Made by a program: the position numbers and the translations under genes. Below, piece by piece: positions 1 through 64,000 of a stretch of 64,000 nt of DNA (its first letter is position 1; every line of letters begins with the position of its first letter). Origin of the DNA: Auraticoccus cholistanensis (GTDB lineage: Bacteria; Actinomycetota; Actinomycetes; Propionibacteriales; Propionibacteriaceae); contig NZ_WPCU01000010.1 of assembly GCF_009742705.1 (NCBI RefSeq), positions 538,522 to 602,521 of the forward strand, in the 5' to 3' direction. Below the pieces are notes generated by a model, which ran no database searches, had not been told where the DNA came from, and saw nothing but the letters and a program-made list of their open reading frames with translations.

Positions 1-811
1 GCGTGGTGACGGAGGCGATGACGGCTCGGATGAAGGTGCCCAGCTGCTCGCGCTGGGTCGCCCCGCACAGCTCGACGACCTCGGCCGGGATGTCGCGACG
101 GGACAGGATGCCGGCGTGGATCGCGTCCTCCAGGTCGTGGGCGCAGTAGGCGATGCGGTCCGCCCACGAGACGATCTCGCCCTCGACCGTGCTCGGGGCC
201 GGCCGGGACCAGGAGTGGTTGCGGATGCCGTCGAGGGTCTGCGCGCAGAGGTTGAGCGGGGTCAGCACGACGTCGGCGCCCCACGGGCCGTGGTCGTAGC
301 CCTCGGGCAGGAAGAGGTCGAAGGCGTCCTCGCTGGCGTGCCCGCCGGGACCGTGCCCGCAGTCGTGACCCAGCGCGATCGCCTCGGTCAGCGCCACGTT
401 GGCCCCCACCCCGCGGGCGATCGAGCTCGCGACCTGCATCACCTCCAGCGCGTGGGTCAGCCGGGTCCGCTGGTGGTCGCTCGGCCACACCACCACCTGC
501 GTCTTGCCGGCCAGCCGGCGGAAGGCGGTGGAGTGCAGGATCCGGTCCCGGTCGCGCTCGAAGCAGGTGCGCTCGGGGTCGGGCTGCTCGGGGCGGGCGC
601 GCTCCCCTGCGCCCGAGGCGCGGGTTGCACCCGGGGCCAGCGTCGCCGCCTCGGCCTCCTCGCGGGCCACCCGGTCGCGCACGGGCACCGGCCCCAGCCG
701 GGCGCCGGAGTCGCGGTGGGCGCTGACCACGTCCTCCCCGGCGTGCCCGGCCATGGTCTCGGCCCAGGCGACGGCCCGCGGCATCAGGGCATGGGTCTGC
801 TCAGCACACAT
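1..811 (-). CDS. dgt: dGTP triphosphohydrolase-like HD-domain protein (C-terminus cut by window edge)
   Basis: HD-superfamily dNTP triphosphohydrolase, expected to hydrolyse dGTP or other dNTPs to deoxynucleoside and triphosphate and so balance dNTP pools. About 270 residues are visible with no stop, so the gene runs off the left edge. Family motifs are clear: RILHSTAFRRLAGKTQV near residue 100, then the metal-binding HD pieces RTRLTHALEV, GHDCGHGPGGHASED and RIAYCAHDLEDA. The usual ALAHDLGHPPFGH is altered here to GHDCGHGPGGH, but the His and Asp ligands remain. An ATG nine codons inside (784) is an alternative start. It lies 23 bases after dusB on the same strand, so the two are probably co-transcribed, the usual actinobacterial order. 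Confidence is high for the family; substrate preference is inferred. Confidence 0.88.
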   Translation of the reverse strand, partial: MCAEQTHALMPRAVAWAETMAGHAGEDVVSAHRDSGARLGPVPVRDRVAREEAEAATLAPGATRASGAGERARPEQPDPERTCFERDRDRILHSTAFRRLAGKTQVVVWPSDHQRTRLTHALEVMQVASSIARGVGANVALTEAIALGHDCGHGPGGHASEDAFDLFLPEGYDHGPWGADVVLTPLNLCAQTLDGIRNHSWSRPAPSTVEGEIVSWADRIAYCAHDLEDAIHAGILSRRDIPAEVVELCGATQREQLGTFIRAVIASVTT

Positions 812-834
812 CGGTGGTCAGCGTAGTCGCCGGG

Positions 835-2028
835 TCAGCCCCCGGAGACGTCGTCCTCGGCGCCGGCCAGGTCGAGGTCGGTGCCGCAGGTGTCGTCCAG
901 CCACCCCTCCGGCAGCACCACCCGGTGGCGCGGGTTGCCGCGCCGTCCGCGGGGGGCGCCGAGCTCGGCCACGGGGAACGGGGCCTGCGGGTCGAGCTGG
1001 GCCAGGCAGGCGTCCAGGTCGGCGAGCGAGGAGACGGTGCCCAGGCCGCGGCGGACGTCCCCGCCCACCGGGAAGCCCTTGAAGTACCAGGCCATGTGCT
1101 TGCGCAGGTCGGTGAGGCCGCGCTCCTCCCCCATCATCTCCGCCAGCAGCTCGGCGTGACGGCGGACGGTGGCCGCCACCTCGCCCAACGTGGGCAGCGC
1201 CGTCGCGGGGCGGCCCAGGAAGGCGCGGCTCAGGTCGGAGAACAGCCACGGCCGGCCCAGGCAGCCGCGGCCGACCACGACCCCGGCCGCGCCGGTGTGC
1301 TCGAGCATCCGCAGCGCGTCGTCGGCCTCCCAGATGTCGCCGTTGCCCAGCACCGGGATGTCGACGGCCTCGACCAGCCGGGCGATCGAGTCCCAGTCGG
1401 CGGTGCCGGAGTAGGACTGGGCCACCGTCCGCCCGTGCAGGGCGATCGCGGCGACGCCGCTGTCCTGGGCGATCCGCCCGGCGTCGAGGTAGGTCAGGTG
1501 GTCGGCGTCGATGCCCATCCGGGTCTTGGCGGTGACGGGCACGCCGTGCTTGCCGGCGGCCTTCACCGTGGCCCGCAGGATGGCGGCCAGCAGGTCCCGC
1601 TTCCAGGGCAGCGCACCCCCGCCGCCCTTGCGGGTGACCTTGGGCACCGGGCAGCCGAAGTTCAGGTCGACGTGGGTGACCCCGAACTCGCCGCAGAGGA
1701 TGTCGGCGGCCTCACCCATGTACCGCGGGTCGACCCCGTACAGCTGCACCGAGCGGACCGACTCCCCCGCGTCGAAGCCCAGCATCGACAGCGTCTTCGG
1801 GTCGCGCTCCACCAGCCCGCGGCTGGTGATCATCTCGCAGACGAACAGCCCGGCCGGACGAGGCGCACCGTCACCGGCCACCTCGTCGGCGCCGCGTTCG
1901 GCCTGCTCCCGGCACAGCGTGCGGTAGGCCACGTTCGTGACACCGGCCATCGGTGCCAGCACCACCGGCACCGGCACCTCGAGGGGGCCCAGGCGCAGCG
2001 GAGGGGTCAGGGTGGTGGTCTCGGTCAT
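835..2028 (-). CDS. dusB: tRNA-dihydrouridine synthase, DusB type
   Basis: FMN-dependent enzyme that reduces specific uridines in the tRNA D-loop to dihydrouridine using NAD(P)H. The 397-residue protein is slightly longer than typical DusB because of short extensions at both ends. Visible are the N-terminal LAPMAGVTNVAYR, the catalytic cysteine motif DLNFGCPVPKVTRKGGG near residue 125, the flavin-phosphate segment VVVGRGCLGRPWLF near residue 260, and the C-terminal helical region with LRKHMAWYFKGFP. The ATG start is followed by a Thr-rich start and then the barrel. A TACCAT hexamer lies nine bases upstream of the ATG, so the mRNA may have little or no leader. It is followed by dgt on the same strand and is divergent from the frameshifted gene at 2097. 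Confidence 0.95.
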   Translation of the reverse strand: MTETTTLTPPLRLGPLEVPVPVVLAPMAGVTNVAYRTLCREQAERGADEVAGDGAPRPAGLFVCEMITSRGLVERDPKTLSMLGFDAGESVRSVQLYGVDPRYMGEAADILCGEFGVTHVDLNFGCPVPKVTRKGGGGALPWKRDLLAAILRATVKAAGKHGVPVTAKTRMGIDADHLTYLDAGRIAQDSGVAAIALHGRTVAQSYSGTADWDSIARLVEAVDIPVLGNGDIWEADDALRMLEHTGAAGVVVGRGCLGRPWLFSDLSRAFLGRPATALPTLGEVAATVRRHAELLAEMMGEERGLTDLRKHMAWYFKGFPVGGDVRRGLGTVSSLADLDACLAQLDPQAPFPVAELGAPRGRRGNPRHRVVLPEGWLDDTCGTDLDLAGAEDDVSGG

Positions 2029-2096
2029 GGCCCGCCCATGGTAGTCGGCGCCCGCGCACGCCGTGGCTGAGCCCGCGGCGGCCTACCGTCGGCTCC

Positions 2097-2968
2097 GTGA
2101 TCGTCCACCGCAGCAGCACCCCCGACGCCGAGTTCGCCCGGCTCGACCGCGCCGCGGCCGACCGGTTCCGCTCCCTCGTCGTCGACGAGCTGGCCCGCCG
2201 CGGGCGCCCGGGCCGGATCGAGAACGGGGTCGCCCGCACCGGCGAGCGCGCCTACGGGCTGGAGAACCTGGTCCGCCTCGTCGCGCCCCGCCCGCAGGAG
2301 GAGTGGCCCGCGCTGGTCGCGCACCACCTCGACGTCGTGGACGCCGCGTCCGAGCGCGAGCACCCCCGGTCGACCTGGCCGCGCTGCTGCCGCGGCTGCG
2401 CCGGGTGGAGGACGCCGTCCCAGGCACCCTGCAGCGGCGGCTGACCGACGACCTCGTCAGCCTGCTGGTGCTCGACGAGCCCGACCGGGTGACCGCCCCG
2501 ACGGCCGAGGCCCTGCTCGCCACGGGCGTCGCCGCGGACGACCTCGGCCGCCAGGCGCTGGCCAACCTGGCCGACCACCTCGGCGCCGAGCCGCTGGACC
2601 GCTTCGAGGCCCAGACCGACGGCCGGCCGGTGCACTGCCTGGCCGGCGACAGCTTCTTCGTCGCCTCGGCCGCGCTGCTGCCCGCCAGCCAGGGCTGGCT
2701 CGGTCCCGACCCGTACGGGCACGGCCACCTGGTGGCCGTCCCCAGCCGGCACCTGCTGATGGCCACGCCGGTGGGCGGCCCGCCGGACTGGGTGGTCACC
2801 ACGAACACCCTCGTCCAGCTGGCGGTCGCGCGCCACGACGCCGAACCCGGGCCCATCAGCCCCGACGTCTACTGGGTGCGCGCCGACCGCTGGACGCGGA
2901 TCAGCCAGCGCACGCCGAGCGGCCTGAGCGTCACCCCCGGCCCGGAGCTGGAGGCGCTGCTGCGCTGA
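2097..2968 (+). pseudogene. DUF1444-like protein, reading frame broken by a 1-base deletion
   Basis: Two partial reading frames join into one protein. The first starts at GTG 2097 (IVHRSSTPDAEFARLDR...) and runs to about 2365; the second, in the frame one base earlier, starts near 2366 (VDLAALLPRLRRVED...) and runs to the stop at 2966-2968. Adding one C to the run of five at 2362-2366 restores a continuous protein of about 290 residues. The second half has segments like DUF1444/YtpQ proteins: LLVLDEPDRVTAPTAEAL, an ANLADHLG block and VAVPSRHLLMATP. That family match is weak, and function is unknown. TACCGT lies seven bases before the GTG, fitting a leaderless start. Both halves keep normal high-GC codon use, so the break is either recent or a sequencing error. 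Confidence 0.6.
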
Positions 2969-2978
2969 GCGGGTCGGC

Positions 2979-2983
<5 letters not shown>
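2964..2983. terminator. Bidirectional hairpin between convergent genes
   Basis: GCTGAGC at 2964-2970 and GCTCAGC at 2977-2983 form a perfect 7-bp stem with a 6-base loop. The stop codon of the plus-strand gene and that of glyS are both inside the stem, one in each arm. There is no T-tract. Confidence 0.55.
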
Positions 2984-4370
<1,387 letters not shown>

Positions 4371-4450
4371 GAGCTGCGCTCCTAGGTCGGTGCACGCGAG
4401 GTGCGTGCGTCGGGCGCCCGGCTGGCGTCCGACCTGCGATCGGGAAGTCT

Positions 4451-4473
4451 AGCGGGGCGGGGAGCCCGCCCCG
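4451..4473 (-). terminator. GC-rich hairpin after the DHA2 exporter gene
   Basis: A perfect 10-bp inverted repeat, GCGGGGCGGG and CCCGCCCCGC, with a 3-base loop begins eight bases after the exporter stop at 4481. It has no T-run but is among the strongest stems in the window, so it probably ends the marR-exporter transcript before glyS. Confidence 0.6.
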
Positions 4474-4480
4474 CCCGACT

Positions 4481-6142
4481 TCAGCGGACCTCGACGGCCT
4501 CGTCGACGGCGTGCCGGGCCGGCTCGCCCGACCCGTCGGGGGCGGTCTCCCCCGCGGCCGCGTGGGCCGGGACCGGCGGGACCTCGGCGGTCTCGGTCTC
4601 GACGGCGACCGCCGGGGCGAGGGTGTCCCGCAGCGGCAGCGCCGGGATGAACACGGTGGCCACGATGGCCAGCGCCGCCAGCGGCAGCGCGGTCAGGAAG
4701 ACCACGTGCATGGCCTCGCCCAGACCCATCCGGATGGCCTCGGCGACCGCCGGCGGCAACCCGGCCAGCACGGTCGGGTCCAGCACCGACCCGGCGTCGA
4801 CCTGACCGGCGGCCGCGCCGGCTCCCGGGGGCAGGTGACGGCCGATGGCCGGGGCGAGCTGGGTGGTCATGACGGTGCCCAGCACGGCGACGCCGACGGT
4901 CGCACCGGCGCTGCGGAAGAACTGGGTCGCCGCGGTGGCCACACCCATGTCGCGGGCCTCCACCGCGTTCTGCACCACCAGCGTGTAGGTCTGCATGCAG
5001 GCCCCCAGCCCCAGGCCGATCACGACCATGGCGGCGGTGAGCTGCAGGTTGGACGAGCCGTAGTGCACCCGGGTCAGCAGCCAGAAGCCCACCAGCACCA
5101 CCACGGTGCCGGCCAGCATCAGGCCCTTGTACCGGCCGGTGCGGGTGATCAGCAGACCGATGACCATCGAGGTGCCGATCATGGCCACGCTCATCGGCAT
5201 CACGATCAGGCCGGAGTTGGTGGCGTTCACCCCGAGCACGCCCTGGGCGTAGACGGGGATGTAGAAGATGGCGCCGAACATGGCCATGGCCACGGCCAGG
5301 CTGGCCACCGCCGAGAAGGTGAAGACGCGGCTGCGGAACATCCGCAGCGGCAGGATCGGCTCCTCGGTGCGCAGCTCCAGCGGGATGAACACCGCCAGGG
5401 CGAGGGCGCCCACGGCGTACAGGCCGATCACCTGCCACGAGCCCCAGGGGTAGCTGGTGCCGCCCCAGGAGGTGGCCAGCAGGATCGCCACCAGGGCCAC
5501 CGACAGCAGCACGGCGCCCTTGACGTCGACCTTGGCCCGCCGCTGCACGTGGTCGAGGTGCAGGAACTTCACGATGAAGAAGAGCGCGGCCACACCGACC
5601 GGGATCGTGATGAAGAACAGCCAGCGCCAGCCGAAGTGGTCGGTGATGGCGCCGCCGGCCAGCGGTCCGGCGATCGAGGAGAAGCCGAACACCGCACCCA
5701 TCAGCCCCTGGTACTTGCCGCGCTGCCGCGGCGGGATGACGTCGCCGATGATGGTCTGCGACAGCGGCATCAGGACGCCCATGCCGGCGCCCTGCAGCGC
5801 GCGGGCGGCCACCAGCCAGCCGAAGTTCTGGGCCAGCCCGGACAGCACCGAGCCCACCATGAACACCACCAGCCCGGCGATGTAGAACCCGCGCCGGCCG
5901 TAGAGGTCGGACAGCTTGCCCACGATCGGGGTGGTCACCGCGGCGACCAGCATGGCGGCGGTGGCGAGCCAGCTGTAGTGCTCGATGCCGCCGAGCTCGG
6001 CGACGATGATCGGCATCGCCGGGGAGACGATGGTCTGGCTGATCGAGGCGACCAGCATGCCGCACATCAGGCCGACGAAGATGGTGCGGACCCTGGGGTG
6101 CAGCCCCGTCGCGGGCGCCGCGGTGGCGGGTGGTGTGGTCAT
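4481..6142 (-). CDS. DHA2 (EmrB/QacA) family multidrug MFS exporter
   Basis: Proton-coupled drug efflux permease of the 14-helix DHA2 family, 553 residues. The start at ATG 6142 is preferred over the long upstream open frame because membrane sequence begins right after MTTPPATAAPATGLHPRVRTIFVG. Family signatures are ISQTIVSPAMPIIVAELGG in helix 1, the motif A loop GKLSDLYGRRGFY, and the motif C-like GPLAGGAITDHFGWRW near residue 160. A hydrophilic tail rich in Ala, Pro and Glu follows residue 510. The upstream marR stop overlaps this start (ATGA), so the two are translationally coupled and MarR probably represses the pair. Substrate cannot be read from sequence. Confidence 0.93.
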   Translation of the reverse strand: MTTPPATAAPATGLHPRVRTIFVGLMCGMLVASISQTIVSPAMPIIVAELGGIEHYSWLATAAMLVAAVTTPIVGKLSDLYGRRGFYIAGLVVFMVGSVLSGLAQNFGWLVAARALQGAGMGVLMPLSQTIIGDVIPPRQRGKYQGLMGAVFGFSSIAGPLAGGAITDHFGWRWLFFITIPVGVAALFFIVKFLHLDHVQRRAKVDVKGAVLLSVALVAILLATSWGGTSYPWGSWQVIGLYAVGALALAVFIPLELRTEEPILPLRMFRSRVFTFSAVASLAVAMAMFGAIFYIPVYAQGVLGVNATNSGLIVMPMSVAMIGTSMVIGLLITRTGRYKGLMLAGTVVVLVGFWLLTRVHYGSSNLQLTAAMVVIGLGLGACMQTYTLVVQNAVEARDMGVATAATQFFRSAGATVGVAVLGTVMTTQLAPAIGRHLPPGAGAAAGQVDAGSVLDPTVLAGLPPAVAEAIRMGLGEAMHVVFLTALPLAALAIVATVFIPALPLRDTLAPAVAVETETAEVPPVPAHAAAGETAPDGSGEPARHAVDEAVEVR

Positions 6143-6654
6143 CGGTTCAGGACATCCTTCTCTGGGGCGGGCGCGCTCGGTGGGTCGAGCTCTTCGGACA
6201 GCAACCCGGTGAGCTCGCCGTTGAGCTGGGTCAGCAGTGAGGTCAGCCGCCGACGGTCGTCGAGGGGCCAACGGGCGAGCATCCGCCGGACGAGGTCGCG
6301 GCGGGCGTCGCGGTCGCGGGACCAGGTGGCGGCCCCGGTCGCGGTGAGGATGATGCGGCGCGCGCGGCCGTCGTCGGGGTCGGGGACGCGGGTCAGCAGA
6401 CCGCACCGCTCCAGGGCGGTGACGTGCCGGCTGACCGTGGAGGCGTCCAGACCGAGGGCGGTGGCGAGCTCCTGGATGCGCAGCGGTCCGTGCTCCCGCA
6501 CGGCCGACAGCATCGTGTAGGTGTGCTGGTCGAGCTCGAGGCCGACCTCGGCGCTGCGGTGCTGCCAGCGCCGCAGCAGCCGGAACAGGGACCGGAGCTC
6601 CTCCTCCAGCGCCGGGACGTCCTCCGCCGTCCGGGTCGCCAGGGATGCTTGCAT
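6139..6654 (-). CDS. MarR-family transcriptional regulator of the DHA2 exporter
   Basis: Winged-helix regulator of about 171 residues that probably represses its own promoter and the overlapping exporter gene until a toxic ligand binds. The MarR core is visible: HTYTMLSAVREHGPLRIQELA, the recognition helix LGLDASTVSRHVTALERCGLL and the wing DPDDGRARRIILT. ATG 6654 is chosen as start because TACTGT lies seven bases upstream with TTGCAG 18 bases before that, a good promoter for a leaderless mRNA. A GTG three codons earlier (6663) is possible. The downstream exporter overlaps by 4 bases. A divergent TetR-family gene starts 73 bases away. Confidence 0.92.
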   Translation of the reverse strand: MQASLATRTAEDVPALEEELRSLFRLLRRWQHRSAEVGLELDQHTYTMLSAVREHGPLRIQELATALGLDASTVSRHVTALERCGLLTRVPDPDDGRARRIILTATGAATWSRDRDARRDLVRRMLARWPLDDRRRLTSLLTQLNGELTGLLSEELDPPSAPAPEKDVLNR

Positions 6655-6661
6655 GCTGCAC

Positions 6662-6691
6662 ACAGTAGGTCAGAACGTGCAGTGACTGCAA
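6662..6691. promoter_or_regulatory. marR promoter and candidate MarR operator
   Basis: On the minus strand TTGCAG (6691-6686), 18 bases, then TACTGT (6667-6662) form a promoter whose predicted transcript begins at the marR ATG. A perfect palindrome, TGCAGTGACTGCA at 6678-6690, covers its -35 box. A looser TGCA-rich site, TGCATGCTGCA, sits over the marR start at 6650-6660. Either MarR or the divergent TetR protein could bind here. Confidence 0.55.
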
Positions 6692-6727
6692 AAATATTCC
6701 GGGGGTCGAACTCCTATGCTCGGCGCC

Positions 6728-7372
6728 ATGGGCGAGGCGAACCCGCGCGGGCTCCGCGACGAGAAGAAGCGCGTCACCCGGCACAACCTGCGGCTGGCCG
6801 CGCTGCGGCTGGTGGACGAGCGCGGCCTCGAGGGCACCACCACCGAGGAGATCGCCCAGGCCGCGGGTGTCTCGCCGCGCACCTTCTTCAACTACTTCCC
6901 CACCAAGGAGTCGGCGCTGGTCGGCGTGGACGCCGAGCTGGCCGAGGCCATGCTCGCCGCCATCCGGGAGCGCCCGGCCGGCGAGCCGCCGCTGACGGTG
7001 ATGCGGGAGGTCTACCTGCAGTTCGCCGAGGTCACCGCCGCCGACCGCGACCTGTGGACGCTGCGGATCCAGGTGGCCCGGGCGAACCCCTCGCTGCTCT
7101 CGCAGGTGTTCGGCAACAGCACCAAGTGGGACCGCCGGGTGGCCGAGGCCATCGCCCAGCGGACCGGCCGCGACCACCACACCGACCCCTACCCGGCGCT
7201 GGTGGCCTCGGTGGCCAACGCGGCCCGCCGCTCGGCGGTGCACCGGTGGGCCATCTCCGACTCCGAGGCCCCGCTGTCGGAGGCCATCGCCGCCGCCTTC
7301 GACCTGCTCGCCGCCGGGCTGCCCGAGCCGCCGGACTCCCCGGGGACCGCGACGGAGCGCGCCGGGGCGTGA
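6728..7372 (+). CDS. TetR-family transcriptional regulator
   Basis: Helix-turn-helix repressor of 214 residues. The N-terminal domain reads RHNLRLAALRLVDERGL followed by TTEEIAQAAGVSPRTFFNYFPTKESAL, a textbook TetR DNA-binding region at residues 15-60. The remaining helical part is the ligand and dimer domain, which does not reveal a ligand. ATG 6728 is chosen over ATG 6716 because TATGCT ends at 6720, seven bases before it, suggesting a leaderless mRNA. It is divergent from marR and the exporter, so it may co-regulate them; alternatively it regulates distant genes. The S9 peptidase gene begins 13 bases downstream on the same strand. Confidence 0.9.
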   Translation: MGEANPRGLRDEKKRVTRHNLRLAALRLVDERGLEGTTTEEIAQAAGVSPRTFFNYFPTKESALVGVDAELAEAMLAAIRERPAGEPPLTVMREVYLQFAEVTAADRDLWTLRIQVARANPSLLSQVFGNSTKWDRRVAEAIAQRTGRDHHTDPYPALVASVANAARRSAVHRWAISDSEAPLSEAIAAAFDLLAAGLPEPPDSPGTATERAGA

Positions 7373-7385
7373 CAGGCTGTGGCGG

Positions 7386-9365
7386 GTGAGCACCCCGACG
7401 CGACGCACCCTCCCGCCCGGCAGCTGGCCGTCCCCGGTCGCACCGGTCGACCTGGCCCGCTCCGCCCGCCTGGACGACCTGACCTCCGTCGGCCGCAGCC
7501 TGCTGTTCACCCGCAGCGACCCCGCCAGCGGCGAGCAGCGGCTGCACGGCTGGGACGCCGAGACCGGGCTGGTCGAGCTGGGCCCGCACGACGTCCGCAG
7601 CCGGGTGCACGAGTACGGCGGCGGCGCCGTGGTCACCGACACGGCCGGCGGTGGTGACGGCTCCGTGCTGGTGGTCGACTTCGCCGACCAGCGGCTGCAC
7701 CGCGTCGACGCCGCCGGGCGCAGCGAGCCGGTGACGCCCGAGACCGGCGCCCGGGTGCGCTGGGCGGCGGGGGTGACCCTCCCCGACCGCCGCGTGGTGG
7801 CGGTCCGCGAGAGCCACGACGGTGACACCGCCACCGAGGTGCGCAACGAGCTCGTCCTGCTCGACCCCCGCGACGGCAGCCAGCAGGTGCTGGTGGGCGA
7901 TGCCGACTTCGTCACCGCACCGCGGGTCGGTCCGGACGGCTGGCTGGCCTGGCTGGCCTGGGACCACCCGGACATGCCCTGGGACGGGGCGGCGCTGTGG
8001 GCGGGCCGGCTCGAGGGCGACAGCCTGGTGGACGTGCGCCGGGTGGCCGGCGGGGACGACGTGGCGGTCTGCGAGCTCGACTGGTGGCGCTCCGACCTGG
8101 TCTTCACCGAGGACTCCACCGGGTGGTGGGAGCTGTACCACCACGACCTGGGCAGCGGTGCCAGCACCCGGCTGACCGAGGCCGAGGCCGAGCTGGGTGG
8201 CCCGCGGTGGGTGCACGGCGGCGACCGCATGGCCGTGGTCGGCGACGCGGTGGTGCTGGTGCGGACCCGCGAGGCCGCCGCCGACCTGGTCCGGGTGGAC
8301 CTGTCCCGGCGGCCGGACGGCAGCGTGGTCGGGCAGCTGGTCGAGTGGCCCACCGCCACCGGGCAGGTGCAGCAGCTGGTCCGTCACGCCGGCGCGGTCG
8401 CCACCCGCGAGGTCGACCCCGACGGCCGCCGCGCCGTCCGGCTGCGCGGCCTGGACGGCTCGGTCGTCGACGTGGACGACCTGCCCGGACCGACCACCCG
8501 CGCCGGCGACCTGGGCGAGATCCGCCCGGTGACGGTCGGCGAGGGGGCGGAGACCACCCACGCCTTCCTCCACCTGCCCGCCAACGCCGACGTGACGGCG
8601 CCCGAGGGCTCGCGGCCGCCGCTGGTGGTGTTCCTGCACGGCGGCCCGACCAGCCACACCCCGCCGGTGCGGACGGCCGCGATCGCCTTCTGGACCACCC
8701 GCGGGTTCGCGGTCGCCGACGTCAACTACCGCGGCTCCACCGGCTTCGGCCGCGCCTACCGCGACGCCATGCGCGGGCGCTGGGGCGAGATCGAGGTGGC
8801 CGACGTGATCGCGGTCGCCACCGAGCTGGGCCGTCGCGGGCTGGTGGACGCCGACCGGATGGCGGTCCGCGGCGGCAGCGCCGGCGGGTTCACCACGCTC
8901 GCCGTGCTCACCGCGCCCGAGCACCCGTTCGCCTGCGGCACCTCGTTCTTCGGCGTGGCCGACCTCGCCGCCCTCGCCGAGTTCACCCACAAGTTCGAGT
9001 CCCGCTACCTGGACCGGATGGTGGGGCCGCTGCCGGAGACCGCCGACGTCTACCGCGAGCGCTCCCCGCTCACCCACGTGGACCGGTTGTCGGTGCCGCT
9101 GCTGGTGCTGCAGGGGCTCGACGACAAGGTCGTCCCGCCCGAGCAGTCCCAGGTCGTCGTCGACGCCGCCCGCGAGAAGGGGCTGCTGCACGACTACCTG
9201 ACCTTCGCCGGCGAGGGTCACGGCTTCCGGCGTCCCGAGAACGTGGCGGCCTGGCACACCGCCGAGCTCGGGTTCTACCGCAGCGTGATGGGCATCCCCG
9301 ACGAGGAGGGCGAGCAGGGAACCTCCGAGGCCGACGGGGCGGGCCGGCAGCACGATGGCCGCTGA
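7386..9365 (+). CDS. S9 family (prolyl oligopeptidase-type) serine peptidase
   Basis: Cytoplasmic peptidase of 659 residues with no signal peptide: an N-terminal beta-propeller of WD-like repeats (about residues 30-390) gates a C-terminal alpha/beta-hydrolase domain. The catalytic domain shows the oxyanion segment PLVVFLHGGPTSH, the nucleophile motif GGSAGG near residue 498, the acid in GLDDKVVPPEQS near 578 and the base in GEGHGFRRPEN near 612. This is the dipeptidyl or acylaminoacyl peptidase branch. The GTG start is preceded by CAGGCT seven bases away, which fits a leaderless mRNA. The next gene starts inside its 3' end (11-base overlap). Confidence 0.93.
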   Translation: MSTPTRRTLPPGSWPSPVAPVDLARSARLDDLTSVGRSLLFTRSDPASGEQRLHGWDAETGLVELGPHDVRSRVHEYGGGAVVTDTAGGGDGSVLVVDFADQRLHRVDAAGRSEPVTPETGARVRWAAGVTLPDRRVVAVRESHDGDTATEVRNELVLLDPRDGSQQVLVGDADFVTAPRVGPDGWLAWLAWDHPDMPWDGAALWAGRLEGDSLVDVRRVAGGDDVAVCELDWWRSDLVFTEDSTGWWELYHHDLGSGASTRLTEAEAELGGPRWVHGGDRMAVVGDAVVLVRTREAAADLVRVDLSRRPDGSVVGQLVEWPTATGQVQQLVRHAGAVATREVDPDGRRAVRLRGLDGSVVDVDDLPGPTTRAGDLGEIRPVTVGEGAETTHAFLHLPANADVTAPEGSRPPLVVFLHGGPTSHTPPVRTAAIAFWTTRGFAVADVNYRGSTGFGRAYRDAMRGRWGEIEVADVIAVATELGRRGLVDADRMAVRGGSAGGFTTLAVLTAPEHPFACGTSFFGVADLAALAEFTHKFESRYLDRMVGPLPETADVYRERSPLTHVDRLSVPLLVLQGLDDKVVPPEQSQVVVDAAREKGLLHDYLTFAGEGHGFRRPENVAAWHTAELGFYRSVMGIPDEEGEQGTSEADGAGRQHDGR

Positions 9366-9849
9366 GCCGCTGCCCGCGCGCCGGCACGCCGGCGAGACCG
9401 AGGACCAGCGGCTGGACCGGAACTGGAACGAGCTGCTGCAGGAGCTGCGGGTGGCCCAGACGGGGGTGCAGATCCTGCTGGGCTTCCTGCTCACCGTGCC
9501 CTTCGGCCCCCGCTTCGACGACGTGACCGACGCCCAGCGGACGGTCTACCTGGTGGTGCTCTGCGGCTCCGTGCTGGCCACCTCGCTGCTGGTCGCCCCG
9601 GCGGCGTTCCACCGGGTGCTGTTCCGCCGGGGGCTGCGGCCCTGGCTGGTGGACCGGGCCCACCGCACCGCCACCGCGGGCCTGGCCGTGCTGGCCCTCA
9701 CGCTGACCGGCGTGGTCTGGCTGATGTTCGACGTGGTCCTCGGCCACACCCCGGCCCACGTCGCCGCCGCGGCCACGCTGGTGCTGTTCACCAGCCTGTG
9801 GGTGCTCTGGCCGGGGCTGCTCTACCGCCACGGCGAGGCCGCGGACTGA
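9355..9849 (+). CDS. DUF6328 family four-helix membrane protein
   Basis: Small integral membrane protein of 164 residues and unknown function. After a charged N-terminus (ETEDQRLDRNWNELLQELR), the conserved TGVQILLGFLLTVPF begins the first of four hydrophobic segments, at about residues 40-60, 70-90, 105-130 and 135-155. The motif RNWNELLQELRVAQTGVQ is characteristic of DUF6328, which is common in actinobacteria. It overlaps the S9 peptidase gene by 11 bases, so translation is probably coupled. Nothing in the sequence indicates a substrate. Confidence 0.85.
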   Translation: MAAEPLPARRHAGETEDQRLDRNWNELLQELRVAQTGVQILLGFLLTVPFGPRFDDVTDAQRTVYLVVLCGSVLATSLLVAPAAFHRVLFRRGLRPWLVDRAHRTATAGLAVLALTLTGVVWLMFDVVLGHTPAHVAAAATLVLFTSLWVLWPGLLYRHGEAAD

Positions 9850-9866
9850 CTCCTGCGGATCAGTCC
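9843..9866. terminator. Bidirectional terminator stem between convergent genes
   Basis: GGACTGA (9843-9849) pairs with TCAGTCC (9860-9866), and TCC with GGA continues the stem inside after a one-base bulge. Both stop codons, those of the DUF6328 gene and of the monooxygenase gene, are in the stem. Confidence 0.65.
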
Positions 9867-10167
9867 CCGCCGCGGGGGCGGTTGCGTCCCACCAGCTCCC
9901 AGTCGTCGTAGGCCGTCGGCTCGTCGATGGCCCGGCTCAGCAGCGGCACCACCACCATCTTCGACTCCAGCCCGCCCAGCGCCCGGCGGTAGGAGCCCAC
10001 GTCGACCCAGCGGGTGGTGATGGTCCACAGCTCGGGCTCGTCCAGGTTGCGCCCCAGGTCGACGCCGAGGAACCCCGGACGCACCGAGAGGACCGCGATC
10101 GCCCGCTCGGCCCCCGCCAGGAACTCCGGGACGTCGGGCTCGACCACCCGGAACCGGGTCAGCACGA

Positions 10168-10171
<4 letters not shown>
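9860..10171 (-). CDS. Antibiotic biosynthesis monooxygenase (ABM) fold protein
   Basis: Dimeric alpha+beta barrel protein of 103 residues with the ABM layout: an IVLTRFRVVEPDVPEFL strand-helix start, a central RPGFLGVDLGRNLDEPELWTITTRW segment and a final helix. Such small proteins include quinol monooxygenases and many of unknown activity; catalytic residues cannot be assigned here. The GTG start at 10171 overlaps the stop of the mannitol dehydrogenase gene (GTGA), so the two are translationally coupled. The context could suggest a role with the sugar-acid dehydrogenase, but this is only inference. Confidence 0.75.
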
Positions 10172-11643
<1,472 letters not shown>

Positions 11644-11719
11644 CACTGCTCCCCTGGTCGGTGGACGTCTGCCTGCTCCGCACCCTAGCGGTCGGGACGG
11701 ACGTCGCGGCGCCGCCGAT

Positions 11720-11755
11720 TTGACGGCACCGGCCCACACAACGAGAATCATTCTC
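11720..11755 (+). promoter_or_regulatory. znuA promoter with embedded Zur box
   Basis: TTGACG (11720-11725), a 17-base spacer and GAGAAT (11743-11748) form a promoter whose start would fall on the znuA ATG at 11756. The -10 box is the left arm of the perfect palindrome GAGAATCATTCTC (11743-11755), which matches known Zur operators. Zur with zinc would block polymerase directly. Confidence 0.75.
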
Positions 11756-12823
11756 ATGTCATTGAGTCGTCGTCTGTCCCTGTGCGCGCTCGCGCTCCCC
11801 GTCCTCCTCACGGCCACCGCCTGCGGGGGCGGGGCCGCCCCGGCCGGGGACGGCGACGGCCTCAAGGTGGTGACGGCCTTCTACCCCTTCCAGTTCGTGG
11901 CCGAGCGGGTGGCCGGCGACCAGGCGACGGTGACCAGCCTGACGGCCCCCGGCGCCGAGCCCCACGACCTCGAGCTGTCCCCCCGTCAGCTGATCGAGCT
12001 GGCCGAGGCCGACCTGGTGGTGTACCAGTCCGGCTTCCAGCCCGCCGTGGACGAGGCCATCGCGCAGAACCCGCCCGCCGACGTGGTCGACGTGGCCGAG
12101 CTGGTCACCCTGCGCACCATCGGCGAGGAGGAGGCCACCGCCGAGGAGCACGGCCACGAGCACGGCGCGGAGGAGGAGCACGCGCACGAGCACGCTGAGG
12201 AGGGGCACGCGGAGGAGGGGCACGCGGAGGAGGAGCACGCGGAGGAGGAGCACGGCGCCGAGGAGGGTCACGAGGGGCACGACCACTCCGCCGAGGCCGG
12301 CAGCACCGACCCGCACTCCTGGCTCGACCCCACCACCATGGTGGCCGTGACCGACGTCGTGGCGGACCGGCTGGCCACCGCGCAGCCGGAGTCGGCCGGC
12401 GAGGTGGAGGCCGCGGCGGCCCAGCTGGTGGCCGAGCTGGAGGACCTCGACCAGGACTTCCAGACGGGTCTGCAGAGCTGCGAGCGGCAGGAGTTCATCA
12501 CCACCCACGCCGCCTTCGGCTACCTGGCCGACCGCTACGGCCTGACCCAGATCGCGATCAGCGGCATCAGCCCGGACGCCGAGCCGTCCCCGGCGCGGAT
12601 CGCCGAGATCCACGCCGAGGCCAAGGCGCACCAGGTGACCACCATCTTCACCGAGACCCTCACCTCCCCCGCCGTCGCCGAGGCCGTGGCCGGGGACCTC
12701 GGGCTGCGCACCGACGTGCTCGACCCCCTGGAGGGGCTGACCGAGCAGTCCCGCGGCAGCGACTACATTGCGGTCCAGCGGGCCAACCTGGAGGCCCTGC
12801 GGACCGCCAACGGCTGCAGCTGA
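11756..12823 (+). CDS. znuA: Zinc ABC transporter substrate-binding lipoprotein ZnuA
   Basis: Extracytoplasmic zinc receptor of 355 residues feeding the ZnuBC importer. The signal peptide ends in a lipobox (LTATAC, Cys near residue 22). Cluster A-I SBP features are the HDLELSPRQLIELAEADLVVY block with the first metal His, the flexible His/Glu loop at residues 123-181, PHSWLDPTTM with the second His, and THAAFGYLADRYGL with the third. The loop contains four 15-bp tandem repeats and is unusually rich in Glu as well as His; it probably gathers zinc. The ATG directly follows the Zur box with no ribosome site, so the mRNA is probably leaderless. znuC follows after 14 bases. Confidence 0.95.
   Translation: MSLSRRLSLCALALPVLLTATACGGGAAPAGDGDGLKVVTAFYPFQFVAERVAGDQATVTSLTAPGAEPHDLELSPRQLIELAEADLVVYQSGFQPAVDEAIAQNPPADVVDVAELVTLRTIGEEEATAEEHGHEHGAEEEHAHEHAEEGHAEEGHAEEEHAEEEHGAEEGHEGHDHSAEAGSTDPHSWLDPTTMVAVTDVVADRLATAQPESAGEVEAAAAQLVAELEDLDQDFQTGLQSCERQEFITTHAAFGYLADRYGLTQIAISGISPDAEPSPARIAEIHAEAKAHQVTTIFTETLTSPAVAEAVAGDLGLRTDVLDPLEGLTEQSRGSDYIAVQRANLEALRTANGCS
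12191..12250 (+). repeat. Four 15-bp tandem repeats in the znuA metal loop
   Basis: Units begin at 12191, 12206, 12221 and 12236 and differ by one or two bases. Each encodes His-Ala-Glu-Glu followed by Gly or Glu. The 15-bp period keeps the reading frame, so copy number can change by slippage and lengthen or shorten the loop. Confidence 0.85.
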
Positions 12824-12837
12824 GGAAGGGGCGTTCG

Positions 12838-13650
12838 TTGCCTCAGAACCCGACGGCGCCCGAGGGCGCCGTCGTCCTGGCCCGGGACGTCCACGTCAGC
12901 CTGGGCGGCCAGCCGGTGCTGCACGGCGTCAGCCTGACCCAGCCGCCCGGCACCGTGCTGGCCCTGATGGGCGCCAACGGCTCGGGGAAGACCACCCTGG
13001 TGCGGGCCCTGCTGGGCCTCGTGCCGCTGCAGCGCGGCTCGGTGGAGCTCTTCGGCACCCCGGTGGCCCGCTTCCGCCGCTGGTCGGCGATCGGCTACGT
13101 GCCCCAGCGCTCCTCGCTGACGCTGCGCAACGCCACGGTCGGCGAGGTGGTGGCCTCGGGCCGTCTCGGCCACCGACGCCCGTTCCTGCCCCGCAGCCGC
13201 CGCGACAAGGAGCAGGCCGACGCCGCCCTGGAGCGGGTGGGGCTGTCCGGGCGCCAGCGCGACGAGATGGTCCACCTGTCCGGCGGGCAGCAGCAGCGGG
13301 TGCTGATCGCCCGGGCGCTGGCCGCAGAGCCGCAGCTGCTGGTGATGGACGAACCGCTGGCCGGGGTCGACGCGGAGAACCAGCAGGCCATCGCCGAGGT
13401 GGTGGCCGGGCTGGTGTCGGACGGGCTCAGCGCCACCGTGGTGCTGCACGAGATGGGGCCGCTGGCCCCCCTGCTGAGCCGGGCGGTGGTGCTCGCCGAC
13501 GGCCGGGTCAGCCACGACGGACCCGTCAGCGGCGTCCCGGCCACGCCGGGGCACGAGACCGACGAGCTCAGCCCGCCGGACGGCGGCCGTGCCTTCCTGA
13601 CCCAGCCGGTGAGCCCCGACCACCACCACGACGACCGAGGACCGCACTGA
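12838..13650 (+). CDS. znuC: Zinc ABC transporter ATP-binding protein ZnuC
   Basis: ATPase of the zinc importer, 270 residues. Walker A is GANGSGKTT near residue 43, the signature is LSGGQQQRVLIARAL, Walker B is LLVMDEP, and the switch His is in VVLHEMG. The TTG start at 12838 is unusual but follows GAGGAAGGGG at proper spacing and no better start lies nearby. The C-terminus ends in DHHHDDRGPH, a His-rich tail that could sense or buffer zinc as in some ZnuC proteins. The stop overlaps the znuB ATG (ATGA). Confidence 0.94.
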   Translation: MPQNPTAPEGAVVLARDVHVSLGGQPVLHGVSLTQPPGTVLALMGANGSGKTTLVRALLGLVPLQRGSVELFGTPVARFRRWSAIGYVPQRSSLTLRNATVGEVVASGRLGHRRPFLPRSRRDKEQADAALERVGLSGRQRDEMVHLSGGQQQRVLIARALAAEPQLLVMDEPLAGVDAENQQAIAEVVAGLVSDGLSATVVLHEMGPLAPLLSRAVVLADGRVSHDGPVSGVPATPGHETDELSPPDGGRAFLTQPVSPDHHHDDRGPH

Positions 13651-14477
13651 TGGACCTGCTGTCCTACGACTTCATGCAGCGGGCGCTGCTGGTCGCCCTG
13701 CTCACCGGGCTGATGGCCCCGGCCATCGGCACCTACGTGGTGCAGCGCCGGCTCGCGCTGCTCGGCGACGGCCTGGGCCACATCGCGATCGCCGGCGTCG
13801 GGCTGGCCCTGCTCACCCAGAGCCAGCCGCTGCCGACCGCGGTGGTGGTGGCCGTCCTCGGCGGCGTGCTCGTCGAGCTGCTGCGCCAGCGCGGACGCGC
13901 CTCCGGGGACGTCGGCCTGGCCATCCTCTTCTACGGCGGGCTGGCCGCCGGCGTGCTGATGGCCGGGATCACCGGTGCCGGCGCCGGCGCGCTCTCGCAG
14001 TACCTCTTCGGCTCGCTGACCTCGCTGACCCCGGCCGACGTGGTGGTGGTGGCGGTGCTGACCGCCGTCGTGCTGGTGCCGGCGCTCGGGCTCAGCCCGC
14101 AGCTGTTCGCCGTCTGCGCCGACGAGGACCACGCCCGGGTGCTGGGGCTGCCGGTGCGCACGCTCAACTTCCTCGTCGTGGTGCTCGCGGCGGTCGCGGT
14201 CACGGTGTCGATGCGGACGGTCGGGCTGCTGCTGGTCAGCGCCCTCATGGTGGTGCCGGTGGCCGCCTCGCAGGGCGTGGTGCGCGGCTTCCGGGCCGGG
14301 CTGCTCGCGGCCATGGGCATCGGCGCCCTGGTGGCGGTGGGTGGTGCGGTCGGCAGCTTCTACGCCGACGTCGCCCCCGGGGCCCTCATCGTGCTGATCG
14401 CCATCGCCGTCTTCGTGGCCACCTGGCCGCTGGCCGCCGTGCTGGAGCGTCGCCGCCGCACGTCGGGCGGCGCGTAG
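13650..14477 (+). CDS. znuB: Zinc ABC transporter permease ZnuB
   Basis: Membrane channel of the zinc importer, 275 residues with about eight hydrophobic helices, in the ABC-3 family. It begins MDLLSYDFMQRALLVALLTG, a typical ZnuB N-terminus, and contains RRLALLGDGLGHIAIAGVGLALL, the conserved region that contacts the ATPase and carries the His near the channel. The ATG overlaps the znuC stop, indicating coupled translation. Zur is encoded 46 bases downstream. Regulation is expected from the Zur box before znuA. Confidence 0.94.
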   Translation: MDLLSYDFMQRALLVALLTGLMAPAIGTYVVQRRLALLGDGLGHIAIAGVGLALLTQSQPLPTAVVVAVLGGVLVELLRQRGRASGDVGLAILFYGGLAAGVLMAGITGAGAGALSQYLFGSLTSLTPADVVVVAVLTAVVLVPALGLSPQLFAVCADEDHARVLGLPVRTLNFLVVVLAAVAVTVSMRTVGLLLVSALMVVPVAASQGVVRGFRAGLLAAMGIGALVAVGGAVGSFYADVAPGALIVLIAIAVFVATWPLAAVLERRRRTSGGA

Positions 14478-14523
14478 GCTCGACGCGCCCCCGAGCCCCG
14501 CGACCGCCCACCAGGAGGACCAG

Positions 14524-14913
14524 ATGGACACCGGCACGCCGCAGCGACGGACCCGGCAGCAGGCTGCCGTGGCCGACGCCCTGGCGCGGCTCGACGACTT
14601 CCGCAGCGCCCAGCAGATCCACGCCGTGCTGCGCGAGGGGACGTCCCCGGTGGGTCTGGCCACGGTGTACCGGACCCTGCAGTCGATGGCCGACGCCGGC
14701 AGCGTCGACACGCTGCGGACCGACGAGGGCGAGCTGCTCTACCGCCAGTGCTCCACCGGCCACCACCACCACCTGGTCTGCCGCAGCTGCGGGCGCACCG
14801 TCGAGGTCTCGGCGCCGGAGGTGGAGCGCTGGGCGGCCCGCGCCGCCGAGGCCCACGGCTTCCGCGACATCCGCCACGACCTCGAGGTCTACGGCACCTG
14901 CGCCGACTGCTGA
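14524..14913 (+). CDS. zur: Zinc uptake regulator Zur (Fur family)
   Basis: Zinc-responsive repressor of 129 residues. The winged helix covers residues 1-80, with SPVGLATVYRTLQSMADAG as the recognition helix. HHHHLVCRSCGRTVEV contributes the regulatory His residues and the first structural CxxC, and the C-terminal CADC gives the second, as in Zur rather than Fur. A good ribosome site (CCAGGAGGACC) precedes the ATG. Its place directly after znuACB, and the Zur-type palindrome before znuA, support zinc as the effector. A possible small hairpin follows the stop. Confidence 0.92.
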   Translation: MDTGTPQRRTRQQAAVADALARLDDFRSAQQIHAVLREGTSPVGLATVYRTLQSMADAGSVDTLRTDEGELLYRQCSTGHHHHLVCRSCGRTVEVSAPEVERWAARAAEAHGFRDIRHDLEVYGTCADC

Positions 14914-14924
14914 GGCTCCCCGCT

Positions 14925-14938
14925 CCCCTCCCGAGGGG
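14925..14938 (+). terminator. Weak hairpin after zur
   Basis: CCCCTC and GAGGGG are separated by two bases, so a stem of about five pairs can form 11 bases after the zur stop. No T-tract follows. It may end the znu-zur transcript. Confidence 0.35.
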
Positions 14939-15024
14939 CCCCGCGGCTTCCGCCCGGAGACGTCCCTTGCCGCTCCTCGGAGCCGCGTGCCACAGTGATC
15001 TCCACTCGACGGAGAGGCGACACG

Positions 15025-15888
15025 ATGAGCGTGACGGTGGTAGGACCTGCTGAGACCCTGCCCATCCCGGCCGGCGCGGACGAGGAGACCGCCGCGATCG
15101 TGCGCAGTCTCTACACCGACGGGATCACCGCCTGCCGGGGCGCGTTCTCGGTCGAGTGGGCCGACCAGATGGCCGAGGACATCAGCACGGCCTTCGAGGA
15201 GGCCCGCAGCCGCGAGGGCGGCGCGGTGGGGCGCGGTCCGAACCGCTACTACGTCGAGATCCACCCCGAGCAGCTGCGCGGCTTCGTCGACCTGGTGGAC
15301 CACCCGTGGGTGCGCAAGGTGAGCGAGGCCGTCCTGGGGCCGGACTACGAGATCGTCGAGCTGGGTTTCGACATCCCCTTCCCCGGCGCGGTGAACCAGC
15401 CGTGGCACCGCGACTTCCCGATGCCGGAGGAGACCCGCACCGGCGGCCGGCTGACCTCGCTGGCGTTCAACCTGACTGCGGTGGACACCGTCGACGAGAT
15501 GGGCCCCTTCGAGATCGCGCCGGGCACCCAGTGGGACTGGTCGGAGGACTTCGACCACCTGATGTTCCCGCCCAAGGAGCTGTACCCCCGCTACGCCGAG
15601 CGGGCGGTGCGCAAGTACCCCAGGCGCGGCGACATCTCGGCGCGGTCGGCGCTGACCATCCACCGCGGCACCGCCAACGTCTCGCAGAGCTGGCGGCCGG
15701 TGCTCGTGCTGGGCATGGACGCCCCCGGCGCGGGGAACGCCGAGCACCACGACATGGCGGTCACCCGCGACTACCACGCCGCGCTGCCCGAGCGGGTCCG
15801 CCAGCACCTGCACTGCCCGGTGGTCGACGAGCTGCGCCCCATCACCCAGAAGCACACCATCGAGGGGCTGGTGATGGGCGAGGCCTGA
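15025..15888 (+). CDS. Phytanoyl-CoA dioxygenase (PhyH) family protein
   Basis: Predicted Fe(II)/2-oxoglutarate oxygenase of 287 residues with a double-stranded beta-helix. Iron ligands are readable as the HRD motif in VNQPWHRDFPMP near residue 128 and the distal His in ALTIHRGTANVSQSWRPVLVLG, whose following Arg would bind 2-oxoglutarate. The ATG at 15025 has GGAGAGG eight bases upstream, which decides it over a GTG thirty bases earlier. It has its own promoter region after zur and is convergent with the M1 peptidase. PhyH proteins hydroxylate many small molecules (ectoine, amino acids, secondary metabolites), and the substrate cannot be deduced here. Confidence 0.85.
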   Translation: MSVTVVGPAETLPIPAGADEETAAIVRSLYTDGITACRGAFSVEWADQMAEDISTAFEEARSREGGAVGRGPNRYYVEIHPEQLRGFVDLVDHPWVRKVSEAVLGPDYEIVELGFDIPFPGAVNQPWHRDFPMPEETRTGGRLTSLAFNLTAVDTVDEMGPFEIAPGTQWDWSEDFDHLMFPPKELYPRYAERAVRKYPRRGDISARSALTIHRGTANVSQSWRPVLVLGMDAPGAGNAEHHDMAVTRDYHAALPERVRQHLHCPVVDELRPITQKHTIEGLVMGEA

Positions 15889-15912
15889 CCGGCCCGGCCG
15901 TCACGCTCAGGC
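15883..15912. terminator. Bidirectional hairpin between convergent genes
   Basis: GCCTGA (15883-15888) pairs with TCAGGC (15907-15912) around an 18-base loop that itself holds CCGG repeats. Each arm contains one of the two stop codons, that of the PhyH gene and that of the M1 peptidase gene. Confidence 0.45.
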
Positions 15913-17442
15913 GCCGAAGCCGTTCTCCGGGGTGCGCTCGGGGGCGGTGGTGCCGCGGAACCAGGCCTGGTACCAGGGGTCGAGGTCCACGTCGGTGGTG
16001 GCGCGGGCCCGGTCGAGGAAGTCCTCCACGCTGCGGGCGCCCCGCTGCTGGGCCCAGTCGCGCATCAGCGTGGTGAAGGCCTCCTCCCCGATCAGGTTCC
16101 GCAGCGCCTGCAGCGCCATCGGGCCGCGTTCGTAGACGGTGGCGAAGATCCGCTGCGGGCCGGGGTCGTCCAGCGGGACGGCCCAGAAACCGGGGTCGTC
16201 GGCCAGCTGCTCGTAGGTGGCGACCATCTGCTGGTTGGTGGTGGGCCCGCCGCGGCGCTCGGTCACCACCCACTGCAGGTAGGAGGCCCAGCCCTCGTTG
16301 TTGAAGATGTCGTCCCAGCGGCTGAGGGTGACCGCGTCGCCGAACCACATGTGGGCCAGCTCGTGCACCATCAGGGTGTCGGCGTGGCCGTCGGCGGCCA
16401 GCGCCCGTCCCAGGTAGATCGGCCGGGTCTGGGTCTCCAGCCCGCCGAACCAGAACGAGAACGGGGGTACCACGCCGCCCATCTCGCTGAAGGGGTAGGG
16501 ACCCAGGTCGGTCTCCAGCTCCGCGATCCACTGCGGGGTCTCGGCCAGCTCCCCCAGCAGGTCGGTCTGCTGCTCGGGGCTGAACCGCTCGCTCACGGCG
16601 TAGACGTAGGGCCGTCCCGACACGGTGCCCTGCTCCAGGCGGTACTGGCCCACCATCAAGAAGTTGAGGTAGGTGGCCATCGGCTCCCGTGCCCGCCAGT
16701 GCCAGGTGTCCCAGTCCTCCTCGTCCCCGGCGTCGCGGTCCACCAGCTCGCCCACGCTGATCACCTCCACGCCGCGCGGCACCCGGACGCGCACCTCCAT
16801 CAGCGCCGGGTCGCTGGGGTGGTCGTCGGCGGGGAACCACCAGGCCGAGCTGGCGGGCTCCCCGGCGATGCCCAGCTCCTCGCCCTGGCGGTGAAGCGGG
16901 GACTGGTCCTCGGCCACACCCGGCACCGAGACCTCACCCGGGTCGCCGGCGTAGTCGACCCGGACCACGAACTCCTGGCCCGCCTCGATGCCGTCGGCGG
17001 GCTCCACCCGCAGGTCGGTGCCGTCGACCGTCTCGACCAGCGCGGGCTCGCCGTCGACGGTGGCCGCCGTGACGGGGAGGCCCAGGTCCAGGTGGACGAC
17101 GTCCAGGTCCTGGGTGGCGCGGGCGGTGACCGTCGTGCTGCCGGCCAGCACCGGCCCCTCCACCGTCAGGTCGATCAGGTAGGACAGGGCGTCGTAGCCA
17201 CCGGCACCGGCCTGGGGGAAGTAGGGGTCGCCGGCGCCGGACAGCGGGCTGCGCTGCGGCCGGATGCCCACCCCCAGCACGGCGACGAGCACCACCACCA
17301 GCAGCAGCGGCAGCCCGACCGCGGGCACCAGCCACCACGGACCGTCCCCGGGGGCGTGCGAGGAGGCCGGCCGCGGCGCCGGCGGACGGGTCAGCAGCGG
17401 CGGGCCCCCACCGCCGTCGAGGGGCCCGGGCCCCGGGCTCAC
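15907..17442 (-). CDS. Membrane-anchored M1 family metallopeptidase
   Basis: Zinc aminopeptidase-like protein of 511 residues. A proline-rich cytoplasmic start is followed by one hydrophobic anchor (about residues 36-60), so the catalytic part should face outside. The N-terminal beta-domain spans about residues 75-260. The thermolysin-like domain carries the zinc motif HELAHMWFGD near residue 358 and the third ligand in NNEGWASYLQW about 20 residues later. It lacks the large C-terminal helical domain of full PepN, which is common in short secreted M1 enzymes. Its stop is shared with a hairpin. The start overlaps the recO stop (GTGA-type), so it is probably co-transcribed after recO. Confidence 0.92.
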   Translation of the reverse strand: MSPGPGPLDGGGGPPLLTRPPAPRPASSHAPGDGPWWLVPAVGLPLLLVVVLVAVLGVGIRPQRSPLSGAGDPYFPQAGAGGYDALSYLIDLTVEGPVLAGSTTVTARATQDLDVVHLDLGLPVTAATVDGEPALVETVDGTDLRVEPADGIEAGQEFVVRVDYAGDPGEVSVPGVAEDQSPLHRQGEELGIAGEPASSAWWFPADDHPSDPALMEVRVRVPRGVEVISVGELVDRDAGDEEDWDTWHWRAREPMATYLNFLMVGQYRLEQGTVSGRPYVYAVSERFSPEQQTDLLGELAETPQWIAELETDLGPYPFSEMGGVVPPFSFWFGGLETQTRPIYLGRALAADGHADTLMVHELAHMWFGDAVTLSRWDDIFNNEGWASYLQWVVTERRGGPTTNQQMVATYEQLADDPGFWAVPLDDPGPQRIFATVYERGPMALQALRNLIGEEAFTTLMRDWAQQRGARSVEDFLDRARATTDVDLDPWYQAWFRGTTAPERTPENGFGA

Positions 17443-18182
17443 TGCCGCTCCAGGTGCGGCAGCGAGCGGAGCCCGCGCTCCAGGTGCCAGGCCACGAAGG
17501 CGGCGGTCAGCCCGCTGGCCTCCCGCTGCCGGGCGGGCTCGACGTCGCGGGTGGCGGGCCAGTCACCGGCCAGCAGCGCGGCCATCAGGGCCAGCGTCGC
17601 GGGCGCCGGGACGGCCGACCCCGGCGGGCGGCAGCGGACGCAGACCACGCCGCCGACGGCGGGTGAGAAGGACTGGTGCGGGCCGGCCACCCCGCAGCGG
17701 GCGCAGTCGCCGAAGGAGGGCGCGTAGCCGGCCACGGCCAGCGAGCGCAGCAGGTAGGAGTCCAGCACCATGGTGGGCGGACGCTCGCCGTCGCTGGTGC
17801 CGGCGCTCAGCACCCGCAGCGCCCCGGCCAGCAGCAGGAACTGCTGCAGGGCCGGCTCCCGCTCCTCGGTGACCAGCCGGTCGGCGGTCTCCAGCATCAC
17901 CTGCCCGGCGGTCCAGCGGGAGTAGTCCCGCGACAGCGGGTCGCCCCAGGCGTGGCGCAGCTCGACCTGGGTGACCACGTCCAGCGAGCGGCCCTGGGCC
18001 AGCTGCAGGTCGATGTGACCGAAGGGCTCCAGCCGCGAGCCGAACTTGGAGGTGGTGCGGCGCACCTGCCGGGCCACCGCGCGGATCTTGCCCCGCTGGC
18101 GCGACAGCATCGTGATGATGCGGTCCGCCTCACCCAGCTTGTGGGTGCGCAGGACGATCGCCTCGTCACGGTAGGTCGGCAC
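17439..18182 (-). CDS. recO: DNA repair protein RecO
   Basis: Recombination mediator that helps load RecA at gaps together with RecR, 247 residues. The N-terminal OB fold begins YRDEAIVLRTHKLGEADRIITMLS. A four-cysteine zinc site is present as CARCG and CVRCR near residues 170-195, as in most RecO proteins. The GTG start has GACAAT six to seven bases upstream, in line with other apparently leaderless starts here. The M1 peptidase gene overlaps its 3' end by four bases. In many actinobacteria recO is beside era and uppS; here uppS lies 5 kb away, so the order is preserved with insertions. Confidence 0.95.
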   Translation of the reverse strand: MPTYRDEAIVLRTHKLGEADRIITMLSRQRGKIRAVARQVRRTTSKFGSRLEPFGHIDLQLAQGRSLDVVTQVELRHAWGDPLSRDYSRWTAGQVMLETADRLVTEEREPALQQFLLLAGALRVLSAGTSDGERPPTMVLDSYLLRSLAVAGYAPSFGDCARCGVAGPHQSFSPAVGGVVCVRCRPPGSAVPAPATLALMAALLAGDWPATRDVEPARQREASGLTAAFVAWHLERGLRSLPHLERQ

Positions 18183-18230
18183 CCGCCCATTGTCCCCCGC
18201 AGCCCCAGCCGCGGGGCGGCCCCTCCCGGG

Positions 18231-19391
18231 TCAGCTCCGGAGGCGCTTCTGCCAGGCGCCCTCGGTGGCCACGCGGCGGAACCCGAGGGCCACGTTGATG
18301 GCCAGCATCCACTGGTTCTCCCCGGCGTTCCAGGTGTGGATGCGGCGGGTGCCGGGACGCTGCCGGGCGAGCTGGTCGAGGTTGGCCACCTTGACCAGCA
18401 GGCCGAGCCGGTGCCCGCGGTGCTCGCCGTGGACGAGGGTGTCGCCCTGCCAGGCCACCGCCTCGTCCTCCTGCGGGCAGAACAGCAGGGTGTAGGCCAC
18501 CAGCTCCCCGCTCGCCACGTGCTGGGCGACGGCGGTGAGGACCGTCCGCCCCATCCGCACGGCCCGCTCGTCGGAGCGGACGACGCGCTCGACGTCCCAG
18601 ACCTCCTCCCCGATCTCCAGGTCGGCCGTGGGGACGTCCACGCTCATCCGCTGGTGGAGCCGGGCCATGCCGGCCCGGTGCTCGGGAGGGGTCGGCCCGG
18701 TCCAGGTCAGCACGCGGTAGCCGCCGGCGGCGTCCTCGGCGCGCCGGCGCAGCGGGTCCAGCACCTCCGCGGGCACCGGCACGTCCAGCTGCGAGTGCCG
18801 CTCGGTCTGCTCCAGCCGGTAGCCGTGGCCGAGCGCGAAGGCGGCCGACGGGTCGCTGCTGCGCAGGCTGCCCACGCCGGTGGGTGCGGTGAGCGCGTCC
18901 GGGTCGGCCGGGTCGGCCTCCTCGGAGTGGGTGGTCCAGCTCAGCAGCGTGTGCCGGCCGGCCTCCCGGGCCTGCGCCTCCAGCGCCCGCACCAGGGCGG
19001 TGCCCACGCCGACCCGGCGGGCCGCGGGGTCGACCTCCACGAACAGCTCGGCGGTGTGCAGGTTGTCCCGCAGCGGCAGCGAGGCCTGGCCCCAGCCCAG
19101 CACCGTGCCGGCCGGCTGGGCCAGCTCGGGCACCCCGGGGGCGTCCTCCTCCCCCGCACCGCCGGCGGGCCCGGCCACGGCCACCAGCAGCCGCCGGTCG
19201 GTGTCGTCGCGGTCCAGGTGGGCGACGTGCAGAGCCTCCGGGGAGTCCACCAGGTCGGTGTGCCCGTACAGCTGCTGGGCGTTGCGCTCGCTGATCCGGG
19301 CGACCTCGCCGAAGAGGGCGCGGACGCCCGCCGCGTCGGAGACGGCGACCGACGCGAGGTGGAACTGACGGTCCGGGACCACGGTGCTCAC
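18231..19391 (-). CDS. Double-domain GNAT family N-acetyltransferase
   Basis: Protein of 386 residues made of two GNAT folds. The first (about residues 5-190) has the acetyl-CoA loop DPAARRVGVGTALVRALEAQARE; the second (about 215-380) has the related segment VHGEHRGHRLGLLVKVANL and ends NAGENQWMLAINVALGFRRV. This architecture resembles mycothiol synthase and a group of actinobacterial acetyltransferases of unknown substrate. The second domain lacks a clean RxxGxG/A, so it may be structural or bind another acyl donor. GTG 19391 is the start. It is divergent from the MFS sugar transporter and followed at 48 bases by recO. Confidence 0.82.
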   Translation of the reverse strand: MSTVVPDRQFHLASVAVSDAAGVRALFGEVARISERNAQQLYGHTDLVDSPEALHVAHLDRDDTDRRLLVAVAGPAGGAGEEDAPGVPELAQPAGTVLGWGQASLPLRDNLHTAELFVEVDPAARRVGVGTALVRALEAQAREAGRHTLLSWTTHSEEADPADPDALTAPTGVGSLRSSDPSAAFALGHGYRLEQTERHSQLDVPVPAEVLDPLRRRAEDAAGGYRVLTWTGPTPPEHRAGMARLHQRMSVDVPTADLEIGEEVWDVERVVRSDERAVRMGRTVLTAVAQHVASGELVAYTLLFCPQEDEAVAWQGDTLVHGEHRGHRLGLLVKVANLDQLARQRPGTRRIHTWNAGENQWMLAINVALGFRRVATEGAWQKRLRS

Positions 19392-19485
19392 AGCGGCATC
19401 CTCGGTCAGGGCAGGGGCCCCTCACCACCGGGTTTCGGCGGGCGTACTGTGCCGACGACGGTTACCCGAGAAGGTGGGAGGAACG

Positions 19486-20958
19486 GTGTCGACGACGCAG
19501 TCGGAGGAAAGACCGGTCAGGAGCCTCATCCCGGCCCGGATGCACGACATGCCCTGGAGCAAGTTCCACTGGATGGTGATCTTCGGGCTGGGGACCGCCT
19601 GGATCCTGGACGGTCTGGAGGTCCAGATCGTCGCGGCCGGCGGCTTCGAGGAGTCCCTCGGCATGAGCACCACCCAGGTGGGGCTCGCCGGCACGGTCTA
19701 CCTGCTGGGCGAGGTGGTGGGTGCGCTGCTCTTCGGCCGGCTCACCGACACCCTGGGGCGCAAGAAGCTGTTCGTGATGACCCTGGCGGTGTACCTGATC
19801 GCCTCCGGTCTGGCCGCCTTCTCCCCCAACGTCTGGGTCTTCCTGGTGCTGCGCTTCGTGGCCGGCATGGGCATCGGCGGTGAGTACTCGGCGGTCAACT
19901 CCGCGGTGGACGAGCTGATCCCCGGCCGGTTCCGGGGACGGGTCGACCTGGCCATCAACGGCACCTACTGGCTCGGTGCGGGCATCGGCGCGTTCGCCAG
20001 CCTGTTCCTGCTGGACCCCGACATCGTCGGCAGCAACATCGGCTGGCGGATCGCCTTCCTGATCGGCCCGGTGCTCGGTCTGGGCATCATCTACCTGCGC
20101 CGCCACATCCCCGAGAGCCCGCGCTGGATGGTCACCCACGGCCGCGGCGAGGAGGCCGAGCAGGTCGTCCGCGGCATCGAGGACGAGGTCCGCGCCAGCG
20201 GCAAGCAGCTGCCCGACCTCGACGAGGAGCGCGACGGCATGTGGGTCAAGGCCCGCGAGGGCCTGCGGCTGCGGCAGCTGGCCTACGTGTTCTTCACGCT
20301 GTACCCGAGGCGGACGGTGCTGGGCGCCACCCTGATGATCACCCAGAGCTTCTTGTACAACGCGATCTTCTTCACCTACTCGCTGGTGCTGCAGAACTTC
20401 TACGGCCAGACCCCCTCGAGCGCGGCGCTCTACTTCTTCCCGTTCGCGGTCGGCAACCTGCTCGGTCCACTGCTGCTCGGCCCGCTGTTCGACACCGTGG
20501 GGCGGCGCAAGATGATCGGGGGCTGCTACGCCTTCGCCGCGGTGGTGCTGACGGTCTCGGCGTTCCTGTTCAACGCCGAGGTGCTCTCGGCCGGGGCGCA
20601 CACCGCCTTCTGGTGCCTGGCCTTCTTCTTCGCCTCGGCCGGGGCCTCGGCCGGCTACCTGACCGTGTCGGAGATCTTCCCGCTGGAGGTGCGCGGTCAG
20701 GCGATCTCGTACTTCTTCGCCCTGGCCCAGGTCTTCGGCGCCATCGGCCCGGTGTTCTACGGCTGGCTGATCGGTGAGGGCACCGACCGGACCGGGCTGT
20801 TCTGGGGGTACCTGATCGCCTCGGCCATCATGCTGGTGGGGGCCCTGGTGGCCGCCGTCTTCGGTGTCGACGCGGAGAACAAGTCGCTGGAGGAGATCGC
20901 CCCGCCGCTGAGCTCCTACGACGAGCACGGCAACGAGACGATCCACCTCCCGGTGTGA
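19486..20958 (+). CDS. MFS transporter, sugar-porter-like family
   Basis: Twelve-helix secondary transporter of 490 residues. Signatures are the motif A loop GRLTDTLGRKKLFV, the helix-4 segment RFVAGMGIGGEYSAVNSAVDELIPGRFRGR, PESPRWM after helix 6, and the repeat of motif A in FDTVGRRKMIGG. GGEYSA and the R-G-R loop fit the sugar porter or aromatic/organic-acid porter branches. The GTG at 19486 follows GGTGGGAGGAACG, a good ribosome site. A universal stress protein gene starts ten bases after its stop, so both are probably one transcript. No catabolic genes are adjacent to identify the substrate. Confidence 0.9.
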   Translation: MSTTQSEERPVRSLIPARMHDMPWSKFHWMVIFGLGTAWILDGLEVQIVAAGGFEESLGMSTTQVGLAGTVYLLGEVVGALLFGRLTDTLGRKKLFVMTLAVYLIASGLAAFSPNVWVFLVLRFVAGMGIGGEYSAVNSAVDELIPGRFRGRVDLAINGTYWLGAGIGAFASLFLLDPDIVGSNIGWRIAFLIGPVLGLGIIYLRRHIPESPRWMVTHGRGEEAEQVVRGIEDEVRASGKQLPDLDEERDGMWVKAREGLRLRQLAYVFFTLYPRRTVLGATLMITQSFLYNAIFFTYSLVLQNFYGQTPSSAALYFFPFAVGNLLGPLLLGPLFDTVGRRKMIGGCYAFAAVVLTVSAFLFNAEVLSAGAHTAFWCLAFFFASAGASAGYLTVSEIFPLEVRGQAISYFFALAQVFGAIGPVFYGWLIGEGTDRTGLFWGYLIASAIMLVGALVAAVFGVDAENKSLEEIAPPLSSYDEHGNETIHLPV

Positions 20959-20968
20959 GGAGGCACGG

Positions 20969-21556
20969 ATGAGCGTTCAGGACGAGAGCGGGGCCGGCGC
21001 GCCGGACCGGCCCTACACCGTGGTGGTGGGGGTGAGCGCCACCTCGGGCTCCCCCACCGCGCTGGTCTGGGGGGCGGCGCAGGCCCGGCAGAACGGCGGG
21101 CGGCTGGTGGCCGTCCGGGCCTGGCGGATGCCCTCGCCGCCGCCCACCACCTCGGGCGGCATCGGCAGCCGGGTGCAGCGCGAGTCGGCGGTGGAGCAGA
21201 ACGCGCTGGAGATCCTGCGCCGCGACGTCGCCGCCGTGCTCGGCGAGGACCACCAGGCCGAGGTCCGGCTGGTGCGGGGCAGCAGCCAGTCGGTGCTGCT
21301 GGCCGCCGCCCAGGACGCCGACCTGCTGGTGATCGACGCCCCCCGGGCAATGACCGGGGCGCCGCTGTTCGCCCAGCGGATCGTCTACGCCGCCTCCTGC
21401 CCGGTGGTGGTGATGCCGCCGGCCATCTCGGGGCAGCGTCCCAGCGCGGTGCAGCGGGCCGGACGGGCGGTGGGGCGGGCGGCACTGCGGTCGGTGGCGA
21501 TGGCGGGACGCCCGGGCTACCGCCCGCCGATGCCCCCGCCCTCCGCCCAGCCCTGA
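20969..21556 (+). CDS. Universal stress protein (UspA family)
   Basis: Single USP domain protein of 195 residues. The domain begins YTVVVGVSATSGSPTALVWGAAQARQNGGRLVAV and ends CPVVVMPP. The ATP-binding motif (GxxGxxG followed by S/T) is degenerate: the matching region reads IDAPRAMTGAPLFAQRI, so nucleotide binding is uncertain. A proline-rich tail of about 50 residues follows. It lies ten bases downstream of the MFS gene and may be produced with it. The role is presumably in stress or stationary phase, but only by family analogy. Confidence 0.8.
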   Translation: MSVQDESGAGAPDRPYTVVVGVSATSGSPTALVWGAAQARQNGGRLVAVRAWRMPSPPPTTSGGIGSRVQRESAVEQNALEILRRDVAAVLGEDHQAEVRLVRGSSQSVLLAAAQDADLLVIDAPRAMTGAPLFAQRIVYAASCPVVVMPPAISGQRPSAVQRAGRAVGRAALRSVAMAGRPGYRPPMPPPSAQP

Positions 21557-21557
21557 G

Positions 21558-21573
21558 CCGGGCGACCGCCCGG
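21558..21573. terminator. Short GC hairpin between convergent USP and MFS genes
   Basis: CCGGGC (21558-21563) and GCCCGG (21568-21573) form a 6-bp stem with a four-base loop immediately after the USP stop and before the MFS stop at 21584. Confidence 0.4.
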
Positions 21574-21583
21574 GTGGGGGCCG

Positions 21584-22834
21584 TCAGGGGACGGCGGGGA
21601 CGAGCGCGGCCGCGGCGGGTTCGTCGCGCAGCGCCCGCCGGAGCACGACGACCATGACGGCGCCCACGGCCACCGCGAGGCCGCCGAGGGCGACGTAGGA
21701 GCCCGCCGCCCCCCACCAGCCGGCGGCCAGCCCGCCGAGGGTGAGGGCCAGCACGGACGCGGTCCGGGTGCAGCCGGTCAACGTGGCCAGCACCCGGCCG
21801 CGGGAGGCGTCGGGGGCGCGCAGCACCAGCAGCGCACCCACGGAGGTGTTGTAGGCCCCGGAGCCCGCCGCCACGAGCAGGCCGAGGGCGGCGGCGGCCC
21901 AGGCGTCGGCCAGCAGGCCCGTCAGCAGCAGACCGCTGCCCATGGCCAGGGTGCCGGTGGCGCAGCTGAGCACCCGGGTCCGCTCGGAGCCGATCCGCCC
22001 GGCCAGCTGCGCGCCGACCACCTGGCCGGCGAAGGCCGCGGAGGTGCCGAGGGCGTACAGCCACGCCGGGGCCCCCAGGTCGACGGTGACCAGCACCGGT
22101 CGCAGCACGTTGGTGGCCTCCACGGCCAGCACCACCGCCACCGAGGACAGCAGCACGGTGAGCAGCACCCGGTCGGCCCGGACGACCTGCCAGCCGCCCC
22201 GGGCCCGCTCTCCCCGCGGTGCGGCCGGCTGCGGCCGGCGGACCGTGCGGACGCGGGCCGCGGCCAGCGTCTCCAGCGCGAAGGCGCCGGCCTGCACGAG
22301 CACGGTGGCGGCGAACCCCAGCTGCTCCAGCAGCAGCGCCGCGACCCCGGCCCCGGCCGCCCCGGCCAGCGCGGAGAGCGAGAGCTGGTGACCGCTGACG
22401 CGCGCCACCGCCTGCTCCCCCACCACGTGGGGCACCAGCGCCGCCCAGCACGGCAGCGTCACCGCGAGCGACGCCTGCAGCACCATCTGGGCGACCAGAA
22501 GCGGCAGCAGCCCGCCCAGGATCCCCTCCCCCGGCGTGTGCGGGAGGACCGCGAGGGTCGCGGCCAGCAGCACCTGGACCACCCCCAGCACGAGCAGCAG
22601 CCGGCGGGAGTCGACCCGGTCGACCAGCCGTCCGGCCAGCGGCGCCATGGCGATGGCCGGCACGGCGTTGGACAGGTAGAGCGCGGTCAGCAGCAGCGGC
22701 TGGCCGGCGGCGGCCACCTGCAGGGTCAGCGCCAGGAAGGCGGCGGCCGAGCCGAAGGTCGCGGCGGAGCGCCCGGCGAGCAGCCAGCGGAGGTCGGCGG
22801 CCTGCGCCGGAGAGATACGAAGCGTTGACTTCAT
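21584..22834 (-). CDS. MFS transporter controlled by the divergent ArsR regulator
   Basis: Twelve-helix permease of 416 residues, in the branch that includes macrolide-type efflux proteins. It begins MKSTLRISPAQAADLRWLLAGRSAATFGSAAAFLALTLQVA. The helix 2-3 loop reads MAPLAGRLVDRVDSRRLL, a variant of motif A. The second half shows the same fold without strong motifs. The ATG at 22834 lies inside the operator region; TACGCT eight bases upstream, with TTGACT 17 bases before that, predicts an mRNA with almost no leader. Divergence from an ArsR gene sharing a symmetric operator suggests repression released by a small ligand, perhaps the transported compound. Confidence 0.9.
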   Translation of the reverse strand: MKSTLRISPAQAADLRWLLAGRSAATFGSAAAFLALTLQVAAAGQPLLLTALYLSNAVPAIAMAPLAGRLVDRVDSRRLLLVLGVVQVLLAATLAVLPHTPGEGILGGLLPLLVAQMVLQASLAVTLPCWAALVPHVVGEQAVARVSGHQLSLSALAGAAGAGVAALLLEQLGFAATVLVQAGAFALETLAAARVRTVRRPQPAAPRGERARGGWQVVRADRVLLTVLLSSVAVVLAVEATNVLRPVLVTVDLGAPAWLYALGTSAAFAGQVVGAQLAGRIGSERTRVLSCATGTLAMGSGLLLTGLLADAWAAAALGLLVAAGSGAYNTSVGALLVLRAPDASRGRVLATLTGCTRTASVLALTLGGLAAGWWGAAGSYVALGGLAVAVGAVMVVVLRRALRDEPAAAALVPAVP

Positions 22835-22877
22835 GATCGTGAAGCGTAGGCTTCATAAATCCTGAAGTCAACGCTTC
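22819..22877. promoter_or_regulatory. Symmetric ArsR operator with overlapping divergent promoters
   Basis: GAAGCGTTGACTTC at 22819-22832 recurs as its exact reverse complement at 22864-22877. A third site, GAAGCGTAGGCTTC (22841-22854), is centred between them. Each outer copy contains TTGACT. On the minus strand TTGACT, 17 bases, TACGCT leads to the MFS start; on the plus strand TTGACT, 16 bases, TAGGCT leads toward arsR. Bound regulator would cover both promoters. Confidence 0.8.
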
Positions 22878-22894
22878 ACAGCTACGCTGGGGAC

Positions 22895-23452
22895 ATGGAC
22901 GCCGGCCCGCTGCAGGACACCCTCGACGTCTCCGACCCGGCGCTGCTCCGCGCGCTCGGTCACCCGGTGCGGATGCGGGTGCTGATGGAGATCGGCAGCA
23001 CCCGGACGCTGACGGCCACCGAGGTGGCCCGGCTGACCGGCCTGACGCCCTCGGCGGCCAGCCACCACCTCCGCTTCCTCGAGCGGCACGGGCTGATCGA
23101 GCGCGCCCCCGGCGAGGGCGACCAGCGGACCCGGCCGTGGCGCCGCAGCCACCGCAGCCTCAACCTCGGCCGCCCCGACGACCCCGCGCAGCGCTCGGCG
23201 CTGGAGCTGACGGTGCGGGCGCAGCTGGGCATCCTGGCCGACGACCTGACCGCGGGCCTGCCCGGTGAGCAGGACCGCTCGCTGCTCTCCACCGGCACCC
23301 ACCGGCTGCGCCCGGAGGAGGTGGAGGAGCTCCGCACCGAGCTGCTGGCGCTGGCCGAGCGCTGGAGCCGGCGGTCGGAGGCCAACGGCCCCGAGGTGCC
23401 CCGGGTGCGGCTGGCGCTGGCGGTCGCCCCGCTGGACGACCCCGCGGACTAG
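22895..23452 (+). CDS. ArsR-family (HTH_20) transcriptional regulator
   Basis: Winged-helix repressor of 185 residues. The DNA-binding part is at residues 8-75: [24 protein letters not shown], then [31 protein letters not shown]. The C-terminal part is longer than in metal-sensing ArsR proteins and has no Cys metal site, so the ligand is probably organic. TACGCT lies six bases before the ATG, allowing a leaderless mRNA; a second promoter inside the operator is also possible. It probably controls the divergent MFS and itself. Its TAG stop forms part of the TAGAGT hexamer that fits as -10 box of uppS. Confidence 0.9.
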
Positions 23453-23462
23453 AGTTCCCGCC

Positions 23463-24341
23463 GTGGCACGCAGACGACCCCCCTCGCCGCGGCCGGCCCG
23501 GCGCGCACCGGACCCGCACCCGAGCGGGGCCCGTCCTCCCCGGCTGCCGGCGGGCTCGCTGCCGCGCCACGTCGCGATCGTGATGGACGGCAACGGCCGC
23601 TGGGCCAAGGCCCGGGGGCTCCCCCGCACCGACGGGCACGCCCGTGGCGAGGACGCCCTCTTCGACGTCATCGCCGGGGCGATCGAGGTCGGCATCCCCT
23701 ACCTGTCGGCCTACGCCTTCTCCACCGAGAACTGGCGCCGCTCCCCCGACGAGGTCCGCTGGCTGATGGGCTTCAACCGCGACGTGATCCACCGCCGCCG
23801 GGACCAGCTCGACGCGATGGGGGTCCGGATCCGGTGGGCCGGGCGGCGTCCGCGGCTGTGGAAGAGCGTGATCGAGGAGCTGGAGACGGCCGAGCAGCAG
23901 AGCGCGGACAACGACGTGCTGACCCTGCAGTTCTGCGTCAACTACGGCGGCCGGGCCGAGATCGTCGACGCCGCCCGCCGGATCGCCGAGCTGGCCCGCG
24001 AGGGGCGGCTGGACCCGTCCCGGCTGACCGAGGACCGGTTCCGGCAGTTCCTCGACGAGCCCGACATCCCCGACGTGGACCTGTTCCTGCGCAGCTCGGG
24101 CGAGCAGCGCACGTCCAACTTCCTGCTCTGGCAGTCCGCCTACGCCGAGATGGTCTTCCTGGACCGGCTCTGGCCCGACTTCGACCGCCGCGACCTCTGG
24201 CACGCCCTCGAGGTCTACGCCGCCCGGGACCGCCGCTACGGCGGGGCCGTGCCCAACCAGGTCGGCGAGGCGGCCAGCGAGACCACGGATGCGACCAGCC
24301 GCTCGGCCGAGCCGGGGGCGAACGGGGCCGGCATCCCGTAG
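23463..24341 (+). CDS. uppS: Isoprenyl (undecaprenyl/decaprenyl) diphosphate synthase
   Basis: cis-Prenyltransferase of 292 residues that makes the polyprenyl diphosphate carrier for cell wall synthesis. Conserved regions are [18 protein letters not shown] with the catalytic Asp, [21 protein letters not shown], and [23 protein letters not shown] near the C-terminus. The first 35 residues are a Pro/Arg-rich extension. After VPNQ, where homologues usually end, the frame continues about 26 residues because no stop occurs; this tail is antisense to the end of the next gene (106-base overlap). The GTG start has TAGAGT seven bases upstream, so the mRNA may be leaderless. It is normally near recO and era. 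Confidence 0.93.
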
Positions 24342-25513
24342 TAGCGGTGGGCGTCGGCCACCTCGTAGCCGCCGTGCTGGTACTCCTCGCGGGTCGGCAG
24401 GTAGCCGGGGCAGTCGTCGGCGTAGCCCAGCACCACCACGTCACCCGGCAGCGCCGCGGTGAGCTCTTCCGCGGTCCGCCAGAACGGCTCGCCCGGCAGC
24501 AGCGCCAGCGACAGGTCGCCGAGTCCGAGCAGGGCGACCGGCACCGTGTACCGGTCCGCCGGCACCCGGTGCTCGGCCCAGTCGATCCAGCTGGCCAGCA
24601 GCGCCCGCTCCCCGGCCGGCGCCTGCCGGGCGCGCCGGCGCCACCGCTCGACGTCGGCGCTCACGGCGGCGTCTTCGAGCTGCTGCAGCTCCAGCTCCAC
24701 CTCGCCGCGGCGGACGGTCACGACCGGCGAGCTCAGCGGCCGGGTCGGGGCCGCGACCGCGAGCCGGCCGAGCCGGCGGCCGATCTCCTCCGCGGCGGCG
24801 AAGCCGCGCGCCGGGTCCGGCTCGGTGGTGTAGGAGGCCTCGGCCGGGTGGCCGTCGTTGAGGTCGCCGGCGCAGCCGGTGGCGAAGACCGCGACGGCGC
24901 CGGGGAGGGCCTCCTCGACCTCGGTCCGCAGCCCGTGCACGAAGTCCGCCGACAGCTGGCGGTTGCTGGCGTCCAGCACCACCGGGTGGCAGGCGTAGCC
25001 GACCAGCACCGCACGCACCCGTCCGTCGGCGTCGGTGCACCGCAGCACGTCCACCGGCGGATCGACCTCGCGGTCGGGGTGGCGGCGGTTCCGCGCGACC
25101 CCGGCGCCCCGGGCCGAGCCGCGGTGCAGGGTGCAGGGGACGCGGGCGGCCGCCGCCCGCCGGCAGGCCGTGACGGCGGCCTCCACCAGGGCCTGCTCGA
25201 CCTCGGGCCGGCACCCGCCGAGCCGGCCCGGGGTGCACTCCGGGCCGGCGTGGGTGTGGGTGGTCAGCAGGTGCACCGCGCCGGGATCGTCCGGCCGCAC
25301 CTGCTCGGCCACCCGCCGGCAGGTGGCGGCGGTGAGCCCGCAGACGTCGAGCACCACCAGCACGGCGTCGGTGAGGTCCAGGGCGCGCGCGGTCAGCGGG
25401 TCGTGGGTGCCCGTGCTGGGCTCGGTGCGGGCGGCGTAGCCCACCATCCGCACCGGGTCCGGCAGCTCGAGCTCGGCGACGCCGACGCCGACGGCGAGCT
25501 CGTGCGGACCCAC
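24236..25513 (-). CDS. Neutral/alkaline ceramidase-like N-terminal domain protein
   Basis: Protein of 425 residues related to the N-terminal catalytic domain of neutral ceramidases. It begins with the family-like strand [25 protein letters not shown]. Possible zinc ligands are in [11 protein letters not shown] (residues about 60-70) and [12 protein letters not shown] near residue 175; [11 protein letters not shown] matches the loop that closes the zinc site. No signal peptide is visible, so it is probably cytoplasmic, and the true substrate may be another amide or carbohydrate. The GTG at 25513 is six bases after the leuA stop, so it is likely co-transcribed. The last 35 codons lie opposite the uppS 3' end. 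Confidence 0.72.
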
Positions 25514-25518
25514 CTCGC

Positions 25519-27420
<1,902 letters not shown>

Positions 27421-27556
27421 CCCGCGGGGTCGGATGGTGGACGCGCGGCACGGGCGGGGCGGGGGCGCCGGGCCGGCCGGGCGGGCACGGGCCGCATGGA
27501 CCCGCGCTGCCGGGGTAGCCGGAGGAGGTCAGTGCCCGAGCGAAGGAGGAGCAGCC

Positions 27557-28282
27557 GTGGTGACGTCGATCGCCCGTCAGACCGAGCGCCAGCTGGGCGG
27601 GCCGCGCAGCGTGCTCGTCCGCCAGCAGCGCGACCACCAGGAGCTCGACCGGCTGGTGCACGCCATCGACGCCGCCGAGGGCGACGAGCGCCTGGACCTG
27701 CTCACCGACCTGGCCCGGCTGGTGTTCCCGCACGCCTTCGCCGAGGAGTCGGTGCTGTGGCCCGCGATCCGCCGGGTGCTGCCGGAGGGCGAGCAGCTCA
27801 CCCTGCAGATCGAGCAGGAGCACCAGGAGATCAACGAGCTGTGGAGCGAGCTGGAGCAGACCACGCCCGGCGACGGCCGCCACGAGGAGCTGTGGCCGAG
27901 GATCGTCGAGCTGCTGCGCGAGGACGTCCGCGACGAGGAGGACGAGCTGCTCCCCCGGCTGCAGGAGAAGCTGGGGCGCCGCGGGCTCGTCCAGCTCGGG
28001 CTGTCGTGGGAGGTGGTGCGTCGGATCGCGCCGACGCGCCCGCACCCGGTGGTGGCCCGCCGCCCGCCGGGCAACGTGGCGGCCGCGCTGCCGATGACCG
28101 TGCTCGACCGCTCCCGCGACCTGCTGGACCGCACCGCCCGCACCCGGGACGGCCGGGTGGCCCAGCTCGCCGGCGGGCTCAGCCGGGCCGCCGCCGGCGT
28201 CGCCGGCCGCCTCGAGCACGTGCCGCCGCTCACCGAGGGCGAGGACCCCAGCACCCACTCCGGCCGCTCCGACCGCACCTGA
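27557..28282 (+). CDS. Hemerythrin HHE domain protein
   Basis: Protein of 241 residues with an N-terminal four-helix HHE cation-binding domain (about residues 15-150). Candidate di-iron ligands are seen in VRQQRDHQELDRLVHAI, RLVFPHAFAEESVLW, QIEQEHQEINELW and DVRDEEDELLP. Such domains bind oxygen or nitric oxide or handle iron. The remaining 90 residues are basic, low in hydrophobic content and without a known domain. AAGGAGGA precedes two adjacent GTG codons at 27557 and 27560; either may be used. It stands alone and is convergent with era across the large inverted repeat. Confidence 0.85.
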   Translation: MVTSIARQTERQLGGPRSVLVRQQRDHQELDRLVHAIDAAEGDERLDLLTDLARLVFPHAFAEESVLWPAIRRVLPEGEQLTLQIEQEHQEINELWSELEQTTPGDGRHEELWPRIVELLREDVRDEEDELLPRLQEKLGRRGLVQLGLSWEVVRRIAPTRPHPVVARRPPGNVAAALPMTVLDRSRDLLDRTARTRDGRVAQLAGGLSRAAAGVAGRLEHVPPLTEGEDPSTHSGRSDRT

Positions 28283-28335
28283 CCCGCCGCACTTCCCCGC
28301 TCCCGGCTTCCGCACCTCCCGACCGCCGCCGCCCT

Positions 28336-28580
28336 GCCCGCGTGTATGTCGTCGCGGTCACGGTCGGCGTGTCGCGGCGTGTCGGGCTGTCACGGCCCGA
28401 CGGCGTACACGTTCCCAGGGTGATCGCCCTCATCCCCGTCCGGGCGCGTGTCCGGGCCCGGCTGCGGGCCGCCTGAGCCGGGCTCGCGGCCGCGGCCCTG
28501 AAGACGTGTACGCCGTGGCGCCCGGACACGGCGACACGCCGCGCCACGCCGACCGTGACCCCGACGACATACAGCCGGGC
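28336..28580. repeat. Long imperfect inverted repeat between convergent genes
   Basis: The 345-base gap between the hemerythrin gene and era holds no credible gene. Left arm 28336-28413 and right arm 28500-28580 are reverse complements with roughly 85 percent identity. Blocks shared exactly include TGTATGTCGTCG, GGTCACGGTCGGCGTG, CGCGGCGTGTCG and ACGGCGTACACGT. The 86-base centre is GC-rich with smaller repeats. It could fold into one very long hairpin. It might be a miniature mobile or repeated intergenic element, or a terminator enlarged by duplication. Confidence 0.8.
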
Positions 28581-28627
28581 AGGGTGCGGGGCGCTGGGAC
28601 GGGGGCGGGGCGGCGCGTGACGGAGGG

Positions 28628-29560
28628 TCAGAAGCCGAGGCGGTTGAGGGACTTGGCGTCGCGCTGCCAGTCCTTCATGACCTTGACCTTGAGGTCCAGG
28701 TGGACCGGGGTGCCGAGCAGGGTCTGGATCTGCATGCGGGCGGCGGTGCCGACGTCGCGCAGCCGCGAGCCCCGGTGGCCGATGACGATGCCCTTCTGGG
28801 AGTCGCGCTCGACCACCATGGTGGCGAAGACGTCGAGCAGCGGCTTGTCCTCGGGGCGGCCCTCGCGCAGCCCCATCTCGTCCACCACCACGGTGATCGA
28901 GTGCGGCAGCTCGTCGCGGACGCCCTCCAGCGCGGCCTCGCGGATCAGCTCGGCCACCAGCACCTCGTCGGGCTCGTCGGTCACCTCGCCGTCCGGGTAG
29001 TAGGCCGGGCCGGGCGGCAGCAGCCCGATGATCTCGTCGGTGACCACGTCGACCTGGTCGTCGGTCAGCGCCGACACCGGGATGATGTGCTCCCAGCGCA
29101 GCCCCAGCTCGGCCTCCAGCGCGCCGATGGACATCAGGTGCTCGCGCAGCCGGGGCCCGGAGACGAGGTCGGTCTTGGTGGCCAGCGCCACCAGCTTGGG
29201 ACGGCGGCTGAGCGCGGCGACCTGCTGCACCAGGTAGGTGTCGCCGGGCCCGATCCGCTGGTCCGAGGGCAGGCAGACGCCGATCACGTCGACCTCGGAC
29301 CAGGTGGCGCGCACGACGTCGTTGAGCCGCTCGCCCAGCAGGGTCCGGGGCTTGTGCAGCCCGGGGGTGTCGATCAGCACCAGCTGCGCGTCGGGGCGGG
29401 TGACGATGCCCTTGACCGCGTGCCGGGTGGTCTGCGGCTTGGAGGAGGCGATGGCCACCTTGCTGCCCACGACGGCGTTGGTCAGCGTGGACTTGCCGGC
29501 GTTGGGCCGGCCGACGAAGCAGGCGAACCCCGAGCGGAACTCAGGCGGTGTGGTGGTCAT
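28628..29560 (-). CDS. era: GTPase Era
   Basis: Essential Ras-like GTPase that binds the 3' end of 16S rRNA during 30S assembly, 310 residues. G1 is GRPNAGKST, G3 DTPGLH and G4 TKTD (Thr instead of the usual Asn, as in other actinobacterial Era proteins). The C-terminal KH domain includes VVERDSQKGIVIGHRGSRLRDVGTAARMQIQTLL. The start overlaps the 3' end of the CNNM/CBS gene by 20 bases, so phoH-ybeY-CNNM-era is one operon, the classic order. It is the last gene before the inverted repeat. Confidence 0.96.
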   Translation of the reverse strand: MTTTPPEFRSGFACFVGRPNAGKSTLTNAVVGSKVAIASSKPQTTRHAVKGIVTRPDAQLVLIDTPGLHKPRTLLGERLNDVVRATWSEVDVIGVCLPSDQRIGPGDTYLVQQVAALSRRPKLVALATKTDLVSGPRLREHLMSIGALEAELGLRWEHIIPVSALTDDQVDVVTDEIIGLLPPGPAYYPDGEVTDEPDEVLVAELIREAALEGVRDELPHSITVVVDEMGLREGRPEDKPLLDVFATMVVERDSQKGIVIGHRGSRLRDVGTAARMQIQTLLGTPVHLDLKVKVMKDWQRDAKSLNRLGF

Positions 29561-30932
29561 CGGCTCCTGCTCTGGTGGTGTCCGGCGTGTGCTGGACGGG
29601 TCGTGGGTCGGGCTCGGGCTGCTCGGCGCCGTCGGTGTCGTCCGGCTCGGCGGCCGGCCCGCCCTCCTCGGGCGCGCGCTGCACCAGCACGGTACCGATG
29701 CCCTTGCGCCGCCCGCCGGCGCGCTCGGCCACCAGCTCCAGGCCCTCGACGACCACCGAGGAGCCGGCGATCGGGACCCGTCCCAGGTGCTTGGCCAGCA
29801 GCCCGCCGATGGTGTCGACGTCCTCGTCCTCGAGCCGGATCCCGAACAGCTCTCCGACCTCGTCGACGGCCAGCCGCGAGGTGACCCGGTAGCGGCCCGG
29901 CCCGAGCTCGGTGACGGGATCGACCTCGCGGTCGTACTCGTCGACGATCTCGCCGACGATCTCCTCCAGGATGTCCTCGATGGTGGCCAGCCCGGCGGTG
30001 CCGCCGAACTCGTCGACCACCATGACCAGGTGGCTGCGGGTCAGCTGCATCTCGCGCAGCAGGGCGTCCACCGGCTTGGAGTCGGGCACCCAGGTCACCG
30101 GCCGCATCACCTTCGACACCCGCTCCGACGTCTCGGCGCGCGGGTTGTCGAACTGGCGGCGCATCAGGTCCTTGAGGTAGACCACGCCGACGACGTCGTC
30201 CAGCCCGTCGCGGGTGACCGGGATCCGGCTGTAGCCCGAGCGCAGCGCCAGCGAGACCGCCTGCCGCAGCGACTTGTGCTCCTCGATCGAGACGATCTCG
30301 GTGCGCGGCACCATCACCTCCTTGACGATGGTGTCGCCGAGCTCGAAGACGGAATGGATCATCCGGCGCTCGCGCGCCTCGATCAGCTCGCTGGCCTCGG
30401 CCATGTCCACCAGCTCACGCAGCTCGGCCTCGCTGGAGAACGGCCCGTCGCTGAACCCGCGGCCCGGGGTGAGCGCGTTGCCGATGAGGATGAGCAGCTG
30501 CGGCACCGGGCCGAGCACCGAGGTCAGCGCCCCCAGCGGCCCGGCGGCGGCGCAGGCCACCCGGTCGGCGTGCTGGCGGCCCAGCGTGCGCGGGGCGACG
30601 CCCCACAGCAGGAACGAGACGACGATCATCGACCCGGCGGCCACCAGGTACTGCAGCCAGGTCGGCTCGAGGTGGGCGAAGACCACGTCGGCGACCAGCA
30701 CGATCGCGGTGATCTCGCAGATGGTGCGCAGGAAGAGCGCGGTGTTGAGGTACGGCGCCGGGTCCTGCACCACCACCAGCAGCCGGGCCGCACCCGGACG
30801 CCCGTCGTCGACGAGCTCCTGGGCGCGGGCCTTGGAGAAGGAGGCGAGCGCGGACTCGGCCGCCGCCAGCAGGGCGGCCACCACGGCCAGCACGCCGGCG
30901 GAGACCAGCAGCACGACGTCGGCCTGGGTCAC
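29541..30932 (-). CDS. CNNM/CorC family membrane protein with CBS pair (hemolysin-like)
   Basis: Membrane protein of 463 residues, with architecture of magnesium/cobalt efflux or homeostasis proteins. The N-terminal CNNM (DUF21) domain has four hydrophobic segments within residues 1-160. A CBS pair follows at about 190-330, beginning VKEVMVPRTEIVSIEE and including SHLVMVVDEFGGTAGLATIEDILEEIVGEI. A CorC_HlyC domain follows to about residue 415, then an acidic tail. Its position between ybeY and era is widely conserved. It overlaps era by 20 bases and is 45 bases after ybeY. Confidence 0.93.
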   Translation of the reverse strand: MTQADVVLLVSAGVLAVVAALLAAAESALASFSKARAQELVDDGRPGAARLLVVVQDPAPYLNTALFLRTICEITAIVLVADVVFAHLEPTWLQYLVAAGSMIVVSFLLWGVAPRTLGRQHADRVACAAAGPLGALTSVLGPVPQLLILIGNALTPGRGFSDGPFSSEAELRELVDMAEASELIEARERRMIHSVFELGDTIVKEVMVPRTEIVSIEEHKSLRQAVSLALRSGYSRIPVTRDGLDDVVGVVYLKDLMRRQFDNPRAETSERVSKVMRPVTWVPDSKPVDALLREMQLTRSHLVMVVDEFGGTAGLATIEDILEEIVGEIVDEYDREVDPVTELGPGRYRVTSRLAVDEVGELFGIRLEDEDVDTIGGLLAKHLGRVPIAGSSVVVEGLELVAERAGGRRKGIGTVLVQRAPEEGGPAAEPDDTDGAEQPEPDPRPVQHTPDTTRAGADDHHTA

Positions 30933-30977
30933 CGCGCCGCCCTCCGGGCCGCCGGCGGGGGTTGGTCGTCGTCCACC

Positions 30978-31448
30978 TCAGCGCCCCCGGGCGAGCGGGC
31001 GCTCGTCGGCCCAGGCGGCCAGCAGCGCGTCCTTGAGGTCGAACATGACCTTCTTCTCCTCGGGCTCGGCGTGGTCGTGACCGAGCAGGTGCAGCAGGCC
31101 GTGCACCAGCAGGTACTCCGCCTCCTGCTCGGCGGTCCGGCCGTGCTCGGCGGCCTGCCGGCTGGTGACGCTCGGGCACAGCACGATGTCGCCCAGCAGC
31201 CCCTCCGGCGGGTCCTCGTCGTCCAGCGGGGCGCGCAGCTCGTCCATCGGGAAGGAGAGCACGTCGGTGGGACCGGGCTCGCCCATGAACCGCTCGTGGT
31301 AGGCCGACATGGTCTCCTCGTCGACCAGCACGATGCTCAGCTCGGCCAGCGGGTGGATCCGCAGCCGGTCCAGCACGAACGTCGCCAGGGCCACCAGGCC
31401 AGCGGTGTCGACCTGCTGGCCCGACTCGTTGTTGAGCTCGACCGTCAC
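30978..31448 (-). CDS. ybeY: Endoribonuclease YbeY (rRNA maturation)
   Basis: Zinc-dependent endoribonuclease of 156 residues needed for 16S rRNA 3'-end maturation and 70S quality control. The zinc motif is LLVHGLLHLLGHDHAEPEE near residue 120, the canonical HxxxHxxxxxH. The central TDVLSFPMDEL is also conserved. GTG or ATG in this frame at 31448 is ten bases after the phoH stop, so the two are translated from one message. The CNNM protein and era follow. Confidence 0.96.
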   Translation of the reverse strand: MTVELNNESGQQVDTAGLVALATFVLDRLRIHPLAELSIVLVDEETMSAYHERFMGEPGPTDVLSFPMDELRAPLDDEDPPEGLLGDIVLCPSVTSRQAAEHGRTAEQEAEYLLVHGLLHLLGHDHAEPEEKKVMFDLKDALLAAWADERPLARGR

Positions 31449-31458
31449 CGCGGGCCCG

Positions 31459-32586
31459 TCACCGGTTCGAGCGGCGGCGTGCGCCGTTCTGCTCGGCCTG
31501 CACCGACTCGAACTGGTCGTAGGCGGCGACGATCCGCCCGACCAGCTTGTGCCGCACCACGTCGTGGTTGGTGAGCTGGCAGAAGGCGATGTCCTCCACG
31601 CCCTCGAGCACGCCCTGCACCGCGCGCAGACCGCTGCGGGTGCCCCCGGGCAGGTCGACCTGGGTGATGTCGCCGGTGACCACCATCTTGGCCCCGAACC
31701 CGAGCCGGGTCAGGAACATCTTCATCTGCTCCATCGAGGTGTTCTGGGCCTCGTCGAGGATGATGAAGGCGTCGTTGAGGGTGCGCCCGCGCATGTAGGC
31801 CAGCGGGGCCACCTCGATGGTGCCGGAGGTCAGCAGCCGCGGGATCGAGTCGGGGTCGACCATGTCGTGCAGCGCGTCGTAGAGCGGACGCAGGTAGGGG
31901 TCGATCTTCTCGTTCAGCGTGCCGGGCAGGAAGCCCAGGCTCTCCCCCGCCTCGACCGCCGGCCGGGTCAGGATGATGCGGTTGACGTCCTTGCGCTGCA
32001 GCGCCTGCACCGCCTTCGCCATGGCCAGGTAGGTCTTGCCGGTACCGGCGGGGCCGATGCCGAACACGACGGTGTGGCGGTCGATGGCGTCGACGTAGCG
32101 CTTCTGGTTCAGCGTCTTGGGCCGGATCGTCCTGCCGCGGTTGGACAGGATGTTCTGGGTCAGCACCTCGGCCGGGGTGGTGTCGGCGCTCTGGCCCATC
32201 ATCGAGACCAGCCGCTCGACGGTGTCGGCGGCCAGACCCTGGCCGGTGCGCAGCACGGTGATCATCTCGGTCAGCACGTCGGCGCCCTGGGCGATGGCCT
32301 CGGGGGCGCCGGTGAGGGTGACCTCGTTGCCCCGCACGTGGATGTCGGCGTCCAGCTCGCGCTCGAGGATCCGCAGGAACTCGTCGCGGGGGCCGAGGAC
32401 GTTGACCATGTCGATGGAGGTGGGGACGGTGATGCGGCGGGTGCCGCCGACCTCCGCGGTGGTGGCGAGCGCCGGCCCCTCACCGGTGGTGGGGTGGATG
32501 CTCGCGCCCTGTGGTGTCGTCAGGATGGTCCTCCGTGGTTCCGCCGGGACGTCAGTGGCCTCCGGCGATCGTGTCTGTGCCGCCAT
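31459..32586 (-). CDS. phoH: PhoH-like ATPase
   Basis: Cytoplasmic P-loop ATPase of 375 residues, thought to act in RNA metabolism with YbeY. A short KH-like N-terminal region ([23 protein letters not shown]) precedes the PhoH domain, which has Walker A GPAGTGKT near residue 185, Walker [11 protein letters not shown] near 285 and [13 protein letters not shown]. The ATG at 32586 is proposed; an upstream in-frame extension would lack any ribosome site, and a CTG preceded by GGAGG lies 20 codons inside as a less likely alternative. It heads the phoH-ybeY-CNNM-era operon. Confidence 0.92.
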
Positions 32587-32675
32587 CCTACGTCGCCGAC
32601 GCCCGGCGCCCCAGGGAGTTGCCGGAAGCGGCCAGGTGGCGCGCGGAGGCCGGCTCCGCACGCCACCCGGGGTGG

Positions 32676-33194
32676 TCAGACCCGCAGGTCCGGGTCGTCG
32701 GGCAGCGTGACGGTGTCGTCGTCCACCACGTGCACGGCGGCCTCCTCGGCCCCGGCACCGGCGTTGTCGATGCCGACGTCGGTGGCCACCAGGTCCTTCT
32801 CGACGTCGGGCACGCCCATCCCCTCCCCGCCGGAGGAGGAGGTCAGCCGGCCGGCCCGCTCGTCGCCCACCTGGGCGTCGTCGAGGAACTCCGCGTCCTC
32901 GGCCACGACGTCCTCCGCGGTGGTGTCGGAGTCCAGGGTCTGCGGGGCGGGCAGGTCGTCGTCCACGCCGATGTCGGGCTCCTCCTGGGCGATCCGCTGG
33001 TCGAGGGTCTCGCCCTCGCGCTGCTCGGCGACGGTGTTGCCGAAGCCCTCGGCCGCCGACCAGCCGTCGGGGGCCGTGAAGCCCTGGTCGAGCGGGTCGT
33101 CGCCGGGCTTCTCGTCCTCCAGGGTGCGGTGGAACTCGCCCTGGTCCAGCTGCTCGGCCTCGTCGGGGACGATGTCGTCTGAGTAGTCGCTCAT
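32676..33194 (-). CDS. DUF5709 family acidic protein
   Basis: Strongly acidic soluble protein of 172 residues, rich in Asp and Glu, probably partly disordered. The DUF5709 pattern is recognisable: DEGEQ-type repeats in FHRTLEDEKPGDDPLDQGFTAPDGW, followed by EQREGETLDQRIAQEEPDIG. Its function is unknown; the family is confined largely to actinobacteria. It starts 44 bases downstream of the dps gene on the same strand, so co-expression in stress is plausible. No membrane segment or cysteine is seen. Confidence 0.8.
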   Translation of the reverse strand: MSDYSDDIVPDEAEQLDQGEFHRTLEDEKPGDDPLDQGFTAPDGWSAAEGFGNTVAEQREGETLDQRIAQEEPDIGVDDDLPAPQTLDSDTTAEDVVAEDAEFLDDAQVGDERAGRLTSSSGGEGMGVPDVEKDLVATDVGIDNAGAGAEEAAVHVVDDDTVTLPDDPDLRV

Positions 33195-33238
33195 GGTGCT
33201 CCTCGCTGTGTCGGGTCGGTGGTCCTGGGCGGGACCGC

Positions 33239-33754
33239 TCAGGTGAGCGGGGTCCCGGCGCCCTCGCGGATCGGCGGCGGCGGGGTCACGTTGGCCTCGC
33301 GGTTCTCCGCGCCGACCATCCAGGCCAGCTGCTCCAGCCGCTCCAGGATGCCGTGCAGGATGTCGGCGCTGGTCGGGTCCTCGGCGTCGACGGCGTCGTG
33401 CACCTCCCGCATCCGGGCGCAGGCGGCGTACATGGCCGCCACCACCAGGTCGACGGTCGTGGTCGTGTCCACCTCGCCCTCGGGGAAGGGCGGCAGCGAG
33501 GTCTTCTCGGCCACCGTGGTCGCCCGGCCGTCGGGGGTGATGTAGAGCGCGCGCATGCGCTCGGCCACGTCGTCGGAGAACTGGCGGGCGGCGTCGACGA
33601 TCTCGTCGAGCTGCAGGTGCAGGTCGCGGAAGTTGCGGCCGACCACGTTCCAGTGGGCCTGCTTGCCCTGCAGGTGCAGCTCGATCAGGTCCACGTGCAC
33701 CGCCTGAAGGTGGTCGGCCAGCTCCTGGGACGCCTTGAAGGCCGGTCTCACCAT
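33239..33754 (-). CDS. dps: Dps-family DNA-binding ferritin-like protein
   Basis: Dodecameric miniferritin of 171 residues that oxidises and stores iron and protects DNA under oxidative stress or starvation. The ferroxidase ligands appear in LQGKQAHWNVVGRNFRDLHLQLDEIVDAA (His, Asp, Glu across two subunits, residues about 30-60). The short C-terminal tail is proline-rich rather than Lys-rich, so direct DNA binding is uncertain. ATG 33754 follows GAGGAGAGGAG. The DUF5709 gene follows 44 bases later. The 259-base gap before the S1 protease gene holds only promoters; no other feature was recognised. Confidence 0.92.
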   Translation of the reverse strand: MVRPAFKASQELADHLQAVHVDLIELHLQGKQAHWNVVGRNFRDLHLQLDEIVDAARQFSDDVAERMRALYITPDGRATTVAEKTSLPPFPEGEVDTTTTVDLVVAAMYAACARMREVHDAVDAEDPTSADILHGILERLEQLAWMVGAENREANVTPPPPIREGAGTPLT

Positions 33755-34013
33755 GCTGTTCTCCTCTCCTCGCTCGCGGCCGGTCGGTCACCGGCCGGCT
33801 CGTCACGCACACGGCCCCGCATGACGGGGCCGTCGCGACGTTACCCGGCCCCGGCCGAGCCACACCGCCGGCCGCCCGGACGCAGGACCGCCCTTGACGG
33901 CGTCCGGGCCGGTGCTTAGCGTCGGCGCCACGCTCCGCCTCCGGGCGGATCGGCAGAGTGACCCACCCCCCTGTCGCTCGGCCCCCGAAGCGACGCCACA
34001 GGAAGGCTCAGCC

Positions 34014-35195
34014 GTGACCCACCCCCGTCCCGCACGCCCCCGCGTGCTCACCCTGGCCGTCGCCGCCCTCACCGCCTGCGCGGTGGTCGGCGGCGTCGGA
34101 CCGGCCCCCGCCTCGGCCGAGGCCCGCTCCGGCATGGAGCAGGCGCTCGCCCGCAGCGAGGGCACCACCGTGGCCCAGGCCCGCCAGCAGATCGCCACCG
34201 AGAACGCCCTCAGCGCCAAGGCCGCCCGCCTCGACGCCTCCCTCGCCGACAGCGAGCACGCCGGCAGCTGGATCGCCGGCGACGAGCTCGTGGTGGCGGT
34301 CACCACCGACGAGGCGGCGGCCGAGGTCCGTGCCGCGGGCGCCAGGCCCGAGACCGTCCGGCGCAGCCAGGCCGACCTTGACGCCGTCCAGGCCCGGCTC
34401 GACCGCCTGGCCCGCACCGGCGGGGCCGGCGGCGTGCTCAGCTGGGGCGCCGACCCCCGCTCCAACGCCGTGACCGTCGAGGTGGCCGCCGGCGCCGACG
34501 ACGCCGCCACCGAGGCCTTCGTGGCCGAGGCCGAGGAGCTGGGCGCGGAGGTCGTGCGCAGCGGGGCCGAGATCCGTCCGCTGGCCTCGGTGCTGGGCGG
34601 CCAGGAGTACGTCATCGACAACGCCTACGTGTGCTCCACCGGCTTCGGCGCCCGCGACTCCGCCGGCCGCCCGGTGGTGGTGACCGCGGGGCACTGCACC
34701 GAGGGCGCCAGCCGCTTCACCTTCCGGGGCACCACACTCGGCACGCACCGCAGCACCCGCTTCCCCGGCGACGACTGGGGCACCATCGCCGCCGCCAGCA
34801 CGCACACCCTGGTGGCCGCGGTCGACACCTACGACGGCTCCTCCGTCCGGGTCGCCGGGTCCACGGCGGCCGCGGTGGGCGCCAACCTGTGCAAGAGCGG
34901 ACGGACCACCGACTGGACCTGCGGACGGGTCACCGGGCTCAACCGCACGGTCAACTACGGCGGCGGTGACATCGTCAGCGGGCTGACCGAGCACACCGCC
35001 TGCGTCGAGCAGGGCGACTCCGGCGGCGCCAACGTCTCCGGCACGCAGGCCCAGGGGGTCAGCAGCGGCGGCGCCCTCTACAGCTCCGGCGGCAGCCTCG
35101 TCTGCGGCGAGAAGGTGGGCCAGCGCAACGCCGCCTACTTCCAGCCGCTGAACGAGGTGCTGCAGCGCGAGGGGCTGCGGCTGCTGACCAGCTGA
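34014..35195 (+). CDS. Secreted streptogrisin/alpha-lytic-type serine protease (S1E) with propeptide
   Basis: Secreted chymotrypsin-fold protease of 393 residues. A signal peptide covers about residues 1-35 (ending PAPASAEA). A pro-region of about 165 residues follows, with the alpha-lytic pro-domain-like part GDELVVAVTTDEAAAEVRAAG. The mature enzyme starts near VIDNAYVCSTGF. The triad is His in VTAGHCTEG near 226, Asp in FPGDDWGTIA near 252 and Ser in QGDSGG near 337. Four cysteines pair around His and Ser loops. GTG 34014 has AGGAAGG upstream. It is an accessory gene between dps and rsmE. Confidence 0.93.
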   Translation: MTHPRPARPRVLTLAVAALTACAVVGGVGPAPASAEARSGMEQALARSEGTTVAQARQQIATENALSAKAARLDASLADSEHAGSWIAGDELVVAVTTDEAAAEVRAAGARPETVRRSQADLDAVQARLDRLARTGGAGGVLSWGADPRSNAVTVEVAAGADDAATEAFVAEAEELGAEVVRSGAEIRPLASVLGGQEYVIDNAYVCSTGFGARDSAGRPVVVTAGHCTEGASRFTFRGTTLGTHRSTRFPGDDWGTIAAASTHTLVAAVDTYDGSSVRVAGSTAAAVGANLCKSGRTTDWTCGRVTGLNRTVNYGGGDIVSGLTEHTACVEQGDSGGANVSGTQAQGVSSGGALYSSGGSLVCGEKVGQRNAAYFQPLNEVLQREGLRLLTS

Positions 35196-35211
35196 GGGGC
35201 ACCACCCGCGC

Positions 35212-35244
35212 GCCGGCCGGTGGGCCCCCGGCTCACCGGCCGGC
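35212..35244. terminator. Strong hairpin between convergent S1 protease and rsmE
   Basis: GCCGGCCGGTG (35212-35222) and CACCGGCCGGC (35234-35244) form a perfect 11-bp stem with an 11-base loop. The right arm extends into the rsmE coding end and includes most of its stop codon. Confidence 0.6.
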
Positions 35245-35967
35245 CAGCGCCAGCAGCTGCGCGACGGCCACCACCCCGGCGGTGGAGGTGCGCAGCACGG
35301 TGTCGGTGAGCAGCACCGGGCGCCCGCCGGCCCCGGCCAGGGCGGACAGCTCCTCATCGGTGATGCCGCCCTCGGGCCCGACCACCAGCGCCAGCGAACC
35401 GCCGACCGGCGGCGGGTCGGCGGCCAGCGTCCGGGCGGCGGACTCGTGCAGCACCAGCACGTGGTCGACCCCGGCCAGCCGCGGCACCAGCTGGCGGGTG
35501 CTGTGCACCGGCTCGACCACCGGGACGCTCAGCCGGCGCGACTGCTTGGCCGCCTCGCGGGCACTGGCCTGCCACCTCGCCCGGGACCGCTCGCCGCGCT
35601 CGCCCTGCCAGCGCACGACCGAGCGCGCCGACTGCCAGGGCACCACCACGTCCACCCCGACCTCGGTCAGCACCTCCACCGCCAGCTCGGCCCGGTCGCC
35701 CTTGGGCAGGGCCTGCACCACCGTCAGGTGCCAGGGGCGCGGGGTCTCGGTCAGCAGCTCCCGGACCAGCACCCGGACCTCGGAGCGCTCGGCCGAGACC
35801 ACCTCGCCGCGGACGCCGCGGCCCCCGCCGTCGGCGAGCACCACCGACTCCCCCGGGGCCAGCCGCTTGACCGTGGCGGCGTGACGGCCCTCCGGCCCGT
35901 CCAGCAGCACGGTGTCCCCCACCGCCGGCGACGGCTGCAGGGGGTGCAGGAAGCAGGGGTCAGTCAT
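35233..35967 (-). CDS. rsmE: 16S rRNA m3U1498 methyltransferase RsmE
   Basis: SPOUT-class methyltransferase of 244 residues that methylates U1498 in 16S rRNA using S-adenosylmethionine. The PUA-like N-terminus ([31 protein letters not shown]) is followed by the trefoil-knot domain with [19 protein letters not shown], the SAM-binding signature, near residue 190, and the final [19 protein letters not shown]. The ATG overlaps the dnaJ stop by eight bases, showing the hrcA-dnaJ-rsmE operon typical of actinobacteria. Confidence 0.95.
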
Positions 35968-37138
35968 GCCCGCCGAAGGCCTCGCGGAGGCGGGAGAACA
36001 CGCCCTTGCCGGTCTTCTGCACCGTGGGCTGCACGGTGGCCTCGTCGCGCAGCTCGGCCAGGCGGCGCAGCAGCTCGCGCTGCTCCTCGTCCAGCCGGGT
36101 CGGGGTCTGCACCAGGAAGGTGACGCCCAGGTCGCCCCGGCCGCCGCCGCGCAGCCGCGGCACGCCCTGGCCGGGGACGGCCACCCGCGCCCCGGACTGG
36201 GTGCCGGCGGGCACCTCCAGCTCGACCTCGGGCTCGCCGAGGTCGTCGTCGGGACGGTCGGCGGCCAGCGTCTGCACGGTCACCGTGGTGCCCAGCGCGG
36301 CGGCGGTCATCGGGATCCGCACCACCATCTCCAGGTCGTCGCCCTCGCGGCGGAAGACGTCGTGGTTGCGCACGGCCAGCTCGACGAAGAGGTCCCCGGC
36401 GGGACCGCCGCCGGGGCCGACCTCGCCGTGGTTGGCCAGGTGGATCCGGTTGCCGGTGGCCACCCCGGCCGGGATCTTGACGTTGATGGTGCGCTGGGCG
36501 CGGACGCGGCCCTCCCCGGCGCACTCGTGGCAGGGGTTGGGGATGATCGTCCCGTAGCCGCGGCAGCCGGGGCAGGGCTGGGTGGTGCGGATGTCGCCCA
36601 GGAAGGAGCGCTGCACCGCGGTGACCTCGCCCTGGCCGTGGCAGGTGGGGCACCGGGTGGGCTCGCCGCCGTCGGCCGCGCCCTTGCCGCTGCAGACCGG
36701 GCACAGCACGGCCGTGTCGACCCGGACCGGCTTGGTGATGCCGAACGCCGCCTCGGCCAGGTCCAGCTGCAGCCGGACGAGCGCGTCCTGGCCGCGGCGC
36801 ACCCGCGAGCGGGGGCCGCGGGTGGCCTGGCCGCCGAACATGGCGTCGACGAGGTTGGTGAAGTCGAAGCCGGCGCTGCCGCCGAACCCGCCGGGGAAGC
36901 CCTGGCCGCCGAAGCCGCCCATCGAGCTCGGGTCGCCGCCGCGGTCGTAGATGTCGCGCTTGCGGGGGTCCTTGAGGGTCTCGTAGGCCTCGTTGATCTG
37001 CTTGAACTTCTCGTTGGCGTCCTCGGTCTGGGCGACGTCGGGGTGCACCTTCATGGCCAGCTTGCGGTAGGCCTTCTTGATCTGGTCCTCGGTCGCGTCG
37101 CGCGGGACGCCCAGGACCTCGTAGTAGTCGGTGCTCAT
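35960..37138 (-). CDS. dnaJ: Molecular chaperone DnaJ
   Basis: Type I Hsp40 co-chaperone of 392 residues. The J domain (1-70) includes the HPD motif in [12 protein letters not shown] Gly/Phe-rich linker follows (about 75-110). The zinc-finger domain has four CxxCxGxG repeats: [24 protein letters not shown] and CHECAGEG. The C-terminal substrate-binding domain then follows. It is 80 bases downstream of hrcA, whose product should repress the operon through the CIRCE site. As in other actinobacteria, this is the second DnaJ type next to hrcA. Confidence 0.97.
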
Positions 37139-37218
37139 CGTCGTGTCGTCGTCCTTCTTCCCGGGTGCGCGGGTGGGAGGGGCCAGCGGCGTGGCCCGTG
37201 GTCGGGTGGGCGGGCGGG

Positions 37219-38235
37219 TCAGCTCTCGGCGAGGAAGCGGCCGACGTAGCGGGCCACGGCTCGCACCGAGGCCATGGTGGAGGGGTAGTCCATGCGGGTG
37301 GGCCCCACCACGCCCAGGCTGGCCCAGATGTCGCCGTCGCTGCCGTAGGCGCTGGCCACCAGGGAGGTGGTCTGCAGCTCACGGTACGGGTTCTCCTGCC
37401 CGATCCGCACCGTGACGTCGCCCGGGGTGGCCGCCTCGCCCAGCAGCTTGAGCAGCACCACCTGCTCCTCGAGGGCCTCCAGCACCGGCTTGACCGTCGT
37501 CTCGAACTCGTCGCCGAACCGGGTCAGGTTCGGCACCCCGCCCACCACCACGCGGGTGGCCGTGCTGGTGCCGAGGACCTCGAGCAGGGTGCTGCTGACC
37601 TGGGCGGCCATCGCGCCGAGGTGCGGGGGGACGTGGTCGGCCATCGTGCCCAGGCTGCTGGCGGCGTCGGTCAGGCTGGCACCGGCGGTGGCCGCGTTGA
37701 CCAGGGTGCGCAGCTCGGCCAGGTCGGCCTCGCCGTGCCCGGGCAGGTCCACCGAGCGCTGGTGCACCTTGCCGGTGCTGGTGATGACGATGGCCAGCAC
37801 CCGGTCGGCGCTGAGCGAGACGAGCTCGATGTGGCGCAGCGACTCGCTGCTGAGCACCGGGTACTGCACGATCGCGACCTGGCGGGTGACCTGGGCCAGC
37901 AGCCGGACGGTGCGGCCCACCACGTCGTCGAGGTCGAGGGCGCCGGAGAGGAAGGTGCTGATGGCGCGGCGCTCCGCCGGCGACAGCGGCTTGACCCCGG
38001 CGAGGCGGTCGATGAAGAGCCGGTAGCCCTTGTCGGTGGGGATGCGCCCGGCGCTGGTGTGGGGCTGGGTGATGTACCCCTCCTCCTCCAGCGCGGCCAT
38101 GTCGTTGCGGACGGTGGCCGGCGAGACGCCGAGGTTGTGGCGCTCGACCAGGGCCTTGGAACCGACCGGCTCCTGGCTGGAGACGTAGTCGGACACGATG
38201 GCCCGCAGCACCTGCAGCTTCCTGTCCTCCAGCAC
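37219..38235 (-). CDS. hrcA: Heat-inducible transcription repressor HrcA
   Basis: Repressor of class I heat-shock genes that binds CIRCE and is stabilised by GroEL; 338 residues. The winged-helix domain (1-75) includes [35 protein letters not shown], then [18 protein letters not shown]. The C-terminal GAF-like domain ends with [24 protein letters not shown] 38235 ([13 protein letters not shown]) is chosen, as an upstream in-frame ATG lies inside the CIRCE palindrome; GGAGGAGGA precedes it. It heads hrcA-dnaJ-rsmE. Confidence 0.96.
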
Positions 38236-38260
38236 GTCCTCCTCCTCCCCGCACGGGGCG

Positions 38261-38289
38261 ACTGGCACTCCTCCCGGCAGAGTGCCAGT
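38261..38289. promoter_or_regulatory. CIRCE operator for HrcA
   Basis: ACTGGCACTC and GAGTGCCAGT flank nine bases, a perfect inverted repeat of 10-9-10 that matches the CIRCE consensus (GCACTC-N9-GAGTGC core). It is 25 bases before the hrcA GTG and ten before the divergent metallo-beta-lactamase start, so HrcA may control both. Confidence 0.92.
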
Positions 38290-38298
38290 CTAGCCGTT

Positions 38299-39165
38299 GT
38301 GCAACCAGGAGCGGGTAGGTCCGGGTCGTGGCAGCTGGTGGCCGACCGGGTGTGGAGGGCCGTGGCCGAGCCGGACTCGGTCACCGTGGCGGTGGTGGCC
38401 GGCGAGGAGGCGGCGCTGGTGGTCGACCCCGGTTCCACGCCGGAGCAGGGCCGGGCGCTGCGGGCCGAGGCCGAGGAGCTGACCGGGCTGCCGGTGCGCG
38501 GCGCGGTGGCCACCCACGCCCACTCCGACCACGCCTTCGGGCTCGCCGCCTTCGACGACCTGACCACCTGGGGCCACGAGGGCCTGGCCGAGGCGCTGAG
38601 GGCGGAGCCGGCCCGCACGGCGGCCCGCCGGCTCGGGCTGGACCCGGCCGCGCTGGCGGCCCCCAACCGTCCCTTCGCGCTGGCGGCCGGTGTGGACCTC
38701 GGCGGTCGCTGGGTCGAGCTGGCCCACCTGGGCGAGGGCCACACCACCTCCGACGTCGTGGTGGTGGTGGCCGACGCCGGCGTCGTGCTGGTCGGCGACC
38801 TGCTGGAGTCCGCGGGTCCGCCGTGGTGGGGCGAGGACTCGGCCCCGGACGCCTGGCCGGCCACCCTGGACGCCGTGCTCGGTCTGCTGGCCGGCGGCCG
38901 CGTCCGGGCGCTGCCGGGGCACGGTCCCGCCCTCTCCTTCTCCGACGCGCTGCTGCAGCGCGGTCAGGTGGCGGCCGTGGCCGGGGAGATCGAGCGGCTG
39001 CTGGTGGCCGGCACCCCGGTGGAGCAGGCCGCCGCGCAGGGCAGCTGGCCCTTCCCGGTCGAGCACGTCGCCGCCGGCGTCCCCACCGGCTACCGGCGGC
39101 TCACCGAGCGGGGCGTGCGGCCGTCCCGCGACCTGCCGATCACCCCCGTCCGCCGCCCGGACTGA
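38299..39165 (+). CDS. MBL-fold metallo-hydrolase
   Basis: Metallo-beta-lactamase fold hydrolase of about 288 residues. The metal motif is ATHAHSDHAFGL near residue 75 (HxHxDH), with the next His in HLGEGHTTSDVVV and Asp in VLVGDLLESAG, and the last His in LPGHGPAL. The layout resembles class B-like hydrolases, but substrate is unknown. GTG 38299 is favoured, because CAGTCT lies seven bases upstream and the family start WQLVADRVWRAV needs this region; GTG 38338 is the alternative. Divergent from hrcA across CIRCE, it could be a heat-shock gene. Confidence 0.82.
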   Translation: MQPGAGRSGSWQLVADRVWRAVAEPDSVTVAVVAGEEAALVVDPGSTPEQGRALRAEAEELTGLPVRGAVATHAHSDHAFGLAAFDDLTTWGHEGLAEALRAEPARTAARRLGLDPAALAAPNRPFALAAGVDLGGRWVELAHLGEGHTTSDVVVVVADAGVVLVGDLLESAGPPWWGEDSAPDAWPATLDAVLGLLAGGRVRALPGHGPALSFSDALLQRGQVAAVAGEIERLLVAGTPVEQAAAQGSWPFPVEHVAAGVPTGYRRLTERGVRPSRDLPITPVRRPD

Positions 39166-39178
39166 CCCCGGGCGCCTC

Positions 39179-39955
39179 TCACCCCGCGAGGGCGTCGACC
39201 ACCGTGTCGGTGACGCGGGGACTCGCGCCCACCACCAGCGGAGCGCCCCCGGAGGTGGCCCGGTAGTGCTCGCCGGTGGTCAGCCGGGCCTCACCGCCCA
39301 GCTCGCGCAGCATCAGCGTGCCCGGCACGTGGTCCCACGGCCGGGGCGCGGAGTACACCACGAAGTCGGTCTCGCCGGTGAGCAGCCGCGGGTAGTCCAC
39401 CCCGCAGCACCAGGCCGAGGTGCCGATCGGTCCCAGCGGCGGGAAGGAGGCGTCGCGCCAGCGGGCCCGGGAGCTGACCCCGCGCCAGCTGCCCGGGTCG
39501 TCGCCGACCGGCTCGCGGTGCACCCGGTGGCCGTCGCGCCACACGCCGGCGCCGAGCTCGGCCACCCAGGAGGTGCGGTGCTGGGGCTGGTGGATCCAGG
39601 CCCGCACCGCCCGCCCGGAGCGGAGCTCGGCCACCATCACGGCGTGGTCCTCCGAGCCGCGGACGAAGTTGGCGGTGCCGTCGATGGGGTCGATCACCCA
39701 GGCGTGCTCGGCCCGACCCAGCCCGTCCAGCAGCGACGGGTCGGCGGCCACCGCCTCCTCGCCCACCACCAGGGCGTCGGGGTGGGCGGCGCTGAGCGCG
39801 GCGGTCAGCGCGGCCTCGGCCTCGGTGTCGGCCACCGTGACGAGGTCGCCGGGGTTCTTCTCCCGCACCTGGCCCTCGCCGAGGCGGCGGAAGCGGGGGG
39901 TGACCACGTCCTCGGCCACCGTGACGATCAGCTGCAGCACGTCGGAGGTGTCCAT
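39179..39955 (-). CDS. hisN: Inositol monophosphatase family protein, probable histidinol-phosphatase
   Basis: Magnesium-dependent phosphatase of 258 residues. Metal and catalytic motifs are VVGEEAV near residue 72, WVIDPIDGTANFVRG near 92 and PWDHVPGTLMLRELGG near 208, in the order of the family. The closest actinobacterial subgroup is histidinol-phosphatase HisN, but myo-inositol phosphatase activity is not excluded. An ATG at 39955 is used. It converges with the MBL gene and is divergent from the LacI gene. No histidine genes are adjacent, so the symbol is tentative. Confidence 0.82.
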   Translation of the reverse strand: MDTSDVLQLIVTVAEDVVTPRFRRLGEGQVREKNPGDLVTVADTEAEAALTAALSAAHPDALVVGEEAVAADPSLLDGLGRAEHAWVIDPIDGTANFVRGSEDHAVMVAELRSGRAVRAWIHQPQHRTSWVAELGAGVWRDGHRVHREPVGDDPGSWRGVSSRARWRDASFPPLGPIGTSAWCCGVDYPRLLTGETDFVVYSAPRPWDHVPGTLMLRELGGEARLTTGEHYRATSGGAPLVVGASPRVTDTVVDALAG

Positions 39956-40112
39956 GGTGGACAGCCAACCACGGCCGGGACCGCGCCCGCCCGCCCGGGT
40001 GCCCCACCTCCCGCGCGGGCCGCCTCGTCGGGTGGCGCGCCGTCCCAGGTGCCACAATGCCCACCAGCCGCGACGCCCGCCCGGGCGCAGGCGCCCCGAC
40101 GCGAGGAGACCC

Positions 40113-41135
40113 ATGGGCCGGATCACGATCCGCACCGTCGCCGAGGCGTGCGGGGTGTCGCCCTCGACGGTCTCCAACGCCTACAACCGCCCCGGGCAGC
40201 TGTCGGCGGCGCTGCGGGAGCGGATCCTGGCCACCGCCGAGGAGCTCGGCTACCCCGGGCCGAGCGCGGCCGGGCGGTCGCTGCGCTCGGGCCGGGCCGG
40301 CGCGATCGGCGTGCTGCTGTCCAACCAGCTCTCCTACGCCTTCTCCGACCCCTACGCCATCGGCTTCCTGGTCGGGGTGACCCAGGCCTGCGAGCGGGCC
40401 GGGGTGAGCGTGCTGCTGCTCAGCGCCGAGCACCCCGAGGGCGGGCCGGACCTGAGCGCGATCCAGCGGGCCAACATCGACGGCATCATCACCCTCACCT
40501 TCGACACCCACCCCAGCGTGCTGGAGCACGCCCGCCGCCGCGGTCTGCCGGTGGTCACCACCTACCCCGGCGCGGGCGACCACTCGGTGGCCGTGGACGA
40601 CGTCCGGGCCGGCGAGCTGGTGGGTGCCCACCTGCACGGTCTGGGCCACCGGCGGGTGGCCTGCGTGGTGGGCACCAGCTCCTCGACCGGGACGCCGGTC
40701 ACCGCCGTCGAGGCGCTGGCCGACCTGGACTACGTCGACCGGGTCACCGGCCTGCGCTCGGCGCTGCCCGACGCGGAGGTGACGATCTTCTCCGCCCGCC
40801 ACAACTCCTTCGACACCGGCCGGGCGGCCGCGGACGCGGTGCTGGCCGTGGACCCGTGGCCGACGGCGGTGGTCTGCTCCAGCGACGTGCTCGCCCTCGG
40901 TCTGCAGCACGAGCTGCGCGAGCGCGGGGTGCAGGTGCCGGGCCAGATCTCGGTGGCCGGCTTCGACGACATCGACGAGGCCGCCATCGGCGACCTCACC
41001 ACGGTGGCGCAGCCGATCGTCGACAAGGGACGGCTGGCCGCCGGCATGCTGCTGGGCGACGACGCGGGCCCGGCCCACGTGCTGCTCGAGGTCTCCCTGG
41101 TGGCCCGGGGCTCCACCGCCCCGCCGCGGGGCTGA
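40113..41135 (+). CDS. LacI-family transcriptional regulator (rhamnoside module)
   Basis: Sugar-responsive repressor of 340 residues. The LacI HTH is at the start: TIRTVAEACGVSPSTVSNAYNRPGQLSAALRERI, followed by the hinge YPGPSAAGRSLRSGRAG. The periplasmic-binding-like core includes ISVAGFDDIDEAA near residue 290. GAGGAGACC gives a good ribosome site. It is convergent with the GH78 gene. Two LacI-type palindromes lie in the GH78-importer divergent region 3 kb downstream; this protein is the obvious candidate to bind them, with rhamnose or a rhamnoside as inducer. Confidence 0.9.
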   Translation: MGRITIRTVAEACGVSPSTVSNAYNRPGQLSAALRERILATAEELGYPGPSAAGRSLRSGRAGAIGVLLSNQLSYAFSDPYAIGFLVGVTQACERAGVSVLLLSAEHPEGGPDLSAIQRANIDGIITLTFDTHPSVLEHARRRGLPVVTTYPGAGDHSVAVDDVRAGELVGAHLHGLGHRRVACVVGTSSSTGTPVTAVEALADLDYVDRVTGLRSALPDAEVTIFSARHNSFDTGRAAADAVLAVDPWPTAVVCSSDVLALGLQHELRERGVQVPGQISVAGFDDIDEAAIGDLTTVAQPIVDKGRLAAGMLLGDDAGPAHVLLEVSLVARGSTAPPRG

Positions 41136-41151
41136 GCGGGGCGTCTCAGCC
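41130..41151. terminator. Bidirectional terminator stem between lacI-type gene and GH78
   Basis: GGCTGAG (41130-41136) and CTCAGCC (41145-41151) form a 7-bp stem with an eight-base loop. The stop codon of each convergent gene lies in one arm. Confidence 0.55.
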
Positions 41152-43935
41152 GGACCCGCGGGAGCCGACCTCGGCGAGCCGCCGTGCGATGTCGGCCCGG
41201 GCCTCGTCGGGGACCTTGCGGCCGAGCAGCTCCTCCACCGTCCGGCCGGGGACCCAGCGGGTGTGGGCACGGACGTCCTCGGCCAGCGCCGGGTCGACCG
41301 CCGCGAGCCCCTCGAAGAAGGCCGCGTAGCCCGTCGGGTCGTCGACCAGCCGGGTCAGCGGCGAGTCCAGGCCGAGGGGGGTGGAGGGCTGCGCCGGCGC
41401 CCGCGCCGGGCACGTCCAGGCGTGGTCCCCCGAGCCGACCGTCAGCTCCCGCCCGTCGGGCAGCCGGACCCGCGCGGTGGTGTTCGGCGGGACGGTGGCC
41501 TGCACCACCAGCTCGTCGCCGTCGCGCCGCCAGCCGGCCCGGGCGGGCCCGTAGGGGGTGCGGTGCTCGGCGGCGGCGTGGTCGAGGCCGGCGAGCGGGA
41601 CGGGGGCGATGCGCAGCACCCGGTAGCCCGGCTCCGCCGGGGCCAGCCCGGCCAGGCAGCGGTGCAGCCAGTCGGCCACCGCGCCGAAGGCGTAGTGGTT
41701 GAACGAGGTCATCTGGCCGGGGTTGATGGTGCCGTCGGGCAGCATCGAGTCCCACCGCTCCCAGATGGTGGTCGCCCCCATGGTGACCGGGTAGAGCCAC
41801 GACGGGTTCTCGGTCTGGGTCAGCAGGCGGCCCGCGGTGGCGGCGTGGCCGGTGCGGGTCAGCGCGTCGCAGATGATCGGCGTGCCCACGAACCCGGTGC
41901 CGATCCGGTAGCCCTGCTCGCGGACCAGCCCGGCCAGCCGGTCGCCCAGGGCCTGCTGCTGCTCGGGCGGGGCGAGGTCGAAGGCGATGGCCAGCGCGTA
42001 GGCGGTCTGCGCGTCCGACATCATCCGCCCCGCCGGGGTGACGTACTCGGCCAGGAAGGCCGTCCGCACGCGTTCGGCGACCTCCCGGTAGCACCGCTCG
42101 ACCTCGTCGTGGCCCAGCACGGCGGCGGCCCGGGCCGTCAGCTGCGCGGAGCGGAAGACGTAGGCCGTGGCCACCAGGTCCGGCGAGGTGGCGGCCGCGG
42201 CCGGGCGGTCCGGGGGCGCCACCGGGTCCAGCCAGTCGCCGAACTGGAAGCAGCCCTCCCACAGCGACCTCTCCCCCGCCAGCGCCACCACCACGTCGGT
42301 CCAGGCACGGGCGCTGTCCAGCTGGTCCGCCAGCACCTGCCGGTCGGCGAAGCGCTCGAAGAGCACCCACGGCACCACGCAGGCGGCGTCCCCCCAGGCC
42401 GCCGCCGGCCGCGGCGGGGTGCGGGGCGGCGGGTTCGGCACCACGAAGGGGACCACCCCGCCGGCGTGACGCTGCTCCAGCGCCAGGTCGCGCAGCCAGG
42501 AGGCCAGGAAGCCGCGGGTGTCGTAGAGGAAGGCGGCCGTGGGTGCGAACACCTGGATGTCGCCGGTCCAGCCCAGCCGCTCGTCGCGCTGCGGACAGTC
42601 GGTGGGCAGGGAGAGGAAGTTGCCGCGCAGGCTCCACACCACGTTCTCGTGCAGCCGGTCCAGCAGCGGGTGCGAGCAGCTGAACCAGCCGGTGCGCTCC
42701 ATGTCGCTGTGCACGACGACGGCCGTGACGTCGGACGGGTCGACCTCCACCCCGCTCAGCTCGGCGTAGCGGAAGCCGTGGAAGGTGAACTCGGGCTCCC
42801 ACACCTCCTCGCCGGTGCCGGCGAGGGTGCAGCTGTCGGTGGCCGCCGCCCGCCGCAGCGGCCGGGTGCCGAGCTCGCCGTGCTCGAGCACCTCGGCGTG
42901 GCGCAGGGTGAGCACCTCGCCGGCGCCGCCGCGCACCCGGACCCGCAGCCGTCCCACCAGGTTCTGCCCGAAGTCGAGCACCGTCCCGCCCGACGGCGTG
43001 GTGATCACGTCGACCACGCCGCGCTCCTCGGTGCGTCGCACCGCGGGCGAGCGCCGCGGCTCGGGCACCACCGGGCTCGGCCGGACCTCGGCCGGGGCCC
43101 AGCCGGAGTCGTCGAACCCCGGGCTGTCCCAGCCCGGCTGCCGCCGCCGGAGGTCGACGTGCTCGCCCTGGTAGATGCCGCTGGCCACCACCGGGCCGGG
43201 GCTCACCCGCCACCCGGGACCGGTGAGCACCTCCTCGAGGCGCCCGTCGGCGTACTCCACCACGAGCTGGGCGGCCACCTGCGGCTGCTCGGCGTAGAAG
43301 CCCCGCTGCCGCCCCGGGGGTCCGTAGCGCTCGGTGGCCCAGGCCCCGGCGAAGCGGATGCCCAGGGCGTTGGTGCCCGGCACCAGCAGCGCGGTGACGT
43401 CGGTGGTCTCGTGCACCATGCGGTACTGGTAGGCCGTCCAGCCCGGCTTGAGCACCTGGTCGTCGACGTCGGTGCCGTTGAGGACCGCCTGGTAGGCCCC
43501 GAGCGCGGTGGCGTACAGCGTGGCGGAGCGGACCTCGCCGGCCACCTCGAACTCGGTGCGCGCCAGCCCGGGCTGGGCGACCGCCGTCGGCCCGGGCAGC
43601 CCGACCGCCTCCGCCCGCCACGCGCCCTCGGCGAGGAACCCGCCGCGGACGGTGACCGGTTCGCTCCACTCCCCCGGCCCGCCGTCGCGGCCGCGCACCC
43701 GCACCCGCACGTCCGCCGCCTCCCGCGGGGCGAGCGGGGCGAACGGCCAGGGGACCAGCACCGAGTCGGGGCCCTCGAGCACGACCGGCTCCCCGTCGTC
43801 GCGCCGGAGCTCGGCACCGGTCTGCACCCAGTCGGGGGTGTCGGTGACGGTGGTCCAGCTCAGCGCCGGGGTGGGGGTGGGCACGAAGTCGTCACCGCTG
43901 GGACGCTCGACGGTGAGGGTCGGGACGGTGGTCAC
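41146..43935 (-). CDS. Alpha-L-rhamnosidase, GH78
   Basis: Intracellular glycoside hydrolase of 929 residues with no signal peptide, so it should act on imported rhamnosides. Domains run in the usual order: N-terminal fibronectin-like region (about 1-95), Bac_rhamnosid N domain with LFVNG-like ALGAYQAVLNGTDVDDQVLKPGWT, the concanavalin-like middle domain, and the (alpha/alpha)6 catalytic barrel containing LPTDCPQRDERLGWTGDIQVF and GATTIWERWDSMLPDGTINPGQ. A beta C-terminal domain follows. The last 70 residues form an extra tail. GTG 43935 has CAGGAG upstream. LacI-type operator and TTGACA promoter precede it. Confidence 0.94.
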   Translation of the reverse strand: MTTVPTLTVERPSGDDFVPTPTPALSWTTVTDTPDWVQTGAELRRDDGEPVVLEGPDSVLVPWPFAPLAPREAADVRVRVRGRDGGPGEWSEPVTVRGGFLAEGAWRAEAVGLPGPTAVAQPGLARTEFEVAGEVRSATLYATALGAYQAVLNGTDVDDQVLKPGWTAYQYRMVHETTDVTALLVPGTNALGIRFAGAWATERYGPPGRQRGFYAEQPQVAAQLVVEYADGRLEEVLTGPGWRVSPGPVVASGIYQGEHVDLRRRQPGWDSPGFDDSGWAPAEVRPSPVVPEPRRSPAVRRTEERGVVDVITTPSGGTVLDFGQNLVGRLRVRVRGGAGEVLTLRHAEVLEHGELGTRPLRRAAATDSCTLAGTGEEVWEPEFTFHGFRYAELSGVEVDPSDVTAVVVHSDMERTGWFSCSHPLLDRLHENVVWSLRGNFLSLPTDCPQRDERLGWTGDIQVFAPTAAFLYDTRGFLASWLRDLALEQRHAGGVVPFVVPNPPPRTPPRPAAAWGDAACVVPWVLFERFADRQVLADQLDSARAWTDVVVALAGERSLWEGCFQFGDWLDPVAPPDRPAAAATSPDLVATAYVFRSAQLTARAAAVLGHDEVERCYREVAERVRTAFLAEYVTPAGRMMSDAQTAYALAIAFDLAPPEQQQALGDRLAGLVREQGYRIGTGFVGTPIICDALTRTGHAATAGRLLTQTENPSWLYPVTMGATTIWERWDSMLPDGTINPGQMTSFNHYAFGAVADWLHRCLAGLAPAEPGYRVLRIAPVPLAGLDHAAAEHRTPYGPARAGWRRDGDELVVQATVPPNTTARVRLPDGRELTVGSGDHAWTCPARAPAQPSTPLGLDSPLTRLVDDPTGYAAFFEGLAAVDPALAEDVRAHTRWVPGRTVEELLGRKVPDEARADIARRLAEVGSRGSG

Positions 43936-43995
43936 GGCTGGCTCCTGTCGCGGGGTGGGGTGGCCACGACAGAGGGACGCCGTCGTCGCACCGCC

Positions 43996-44025
43996 ATCAT
44001 GAAAACGTTTCATCAGACGTGTCAA
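43996..44025 (-). promoter_or_regulatory. GH78 promoter with LacI-type operator
   Basis: On the minus strand TTGACA (44025-44020), 18 bases and CATGAT (44001-43996) form a promoter. The spacer contains TGAAAACGTTTCA (44000-44012), a LacI-type palindrome, so bound repressor would block polymerase. Confidence 0.7.
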
Positions 44026-44099
44026 CCACCCGACCGACGGATGGCACGACACCCCGACGGCGCTCGACCGGGACCAGAACCAGCCCGCCCGTGTGATCC

Positions 44100-44154
44100 T
44101 TGACACACCTGCCGCGCCGACCTACCGTGGCGAGCAGGTGTTGAACCGTTTCAA
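44100..44154 (+). promoter_or_regulatory. Importer operon promoter with LacI-type operator
   Basis: TTGACA (44100-44105), exactly 17 bases, then TACCGT (44123-44128). The palindrome TTGAACCGTTTCAA (44141-44154) lies just after the predicted transcript start, a position suited to repression. Confidence 0.75.
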
Positions 44155-44185
44155 CGCGCGTCACCCATCTGACAAGGAGGTCAAG

Positions 44186-45499
44186 ATGAACGCACGGAAC
44201 CGACGAGCCGCGATCGCCGTGGGAGCGACGGTGCTGGCCACGTCCCTGGCGGCCTGCGGCGGAGGCGGCGGCGCCGCCGACGGCGGCACGGTCGAGATCG
44301 AGTTCCTGACCCAGGACGGTGGGACGAGCGTTCCGCTGGCCGAGGCCATGATCGAGGCCTTCCAGACGGCGAACCCCGACGTCGTGGTCAAGCTGCAGAC
44401 CCAGCCCGGGGGCACCGAGGGCGACAACCTCACCAAGACCAAGCTCTCCACCCAGGAGATGTCTGACGTCTTCACCTACAACTCCGGCTCGCTGCTGCAG
44501 GCCCTCAACCCCGACCAGACGCTGGTGCCGCTGTCGGACCAGCCGTGGGTGGGTGACCTCAGCGAGGACTTCGCGCAGGTGGTGAGCACCCCCAACGGCC
44601 TGTACGGCGCCCCGGTGGGCACCTCGCGGGTGGGCGCGGTGATGTACAACCGGGCCCTCTACGAGGAGCTCGGGCTGGAGGTGCCCACCTCGTGGTCGGA
44701 GTTCATGGCCAACAACGAGACGATCGCCGCCGAGGCACCCGACGTGGCGCCGATCATCCAGACCTACGGCGACACCTGGACCAGCCAGCTGTTCGTGCTG
44801 GGCGACTTCGCCAACGTGCAGTCCGCGGACCCGCAGTGGGCCGCCGAGTACACCGCCGGCAACCGCTCCTACGCCGAGGAGCCCGGGCTGGCCGGCTTCC
44901 GCCACCAGCAGGAGGCCTTCGAGGCCGACCTGTTCAACGAGGACTTCCCCTCGGCGACCTTCGAGAACGGGCTGCGGATGCTCGCCGAGGGCGAGGGCGC
45001 CCACTACCCGATGCTCACCGACTCGATCTCCACGATCCAGCAGAACAACCCCGACGCGGTCGACGACATCGGGGTGTTCGCGCTGCCGGCCGACGACGCG
45101 GCCAACACCGCGATCACGGTGTGGCAGCCCAACGCCATCTACATCCCCAGCACCACCGAGGACGAGAAGCTCGAGGCGGCCAAGCGCTTCGTGACCTTCT
45201 TCAACTCACCCGAGGGGTGTGCCGTGCAGTCGGAGGTCCTCGTGCCCGGCGGGCCGTTCGTGACCAGCGCCTGCCCCGCACCCGAGGACGCCCCGCCGAT
45301 CATCGCCGACATCCAGGAGTACTTCGACTCCGGCGCCACCACGCCCGCGCTGGAGTTCCTCTCCCCCATCAAGGGCCCCAACCTGGAGAACATCACCGTG
45401 GCGGTCGGCTCGGGGATCACCAGCGCCGCCGACGGTGCCGCCCAGTACGACGAGGACGTGCGCAAGCAGGCCCAGCAGCTCGGCCTCGAGGGCTGGTGA
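44186..45499 (+). CDS. ABC sugar transporter substrate-binding lipoprotein (rhamnoside module)
   Basis: Extracellular receptor of a CUT1-type sugar importer, 437 residues. Signal peptide and lipobox are MNARNRRAAIAVGATVLATS followed by LAAC, Cys near residue 26. The SBP_bac_1 fold is seen in PDVVVKLQTQPGG, TYNSGSLLQALNPDQTLVPLSDQPWV and GTSRVGAVMYNRALYEELGLEVPTSW. AAGGAGG is an excellent ribosome site. Two permeases follow at once. The GH78 gene is divergent with LacI-type sites between, so rhamnose oligomers or plant rhamnosides are the likely ligands. Confidence 0.93.
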   Translation: MNARNRRAAIAVGATVLATSLAACGGGGGAADGGTVEIEFLTQDGGTSVPLAEAMIEAFQTANPDVVVKLQTQPGGTEGDNLTKTKLSTQEMSDVFTYNSGSLLQALNPDQTLVPLSDQPWVGDLSEDFAQVVSTPNGLYGAPVGTSRVGAVMYNRALYEELGLEVPTSWSEFMANNETIAAEAPDVAPIIQTYGDTWTSQLFVLGDFANVQSADPQWAAEYTAGNRSYAEEPGLAGFRHQQEAFEADLFNEDFPSATFENGLRMLAEGEGAHYPMLTDSISTIQQNNPDAVDDIGVFALPADDAANTAITVWQPNAIYIPSTTEDEKLEAAKRFVTFFNSPEGCAVQSEVLVPGGPFVTSACPAPEDAPPIIADIQEYFDSGATTPALEFLSPIKGPNLENITVAVGSGITSAADGAAQYDEDVRKQAQQLGLEGW

Positions 45500-45503
45500 C
45501 GCC

Positions 45504-46448
45504 ATGGCGTCGACCACCACGTCCGCGGCCCGGGTGGCGGCGCTGCCCCGCGCGACGAGGCTCGAGGAGCCACCCGGGCACGGGCGCGGCGGCATCCGCA
45601 CGATGTACCCGTCGTGGTTCTACCTGCCCGCAGGTGCGCTCTACGTCGTGTTCTTCGCGGTGCCGACCTTCGCCTCGTTCTACTTCGCGCTGACCCGCTG
45701 GACGCTGTTCGACGTCGAGTTCATCGGCCTCGACAACTTCGTGCAGTTCTTCCAGGAGCCGCAGCTGGTGCAGGGCTTCGTCAACACCTTCTTCTACGGC
45801 TTCGTCACCTCGGCCCTGAAGGTGGTGCTCGGTCTGGCGCTGGGGCTGCTGCTCACCTCCCAGATCATCGCCCGGGGCTACCTGCGCTCGGTGGTGTTCT
45901 TCCCGGTGCTGGTCTCCACCATCGGCATCGGCATCACCTTCAAGGTGCTGCTCGACCCCTTCGGCGGGCTGGTCAACGAGTCGCTGGCCGCTCTCGGCAT
46001 CACCGGTCCCGGCTGGCTCACCGACCCGGCCTGGGCGCTGTTCTCGGTGGCGCTGATCGACGTGTGGAAGGGCGTCGGCATCGCCACCCTGATCTACATC
46101 GCCGGGCTGGTGGCCATCCCGCAGGAGTACTACGAGGCCGCCCGGGTCGACGGCGCCACCAGCTGGCAGCTGTTCCGGCGGATCACGCTGCCGCTGGTCC
46201 GCCCGGCGACGGCCACGGTGGTGGTGCTCTCGCTGATCGGCGGGCTGAGGTCGTTCGAGCTCATCTGGGCCACCACCCGCGGCGGGCCGGGCTTCACCAG
46301 CGACGTGATCGCCTCGGTGATCTACAAGCAGTACCAGGCCGGCTTCTACGGCCTGTCGACCGCCGGCAACGTCGTGCTGTTCGTGGTGGTCACCGCGATC
46401 ATGATCCCCGTCTCGATCCTGCTCAACCGCAAGGAGGTCGACCGGTGA
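45504..46448 (+). CDS. ABC sugar transporter permease, MalF type
   Basis: First membrane subunit, 314 residues, six hydrophobic helices after a hydrophilic N-terminus of about 40 residues. The EAA loop that docks with the ATPase reads EYYEAARVDGATSWQLFRRITLPLV near residue 210, complete with the conserved Gly. It begins four bases after the receptor gene and overlaps the next permease (GTGA). No ATPase gene is present in the cluster, so a shared MsiK/UgpC-type ATPase encoded elsewhere must be used. Confidence 0.93.
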   Translation: MASTTTSAARVAALPRATRLEEPPGHGRGGIRTMYPSWFYLPAGALYVVFFAVPTFASFYFALTRWTLFDVEFIGLDNFVQFFQEPQLVQGFVNTFFYGFVTSALKVVLGLALGLLLTSQIIARGYLRSVVFFPVLVSTIGIGITFKVLLDPFGGLVNESLAALGITGPGWLTDPAWALFSVALIDVWKGVGIATLIYIAGLVAIPQEYYEAARVDGATSWQLFRRITLPLVRPATATVVVLSLIGGLRSFELIWATTRGGPGFTSDVIASVIYKQYQAGFYGLSTAGNVVLFVVVTAIMIPVSILLNRKEVDR

Positions 46449-47278
46449 GGGCGCGACGGGTCCGCGGAGTCGTCGTCGGCGCGGTCGCGGTGCTGGTCTC
46501 GGTCGTGGTCTTCCTGGTCCCGTTCGCCTTCATCCTGGTGACGGCGGCCAAGACCGCCGAGGAGGCCTCGCTGCTGTCGTTCAGCCTGCCGAGCGAGTGG
46601 GCGCTGTGGGACAACCTGGTGGCGGTGCTGACCACCCGTGACGGCGTCGTGGTGCGGGCCTTCGTCAACTCCACGATCCTGACGGTGGCCAGCGTCGCGC
46701 TGATGGTCGTCGTCGCGGCCATGGTCGGCTACGTGCTGCAGCGCAGGTCGAGCCGCTGGAACCCGGTGGTCAACTTCTTCGTGCTGGCCGGGCTGATCGT
46801 CCCGCCGGCCGTGGTGCCCACCATCTGGGTGCTGCAGACCATCGGGCTGTTCAAGACCATCCCCGGCATGGTGCTCATCAACGCCACCTTCGGGCTGTCG
46901 TTCTGCGTGCTGCTGTTCCGGGCGTTCGTCTCGACCGTGCCCCGCGAGCTGGACGAGGCGGCGATCATCGACGGCGCGGGGCCGATGCGGCTGTTCTTCA
47001 CCGTGGTGCTGCCGCTGCTCAAGCCGGTGGTGATCACGGTCGTCGTGGTGCAGGCGGTCGCGGTGTTCAACGACTTCACCGGTCCGCTCTACTTCCTGCC
47101 CGGCGACGAGAACGCCACCGTGCAGCTGACGCTGTACAACTTCCAGAGCCAGGTGCTGAGCCAGTGGAACCTGCTCTTCATGGACATCCTGCTGATCACC
47201 CTGCCGCCGCTGGTGATGTACATCTTCTTCAACCGCCAGATCGTGGCCGGGATGACCAGCGGGGCGGTGAAGGGCTGA
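46445..47278 (+). CDS. ABC sugar transporter permease, MalG type
   Basis: Second membrane subunit, 277 residues, six helices. The EAA loop is ELDEAAIIDGAGPMRLFFTVVLPLLKP near residue 175. GTG 46445 overlaps the previous stop, so the pair is coupled. The operon ends three bases before the convergent D-aminoacylase stop, marking the boundary between the rhamnoside and D-amino-acid modules. Confidence 0.93.
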   Translation: MRARRVRGVVVGAVAVLVSVVVFLVPFAFILVTAAKTAEEASLLSFSLPSEWALWDNLVAVLTTRDGVVVRAFVNSTILTVASVALMVVVAAMVGYVLQRRSSRWNPVVNFFVLAGLIVPPAVVPTIWVLQTIGLFKTIPGMVLINATFGLSFCVLLFRAFVSTVPRELDEAAIIDGAGPMRLFFTVVLPLLKPVVITVVVVQAVAVFNDFTGPLYFLPGDENATVQLTLYNFQSQVLSQWNLLFMDILLITLPPLVMYIFFNRQIVAGMTSGAVKG

Positions 47279-47281
47279 GCC

Positions 47282-48886
47282 TCACCGGGCGGGGCGGCGC
47301 AGCAGCCGTCCCGCCCGCTCGCCGGTGACGGCCTGGTCGCTCCAGGCCAGCCGGCCGGCGACCCACACCTTCTCCACACCCGTGGCCAGCTGCCAGGGCT
47401 CGGTGAAGGTCGAGCGGTCCGCCACCCGGTCCGGGTCCAGCAGCACCAGGTCCGCGACGGCCCCCGGACGCAGCACGCCCCGGTCGGCCAGCCGGATCCG
47501 GCGGGCCGGCAGGCCGGTCATCTTGTGCACCGCCTCGGGCAGGGTCAGCACGCCCAGCTCGCGGACGTAGCGGGCCAGCACCCGGGCGAAGGTGCCGAAG
47601 CTGCGCGGGTGGGGCCGTCCCTCGCCCTCGGGTCGCAGCACCCAGCCGTCGCTGGCCACCGACACCCGGGGGTGGCGCAGCACCTGCACCACGTCGTCCT
47701 CGGCCAGGGCGTGGTTCACCATCGCCACCCCGGCGCCGTGGGCGGTGAGCACGTCCAGCATCACCTCGGTGCTGCCGACCCCGCGCTCGGCGGCGAGCTC
47801 GGCCAGGCTGCGCCCGACCGCCCAGGCCCAGGGGCCGGGGCTGACCGAGGAGAGCACCACGCCAGCCGGGTCGAAGGCCCGTCCGCTGCGCTCCTCGACC
47901 GCGGCCGCCACCCGGGCGCGGGTGGCGGGGTCGGCCAGCCGGGCCTGCATGGCCTCGGGGCCGCCGTCGAGGGCCCAGCCGGGCAGCCGGGACATCAGCG
48001 AGGTGGAGGTGGCCGTGTAGGGGTAGACGTCGGCCTGCACGTCGACGCCGTCCGCGACCGCCTCGTCCACCAGGTCCAGCACCGTGCCCACCGTGCCGTG
48101 GTAGGCGGGGCCGATCGCCTTGAGGTGGCTGAGCTCCAGACCGACCCCGGTGGCCCGCGAGTGGTCCAGGGCCTCCCGGACGGCGTCGACCAGACCGGCG
48201 GACTCGTCGCGGATGTGGGTGGAGTGCACCAGACCGGCCGAGGCGGCCACCGCCAGCAGGGCGCGCACCTCGGCCTCGTCGGCGAAGGTGCCGGGGGCGT
48301 AGATCAGCCCGGTGCTGAGTCCGACGGCGCCGGCCCGTGCGGCGGCGCGCACGGCCGCGGCCATCCGCTCCATCTCCGCCGGCGTGGCGGCCCGCTCGTC
48401 GGGTCCCACCACGGCGGCCCGGACCGTGCAGTGCCCCACCTGGGTGGCCACGTTGACCGCGGGCCGGACCCGCTCCACCGCGCGGGCGAAGCCGTCGGCG
48501 TCGTCCCAGTCCCAGGCCAGCTCCTCCTCGGCCAGGAAGCGGGTGGCGCGCCGCACCCAGCCCGCCTCGTCCACCGGGAACGGGCTGAACCCGCAGTTGC
48601 CGACGAGCAGGGTGGTGACGCCCTGCGCCAGCTGGGTGTCGGCGGCCGGCCAGGCGCCCACGGTGAAGTCGGCGTGGGAGTGCAGGTCGACGAAGCCCGG
48701 GCAGAGCACCAGCCCGTCCGCCGCCACGACCTCCGCGCCCCGGGTGTCGCGGAGCCGGGGACCCAGCGCCACCACCCGGTCACCCGCGACGGCCACGTCG
48801 GTCCGCACCGGGTCCGCGCCGGTGCCGTCGACCACCAGCGCGCCGGTCACCACCAGCTCGGGCTGCCGCGCGGTGACGGCGCTCAC
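47282..48886 (-). CDS. N-acyl-D-amino-acid deacylase (D-aminoacylase family)
   Basis: Zinc amidohydrolase of 534 residues that should release D-amino acids from N-acyl-D-amino acids. The subtype I amidohydrolase start is LVLCPGFVDLHSHADFTVG (HxH near residue 70). The Cys in LLVGNCGFSPFP is the D-aminoacylase metal ligand. Others follow: STHIRDES near 230, the HLKAIG segment, ADVYPYTATSTS and SVASDGWVLRPEGEGRPHPRSFGTF. No signal peptide, so it is cytoplasmic. GTG 48886 overlaps the permease stop, making it last in the operon GNAT-SIS-racemase-permease-deacylase. Related ureidoglutarate-type activities are possible. Confidence 0.88.
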   Translation of the reverse strand: MSAVTARQPELVVTGALVVDGTGADPVRTDVAVAGDRVVALGPRLRDTRGAEVVAADGLVLCPGFVDLHSHADFTVGAWPAADTQLAQGVTTLLVGNCGFSPFPVDEAGWVRRATRFLAEEELAWDWDDADGFARAVERVRPAVNVATQVGHCTVRAAVVGPDERAATPAEMERMAAAVRAAARAGAVGLSTGLIYAPGTFADEAEVRALLAVAASAGLVHSTHIRDESAGLVDAVREALDHSRATGVGLELSHLKAIGPAYHGTVGTVLDLVDEAVADGVDVQADVYPYTATSTSLMSRLPGWALDGGPEAMQARLADPATRARVAAAVEERSGRAFDPAGVVLSSVSPGPWAWAVGRSLAELAAERGVGSTEVMLDVLTAHGAGVAMVNHALAEDDVVQVLRHPRVSVASDGWVLRPEGEGRPHPRSFGTFARVLARYVRELGVLTLPEAVHKMTGLPARRIRLADRGVLRPGAVADLVLLDPDRVADRSTFTEPWQLATGVEKVWVAGRLAWSDQAVTGERAGRLLRRPAR

Positions 48887-50316
48887 GTGGTGAACCACAG
48901 GATCAGCGCGTACATCGCGCAGGCGGGGACGAGCACGGCCCAGCCCGTGATCAGCATGTTGCGCAGGTTGGTGGAGCGGGCCAGACCCATCGCGCCGACC
49001 ATGTTGCCGTTGGGGAAGGGCCCGTAGGTGTCGGCCTTGGAGGCGAACAGCATGGTGACCACCCAGGCGCCCGCGGAGACGCCGAGGGTGGACTGCAGCG
49101 GGCCGAACACCTCGTCCAGCAGCACCACCTGGGCGGCGGTGGCCCCGGGGACGCCGACCCACCCGAGGGCGGCGACGACCAGGGTGAAGGCGAAGGCCGA
49201 GCCCTGGGCCAGGTCGTCCCCGACCGCGGCCAGCACCACGTCGAAGGGGGCCAGCAGGTCGATGATGGCGAACAGCGCCGCCAGCAGCCAGAACAGGATG
49301 AGGATGCTGATCAGCGAGGCGCCGCCGCGGTACATGGCCGAGAGGATGCGGCCGGGCTCGAGCCCGCCGGCCAGGCCGGTCAGCACGCCGAGCACCGGCA
49401 GGGCCAGCAGCGGGAAGGAGGTGCCGGCCTCGGTCACGGTGGCGTAGACGACGCTGACCAGCAGCGCGACGGTGAACACCGCGGTGGCGCGGCCGGCGCG
49501 GGCGGGCACCTCGGTGGTCTCGGCGCCGATGGAGGCCGGGTCGTAGTCGTCCCCGGTGCCCTCGGTGCGCCGCTGCATCCAGCGGACGACCACCACGCCC
49601 CAGACGATCGACAGCACGGCCAGCGGCGCGGCGCCGTAGCCGAGGTAGGTGAGGTAGCCGACCTCCGCGGCGGTCATCACCGCGACGTTGGAGCCGGCGA
49701 AGGGGGCCACGGCCAGACCGGCGCAGCCGCCGATGAACAGCGCCGCCGCGGTGGCCGAGCGCGTGAACCCGAGCCGGGCGGCGATCGGCAGCAGGATCGG
49801 GGCGGCGATGGCCAGGGCGCCGGCGAGCGTGCCGAGGGCCGCCACCAGCACCAGGCAGGCCAGCATCATGCCCACCAGGACCGCGGTGCGGGAGCTCTCC
49901 CCCACCATCCGCATCACCCAGGACACGATCGTCTGCGCCACCCCGGTGACCTTGAGCACCTCGCCGGTGGCCGCGCCGAGCACGATGATCAGACCGATCA
50001 TGGTGATCGAGTCGCCCAGCCCCTCGCCCAGCAGGTTGCCGGTCTCCAGCGGGCTCAGCTGGGCCACCAGCAGGCCGCTGACCAGCGCCACCACGGTGGC
50101 CACCACGATGTCCATCCCGAGCAGGCAGAGCACCGCGTAGAGCACGATGGGCAGCAGCCCCCACAGCGTGGGAGCCGGCCCCAGGAAGCCGGCGACCACC
50201 GCCAGCGCCAGACCGATCCCGCTCACCACCCCCAGCACGGCGCGTCGTCGCCGTGAGAGGACGACCTCGTAGGCGTTGCCGGACTCCTCACGGGTGTCCG
50301 TCGTGGGGCTGCTCAT
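48883..50316 (-). CDS. Ion-transporter-superfamily permease (NhaC/DcuC-like)
   Basis: Secondary transporter of 477 residues with about twelve hydrophobic segments, related to the NhaC, DcuC and GntP-type permeases of the ion transporter superfamily. Re-entrant-loop-like segments are GEGLGDSITMIGLIIVLGAATG near residue 95 and FAGSNVAVMTAAEVGYLTYLG near 210, with ASKADTYGPFPNGNMVGAMG near the end. In this operon it probably imports N-acyl-D-amino acids or a related organic anion. The ATG at 50316 has a GAGGA-rich upstream region. It is 71 bases after the racemase gene and overlaps the deacylase. Confidence 0.82.
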   Translation of the reverse strand: MSSPTTDTREESGNAYEVVLSRRRRAVLGVVSGIGLALAVVAGFLGPAPTLWGLLPIVLYAVLCLLGMDIVVATVVALVSGLLVAQLSPLETGNLLGEGLGDSITMIGLIIVLGAATGEVLKVTGVAQTIVSWVMRMVGESSRTAVLVGMMLACLVLVAALGTLAGALAIAAPILLPIAARLGFTRSATAAALFIGGCAGLAVAPFAGSNVAVMTAAEVGYLTYLGYGAAPLAVLSIVWGVVVVRWMQRRTEGTGDDYDPASIGAETTEVPARAGRATAVFTVALLVSVVYATVTEAGTSFPLLALPVLGVLTGLAGGLEPGRILSAMYRGGASLISILILFWLLAALFAIIDLLAPFDVVLAAVGDDLAQGSAFAFTLVVAALGWVGVPGATAAQVVLLDEVFGPLQSTLGVSAGAWVVTMLFASKADTYGPFPNGNMVGAMGLARSTNLRNMLITGWAVLVPACAMYALILWFTT

Positions 50317-50349
50317 CTCGTCCTCTTCCTCGTCGTACGTGCTGTGCTG

Positions 50350-50378
50350 TGCAGTGCAGTGCAGTAAGTGCAGTGCAG
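50350..50378. repeat. TGCAG repeat array before the permease gene
   Basis: Five TGCAG units, three in a row, a TAAG break, then two more. The stretch lies in the 71-base gap between the racemase stop and the permease start, beside a GCGCGC/GCGCGC hairpin at 50380-50397 that covers the racemase stop. It may be an internal regulatory or RNA-processing site. Confidence 0.5.
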
Positions 50379-50387
50379 GGCGCGCGC

Positions 50388-51542
50388 TCAGGCGCGCAGG
50401 GTGAGCTGGTCGAGGCGGTGCTCGGCCAGCGTGTCCGGGTCCACCTCGAAGCCCACCCCGGGCCGGGTGGGTACGGCGACGACGCCGCGGTCGGCGCGGA
50501 CGCCGTCCACCACGACGTCGCGGGCGTAGTACTTGTCCCACGAGGAGACGTCGCTGGGCAGCGTGAAGCCGGGCAGCGAGGAGAGCGCGACGTTGGCGGC
50601 GCGACCGATGCCGAACTCGTGCATGCCCCCGCACCAGACGTCGACGCCGTGCTCGCGCGCCAGGTCGTGGGCGGCCACGGCGGCGGTCAGCCCGCCCATC
50701 CGCGACACCTTGATGTTGAGCACCGAGCCGGCGCGCAGGGCCAGCATGGTGCGCAGGTCGTCCAGCTCCTCCACCGACTCGTCGAGGCAGACCGGGGTGT
50801 CGACCTCGGCGGCGAACCGGGCCGAGGTCAGCCAGTTCCGGGGGGCGAAGGGCTGCTCGATCATGGTCAGCCCGAAGTCGTCGAGGCGGCGCAGCACGGC
50901 GAGGTGCTCCTCGCTGCCGGAGTAGGCGCCGTTGGCGTCGACGTGCAGGGCGAGGTCGCCGAAGGCCTCGCGGACCACCCGGACCGGCTCGACGTCCCAG
51001 CCCGGGGCGATCTTGAGCTTGACCCGCGGGTAGCCGAGGTCGACGTGGTGCTGCACCTGCGCCAGCAGCTCGTCGAGGGTGTCCTCGATGCCGAGCGAGA
51101 CTCCGGCCACCACCTCGGTGCGGGTGCCGCCCAGCAGCTCCGCCAGCGGGCGACCGGTGCGCGCGGAGTGCAGCGTCCAGACCGCGGCGTCGACACCGGC
51201 CTTGGCGAACTGGTGGCCGCGCACCCGCGACCAGGTGGCCGAGGCGTCGCGGGGGCCGCTCAGCTCGGTGCCCAGCAGCGTGGGCAGCAGGTGCTGCTCG
51301 GCGACCAGCCAGCTGGTGCCCACGGTGTCGGGGCAGTAGTAGGGGGCGCTGGGTGAGGCGATCTCGCCCCAGCCGACCGTGCCGTCGGAGGCGTGCAGCT
51401 CCACCAGCACGTGCTCGAGGTGGCTCTTGGCGTGGCTGCTGGTGCGGAAGGTGTGCACCAGCGGCAGCCGGACCCGGTGCAGCACCGCGGTCACCACGGT
51501 CAGGGGTGCGTCGCTCGACGGGGTGGTGGTCTGCTCGGTCAC
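50388..51542 (-). CDS. N-succinylamino acid racemase / o-succinylbenzoate synthase-like enolase
   Basis: Enolase-superfamily enzyme of 384 residues in the MLE subgroup. The catalytic lysines are in RVKLKIAPGWD (KxK near residue 190) and LNIKVSRMGG near 287. Magnesium ligands are in HVDANGAY, MIEQPF and CLDESVEE. The stretch WCGGMHEFGIGRAANVALSSLPGFTLPSDVS is the hallmark of the NSAR/OSBS group. No menaquinone gene is adjacent, and the flanking GNAT and M20 genes fit N-succinylamino acid racemisation rather than MenC function. GTG 51542 overlaps the SIS gene stop. Confidence 0.9.
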   Translation of the reverse strand: MTEQTTTPSSDAPLTVVTAVLHRVRLPLVHTFRTSSHAKSHLEHVLVELHASDGTVGWGEIASPSAPYYCPDTVGTSWLVAEQHLLPTLLGTELSGPRDASATWSRVRGHQFAKAGVDAAVWTLHSARTGRPLAELLGGTRTEVVAGVSLGIEDTLDELLAQVQHHVDLGYPRVKLKIAPGWDVEPVRVVREAFGDLALHVDANGAYSGSEEHLAVLRRLDDFGLTMIEQPFAPRNWLTSARFAAEVDTPVCLDESVEELDDLRTMLALRAGSVLNIKVSRMGGLTAAVAAHDLAREHGVDVWCGGMHEFGIGRAANVALSSLPGFTLPSDVSSWDKYYARDVVVDGVRADRGVVAVPTRPGVGFEVDPDTLAEHRLDQLTLRA

Positions 51543-52210
51543 GGGGTCTCCCGGGTGTAGAGGGCGAGCTGGTCGCTGAGGGCCTCCCGCTCCGCCAGCC
51601 GGCGACGGGCGCCCTTCGCGCTGGCGGTGGAGAGGGTGGTCAGCAGGTGGGCCACCGACACCACGGCGGTCGCGGAGTCGACGTGGCTGGCGCTGGTGGT
51701 GGGGACGGTGATCACGGTGGCGGCCACCTGCGCGACGGGCGAGTCGGCGGCGTCGGTGAGGGCCACCACGGTGCCGCCCCGCTCGGCGAAGAGCCGGGCC
51801 AGCGAGGCGGTCTCGGGACGGTAGCGGCGCAGCGACACCGCCACCAGGACGTCGGTGGTGCGGACGTCGGTGAGCACGTCCAGACCGCGGCCGGAGGCGG
51901 CGTCGACGAGCTGCACCTGGGAGAGCCCGACCCCGAGGTCGGTGCTGAGCAGGTGGGCCAGCGCGTAGGACTTGCCGGCGCCGGCGACGACCCGGCGCCG
52001 CGCGGCCACCACCTGCTGGGCCGCCCGCAGGACCGAGCCGTCGGCGACCAGGTCGCCGAGGCCGCGCTGCAGGGTGGCCAGCTCGCGCTCCACCACCCGC
52101 TGCTGCAGGGCCTCGGCCGTGGTCGGGCGTCCCAGCCGGGCGCCGTAGCGCTGCGAGGGGCTGCTGAGCCGGGTGTCCTCGGGCGGCGGGACGTCGGCGC
52201 GGCCGGTCAC
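51539..52210 (-). CDS. RpiR-like SIS domain protein lacking the HTH domain
   Basis: Protein of 223 residues built of a sugar-isomerase (SIS) domain from about residue 50 to 185. ELATLQRGLGDL precedes it, as in MurR/RpiR regulators, and the SIS core shows RRRVVAGAGKSYALAHLLSTDLG, TTDVLVAVSLRRYRPETASLARLFAERGGTVVALTD. The 75-residue winged-helix that RpiR proteins carry is absent, and the start overlaps the GNAT stop so it cannot be extended. It may bind an operon metabolite or partner with a separate DNA-binding protein; truncation is also possible. Confidence 0.8.
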   Translation of the reverse strand: MTGRADVPPPEDTRLSSPSQRYGARLGRPTTAEALQQRVVERELATLQRGLGDLVADGSVLRAAQQVVAARRRVVAGAGKSYALAHLLSTDLGVGLSQVQLVDAASGRGLDVLTDVRTTDVLVAVSLRRYRPETASLARLFAERGGTVVALTDAADSPVAQVAATVITVPTTSASHVDSATAVVSVAHLLTTLSTASAKGARRRLAEREALSDQLALYTRETP

Positions 52211-52956
52211 CGCTCCTCCGGGTGGGCCAGCAGGTAGACCGAGCGGTCGTCGTCCAGACGCCGGCAGCCGGCGGCCACGAAGCCCTCGGCGGCCTGCTGC
52301 TGCAGGGTGTGCACCACCCGGGTCGAGAGCCCCGGGTCACGGCGGGGGCGGGCCGGCACGACCAGCAGCCGCAGCCCCGCCGCGGCGGCCACCCCACCCG
52401 GGCCGAGGTCTGGGCCCACGAGGTCGTCCAGCCCGGGGACGTCCAGCGGCGTCCGGGGGTGACGCAGGTCCCACTGCACCACCAGCCGGTGCTCGCCGGG
52501 GCCGAAGAGGTCGGGGACGACCTCGTGGCCGACCGCGCCGAGGACGTCGAGGTTGAAGTGGGCGTTGACGGCCAGCAGCGGGTCGAAGGACCAGCGCATC
52601 TGCTGCAGCCCCAGGGCCAGGGCGCGCTCGCGCTGGGCGTGCTTGATCCGCCGGCCCAGGCCGCGGGACTGCCACTCCGGGGAGATCACCACCGCCTGGC
52701 TGTAGTGGAAGGGCCGTCCCGCCTCGAGCCCGGTCCAGCCGTAGGCGAAGGCGACCAGCCGGCCGTCGCCGTCGCGGGCGCCGAGCGCGATCCCGCCGTG
52801 GCGCAGCATCGACAGCAGCAGCCGCGGGTTCAGCGCGGTGCCGGGGTCGAGGTAGCCGAAGACGCGCCGGTAGAGCGCCGAGGCCTCGGCCAGCTCCTCG
52901 GCGCCGGTCACCTCGACCAGCGTGGGATCTCCCACCGTGCCCTCCTCGGATGTCAT
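52207..52956 (-). CDS. GNAT acyltransferase, putative D-amino-acid N-succinyltransferase
   Basis: COG3375-type GNAT protein of 249 residues. The acyl-CoA loop is VISPEWQSRGLGRRIKHAQRERAL, followed by the family-specific MRWSFDPLLAVNAHFNLDVLGAVG. This subgroup includes the acyltransferase of the Geobacillus kaustophilus NSAR cluster, which succinylates D-amino acids. ATG 52956 is chosen because TACGTT ends nine bases upstream, implying a leaderless mRNA, and the palindrome ATACGGAACGTAT overlaps that box. It is first in the five-gene operon and divergent from M20. Confidence 0.87.
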   Translation of the reverse strand: MTSEEGTVGDPTLVEVTGAEELAEASALYRRVFGYLDPGTALNPRLLLSMLRHGGIALGARDGDGRLVAFAYGWTGLEAGRPFHYSQAVVISPEWQSRGLGRRIKHAQRERALALGLQQMRWSFDPLLAVNAHFNLDVLGAVGHEVVPDLFGPGEHRLVVQWDLRHPRTPLDVPGLDDLVGPDLGPGGVAAAAGLRLLVVPARPRRDPGLSTRVVHTLQQQAAEGFVAAGCRRLDDDRSVYLLAHPEER

Positions 52957-52958
52957 CG

Positions 52959-52971
52959 ATACGGAACGTAT
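52959..52971. promoter_or_regulatory. Candidate operator at the start of the D-amino-acid operon
   Basis: ATACG and CGTAT separated by GAA, a perfect inverted repeat two bases before the GNAT ATG. The predicted -10 box TACGTT (minus strand) is inside it. The binding protein is unknown, as no HTH protein is encoded in the operon. Confidence 0.5.
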
Positions 52972-53052
52972 GCGCGTCGTGACGGTCGCCGCGACCTCGC
53001 TGCCCGAGCGTCCCACGCTGTGGGACGGCCGTCCAAATCGGGGAACACGTGC

Positions 53053-53096
53053 CCGACGGCGAGGAGGTGTCGCCGTCGGCACCACGCCGATAAGGT
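53053..53096 (+). promoter_or_regulatory. Promoter region of the M20 gene with a 9-9-9 inverted repeat
   Basis: CCGACGGCG (53053-53061) and CGCCGTCGG (53071-53079) flank nine bases exactly. TAAGGT (53091-53096) fits as -10 box eight bases before the ATG. The repeat would then cover the -35 region, acting as DNA operator rather than RNA hairpin. Confidence 0.5.
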
Positions 53097-53104
53097 ACGG
53101 ATGC

Positions 53105-54202
53105 ATGACGGACAACCTGCTGGACCGGGTGGCGGCGCTGGTGGCGGTCGAGAGCCCGACCGGTGACCTGGAGGCCCTCGCCGCCGCCGCGGAGGCGGTC
53201 CGCGCGCTGCTGGCGCCGCTGGGCGGGCGGCTGCGCGAGCACCCCGGCGAGATGGGCACCCACCTGGTGCTGGAGCTGGACGGCCACGGCTCGGACTCGG
53301 CGCCCGTGCTCCTGGTGGGGCACTACGACACGGTCTGGCCCGTCGGCACGCTGCAGCGGATGCCCTGGACGGTCGCCGACGGCGTGGCCCGCGGGCCCGG
53401 CGGCTACGACATGAAGAGCGGGCTCGTGGTCGCCGCGGCGGCGCTCTCCGACGTGCTGGCCTCCGGCCGCCCGCACCCGCCGGTGCGGCTGGTGGTGGTC
53501 GCCGACGAGGAGGTGGGCTCGCCGACCTCGACGCCGCTGCTGCGCTCGCTGGCCGAGGGCGCCCGCGCCGCGCTCGGCTTCGAGTCGCCCCACCCCGGCG
53601 GGCCGCTCAAGCGGGGGCGCCACGGCAGCACCCGGCTGCGGCTGCGGGTGGGCGGGCGCAGCGCCCACGCCGCGCTGGACCCGGGCTCGGGGATCTCCGC
53701 GGTGGACGAGCTGGTCGACCAGCTGGTGCGGCTGCGGGCGCTGGTGGACCGCCCCGGGGTGCTGTGCAACGTCGGCTCGCTGACCGCCCCGGGACGCACC
53801 AACGTGGTCACCGACGCCGCCGAGGCCGAGATCGGGCTGCGCTTCGCCGACCCTGCGGTGGAGCAGGAGGTGATGGCCGCGGTGCGGGCGATGGCACCGG
53901 TGCGGGCCGGGGCACGGCTGGAGGTCGAGGTGCTCAGCTCCCGGCCGGCGTGGGTGCCGGCCGGGTCCGACGAGCTGCTCACCACCGCGCTGCGGGTGGC
54001 CGCCGTGCTGGGCGTGGAGCTGGACCCGGCGCCCGCGGCCGGCGGCGCCGACACCAACACCACGGGCTCGCTGGGGGTGCCGACCCTGGACGGTCTGGGC
54101 CCCTGGGGTGCCGGGGCGCACGCCGAGCACGAGCAGTTCGAGGTGGCGGCCCTGGAGCAGCGGCGCCGGCTGGTGGCCGAGCTGCTGCTGGCGCTGGCCT
54201 GA
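53105..54202 (+). CDS. M20 family metallohydrolase, putative N-succinyl-L-amino-acid desuccinylase
   Basis: Zinc amidohydrolase of 365 residues in the ArgE/DapE/CPG2 family. Zinc ligands are His in LLVGHYDTVWP near residue 78, Asp in GPGGYDMKSG near 101, the catalytic Glu pair ADEEVGS near 137, Glu in GFESPHPGG near 160, and the last His in GAHAEHEQFE near 338. The dimerisation lid begins GRHGSTRLRLRVGGRSAHAALDPGSG. It is divergent from the GNAT-racemase operon; in described NSAR pathways such an M20 enzyme removes succinate from N-succinyl-L-amino acids. Carboxypeptidase G2-like activity is the alternative. Confidence 0.88.
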   Translation: MTDNLLDRVAALVAVESPTGDLEALAAAAEAVRALLAPLGGRLREHPGEMGTHLVLELDGHGSDSAPVLLVGHYDTVWPVGTLQRMPWTVADGVARGPGGYDMKSGLVVAAAALSDVLASGRPHPPVRLVVVADEEVGSPTSTPLLRSLAEGARAALGFESPHPGGPLKRGRHGSTRLRLRVGGRSAHAALDPGSGISAVDELVDQLVRLRALVDRPGVLCNVGSLTAPGRTNVVTDAAEAEIGLRFADPAVEQEVMAAVRAMAPVRAGARLEVEVLSSRPAWVPAGSDELLTTALRVAAVLGVELDPAPAAGGADTNTTGSLGVPTLDGLGPWGAGAHAEHEQFEVAALEQRRRLVAELLLALA

Positions 54203-54216
54203 GCCCGGCGGCCCCG

Positions 54217-54230
54217 GCCCGGCACCGGGC
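54217..54230. terminator. Small hairpin between convergent M20 and DUF3097 genes
   Basis: GCCCGG and CCGGGC, two bases apart, form a compact stem 15 bases after the M20 stop and 12 before the DUF3097 stop. Its two-base loop is tight, so it is a weak candidate. Confidence 0.35.
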
Positions 54231-54241
54231 GCCGGAGCGGG

Positions 54242-55114
54242 CTACTCCGTCTCGAGGTGGTCGGCGGTCACGAAGTCGATCAGCTTCTCGACCTCGGTGT
54301 TGAGCCGCGGGTCCAGGTCGTTCCAGCTGCGGACCCGGCCCAGCACGTGCTGCCAGGCGCGGGCGATGTCGGCCTGGTCCCGGTGCGGCCAGCCCAGCCG
54401 GGCGCAGACCCCGCTCTTCCAGTCCTCGCCGCGCGGCACGGTGGGCCAGGCGTCGATGTCGAGCCGCTCGGGCCGGACCGCCTCCCAGATGTCGATGAAG
54501 CGGTGCCCGTTGACCATCACCCACGGCCCGAACCGGCCGGCCGAGACCTGCTCGGCGATCCGGGACTCCTTCGAGCCGGGGACCAGGTGGTCGACCAGCA
54601 CGCCCAGCCGGCGGCCCTGCTCGGGGGCGAACTGCTCCACCACGGCCGGCAGGTCGTCGATCCCGCCCAGGAACTCCACCACCACGCCGACGTGGCGCAG
54701 GTCATCGCCCCAGATCTTCTCCACCAGCTCGGCGTCGTGGCGGCCCTCGACGTAGATCCGGCTGGGCAGCGCCACCCGGGCGGGGCGACGCGGCCCGACC
54801 CGCGAGCCGGAGGCGGTGTGGGTGGCGCCCCGGGCCGCCCCCGCCCCGGTCGAGCGCGACGGCGCCCGCAGCGCCACCGGCTGGCCCTCGAGCAGGAACC
54901 CCGCCCCGAGGGGGAAGCTGCGCACCTTGCCGCGACGGTCCTCCAGCACGACGATGCCGTTCTCCCAGCGCAGCACCGCCCCGCAGAAGCCCGAGGCGGC
55001 GTCCTCGACGACCATCCCCACGCTGAGCACCTGGTCGGTGGAGGTCTTGCGTCCCTGCTGCTGCCAGCCGGGACGCAGGACGTCGGAGCCGTAGCGGTTC
55101 GTCGGTCGAGGCAC
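54242..55114 (-). CDS. DUF3097 family protein
   Basis: Cytoplasmic protein of 290 residues, of unknown function and conserved in actinobacteria. It begins MPRPTNRYGSDVLRPGWQQQ, has an SH3-like segment (VGMVVEDAASGFCGAVLRWENGIVVLEDRRGKVR), then a Toprim-like or nuclease-like fold seen in RIYVEGRHDAELVEKIWGDDLR, LGVLVDHLVPGSKESRIAEQV and HRFIDIWEAVRPERLDI. The acidic EGRHD and VDH positions resemble metal-binding residues of Toprim domains; this is inference. GTG 55114 has TAGGCT six bases upstream. It follows hemW, a common neighbour. Confidence 0.85.
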   Translation of the reverse strand: MPRPTNRYGSDVLRPGWQQQGRKTSTDQVLSVGMVVEDAASGFCGAVLRWENGIVVLEDRRGKVRSFPLGAGFLLEGQPVALRAPSRSTGAGAARGATHTASGSRVGPRRPARVALPSRIYVEGRHDAELVEKIWGDDLRHVGVVVEFLGGIDDLPAVVEQFAPEQGRRLGVLVDHLVPGSKESRIAEQVSAGRFGPWVMVNGHRFIDIWEAVRPERLDIDAWPTVPRGEDWKSGVCARLGWPHRDQADIARAWQHVLGRVRSWNDLDPRLNTEVEKLIDFVTADHLETE

Positions 55115-55181
55115 CCGAGGAGCCTAGGTCACGGACCTCCGCTCCCCGGCGAAGGAGCGTCGGCGCGCCCTGGCCCGGGGG

Positions 55182-56411
55182 TCAGTCGAGCAGGTCGCGG
55201 ACCAGGCCGTCGGCCAGCAGCCGGCCCTGCAGGGTGGGCCGCAGCCGGTCGGTCCCGGTGAGCAGCCCGCGGGCCACCAGGTCGGGGACGCGGGCCCGCT
55301 CGCCGGCGGTCAGCACCGCGGCGTCCAGCCCCTCGGCGAGCCGCAGGCCGAGCATCACCTGCTCGACCCGGCGGTCGGCGGCGGTGAGCACCTCCCGGGC
55401 GGCGGCCGGGGTGGTGCCGGCGGTCAGCAGCTGGGCGTAGCGGGCCGGGTGCTTGACGTTCCACCAGCGGACGCCGCCGACGTGGCTGTGCGCGCCCGGG
55501 CCGATCCCCCACCAGCTGGTGCCCCGCCAGTAGGCCAGGTTGTGCCGGCTGGTGTGGTCGGGGGTGCGGGCCCAGTTGCTCACCTCGTAGGCGCTGAAGC
55601 CGGCACCGGTGAGCACCTCCTCGGCCAGCAGGTACTTGTCGGCGAGGTCGTCGTCGTCGGTCATGGCCACCTCGCCGCGGCGGATCCGCCGGGCCAGCCG
55701 GGTCCCCTCCTCCACGATCAGCGCGTAGGCGCTGACGTGGTCCGGCCCGCCCTCCAGGGCCGCCTCCAGGCTGGCCCGCCAGTCCTCGAGGCTCTCCCCG
55801 GGGGTGCCGTAGATGAGGTCGAGGGAGACCGAGCCGAAGCCGGCCTCGCGGGCCTCCCGGGCGGCCTGCTGGGGCCGGCCGGGCGAGTGCACCCGGTCCA
55901 GCACCCGCAGCACGTGGGGGCGCACCGACTGCATCCCGAACGAGATGCGGTTGAACCCGTGCCCGACCAGCCGGCGCAGCCCGTCGGCGTCCACCGACTC
56001 CGGGTTGGACTCGGTGGTCACCTCGGCGTCGGGCGTCAGACCGAAGCGGCTGCGGACGCCGTCCAGCAGCCGGCCCAGGTCGTCCGGCGGCAGCAGCGTG
56101 GGGGTGCCGCCGCCGACGAAGACCGTGCTGACCGGTGGCGCGTCGGGGCCGAGCACCCGGGCGGCGAGCTCGAGCTCGGCCAGCGCGGCGTCCACGTAGC
56201 CGGCCCGGGTGGCTCCCGAGGGCGCACCCGCCGCGCCCTCGCCGAGCTCCAGCGGGGTGTAGGTGTTGAAGTCGCAGTAGCCGCAACGGGTGGCGCAGAA
56301 GGGCACGTGCAGGTAGATCCCCAGCGGGGTCGCGGGCACCTCCGCCAGCGCCGAGGGGGGCAGGCTGCCGTCGGCGGGGACGGGGTCGCCGTCGGGCAGC
56401 TGGGAGGGCAC
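55182..56411 (-). CDS. hemW: Radical SAM heme chaperone HemW
   Basis: Radical SAM protein of 409 residues, formerly annotated as oxygen-independent coproporphyrinogen III oxidase, that binds and transfers heme. The 4Fe-4S motif CATRCGYC is in GIYLHVPFCATRCGYCDFN near residue 40. FVGGGTPTLLP binds SAM. The HemN C-terminal domain ends the protein. The extra cysteine typical of true HemN is missing, as in HemW. The GTG has TAGGTT six bases upstream, suggesting a leaderless mRNA. hrcA, its usual neighbour, is 18 kb away across the accessory island. Confidence 0.93.
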   Translation of the reverse strand: MPSQLPDGDPVPADGSLPPSALAEVPATPLGIYLHVPFCATRCGYCDFNTYTPLELGEGAAGAPSGATRAGYVDAALAELELAARVLGPDAPPVSTVFVGGGTPTLLPPDDLGRLLDGVRSRFGLTPDAEVTTESNPESVDADGLRRLVGHGFNRISFGMQSVRPHVLRVLDRVHSPGRPQQAAREAREAGFGSVSLDLIYGTPGESLEDWRASLEAALEGGPDHVSAYALIVEEGTRLARRIRRGEVAMTDDDDLADKYLLAEEVLTGAGFSAYEVSNWARTPDHTSRHNLAYWRGTSWWGIGPGAHSHVGGVRWWNVKHPARYAQLLTAGTTPAAAREVLTAADRRVEQVMLGLRLAEGLDAAVLTAGERARVPDLVARGLLTGTDRLRPTLQGRLLADGLVRDLLD

Positions 56412-56554
56412 CGGCCCAACCTACGTCCAGACGCCCAGCCGGGTGGAGTCGCCGCGGTCGCAGCGGGTACTCCCCCGGTGCACCCTTCGACGGGTCCGCG
56501 CGACGACGCGCCGGAGGCCTTGCAGACCCTGCACAGCGCCCGGGAGGACGAGCC

Positions 56555-57853
56555 ATGATGCTGAACCGTCGACAGCTGATCGGTGGCGCCGCCGCCGGTG
56601 CCACCGCCTCCCTCGCCGGCTGCGCCGGCCTGACGGGGCGGACACCGTCGCAGGAGGCGCCCGAGCAGACCACGCTGACCTTCGTGAACTGGTCCGGCGA
56701 CGCCGAGAAGGCGGCCTTCGACGCCCTGATCGCGGCCTTCACCGCCGCCAACCCCGACGTGGTGGTGCGGACCGACACCGTCCCCTACGCCAGCATCCAG
56801 ACCAACATCGACTCCCGCTTCCAGGCCGGCACACCCCCCGACCTGTTCCGGGTCTCCTACATCGACATCGGGCAGTACACCAGCCAGGGGGTGCTGCTGG
56901 ACGTCTCGGGGACGTTCACCGCCGAGCGGGCCGCCCAGTTCGTGCCCGGCCTGTACCAGGGCGTCGTGGCCGACGGGCGTCCCTACGGGGTCCCCCACCA
57001 GATCGACACCAGCGCCGTGCTGTACCGCACCGACGCCTTCGAGGCCGCCGGGATCCGCGACGTGCCGGCGTCGCTGGAGGAGGCCTGGAGCTGGGAGGAG
57101 TTCGCCGCCGTCGCCGAGCGGCTCGCCGGGGTGACCAAGGGCAAGCAGGTGCCCTTCATCTACAACTGGCAGGCGGCCGGGGCCTACCGCTGGCTGTCGT
57201 GGCTGTTCCAGGCCGACGGCCGGCTGCTGACCGAGGACCTGCTCGCCCCGGCGGTCGACAGCCCCCAGGGCCGCCGGACGCTGGAGTTCACCCGCAGCTT
57301 CTACACCGAGGGGTGGGTGGCGCGGAACAGCTCGACGAAGTCCACCACCTACGCCGGCGACGAGTTCGTCGCCGGCGCGGCCGCGATGGCCTTCGTGGGC
57401 GACTTCGTGCTGCCGGCCGTCGACGCGGGCGTGGACTTCGAGTACCGCGTGCTGCCGATGCCCCGCGACGTCCGCGCCGCCTCCGACCTGGGCGGCAACG
57501 CCATCGTGGCCGCCGCCGAGGGGGCGCACACCGAGGCGGCGCTGCGCTTCCTGGACTTCATCGCCCAGGAGGAGCCGATGCGCACCTACTGCGAGGCGAC
57601 CGGGCAGCTGCCGACGCTGACCTCGCTGACCCAGACCGAGCTCGACTTCGAGGTCCGCCCGGACCTGATGGGGACCTTCGTCGAGCAGGCCACCACCATC
57701 ACCCCCGAGCAGGTGGCGCAGGTGACGGTGCCGGCCTTCGCCCGGATCAACACCCTGCTCGGGAACGAGCTGGAGACGATGTTCCTGCAGGGCCGCGAGG
57801 CCGGGGCCACCGCGCAGGCCCTCGACGAGGCGCTCGCGCAGGCGCTGCGGTGA
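56555..57853 (+). CDS. ABC sugar transporter substrate-binding lipoprotein with Tat-like signal
   Basis: Receptor of a CUT1-type importer, 432 residues. The signal peptide has a twin-arginine motif (NRRQLIGG) and a lipobox ending LAGC near residue 22, so it is probably a Tat-exported lipoprotein. SBP_bac_1 features include TLTFVNWSGDAEKAAFDALIAAF, AGTPPDLFRVSYIDIGQYTSQGVLLDVS and YGVPHQIDTSAVLYRTDAFEAAG. CGGGAGGACG precedes adjacent ATG codons at 56555 and 56558. Two permeases overlap downstream. The ligand cannot be identified; no regulator gene or hydrolase is adjacent. Confidence 0.92.
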   Translation: MMLNRRQLIGGAAAGATASLAGCAGLTGRTPSQEAPEQTTLTFVNWSGDAEKAAFDALIAAFTAANPDVVVRTDTVPYASIQTNIDSRFQAGTPPDLFRVSYIDIGQYTSQGVLLDVSGTFTAERAAQFVPGLYQGVVADGRPYGVPHQIDTSAVLYRTDAFEAAGIRDVPASLEEAWSWEEFAAVAERLAGVTKGKQVPFIYNWQAAGAYRWLSWLFQADGRLLTEDLLAPAVDSPQGRRTLEFTRSFYTEGWVARNSSTKSTTYAGDEFVAGAAAMAFVGDFVLPAVDAGVDFEYRVLPMPRDVRAASDLGGNAIVAAAEGAHTEAALRFLDFIAQEEPMRTYCEATGQLPTLTSLTQTELDFEVRPDLMGTFVEQATTITPEQVAQVTVPAFARINTLLGNELETMFLQGREAGATAQALDEALAQALR

Positions 57854-58746
57854 GCCGGGCCGCCCGGCCGAGCGCGGTGGGGCGGGACCGGGAGGGTCCC
57901 GCCTTCGCGGCCCCGGCCCTGCTGCTGGCGGGCACCTTCCTGGTGCTGCCGATGCTGCTCGCCGGCGTCTACTCCTTCACCGACATCGCCCCGCTCAGCG
58001 GCGCGGTCAGCTGGGTCGGGCTGCAGCACTACGCCACCATGCTCGCCGACCCCGTCTTCGCCCGCGCGGTGCTCAACACGGCCCTCTTCACCGCCGTCAC
58101 CGTCCCGGGCAGCATGGCGCTCGGTCTGGCGCTGGCGCTGCTGATGAACTCGGTGCTGCCGGCCCGCGCGCTGTTCCGGACGGTGGTCTACCTGCCGCTG
58201 GTGATCTCGGGGGTGGCGGTGGGGCTGATCGGCACGCTGCTGTTCAACGAGACGACCGGCGTGCTGCAGACGCTGGCCGCGGCGCTCGGGCTGCCCCCGG
58301 TGTCGTGGCAGTCGTCCGGGCCGGCGGCGTTCGCCTCGGTCGTGCTCATCACGCTGTGGGTCCGGGTCGGGTTCACCATGATCATCTACCTGGCCGGGCT
58401 GCAGGCCGTCCCGGTGGAGCTGCACGAGGCCGGGCAGGTGGAGGGGGCCGGGCGCTGGCAGCGGTTCCGCTGGATCACCTGGCCGCTGCTCGGACCCGCC
58501 ACCTTCTTCCTGCTCGTGATGAGCGTCATCTACTCCTTCCAGGTCTTCGACACCGTCTTCGTGCTGACCGGTGGCGGGCCGGGCTCGGCGACGGAGGTGC
58601 TGGGCACCTACGCCTACGACACCGCCTTCGGGCCGGCCCGCGACCAGGGCTACGGGGCCGCTCTGGGCCTCGTCGTCTTCGTCTTCACGCTGGTCTTCAC
58701 CCTGCTGCAGTGGCGCGCCAGCCGGACCCGGGACGAGGCGGCGTGA
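57850..58746 (+). CDS. ABC sugar transporter permease, MalF type
   Basis: Membrane subunit of 298 residues with six helices. The EAA loop is VPVELHEAGQVEGAGRWQRFRWITWPLL near residue 200, slightly altered (EAGQVEGAG for EAAxxDGA). GTG 57850 overlaps the receptor gene stop, and its own stop overlaps the next GTG, so all three are coupled. The helix-rich C-terminus includes SFQVFDTVFVLTGGGPG, typical of the family. Confidence 0.92.
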   Translation: MSRAARPSAVGRDREGPAFAAPALLLAGTFLVLPMLLAGVYSFTDIAPLSGAVSWVGLQHYATMLADPVFARAVLNTALFTAVTVPGSMALGLALALLMNSVLPARALFRTVVYLPLVISGVAVGLIGTLLFNETTGVLQTLAAALGLPPVSWQSSGPAAFASVVLITLWVRVGFTMIIYLAGLQAVPVELHEAGQVEGAGRWQRFRWITWPLLGPATFFLLVMSVIYSFQVFDTVFVLTGGGPGSATEVLGTYAYDTAFGPARDQGYGAALGLVVFVFTLVFTLLQWRASRTRDEAA

Positions 58747-59576
58747 GCGGGCCGCGGCGGCGCCGCGACCGGCTCGGGCGGGCGCTGCGGACCGTGGTCG
58801 CGGTGGTCGTCGCCGTGGTGATGGTGTTTCCGCTGTGGGTGATGGTGGTGACCGCCTTCGCCGACCGCGGCACCTTCCCCCGCTCCCTCAAGGTGTGGCC
58901 GGAGTCGGTCACGCTGGACAACTTCCGCCGCGTCTTCGCCGCCTGGCCGGTGGGCACCTGGTTCGTCAACTCCCTCACCGTCACCCTGATCACCACCGTG
59001 CTCGGCGTCACCGTCAGCGTGGTCGGCGGCTACGCCTTCGCCAAGCTCCGCTGGCGCGGGCGGACACCGCTGTTCTGGCTGCTGCTGGCCACCCTGATGA
59101 TCCCGACCCAGGCGATCCTGGTGCCGCAGTTCCGGCTGGTCAACGGGCTCGGCCTGGTCGGCACCTTCTGGGCGGTGATCGTCCCGGGGGCGGCGGCCAC
59201 CTTCGGCATCTTCCTGGCCCGCCAGTTCATGCTGGCCGTCCCCAGCGAGCTGCTGGAGGCCGCCCGCCTCGACGGCGCCGGCCCGGGAAGGGTCTTCGTC
59301 AGCGTGGTGCTGCCGCTGTGCCGCCCGCTGCTGGCGGTGCTGGTGCTGCTGAGCCTGATGTACCAGTGGAACGACTTCCTCTGGCCGCTGGTCGTGCTGA
59401 GGGACCCCGCGCTGTACACGCTGCCGATCGGGCTGCAGTTCCTGCAGGGCCAGTACTCCACCGACCACCCCGCGCTGATGGCGATGACGCTGCTGAGCGT
59501 CACGCCGCTGGTGCTGCTGTTCCTGCTGTTCCAGCGCTGGTTCGTCCAGGGCCTGGCCACCACCGGGCTGCGCTGA
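58743..59576 (+). CDS. ABC sugar transporter permease, MalG type
   Basis: Membrane subunit of 277 residues, six helices. The EAA loop reads SELLEAARLDGAGPGRVFVSVVLPL near residue 175. QWNDFLWPLVVL near residue 210 is a common MalG-type segment. GTG 58743 overlaps the previous stop. It ends the receptor-permease-permease operon, with 43 bases to the next importer. No ATPase is encoded. Confidence 0.92.
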   Translation: MSGPRRRRDRLGRALRTVVAVVVAVVMVFPLWVMVVTAFADRGTFPRSLKVWPESVTLDNFRRVFAAWPVGTWFVNSLTVTLITTVLGVTVSVVGGYAFAKLRWRGRTPLFWLLLATLMIPTQAILVPQFRLVNGLGLVGTFWAVIVPGAAATFGIFLARQFMLAVPSELLEAARLDGAGPGRVFVSVVLPLCRPLLAVLVLLSLMYQWNDFLWPLVVLRDPALYTLPIGLQFLQGQYSTDHPALMAMTLLSVTPLVLLFLLFQRWFVQGLATTGLR

Positions 59577-59606
59577 CCCCGCCCGAGGAGCGGTAGAAAT
59601 TTCAAC

Positions 59607-59612
59607 TAGGGT
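59607..59612 (+). promoter_or_regulatory. Predicted -10 box of the second importer operon
   Basis: TAGGGT lies seven bases before GTG 59620 and suggests a separate leaderless transcript starting with the next permease. A perfect palindrome, GAAATTTC (59596-59603), sits just upstream and could be an operator. The -35 box is not obvious. Confidence 0.45.
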
Positions 59613-59619
59613 GACTGGG

Positions 59620-60552
59620 GTGACCGTGCCGTCCCTCCCCCGCCCGAGCGCCGCCGTGCGCGCGGGCGGACGGCCCCGTCGCCGGCTGCGCGGGGACGCC
59701 CCGGCCGCGTGGGCGCTGCTGGCCCCCAGCCTGGCCGGCATCCTGGCCTTCCTGGTGCTGCCGATCCTGGTGGTGGTCTGGCTCAGCCTGAGCCGCTGGG
59801 ACCTGCTCAGCCCGATCCGCTTCGTCGGCCTGGACAATTGGGTCGAGGTGCTCACCGACGGCCGGCTGGGTCACTCGCTGCTGGTCACGGTGCTGTTCGT
59901 GCTGATGGTGATCCCGCTGCAGACCGCGCTCGGGCTGGCGATGGCGCTGCTGCTCTCCCGCGGGCTGCCCGGCTCCTGGTTCTTCCGGGTGGTCTACGTG
60001 GTGCCCTGGATCTGCGCCCCGCTGGCCCTCGGGGTGGTGTGGCGGTGGATCTTCTCCCCCTACGGCGGGGCGCTGAACGCCCTGCTCGGCACCGACGTCG
60101 AGTGGCTCAGCGACCCCGACCTGGCGCTGCCCGTGGTGGCGGCGGTGAGCATCTGGTCCCAGGTCGGCTACACCACCTTGTTCTTCATGGCCGGGCTGGC
60201 CGGCATCCCCACCCAGGTGCTGGAGGCCGCCGCCCTGGACGGGGCAGGCGCCTGGTCGACGTTCTGGCGGATCAAGCTGCCGCTGCTCGGCCCGACGACG
60301 TTCTTCGTGCTGGTGACCGGGGTGATCGCCAGCTTCCAGGCCTTCGACCAGATCTACGCCCTCACCCCCAACGGCGGGCCGCAGGGCGCCACCGACGTGA
60401 TCGCCACCCGCATCTACCTGGAGGCCTTCCAGGGCGGGTTCAACCTCGGCGGGGCGTCGGTGATGGCGCTGGTGCTGTTCGCCGTGCTGGTGGTGGTGAC
60501 GCTGCTGCAGCAGCGCTTCTTCGCGGGGCGGGTGACCTATGACCTCTCCTGA
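59620..60552 (+). CDS. ABC sugar transporter permease, MalF type (second importer)
   Basis: Membrane subunit of 310 residues, six helices after an Arg/Pro-rich start. The EAA loop is TQVLEAAALDGAGAWSTFWRIKLPLL near residue 205. GTG 59620 is chosen because of TAGGGT seven bases upstream; GTG 59611 is three codons earlier and overlaps that box. It overlaps the next permease gene by 14 bases. Gene order here is permease-permease-receptor, unlike the neighbouring importer, which suggests the two clusters were acquired separately rather than by tandem duplication. Confidence 0.9.
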   Translation: MTVPSLPRPSAAVRAGGRPRRRLRGDAPAAWALLAPSLAGILAFLVLPILVVVWLSLSRWDLLSPIRFVGLDNWVEVLTDGRLGHSLLVTVLFVLMVIPLQTALGLAMALLLSRGLPGSWFFRVVYVVPWICAPLALGVVWRWIFSPYGGALNALLGTDVEWLSDPDLALPVVAAVSIWSQVGYTTLFFMAGLAGIPTQVLEAAALDGAGAWSTFWRIKLPLLGPTTFFVLVTGVIASFQAFDQIYALTPNGGPQGATDVIATRIYLEAFQGGFNLGGASVMALVLFAVLVVVTLLQQRFFAGRVTYDLS

Positions 60553-61444
60553 GCAGCTCCCGACCCCCCGTGGGCGACGCCGGCCGGCGGGGATCGCCGA
60601 GCCGCTGCGGGCGGCCGGGCAGCGGCGTCGCCGGCTCGGTGACGCCGGCGCCTACCTGGTGCTGCTGGTGGGGGCCGTGCTGACCCTGGGCCCGTTCGTG
60701 CTGAGCTTCATGACCGCCTTCAAGACCCCCCAGCAGTTCGCCTCGGAGTCCTCGCTGGCCCCGCCCGACCCCGTCACCGGGGAGAACTTCGCCCGGCTGT
60801 TCGCCGAGGGCGGCTTCGTCTCCCCCGTGGTGGTGACGGCCCAGGTGGTGCTGGTGGTGGTGGTCGGGCAGCTGGTGTTCTCGATCATGGCGGCCTTCGC
60901 CTTCGCCCGGCTGCGCTTCCGCGGCCGCGACGCGCTGTTCTGGCTGTTCCTGGCCACGCTGATGGTGCCCCAGGTCGTCACGGTGATCCCGCTGTACACG
61001 ATGTTCACCGCGGTGGACGCCCGCAACACCTTCTGGGCGCTGGTGCTGCCCTTCGTCTTCGGCTCGCCCTACGCGATCTTCCTGCTGCGGGAGTACTTCC
61101 GCGGCATCCCGGCCGACCTCATCGACGCCGCCCGCATCGACGGCGCGGGCACCTGGCGGATCCTGTGGCTGATCGTGGTGCCGCTGTCGCGGCCGATCAT
61201 CGCCACGCTGGTGATCATCACCGTGGTCACCCACTGGAACAACTTCATGTGGCCGCTGATCATCACCACCGGGCCCACCTGGCAGACCATCACGGTGGCC
61301 ACCGCCGCCCTGCAGAGCCAGTACAACGCCAACTGGACGCTCGTGATGGCGGCCACCACCGTGGCGATGGCCCCGCTGCTGGTCGTCTTCGCCCTCTTCC
61401 AGCGCCACATCGTCAGCTCCATCTCCCTCACCGGCTTCCGCTGA
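60539..61444 (+). CDS. ABC sugar transporter permease, MalG type (second importer)
   Basis: Membrane subunit of 301 residues, six helices. The EAA loop is ADLIDAARIDGAGTWRILWLIVVPLS near residue 195. HWNNFMWPLIITTGP follows. Its ATG lies inside the 3' end of the first permease gene (14-base overlap). The receptor gene follows after 22 bases with its own ribosome site. Confidence 0.92.
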   Translation: MTSPEQLPTPRGRRRPAGIAEPLRAAGQRRRRLGDAGAYLVLLVGAVLTLGPFVLSFMTAFKTPQQFASESSLAPPDPVTGENFARLFAEGGFVSPVVVTAQVVLVVVVGQLVFSIMAAFAFARLRFRGRDALFWLFLATLMVPQVVTVIPLYTMFTAVDARNTFWALVLPFVFGSPYAIFLLREYFRGIPADLIDAARIDGAGTWRILWLIVVPLSRPIIATLVIITVVTHWNNFMWPLIITTGPTWQTITVATAALQSQYNANWTLVMAATTVAMAPLLVVFALFQRHIVSSISLTGFR

Positions 61445-61466
61445 CCGACCCACTCCAGGAGGAACC

Positions 61467-62840
61467 ATGTCCGCTCGCAGCGCCGCACCCGCGATCTCCC
61501 GCCGCACCGTCCTCGGCTCCGCCGTGGGGCTGGGCGCGGCGGCCACCGTCGCCGGGTGCTCCCCCGCGGCCCAGCAGGAGGCGCCGACGGGGGGCGCCAG
61601 CGGCACCACCCGCACCGTCACCGTGCGGCTGTGGGACGAGCAGGTCGAGAAGGCCTACCGGGCCAGCTTCGACGCCTTCACCGCGAAGAACCCCGACATC
61701 CGGGTGGAGACCACGCTGGTGGCCTACGCCGACTACTTCACCAAGCTGCGCACCGACGTGGCCGGGGGAAACGCCGAGGACCTGTTCTGGGTCAACGGCT
61801 CCTACATCCAGCCCTACATCGACAACGGCAACCTGATGGAGATCGGCGCCGACTTCGACGCCCAGCGCGGGGAGTGGATCCAGCCCGCGGTGGAGCAGTA
61901 CACCCGCGACGGGGTGCTGTGGGGCGTCCCGCAGCTGACCGACGGCGGCATCGCGATCTACTACAACGCCGAGCTGGTGGAGGCCGCCGGGCTGACGCCG
62001 CAGGACCTCACCGACCTGACCTGGGTCCCCGGCGGCGGGTCCGGCGACACCTTCCTGCCCGTGCTGCAGCAGCTGACCGAGGACGCCTCGGGACGCCGCG
62101 GCGACGAGAGCGGCTTCGACGGCACGAAGCCCGGCACCTGGGGCTACTCCGCCGCCCAGGACCTGCAGGGCATCTACTACAACTTCGTCGGCTCGGCCGG
62201 AGGTGCCTTCCAGCAGCCCGACGGCACCTTCGTCTTCGACTCCCCCGAGGGCCGCGACGCCTTCGGCTACGTCGTCGACCTGATCAACACCCACCGGGTG
62301 GCGCCGGCGGCGTCGAACACCAACGACAACGGCGACTTCACCCGCGACCAGTTCCTGCAGGGCAAGATCGCCCTGTTCCAGTCCGGGATCTACAACCTCA
62401 AGAACGTCGCCGACGGCGCCGACTTCGAGTGGGGCATCGTGCCCATCCCGGCCGGTCCGGCCGGGCGGGTGTCGGTCGTCAACAACATCGTGGTGGCCGG
62501 CAACGCCGCCACGGCGGACCGCGAGGCCACCACCCGGGTGCTGCAGTGGCTGGGGTCGGCCGAGGGCGCCTCCTACATCGGCGCCGAGGGCGCCGCGCTG
62601 CCGGCGGTGACCGGTGCCCAGCAGGCCTTCAGCGACTACTGGGCCGAGCAGGACGTCGACCCCGGCCAGTTCGCCGAGCAGGGCCAGCTGCCGTCGATCT
62701 CGGCGCCGACCGGGCAGAACTACGGAGCGGCGCTGACGGCCTGGAAGCCCTTCTTCGACGAGATGTTCCTCGGCCGCACCCCGGTGGACGAGGCGCTGGC
62801 CGAGGCCCAGGCCGCCGCGAACGAGGCGATCAACGGCTGA
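61467..62840 (+). CDS. ABC sugar transporter substrate-binding lipoprotein with Tat-like signal (second importer)
   Basis: Receptor of 457 residues. The N-terminus has SRRTVLG (twin-arginine) and ends in VAGC, Cys near residue 32, so it is probably a Tat lipoprotein. SBP_bac_1 features include VTVRLWDEQVEKAYRASFDAF, EDLFWVNGSYIQPYIDNGNLMEI and GVPQLTDGGIAIYYNAELVEAAG. AGGAGGA precedes the ATG. Its last 11 bases overlap the convergent MFS gene, and CGGCTGAGCCG around the stop is a short palindrome. The ligand is unknown. Confidence 0.92.
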   Translation: MSARSAAPAISRRTVLGSAVGLGAAATVAGCSPAAQQEAPTGGASGTTRTVTVRLWDEQVEKAYRASFDAFTAKNPDIRVETTLVAYADYFTKLRTDVAGGNAEDLFWVNGSYIQPYIDNGNLMEIGADFDAQRGEWIQPAVEQYTRDGVLWGVPQLTDGGIAIYYNAELVEAAGLTPQDLTDLTWVPGGGSGDTFLPVLQQLTEDASGRRGDESGFDGTKPGTWGYSAAQDLQGIYYNFVGSAGGAFQQPDGTFVFDSPEGRDAFGYVVDLINTHRVAPAASNTNDNGDFTRDQFLQGKIALFQSGIYNLKNVADGADFEWGIVPIPAGPAGRVSVVNNIVVAGNAATADREATTRVLQWLGSAEGASYIGAEGAALPAVTGAQQAFSDYWAEQDVDPGQFAEQGQLPSISAPTGQNYGAALTAWKPFFDEMFLGRTPVDEALAEAQAAANEAING

Positions 62841-64000
62841 GCCGGCCCTCCGGGGGCTGCGGGGCGGCGATCTCGCCGCCGCCCTGCAGCGACTCCATCC
62901 CCTGCACGGCCTCGGTGCCGGCGTCCACCGGCTCGTGCGCCTGCGCCATCCGGGCGTCGGCGGCGTCGACCAGCCGGCGCCCGGTGGCGAAGACGACCAG
63001 GGCGAGCAGCACCGCGCCGGCACCGACCCAGAAGGCCACGTCGTCGCCGTGGGCCTCGGCCAGCAGACCGGCGGCGAAGGGCGCCAGCCCGCCGCCGAGG
63101 AAGCGGACGAAGCCGTAGGTGGCCGAGGCCACCGGACGCTCCACGGGCGCGACCATCATCACCGCCTGCGTCACCAGCGTGTTGTTGATGCCGATGAAGG
63201 CACCTGCCACCACGACGGCGACGACCACGACCGCCGGGGAGTCGACGCCGAAGCCGATCACCGCGAGGTCGAGGGCCAGCAGCGCGAAGTTGACCAGGAG
63301 GGTGCGTGAGGTGCCGAAGGCCCGCTGCAGCCGCGGGGCCACGAACACCGAGAACAGCGCCACCAGCAGACCCCAGCCGAAGAACACCAGGCCCAGCCGG
63401 ACGGCGTCGAGGTGCATCAGGAACGGCGAGTGGGCCAGCAGGGTGAAGAAGCCCCAGTTGTAGAGCAGCCCGGTGACGCCCATGGTGGCCAGCCCGCGGT
63501 GCCGCAGCGCGGCCAGCGGCGCGCCGAGCGAGCTGGGGTGCTCGGGACGGGGGGTGGGCGGCAGCAGCACCAGGGTGGCCACCAGCGCGACGGTCATCAG
63601 CACCGAGACCCCGATGAAGGGCCCGCGCCAGCTGAGGTCGCCCAGCAGGCCGCCGACCAGCGGGCCGGCGGCGATGCCCACCCCGAGGGCGGTCTCGTAG
63701 AGGACGATCGCGCCGGCGAAGCCGCCCGAGGAGGAGGCCACGATGACGGCCAGCGAGGTGGCGATGAACAAGGCGTTGCCCAGCCCCCAGCCGGCGCGGA
63801 ACCCGACGATCTGCCCGATGGTGGAGGAGGAGCCGGCGGCCAGGGCGAAGACGACGACGAGGGCCAGCCCGAGCACCAGCGTCCGCTTGGCGCCCAGCCG
63901 GCTGGAGACCCAGCCGGTGACCAGCATGGCGACCGCGGTCACCACCAGGTAGCTGGTGAACAGCAGCGACACCTGGGCCTTGGTGGCCTCGAGCTGCTCG
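62830..64000 (-). CDS. MFS transporter, DHA1-like (N-terminus beyond the window)
   Basis: At least 389 residues of a twelve-helix MFS permease. The frame is open to the window end (EATKAQVSLLFTSYLVVTAV), so the true start is outside and the internal ATG at 63972 is not the start. Motif A-like GWVSSRLGAKRTLVLG and motif C-like GVGIAAGPLVGGLLGDLSWRGPF fit the drug-efflux DHA1 branch. The C-terminal tail is hydrophilic. It converges with, and overlaps by 11 bases, the receptor gene. The substrate is unknown. Confidence 0.88.
   Translation of the reverse strand, partial: EQLEATKAQVSLLFTSYLVVTAVAMLVTGWVSSRLGAKRTLVLGLALVVVFALAAGSSSTIGQIVGFRAGWGLGNALFIATSLAVIVASSSGGFAGAIVLYETALGVGIAAGPLVGGLLGDLSWRGPFIGVSVLMTVALVATLVLLPPTPRPEHPSSLGAPLAALRHRGLATMGVTGLLYNWGFFTLLAHSPFLMHLDAVRLGLVFFGWGLLVALFSVFVAPRLQRAFGTSRTLLVNFALLALDLAVIGFGVDSPAVVVVAVVVAGAFIGINNTLVTQAVMMVAPVERPVASATYGFVRFLGGGLAPFAAGLLAEAHGDDVAFWVGAGAVLLALVVFATGRRLVDAADARMAQAHEPVDAGTEAVQGMESLQGGGEIAAPQPPEGRLSR

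Follow-up and report, generated by a model that had tools for sequence, protein, structure and literature searches.

Intergenic palindromic repeats are common, and it is seldom clear whether they act as RNA, serve as DNA sites or are selfish remnants. The REP, REPIN and BIME repeats are dispersed, extragenic palindromic units that occur as inverted doublets and as singlets (PMC3116915, PMC3733652, PMC12306157). As far as the cited passages describe them, they lie near the 3' ends of genes, between codirectional or convergent genes, and the spacers of the doublets are 20-100 bp in many families. In the cited part of PMC3733652, the defining feature of a REP or REPIN is a small hairpin of 20-40 bp with a GTAG or CGTC tag. 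Bacterial MITEs, as portrayed in the relevant part of PMC10969869, are short, intergenic and non-coding elements with inverted ends, which are lineage-specific and missing from some orthologous sites. In addition, the phased operators of the lac and araC repressor loops consist of two sites spaced by the in vivo helical repeat of 11.1-11.6 bp; in the cited section, when repression by lac loops was fitted for E. coli in vivo, the helical repeat came out at 11.60 and 11.08 bp per turn (PMC1762422).

Here, an inverted repeat in a 64,000-nt stretch of DNA from Auraticoccus cholistanensis (Propionibacteriaceae), referred to as the window, is compared with these systems. The family to which it belongs shares with REP, REPIN and BIME repeats the dispersed extragenic units, the inverted doublets with spacers, the singlets and the position close to 3' ends, in codirectional or convergent gaps. 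However, its unit is 89 bp long and lacks the tagged small hairpin of the cited definition, and its spacers are phased to the helix. Membership of a RAYT/REPIN system was rejected because the Y1 transposase (RAYT, PF01797) was found in none of the three genomes that carry the family, while the control was positive in 5 of 14 known genomes. All the features listed above for MITEs are also shared; in contrast to MITEs as described in the cited part, no common internal sequence, consistent target-site duplication, decayed copy or matching transposase was found. The spacing by the helical repeat is that of the lac and araC operators, but the pairs are repeated at about 30 loci, comprise putative composite sites of 89 bp and are located mostly after genes, not at promoters. 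The family is nearest to REP/REPIN in layout and placement, is partly MITE-like, would work like phased operator pairs and is filed in none of these classes. In the part of the literature covered, on Propionibacteriaceae and on helix-phased or REP-type repeats, no comparable repeat was found.

The inverted repeat between a hemerythrin-domain gene and era

A repeat search of the window revealed an imperfect inverted repeat with arms of 104 nt each (28317-28420 and 28496-28599), which are 80% complementary and separated by a gap of 75 nt. By comparison with other copies, the conserved part was narrowed to two inward-facing units of 89 nt, which are 84.3% identical over 89 nt (Table 1). The inverted repeat at 28332-28584 is real and far beyond chance. 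An earlier note on this DNA had described arms of about 80 bases matching at about 85% and lying between convergent genes, and both parts of that description are borne out by the units, the arms and the two flanking genes. The best named match of the Era protein is from Enemella (78%), and the relatives of this protein place the DNA in Propionibacteriaceae.

Table 1. Features of the repeat and its surroundings, in positions of the window.
Feature	Position	Strand	Remarks
Hemerythrin HHE domain protein gene, flanking	27557-28282	+	Gene call and domain match
C-rich, G-poor 5' flank of left unit, from hemerythrin-gene stop to unit	28283-28331	+	Family-wide flank property; graded, without sharp edge
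Left 89-bp unit, CCCTG...CAGGG, reads inward	28332-28420	+	88.7 bits, top score among the units of the genome
Putative outer half-site TGTATGTCGTC, left unit (columns 12-22)	28343-28353	+	Conservation complete or no lower than 90% at columns 12-21; inverted partner is columns 68-78
Core, 10-bp direct repeats (CGGyGTGTCG type), left unit	28355-28391	+	At shift 10, self-match of 0.64, a value reached in 0.7% of shuffles
Putative inner half-site, left unit (columns 68-78)	28399-28409	+	Inverted imperfect copy of outer half-site
Spacer, 75 bp	28421-28495		Sequence private to this copy; length on the ~11.1-bp grid
Right 89-bp unit, reads inward	28496-28584	-	81.7 bits
Putative inner half-site, right unit (columns 68-78)	28507-28517	-	Column conservation
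Core with 10-bp direct repeats, right unit	28525-28561	-	Column conservation and self-match
Putative outer half-site, right unit (columns 12-22)	28563-28573	-	Column conservation
C-rich, G-poor 5' flank of right unit, from era stop to unit	28585-28627	-	Family-wide flank property; graded, without sharp edge
era, Era GTPase gene, flanking	28628-29560	-	Gene call and domain match

Elsewhere in the window, an operator-like palindrome is present at 22819-22877, just upstream of the gene at 22895. It consists of GAAGCGTTGACTTCA and its inverse, with an extra GAAGCGTAGGCTTCA copy between the arms, and is probably the site of a local regulator.

Copy number and distribution of the family

A BLAST search of the repeat region against its own genome (G000) gave 65 matches, which fall in about 34 places, including three weak ones. 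Using a sequence-only model of the unit, 52 units were identified in G000, arranged as 20 facing pairs and 12 solitary units at about thirty loci. The scores are bimodal: 50 units reach 72-89 bits, the remaining two are units cut by masked N runs, and nothing lies between 72 bits and these two. The 50 unmasked units align over 89 positions with zero gaps and a mean identity of 80%. The highest identity between any two of them is 93.3%, so recent copying is not indicated. With 52 units, the family of intergenic repeats proposed in the earlier note is confirmed, and a single copy lacking conservation, the outcome that it had set against its proposal, is excluded for copy number and conservation.

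Two relatives also carry the element. In G005, from the same genus, 23 units are present as 10 pairs and 3 solitary units, all of them gap-free at 89 bp, whereas G015, from another genus of Propionibacteriaceae, has 10 units, including one pair, with length changes in 3 of the 10; wherever a match ended early in these two genomes, the unit was extended by extrapolation to its full 89 positions. Within the candidates scored, neither the 52 units of G000 nor the 23 of G005 include a decayed or gapped copy; in G000, 150 of 12,230 first-look candidates were scored, a depth at which very weak relics could escape. Identities and columns are based on 50 of the 52 G000 units, the two masked ones being left out. 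Alignment A1 holds 48 of these 50 full units and alignment A2 46 of the 85 units (16/52 from G000, 23/23 from G005 and 7/10 from G015), and a three-genome HMM was built from 78 of the 85. The G005 chromosome has an arc of about 0.97 Mb across the record start (3.70-4.46 and 0-0.21 Mb) in which zero units were found, with 13 loci elsewhere; this arc, noticed post hoc, perhaps reflects depletion near the origin.

Among 198 genomes of the family, searched with stricter filters and 22 candidates scored per genome, a match was obtained in seven, of which three (G000, G005 and G015) were counted as real. The other four gave one match each at 21-26 bits, which was dismissed as chance, the matches being partial and without the CCCTG/CAGGG ends. 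In the order and the class, with 11 candidates scored per genome, 47 of 391 and 32 of 394 genomes gave a match, respectively; apart from the same three genomes, these were one or two each, below 29 bits, and of these weak places G110, G050 and G055 were inspected. Around era in 80 named relatives, the retrieved flanking DNA contains no unit. A phage or plasmid origin was rejected, as the phage and the plasmid collections both yielded no match; five viral contigs were matched by a short pattern, and none of them contains the full unit.

Structure of the unit and its flanks

The strongly conserved blocks of the unit are TGTATGTCGTC (columns 12-22), GGTC, a core of CGGyGTGTCG CGGCGTGTCG CGGTGTC and then GACGGCGTACACG, where the core is made up of direct repeats of about 10 bp. 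The units end in CCCTG and CAGGG, and 52 of the 89 positions of their consensus conform to a palindrome, compared with a mean of 26 and a maximum of 52 in 5000 shuffles. Outside the unit, a C-rich and G-poor tract fades over about 60 nt. In G000, the 10 bases next to the unit have C 0.67 and G 0.18, compared with C 0.42 and G 0.30 at -60 to -51. The 40 nt 5' of the G000 units have C 0.57 and G 0.21-0.23 on the gene-end and gene-start sides alike; in 19 control stretches after stops, each 40 nt long or shorter, the values are C 0.43 and G 0.38. No T run follows the unit in the sequence.

Spacer lengths and helical phasing

The 20 spacers in G000 are 61, 62, 62, 63, 73, 75, 75, 84, 84, 84, 85, 86, 86, 87, 96, 96, 97, 99, 107 and 108 nt long, including that of pair L029 although its left unit is partly masked, and they form clusters at 61-63, 73-75, 84-87, 96-99 and 107-108 bp. 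The ten spacers in G005 measure 83, 85, 104, 106, 116, 117, 118, 120, 125 and 141, and the single one in G015 measures 106. The G000 spacers alone give R = 0.84 at 11.5 bp, which was matched by none of 20,000 uniform and none of 20,000 jittered sets. For all 31 spacers, searched between 10 and 13 bp, the period is 11.1 bp (bootstrap 10.7-11.4), with R 0.71 versus 0.59 at 10.5 bp, and again none of 20,000 jittered and 20,000 uniform sets reached R 0.71. When a grid is fitted to these data themselves, 28 of the 31 spacers fall within a quarter turn of it; two from G005, at 104 and 125 bp, are poor fits. As an independent test, the G005 and G015 spacers were placed at the G000 phase, giving p = 0.02 at 11.2 bp, 0.05 at 11.3, 0.09 at 11.4 and 0.17 at 11.5. 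These spacers back the phasing moderately, and the phasing rests mainly on one genome.

The sequences of the 31 spacers are unrelated between copies, with only short, weak, GC-rich matches, and their self-similarity at lag 11 is 0.339, compared with 0.354 expected. Slippage or tandem repeats were therefore rejected as the source of the 11-bp steps, since the spacers are unrelated and have no 11-nt self-periodicity. Because the lengths step near the in vivo helical repeat of DNA loops, the paired units appear to lie on the same face of the DNA, and in our reading both units would have to sit on one face of supercoiled double-stranded DNA. This helix-phased spacing, which is the decisive feature, is invisible from one copy.

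Placement relative to genes

Placement was taken from a codon-trained gene finder, which differs from an earlier one at L039, where the unit is cut by masked bases. The 30 pairs in G000 and G005 are located in 19 codirectional, 8 convergent and 3 divergent gaps, against a background of 90 gaps without units, each 30 nt or longer (51 codirectional, 12 convergent and 27 divergent) from the window and the fetched loci. Pairs are thus rarer in divergent gaps (3/30 versus 27/90), with p = 0.03 for the pooled data, 0.08 when G000 is taken by itself and 0.64 for G005. Where a solitary unit lies between codirectional genes in G000 or G005, it has the same orientation as the gene upstream of it in all 10 of 10 cases, or 9 of 9 without the doubtful L039. 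This rule fails in G015, where three such units are in sense and three in antisense and where the units themselves look decayed.

Tests of RNA structure

In the earlier note, a structured RNA had been considered, for which no clear support was obtained. Identity between paired units is no higher than between shuffled partners (0.810 versus 0.808, with 8028 of 20,000 shuffles as high, for 19 of the 20 pairs); arm-arm compensation in a long RNA hairpin was therefore rejected, and the long hairpin is not kept by compensation. With RNAalifold, no covarying long stem was found and only a short stem appeared. For the stem of 16 pairs within the unit, 91% of the cells pair and three are compensatory, and 26-52 of 500 shuffles were as high, so that covariation within the unit is weak and a minor RNA role has some room. 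The single Rfam match in 28200-28700 has an E-value of 2.7 and 16.3 bits versus a cut-off of 32, and none is above the gathering score. The predicted hairpin of the 253-nt region has an energy of -202 kcal/mol, and in the sense strand two pairs of the unit stem are G-U.

Gain, loss and the DUF559 gene

The site between era and the hemerythrin gene is empty in G005, where era is 91% identical and the two stops, read by eye, are about 18 nt apart. In G015, a solitary unit is present after era, with a different gene beyond. One or more flanking genes are shared with a locus of G000 at 3 of 9 loci in G015 and at 0 of 13 in G005, and the units at the three sites common to G000 and G015 are not each other's closest relatives. 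A consistent target-site duplication is absent: of the 31 pairs, 26 have none, 4 have 2 nt and 1 has 5 nt. A possible 4-nt duplication, CTCA, is found only at the long form of the element described below. The miniature transposable element suggested in the earlier note has partial support. Presence and absence between relatives at two sites is in line with mobility; the lack of a consistent target-site duplication in 31 pairs, the unrelated spacers and the lack of decayed copies among the 150 of 12,230 candidates scored speak against such an element.

In the long form, at L027 in G000, a single gene (2173-3042) lies between two inward-facing units with 925 nt between them. The last codons and the stop of this gene (L027:3020-3042) are supplied by the right 89-bp unit, at its inner end. 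At the corresponding site in G005, the same two neighbours are present with their stops 5 nt apart, and the entire block of about 1.1 kb is absent. The gene product matches DUF559 above the Pfam cut-off and MTES_1575 below it, and its AbiEi matches are weak. A protein model of modest quality (pLDDT 72) was searched with Foldseek, where a mitoribosome chain ranked first by E-value, with a poor TM, and nothing reached an E-value of 0.001. The catalytic domain of I-Bth0305I (3r3p) was matched at E 0.006 with a target TM of 0.77, and AbiEi (6y8q) at E 0.04 with a target TM of 0.53. The modelled protein thus looks like an AbiEi-like N-terminal part joined to a C-terminal nuclease domain resembling I-Bth0305I, a homing endonuclease of the EDxHD type.

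Homologues of this protein are rare, with two in G000, one in G005 and one in G015. The DUF559-type genes of G005 and G015 sit exactly at the site of the G000 pair L012, where both relatives have such a gene and lack the units. A close orthologue of the unit-flanked gene is absent from G005 (45% identity only), and since G005 keeps gap-free 89-bp units without it, the DUF559 gene is not needed to maintain the units. All four DUF559-type genes in the three genomes adjoin palindromic units, which are of differing sequence families. Around the G005 gene (L158, 562-1416), four palindromic units of about 105 nt (223-326, 406-510, 1414-1520 and 1542-1648) belong to another sequence family, with ends like TGACGGATTYTGACGGTCAGTC. 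Directly before the second G000 gene, a very stable nested palindrome of 108 nt is present (L172:1338-1445, contig C9), and an 89-nt palindrome precedes the gene in G015 (L157:183-271). The motif GTCCACAGC is found upstream of the L027, L172 and L157 genes. Upstream stem scores, for which 220 nt were scored per gene (350 nt for the G005 gene), are 13, 19 and 13 for the G005, second G000 and G015 genes, respectively, and 1 of 57 genes in the window reaches 13; the L027 gene scores 8, which is the background median. This association between DUF559-type genes and palindromes is post hoc and small and is held as a lead, for which no direct precedent was found in the part of the literature covered.

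Proposed mechanism and alternative explanations

The explanation that we favour is that of dispersed, paired, sequence-specific DNA sites, which would be bridged by a protein and act as boundaries at gene ends; as a whole, it has about an even chance of being right. Each 89-bp unit would be a composite binding site, in which a half-site (TGTAyGyCGTC) lies towards either end, the two being inverted relative to each other, in addition to a core of direct repeats of about 10 bp. A protein would bind each unit at its half-sites and its core and bridge the two facing units, looping the spacer DNA of 61-141 bp. Spacers in steps of about 11.1 bp with free sequence would be expected because the two units would have to share one face of negatively supercoiled DNA. 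The complex at gene ends could then block RNA polymerase from both directions, while Rho would be aided by the C-rich leader of the RNA, and copies may have spread by, or derived from, a longer element with a DUF559 gene between two units. The bridging of two units on DNA is the better supported half of this explanation and is probably correct. The role as a transcription boundary is put forward tentatively, at a little below even. The family itself, its constant unit length, the phasing, the missing arm-arm covariation, the placement and the C-rich flanks are observed; from these we infer the protein bridge and the polymerase-stopping role, and we also infer the spread through, or origin from, the DUF559 element. 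As the long form encloses its gene and is absent as a block in the relative, the L027 DUF559 protein is a candidate partner of the units.

An ordinary MITE-like mobile element is unlikely. The 89-bp units would then be transposon ends, the phasing would reflect synapsis on very short DNA and the copies would be selfish or neutral remnants. Work on IS50 is said to have found phase dependence of very short transposons. In the part of the literature covered on phase-dependent transposition, no direct precedent was recognised. The empty sites in G005 at era/hemerythrin and at L027, with its ~1.1-kb unit-DUF559-unit block, the long inverted ends, the solitary units and the copy number that varies by lineage (52, 23 and 10) would all fit mobility. 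However, the spacers are not common to the copies, 26 of the 31 pairs have no target-site duplication, no decayed or gapped copy was seen among the scored candidates of G000 and G005, the top identity of 93.3% does not indicate recent copying, and the long form carries a nuclease-like gene, which is not a known transposase. The DUF559 link could also be given more weight, in a REP-like system where a fused AbiEi-like/homing-endonuclease-like protein is paired with its own palindromic units of about 90-105 bp, the units spread as helix-phased bridged pairs and the hosts keep them as two-sided transcription boundaries. This reading is likewise unlikely. The modelled L027 product resembles both AbiEi antitoxins and homing endonucleases (PMC7319586), but here a single fused protein is predicted.

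A structured RNA, in which the repeat would act as a transcript hairpin and serve as a bidirectional terminator or a stabiliser of mRNA 3' ends, is improbable. It would account for units in sense after gene ends, the C-rich leader, the strong predicted hairpin and the two G-U pairs in the sense strand, but the absent covariation between the two units, the short RNAalifold stem with weak covariation within the unit, the lack of an Rfam family and of a T run, and the spacers in whole DNA turns, for which it offers no reason, argue against it. More improbable still is a nucleoid or topology site, for gyrase, SMC or similar, resembling REP or BIME repeats and without a direct role in transcription. 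Dispersed intergenic pairs, conserved DNA sequence and phased bridging would be in keeping with such a site, and REPs and BIMEs are described in the cited part of PMC2817692 as binding sites of several proteins. The sense orientation of the solitary units and the C-rich flank, however, point to transcription.

Biological meaning

With dozens of naturally occurring pairs whose spacers are free in sequence but phased in length, the sequence alone indicates that the pair acts as double-stranded DNA on one helix face. The family therefore offers a directly testable, repeated bridging site, possibly an insulator between bacterial transcription units. In addition, the link to a homing-endonuclease-like gene could add a second type of enzyme, beside the RAYTs, that travels with palindromic repeats.
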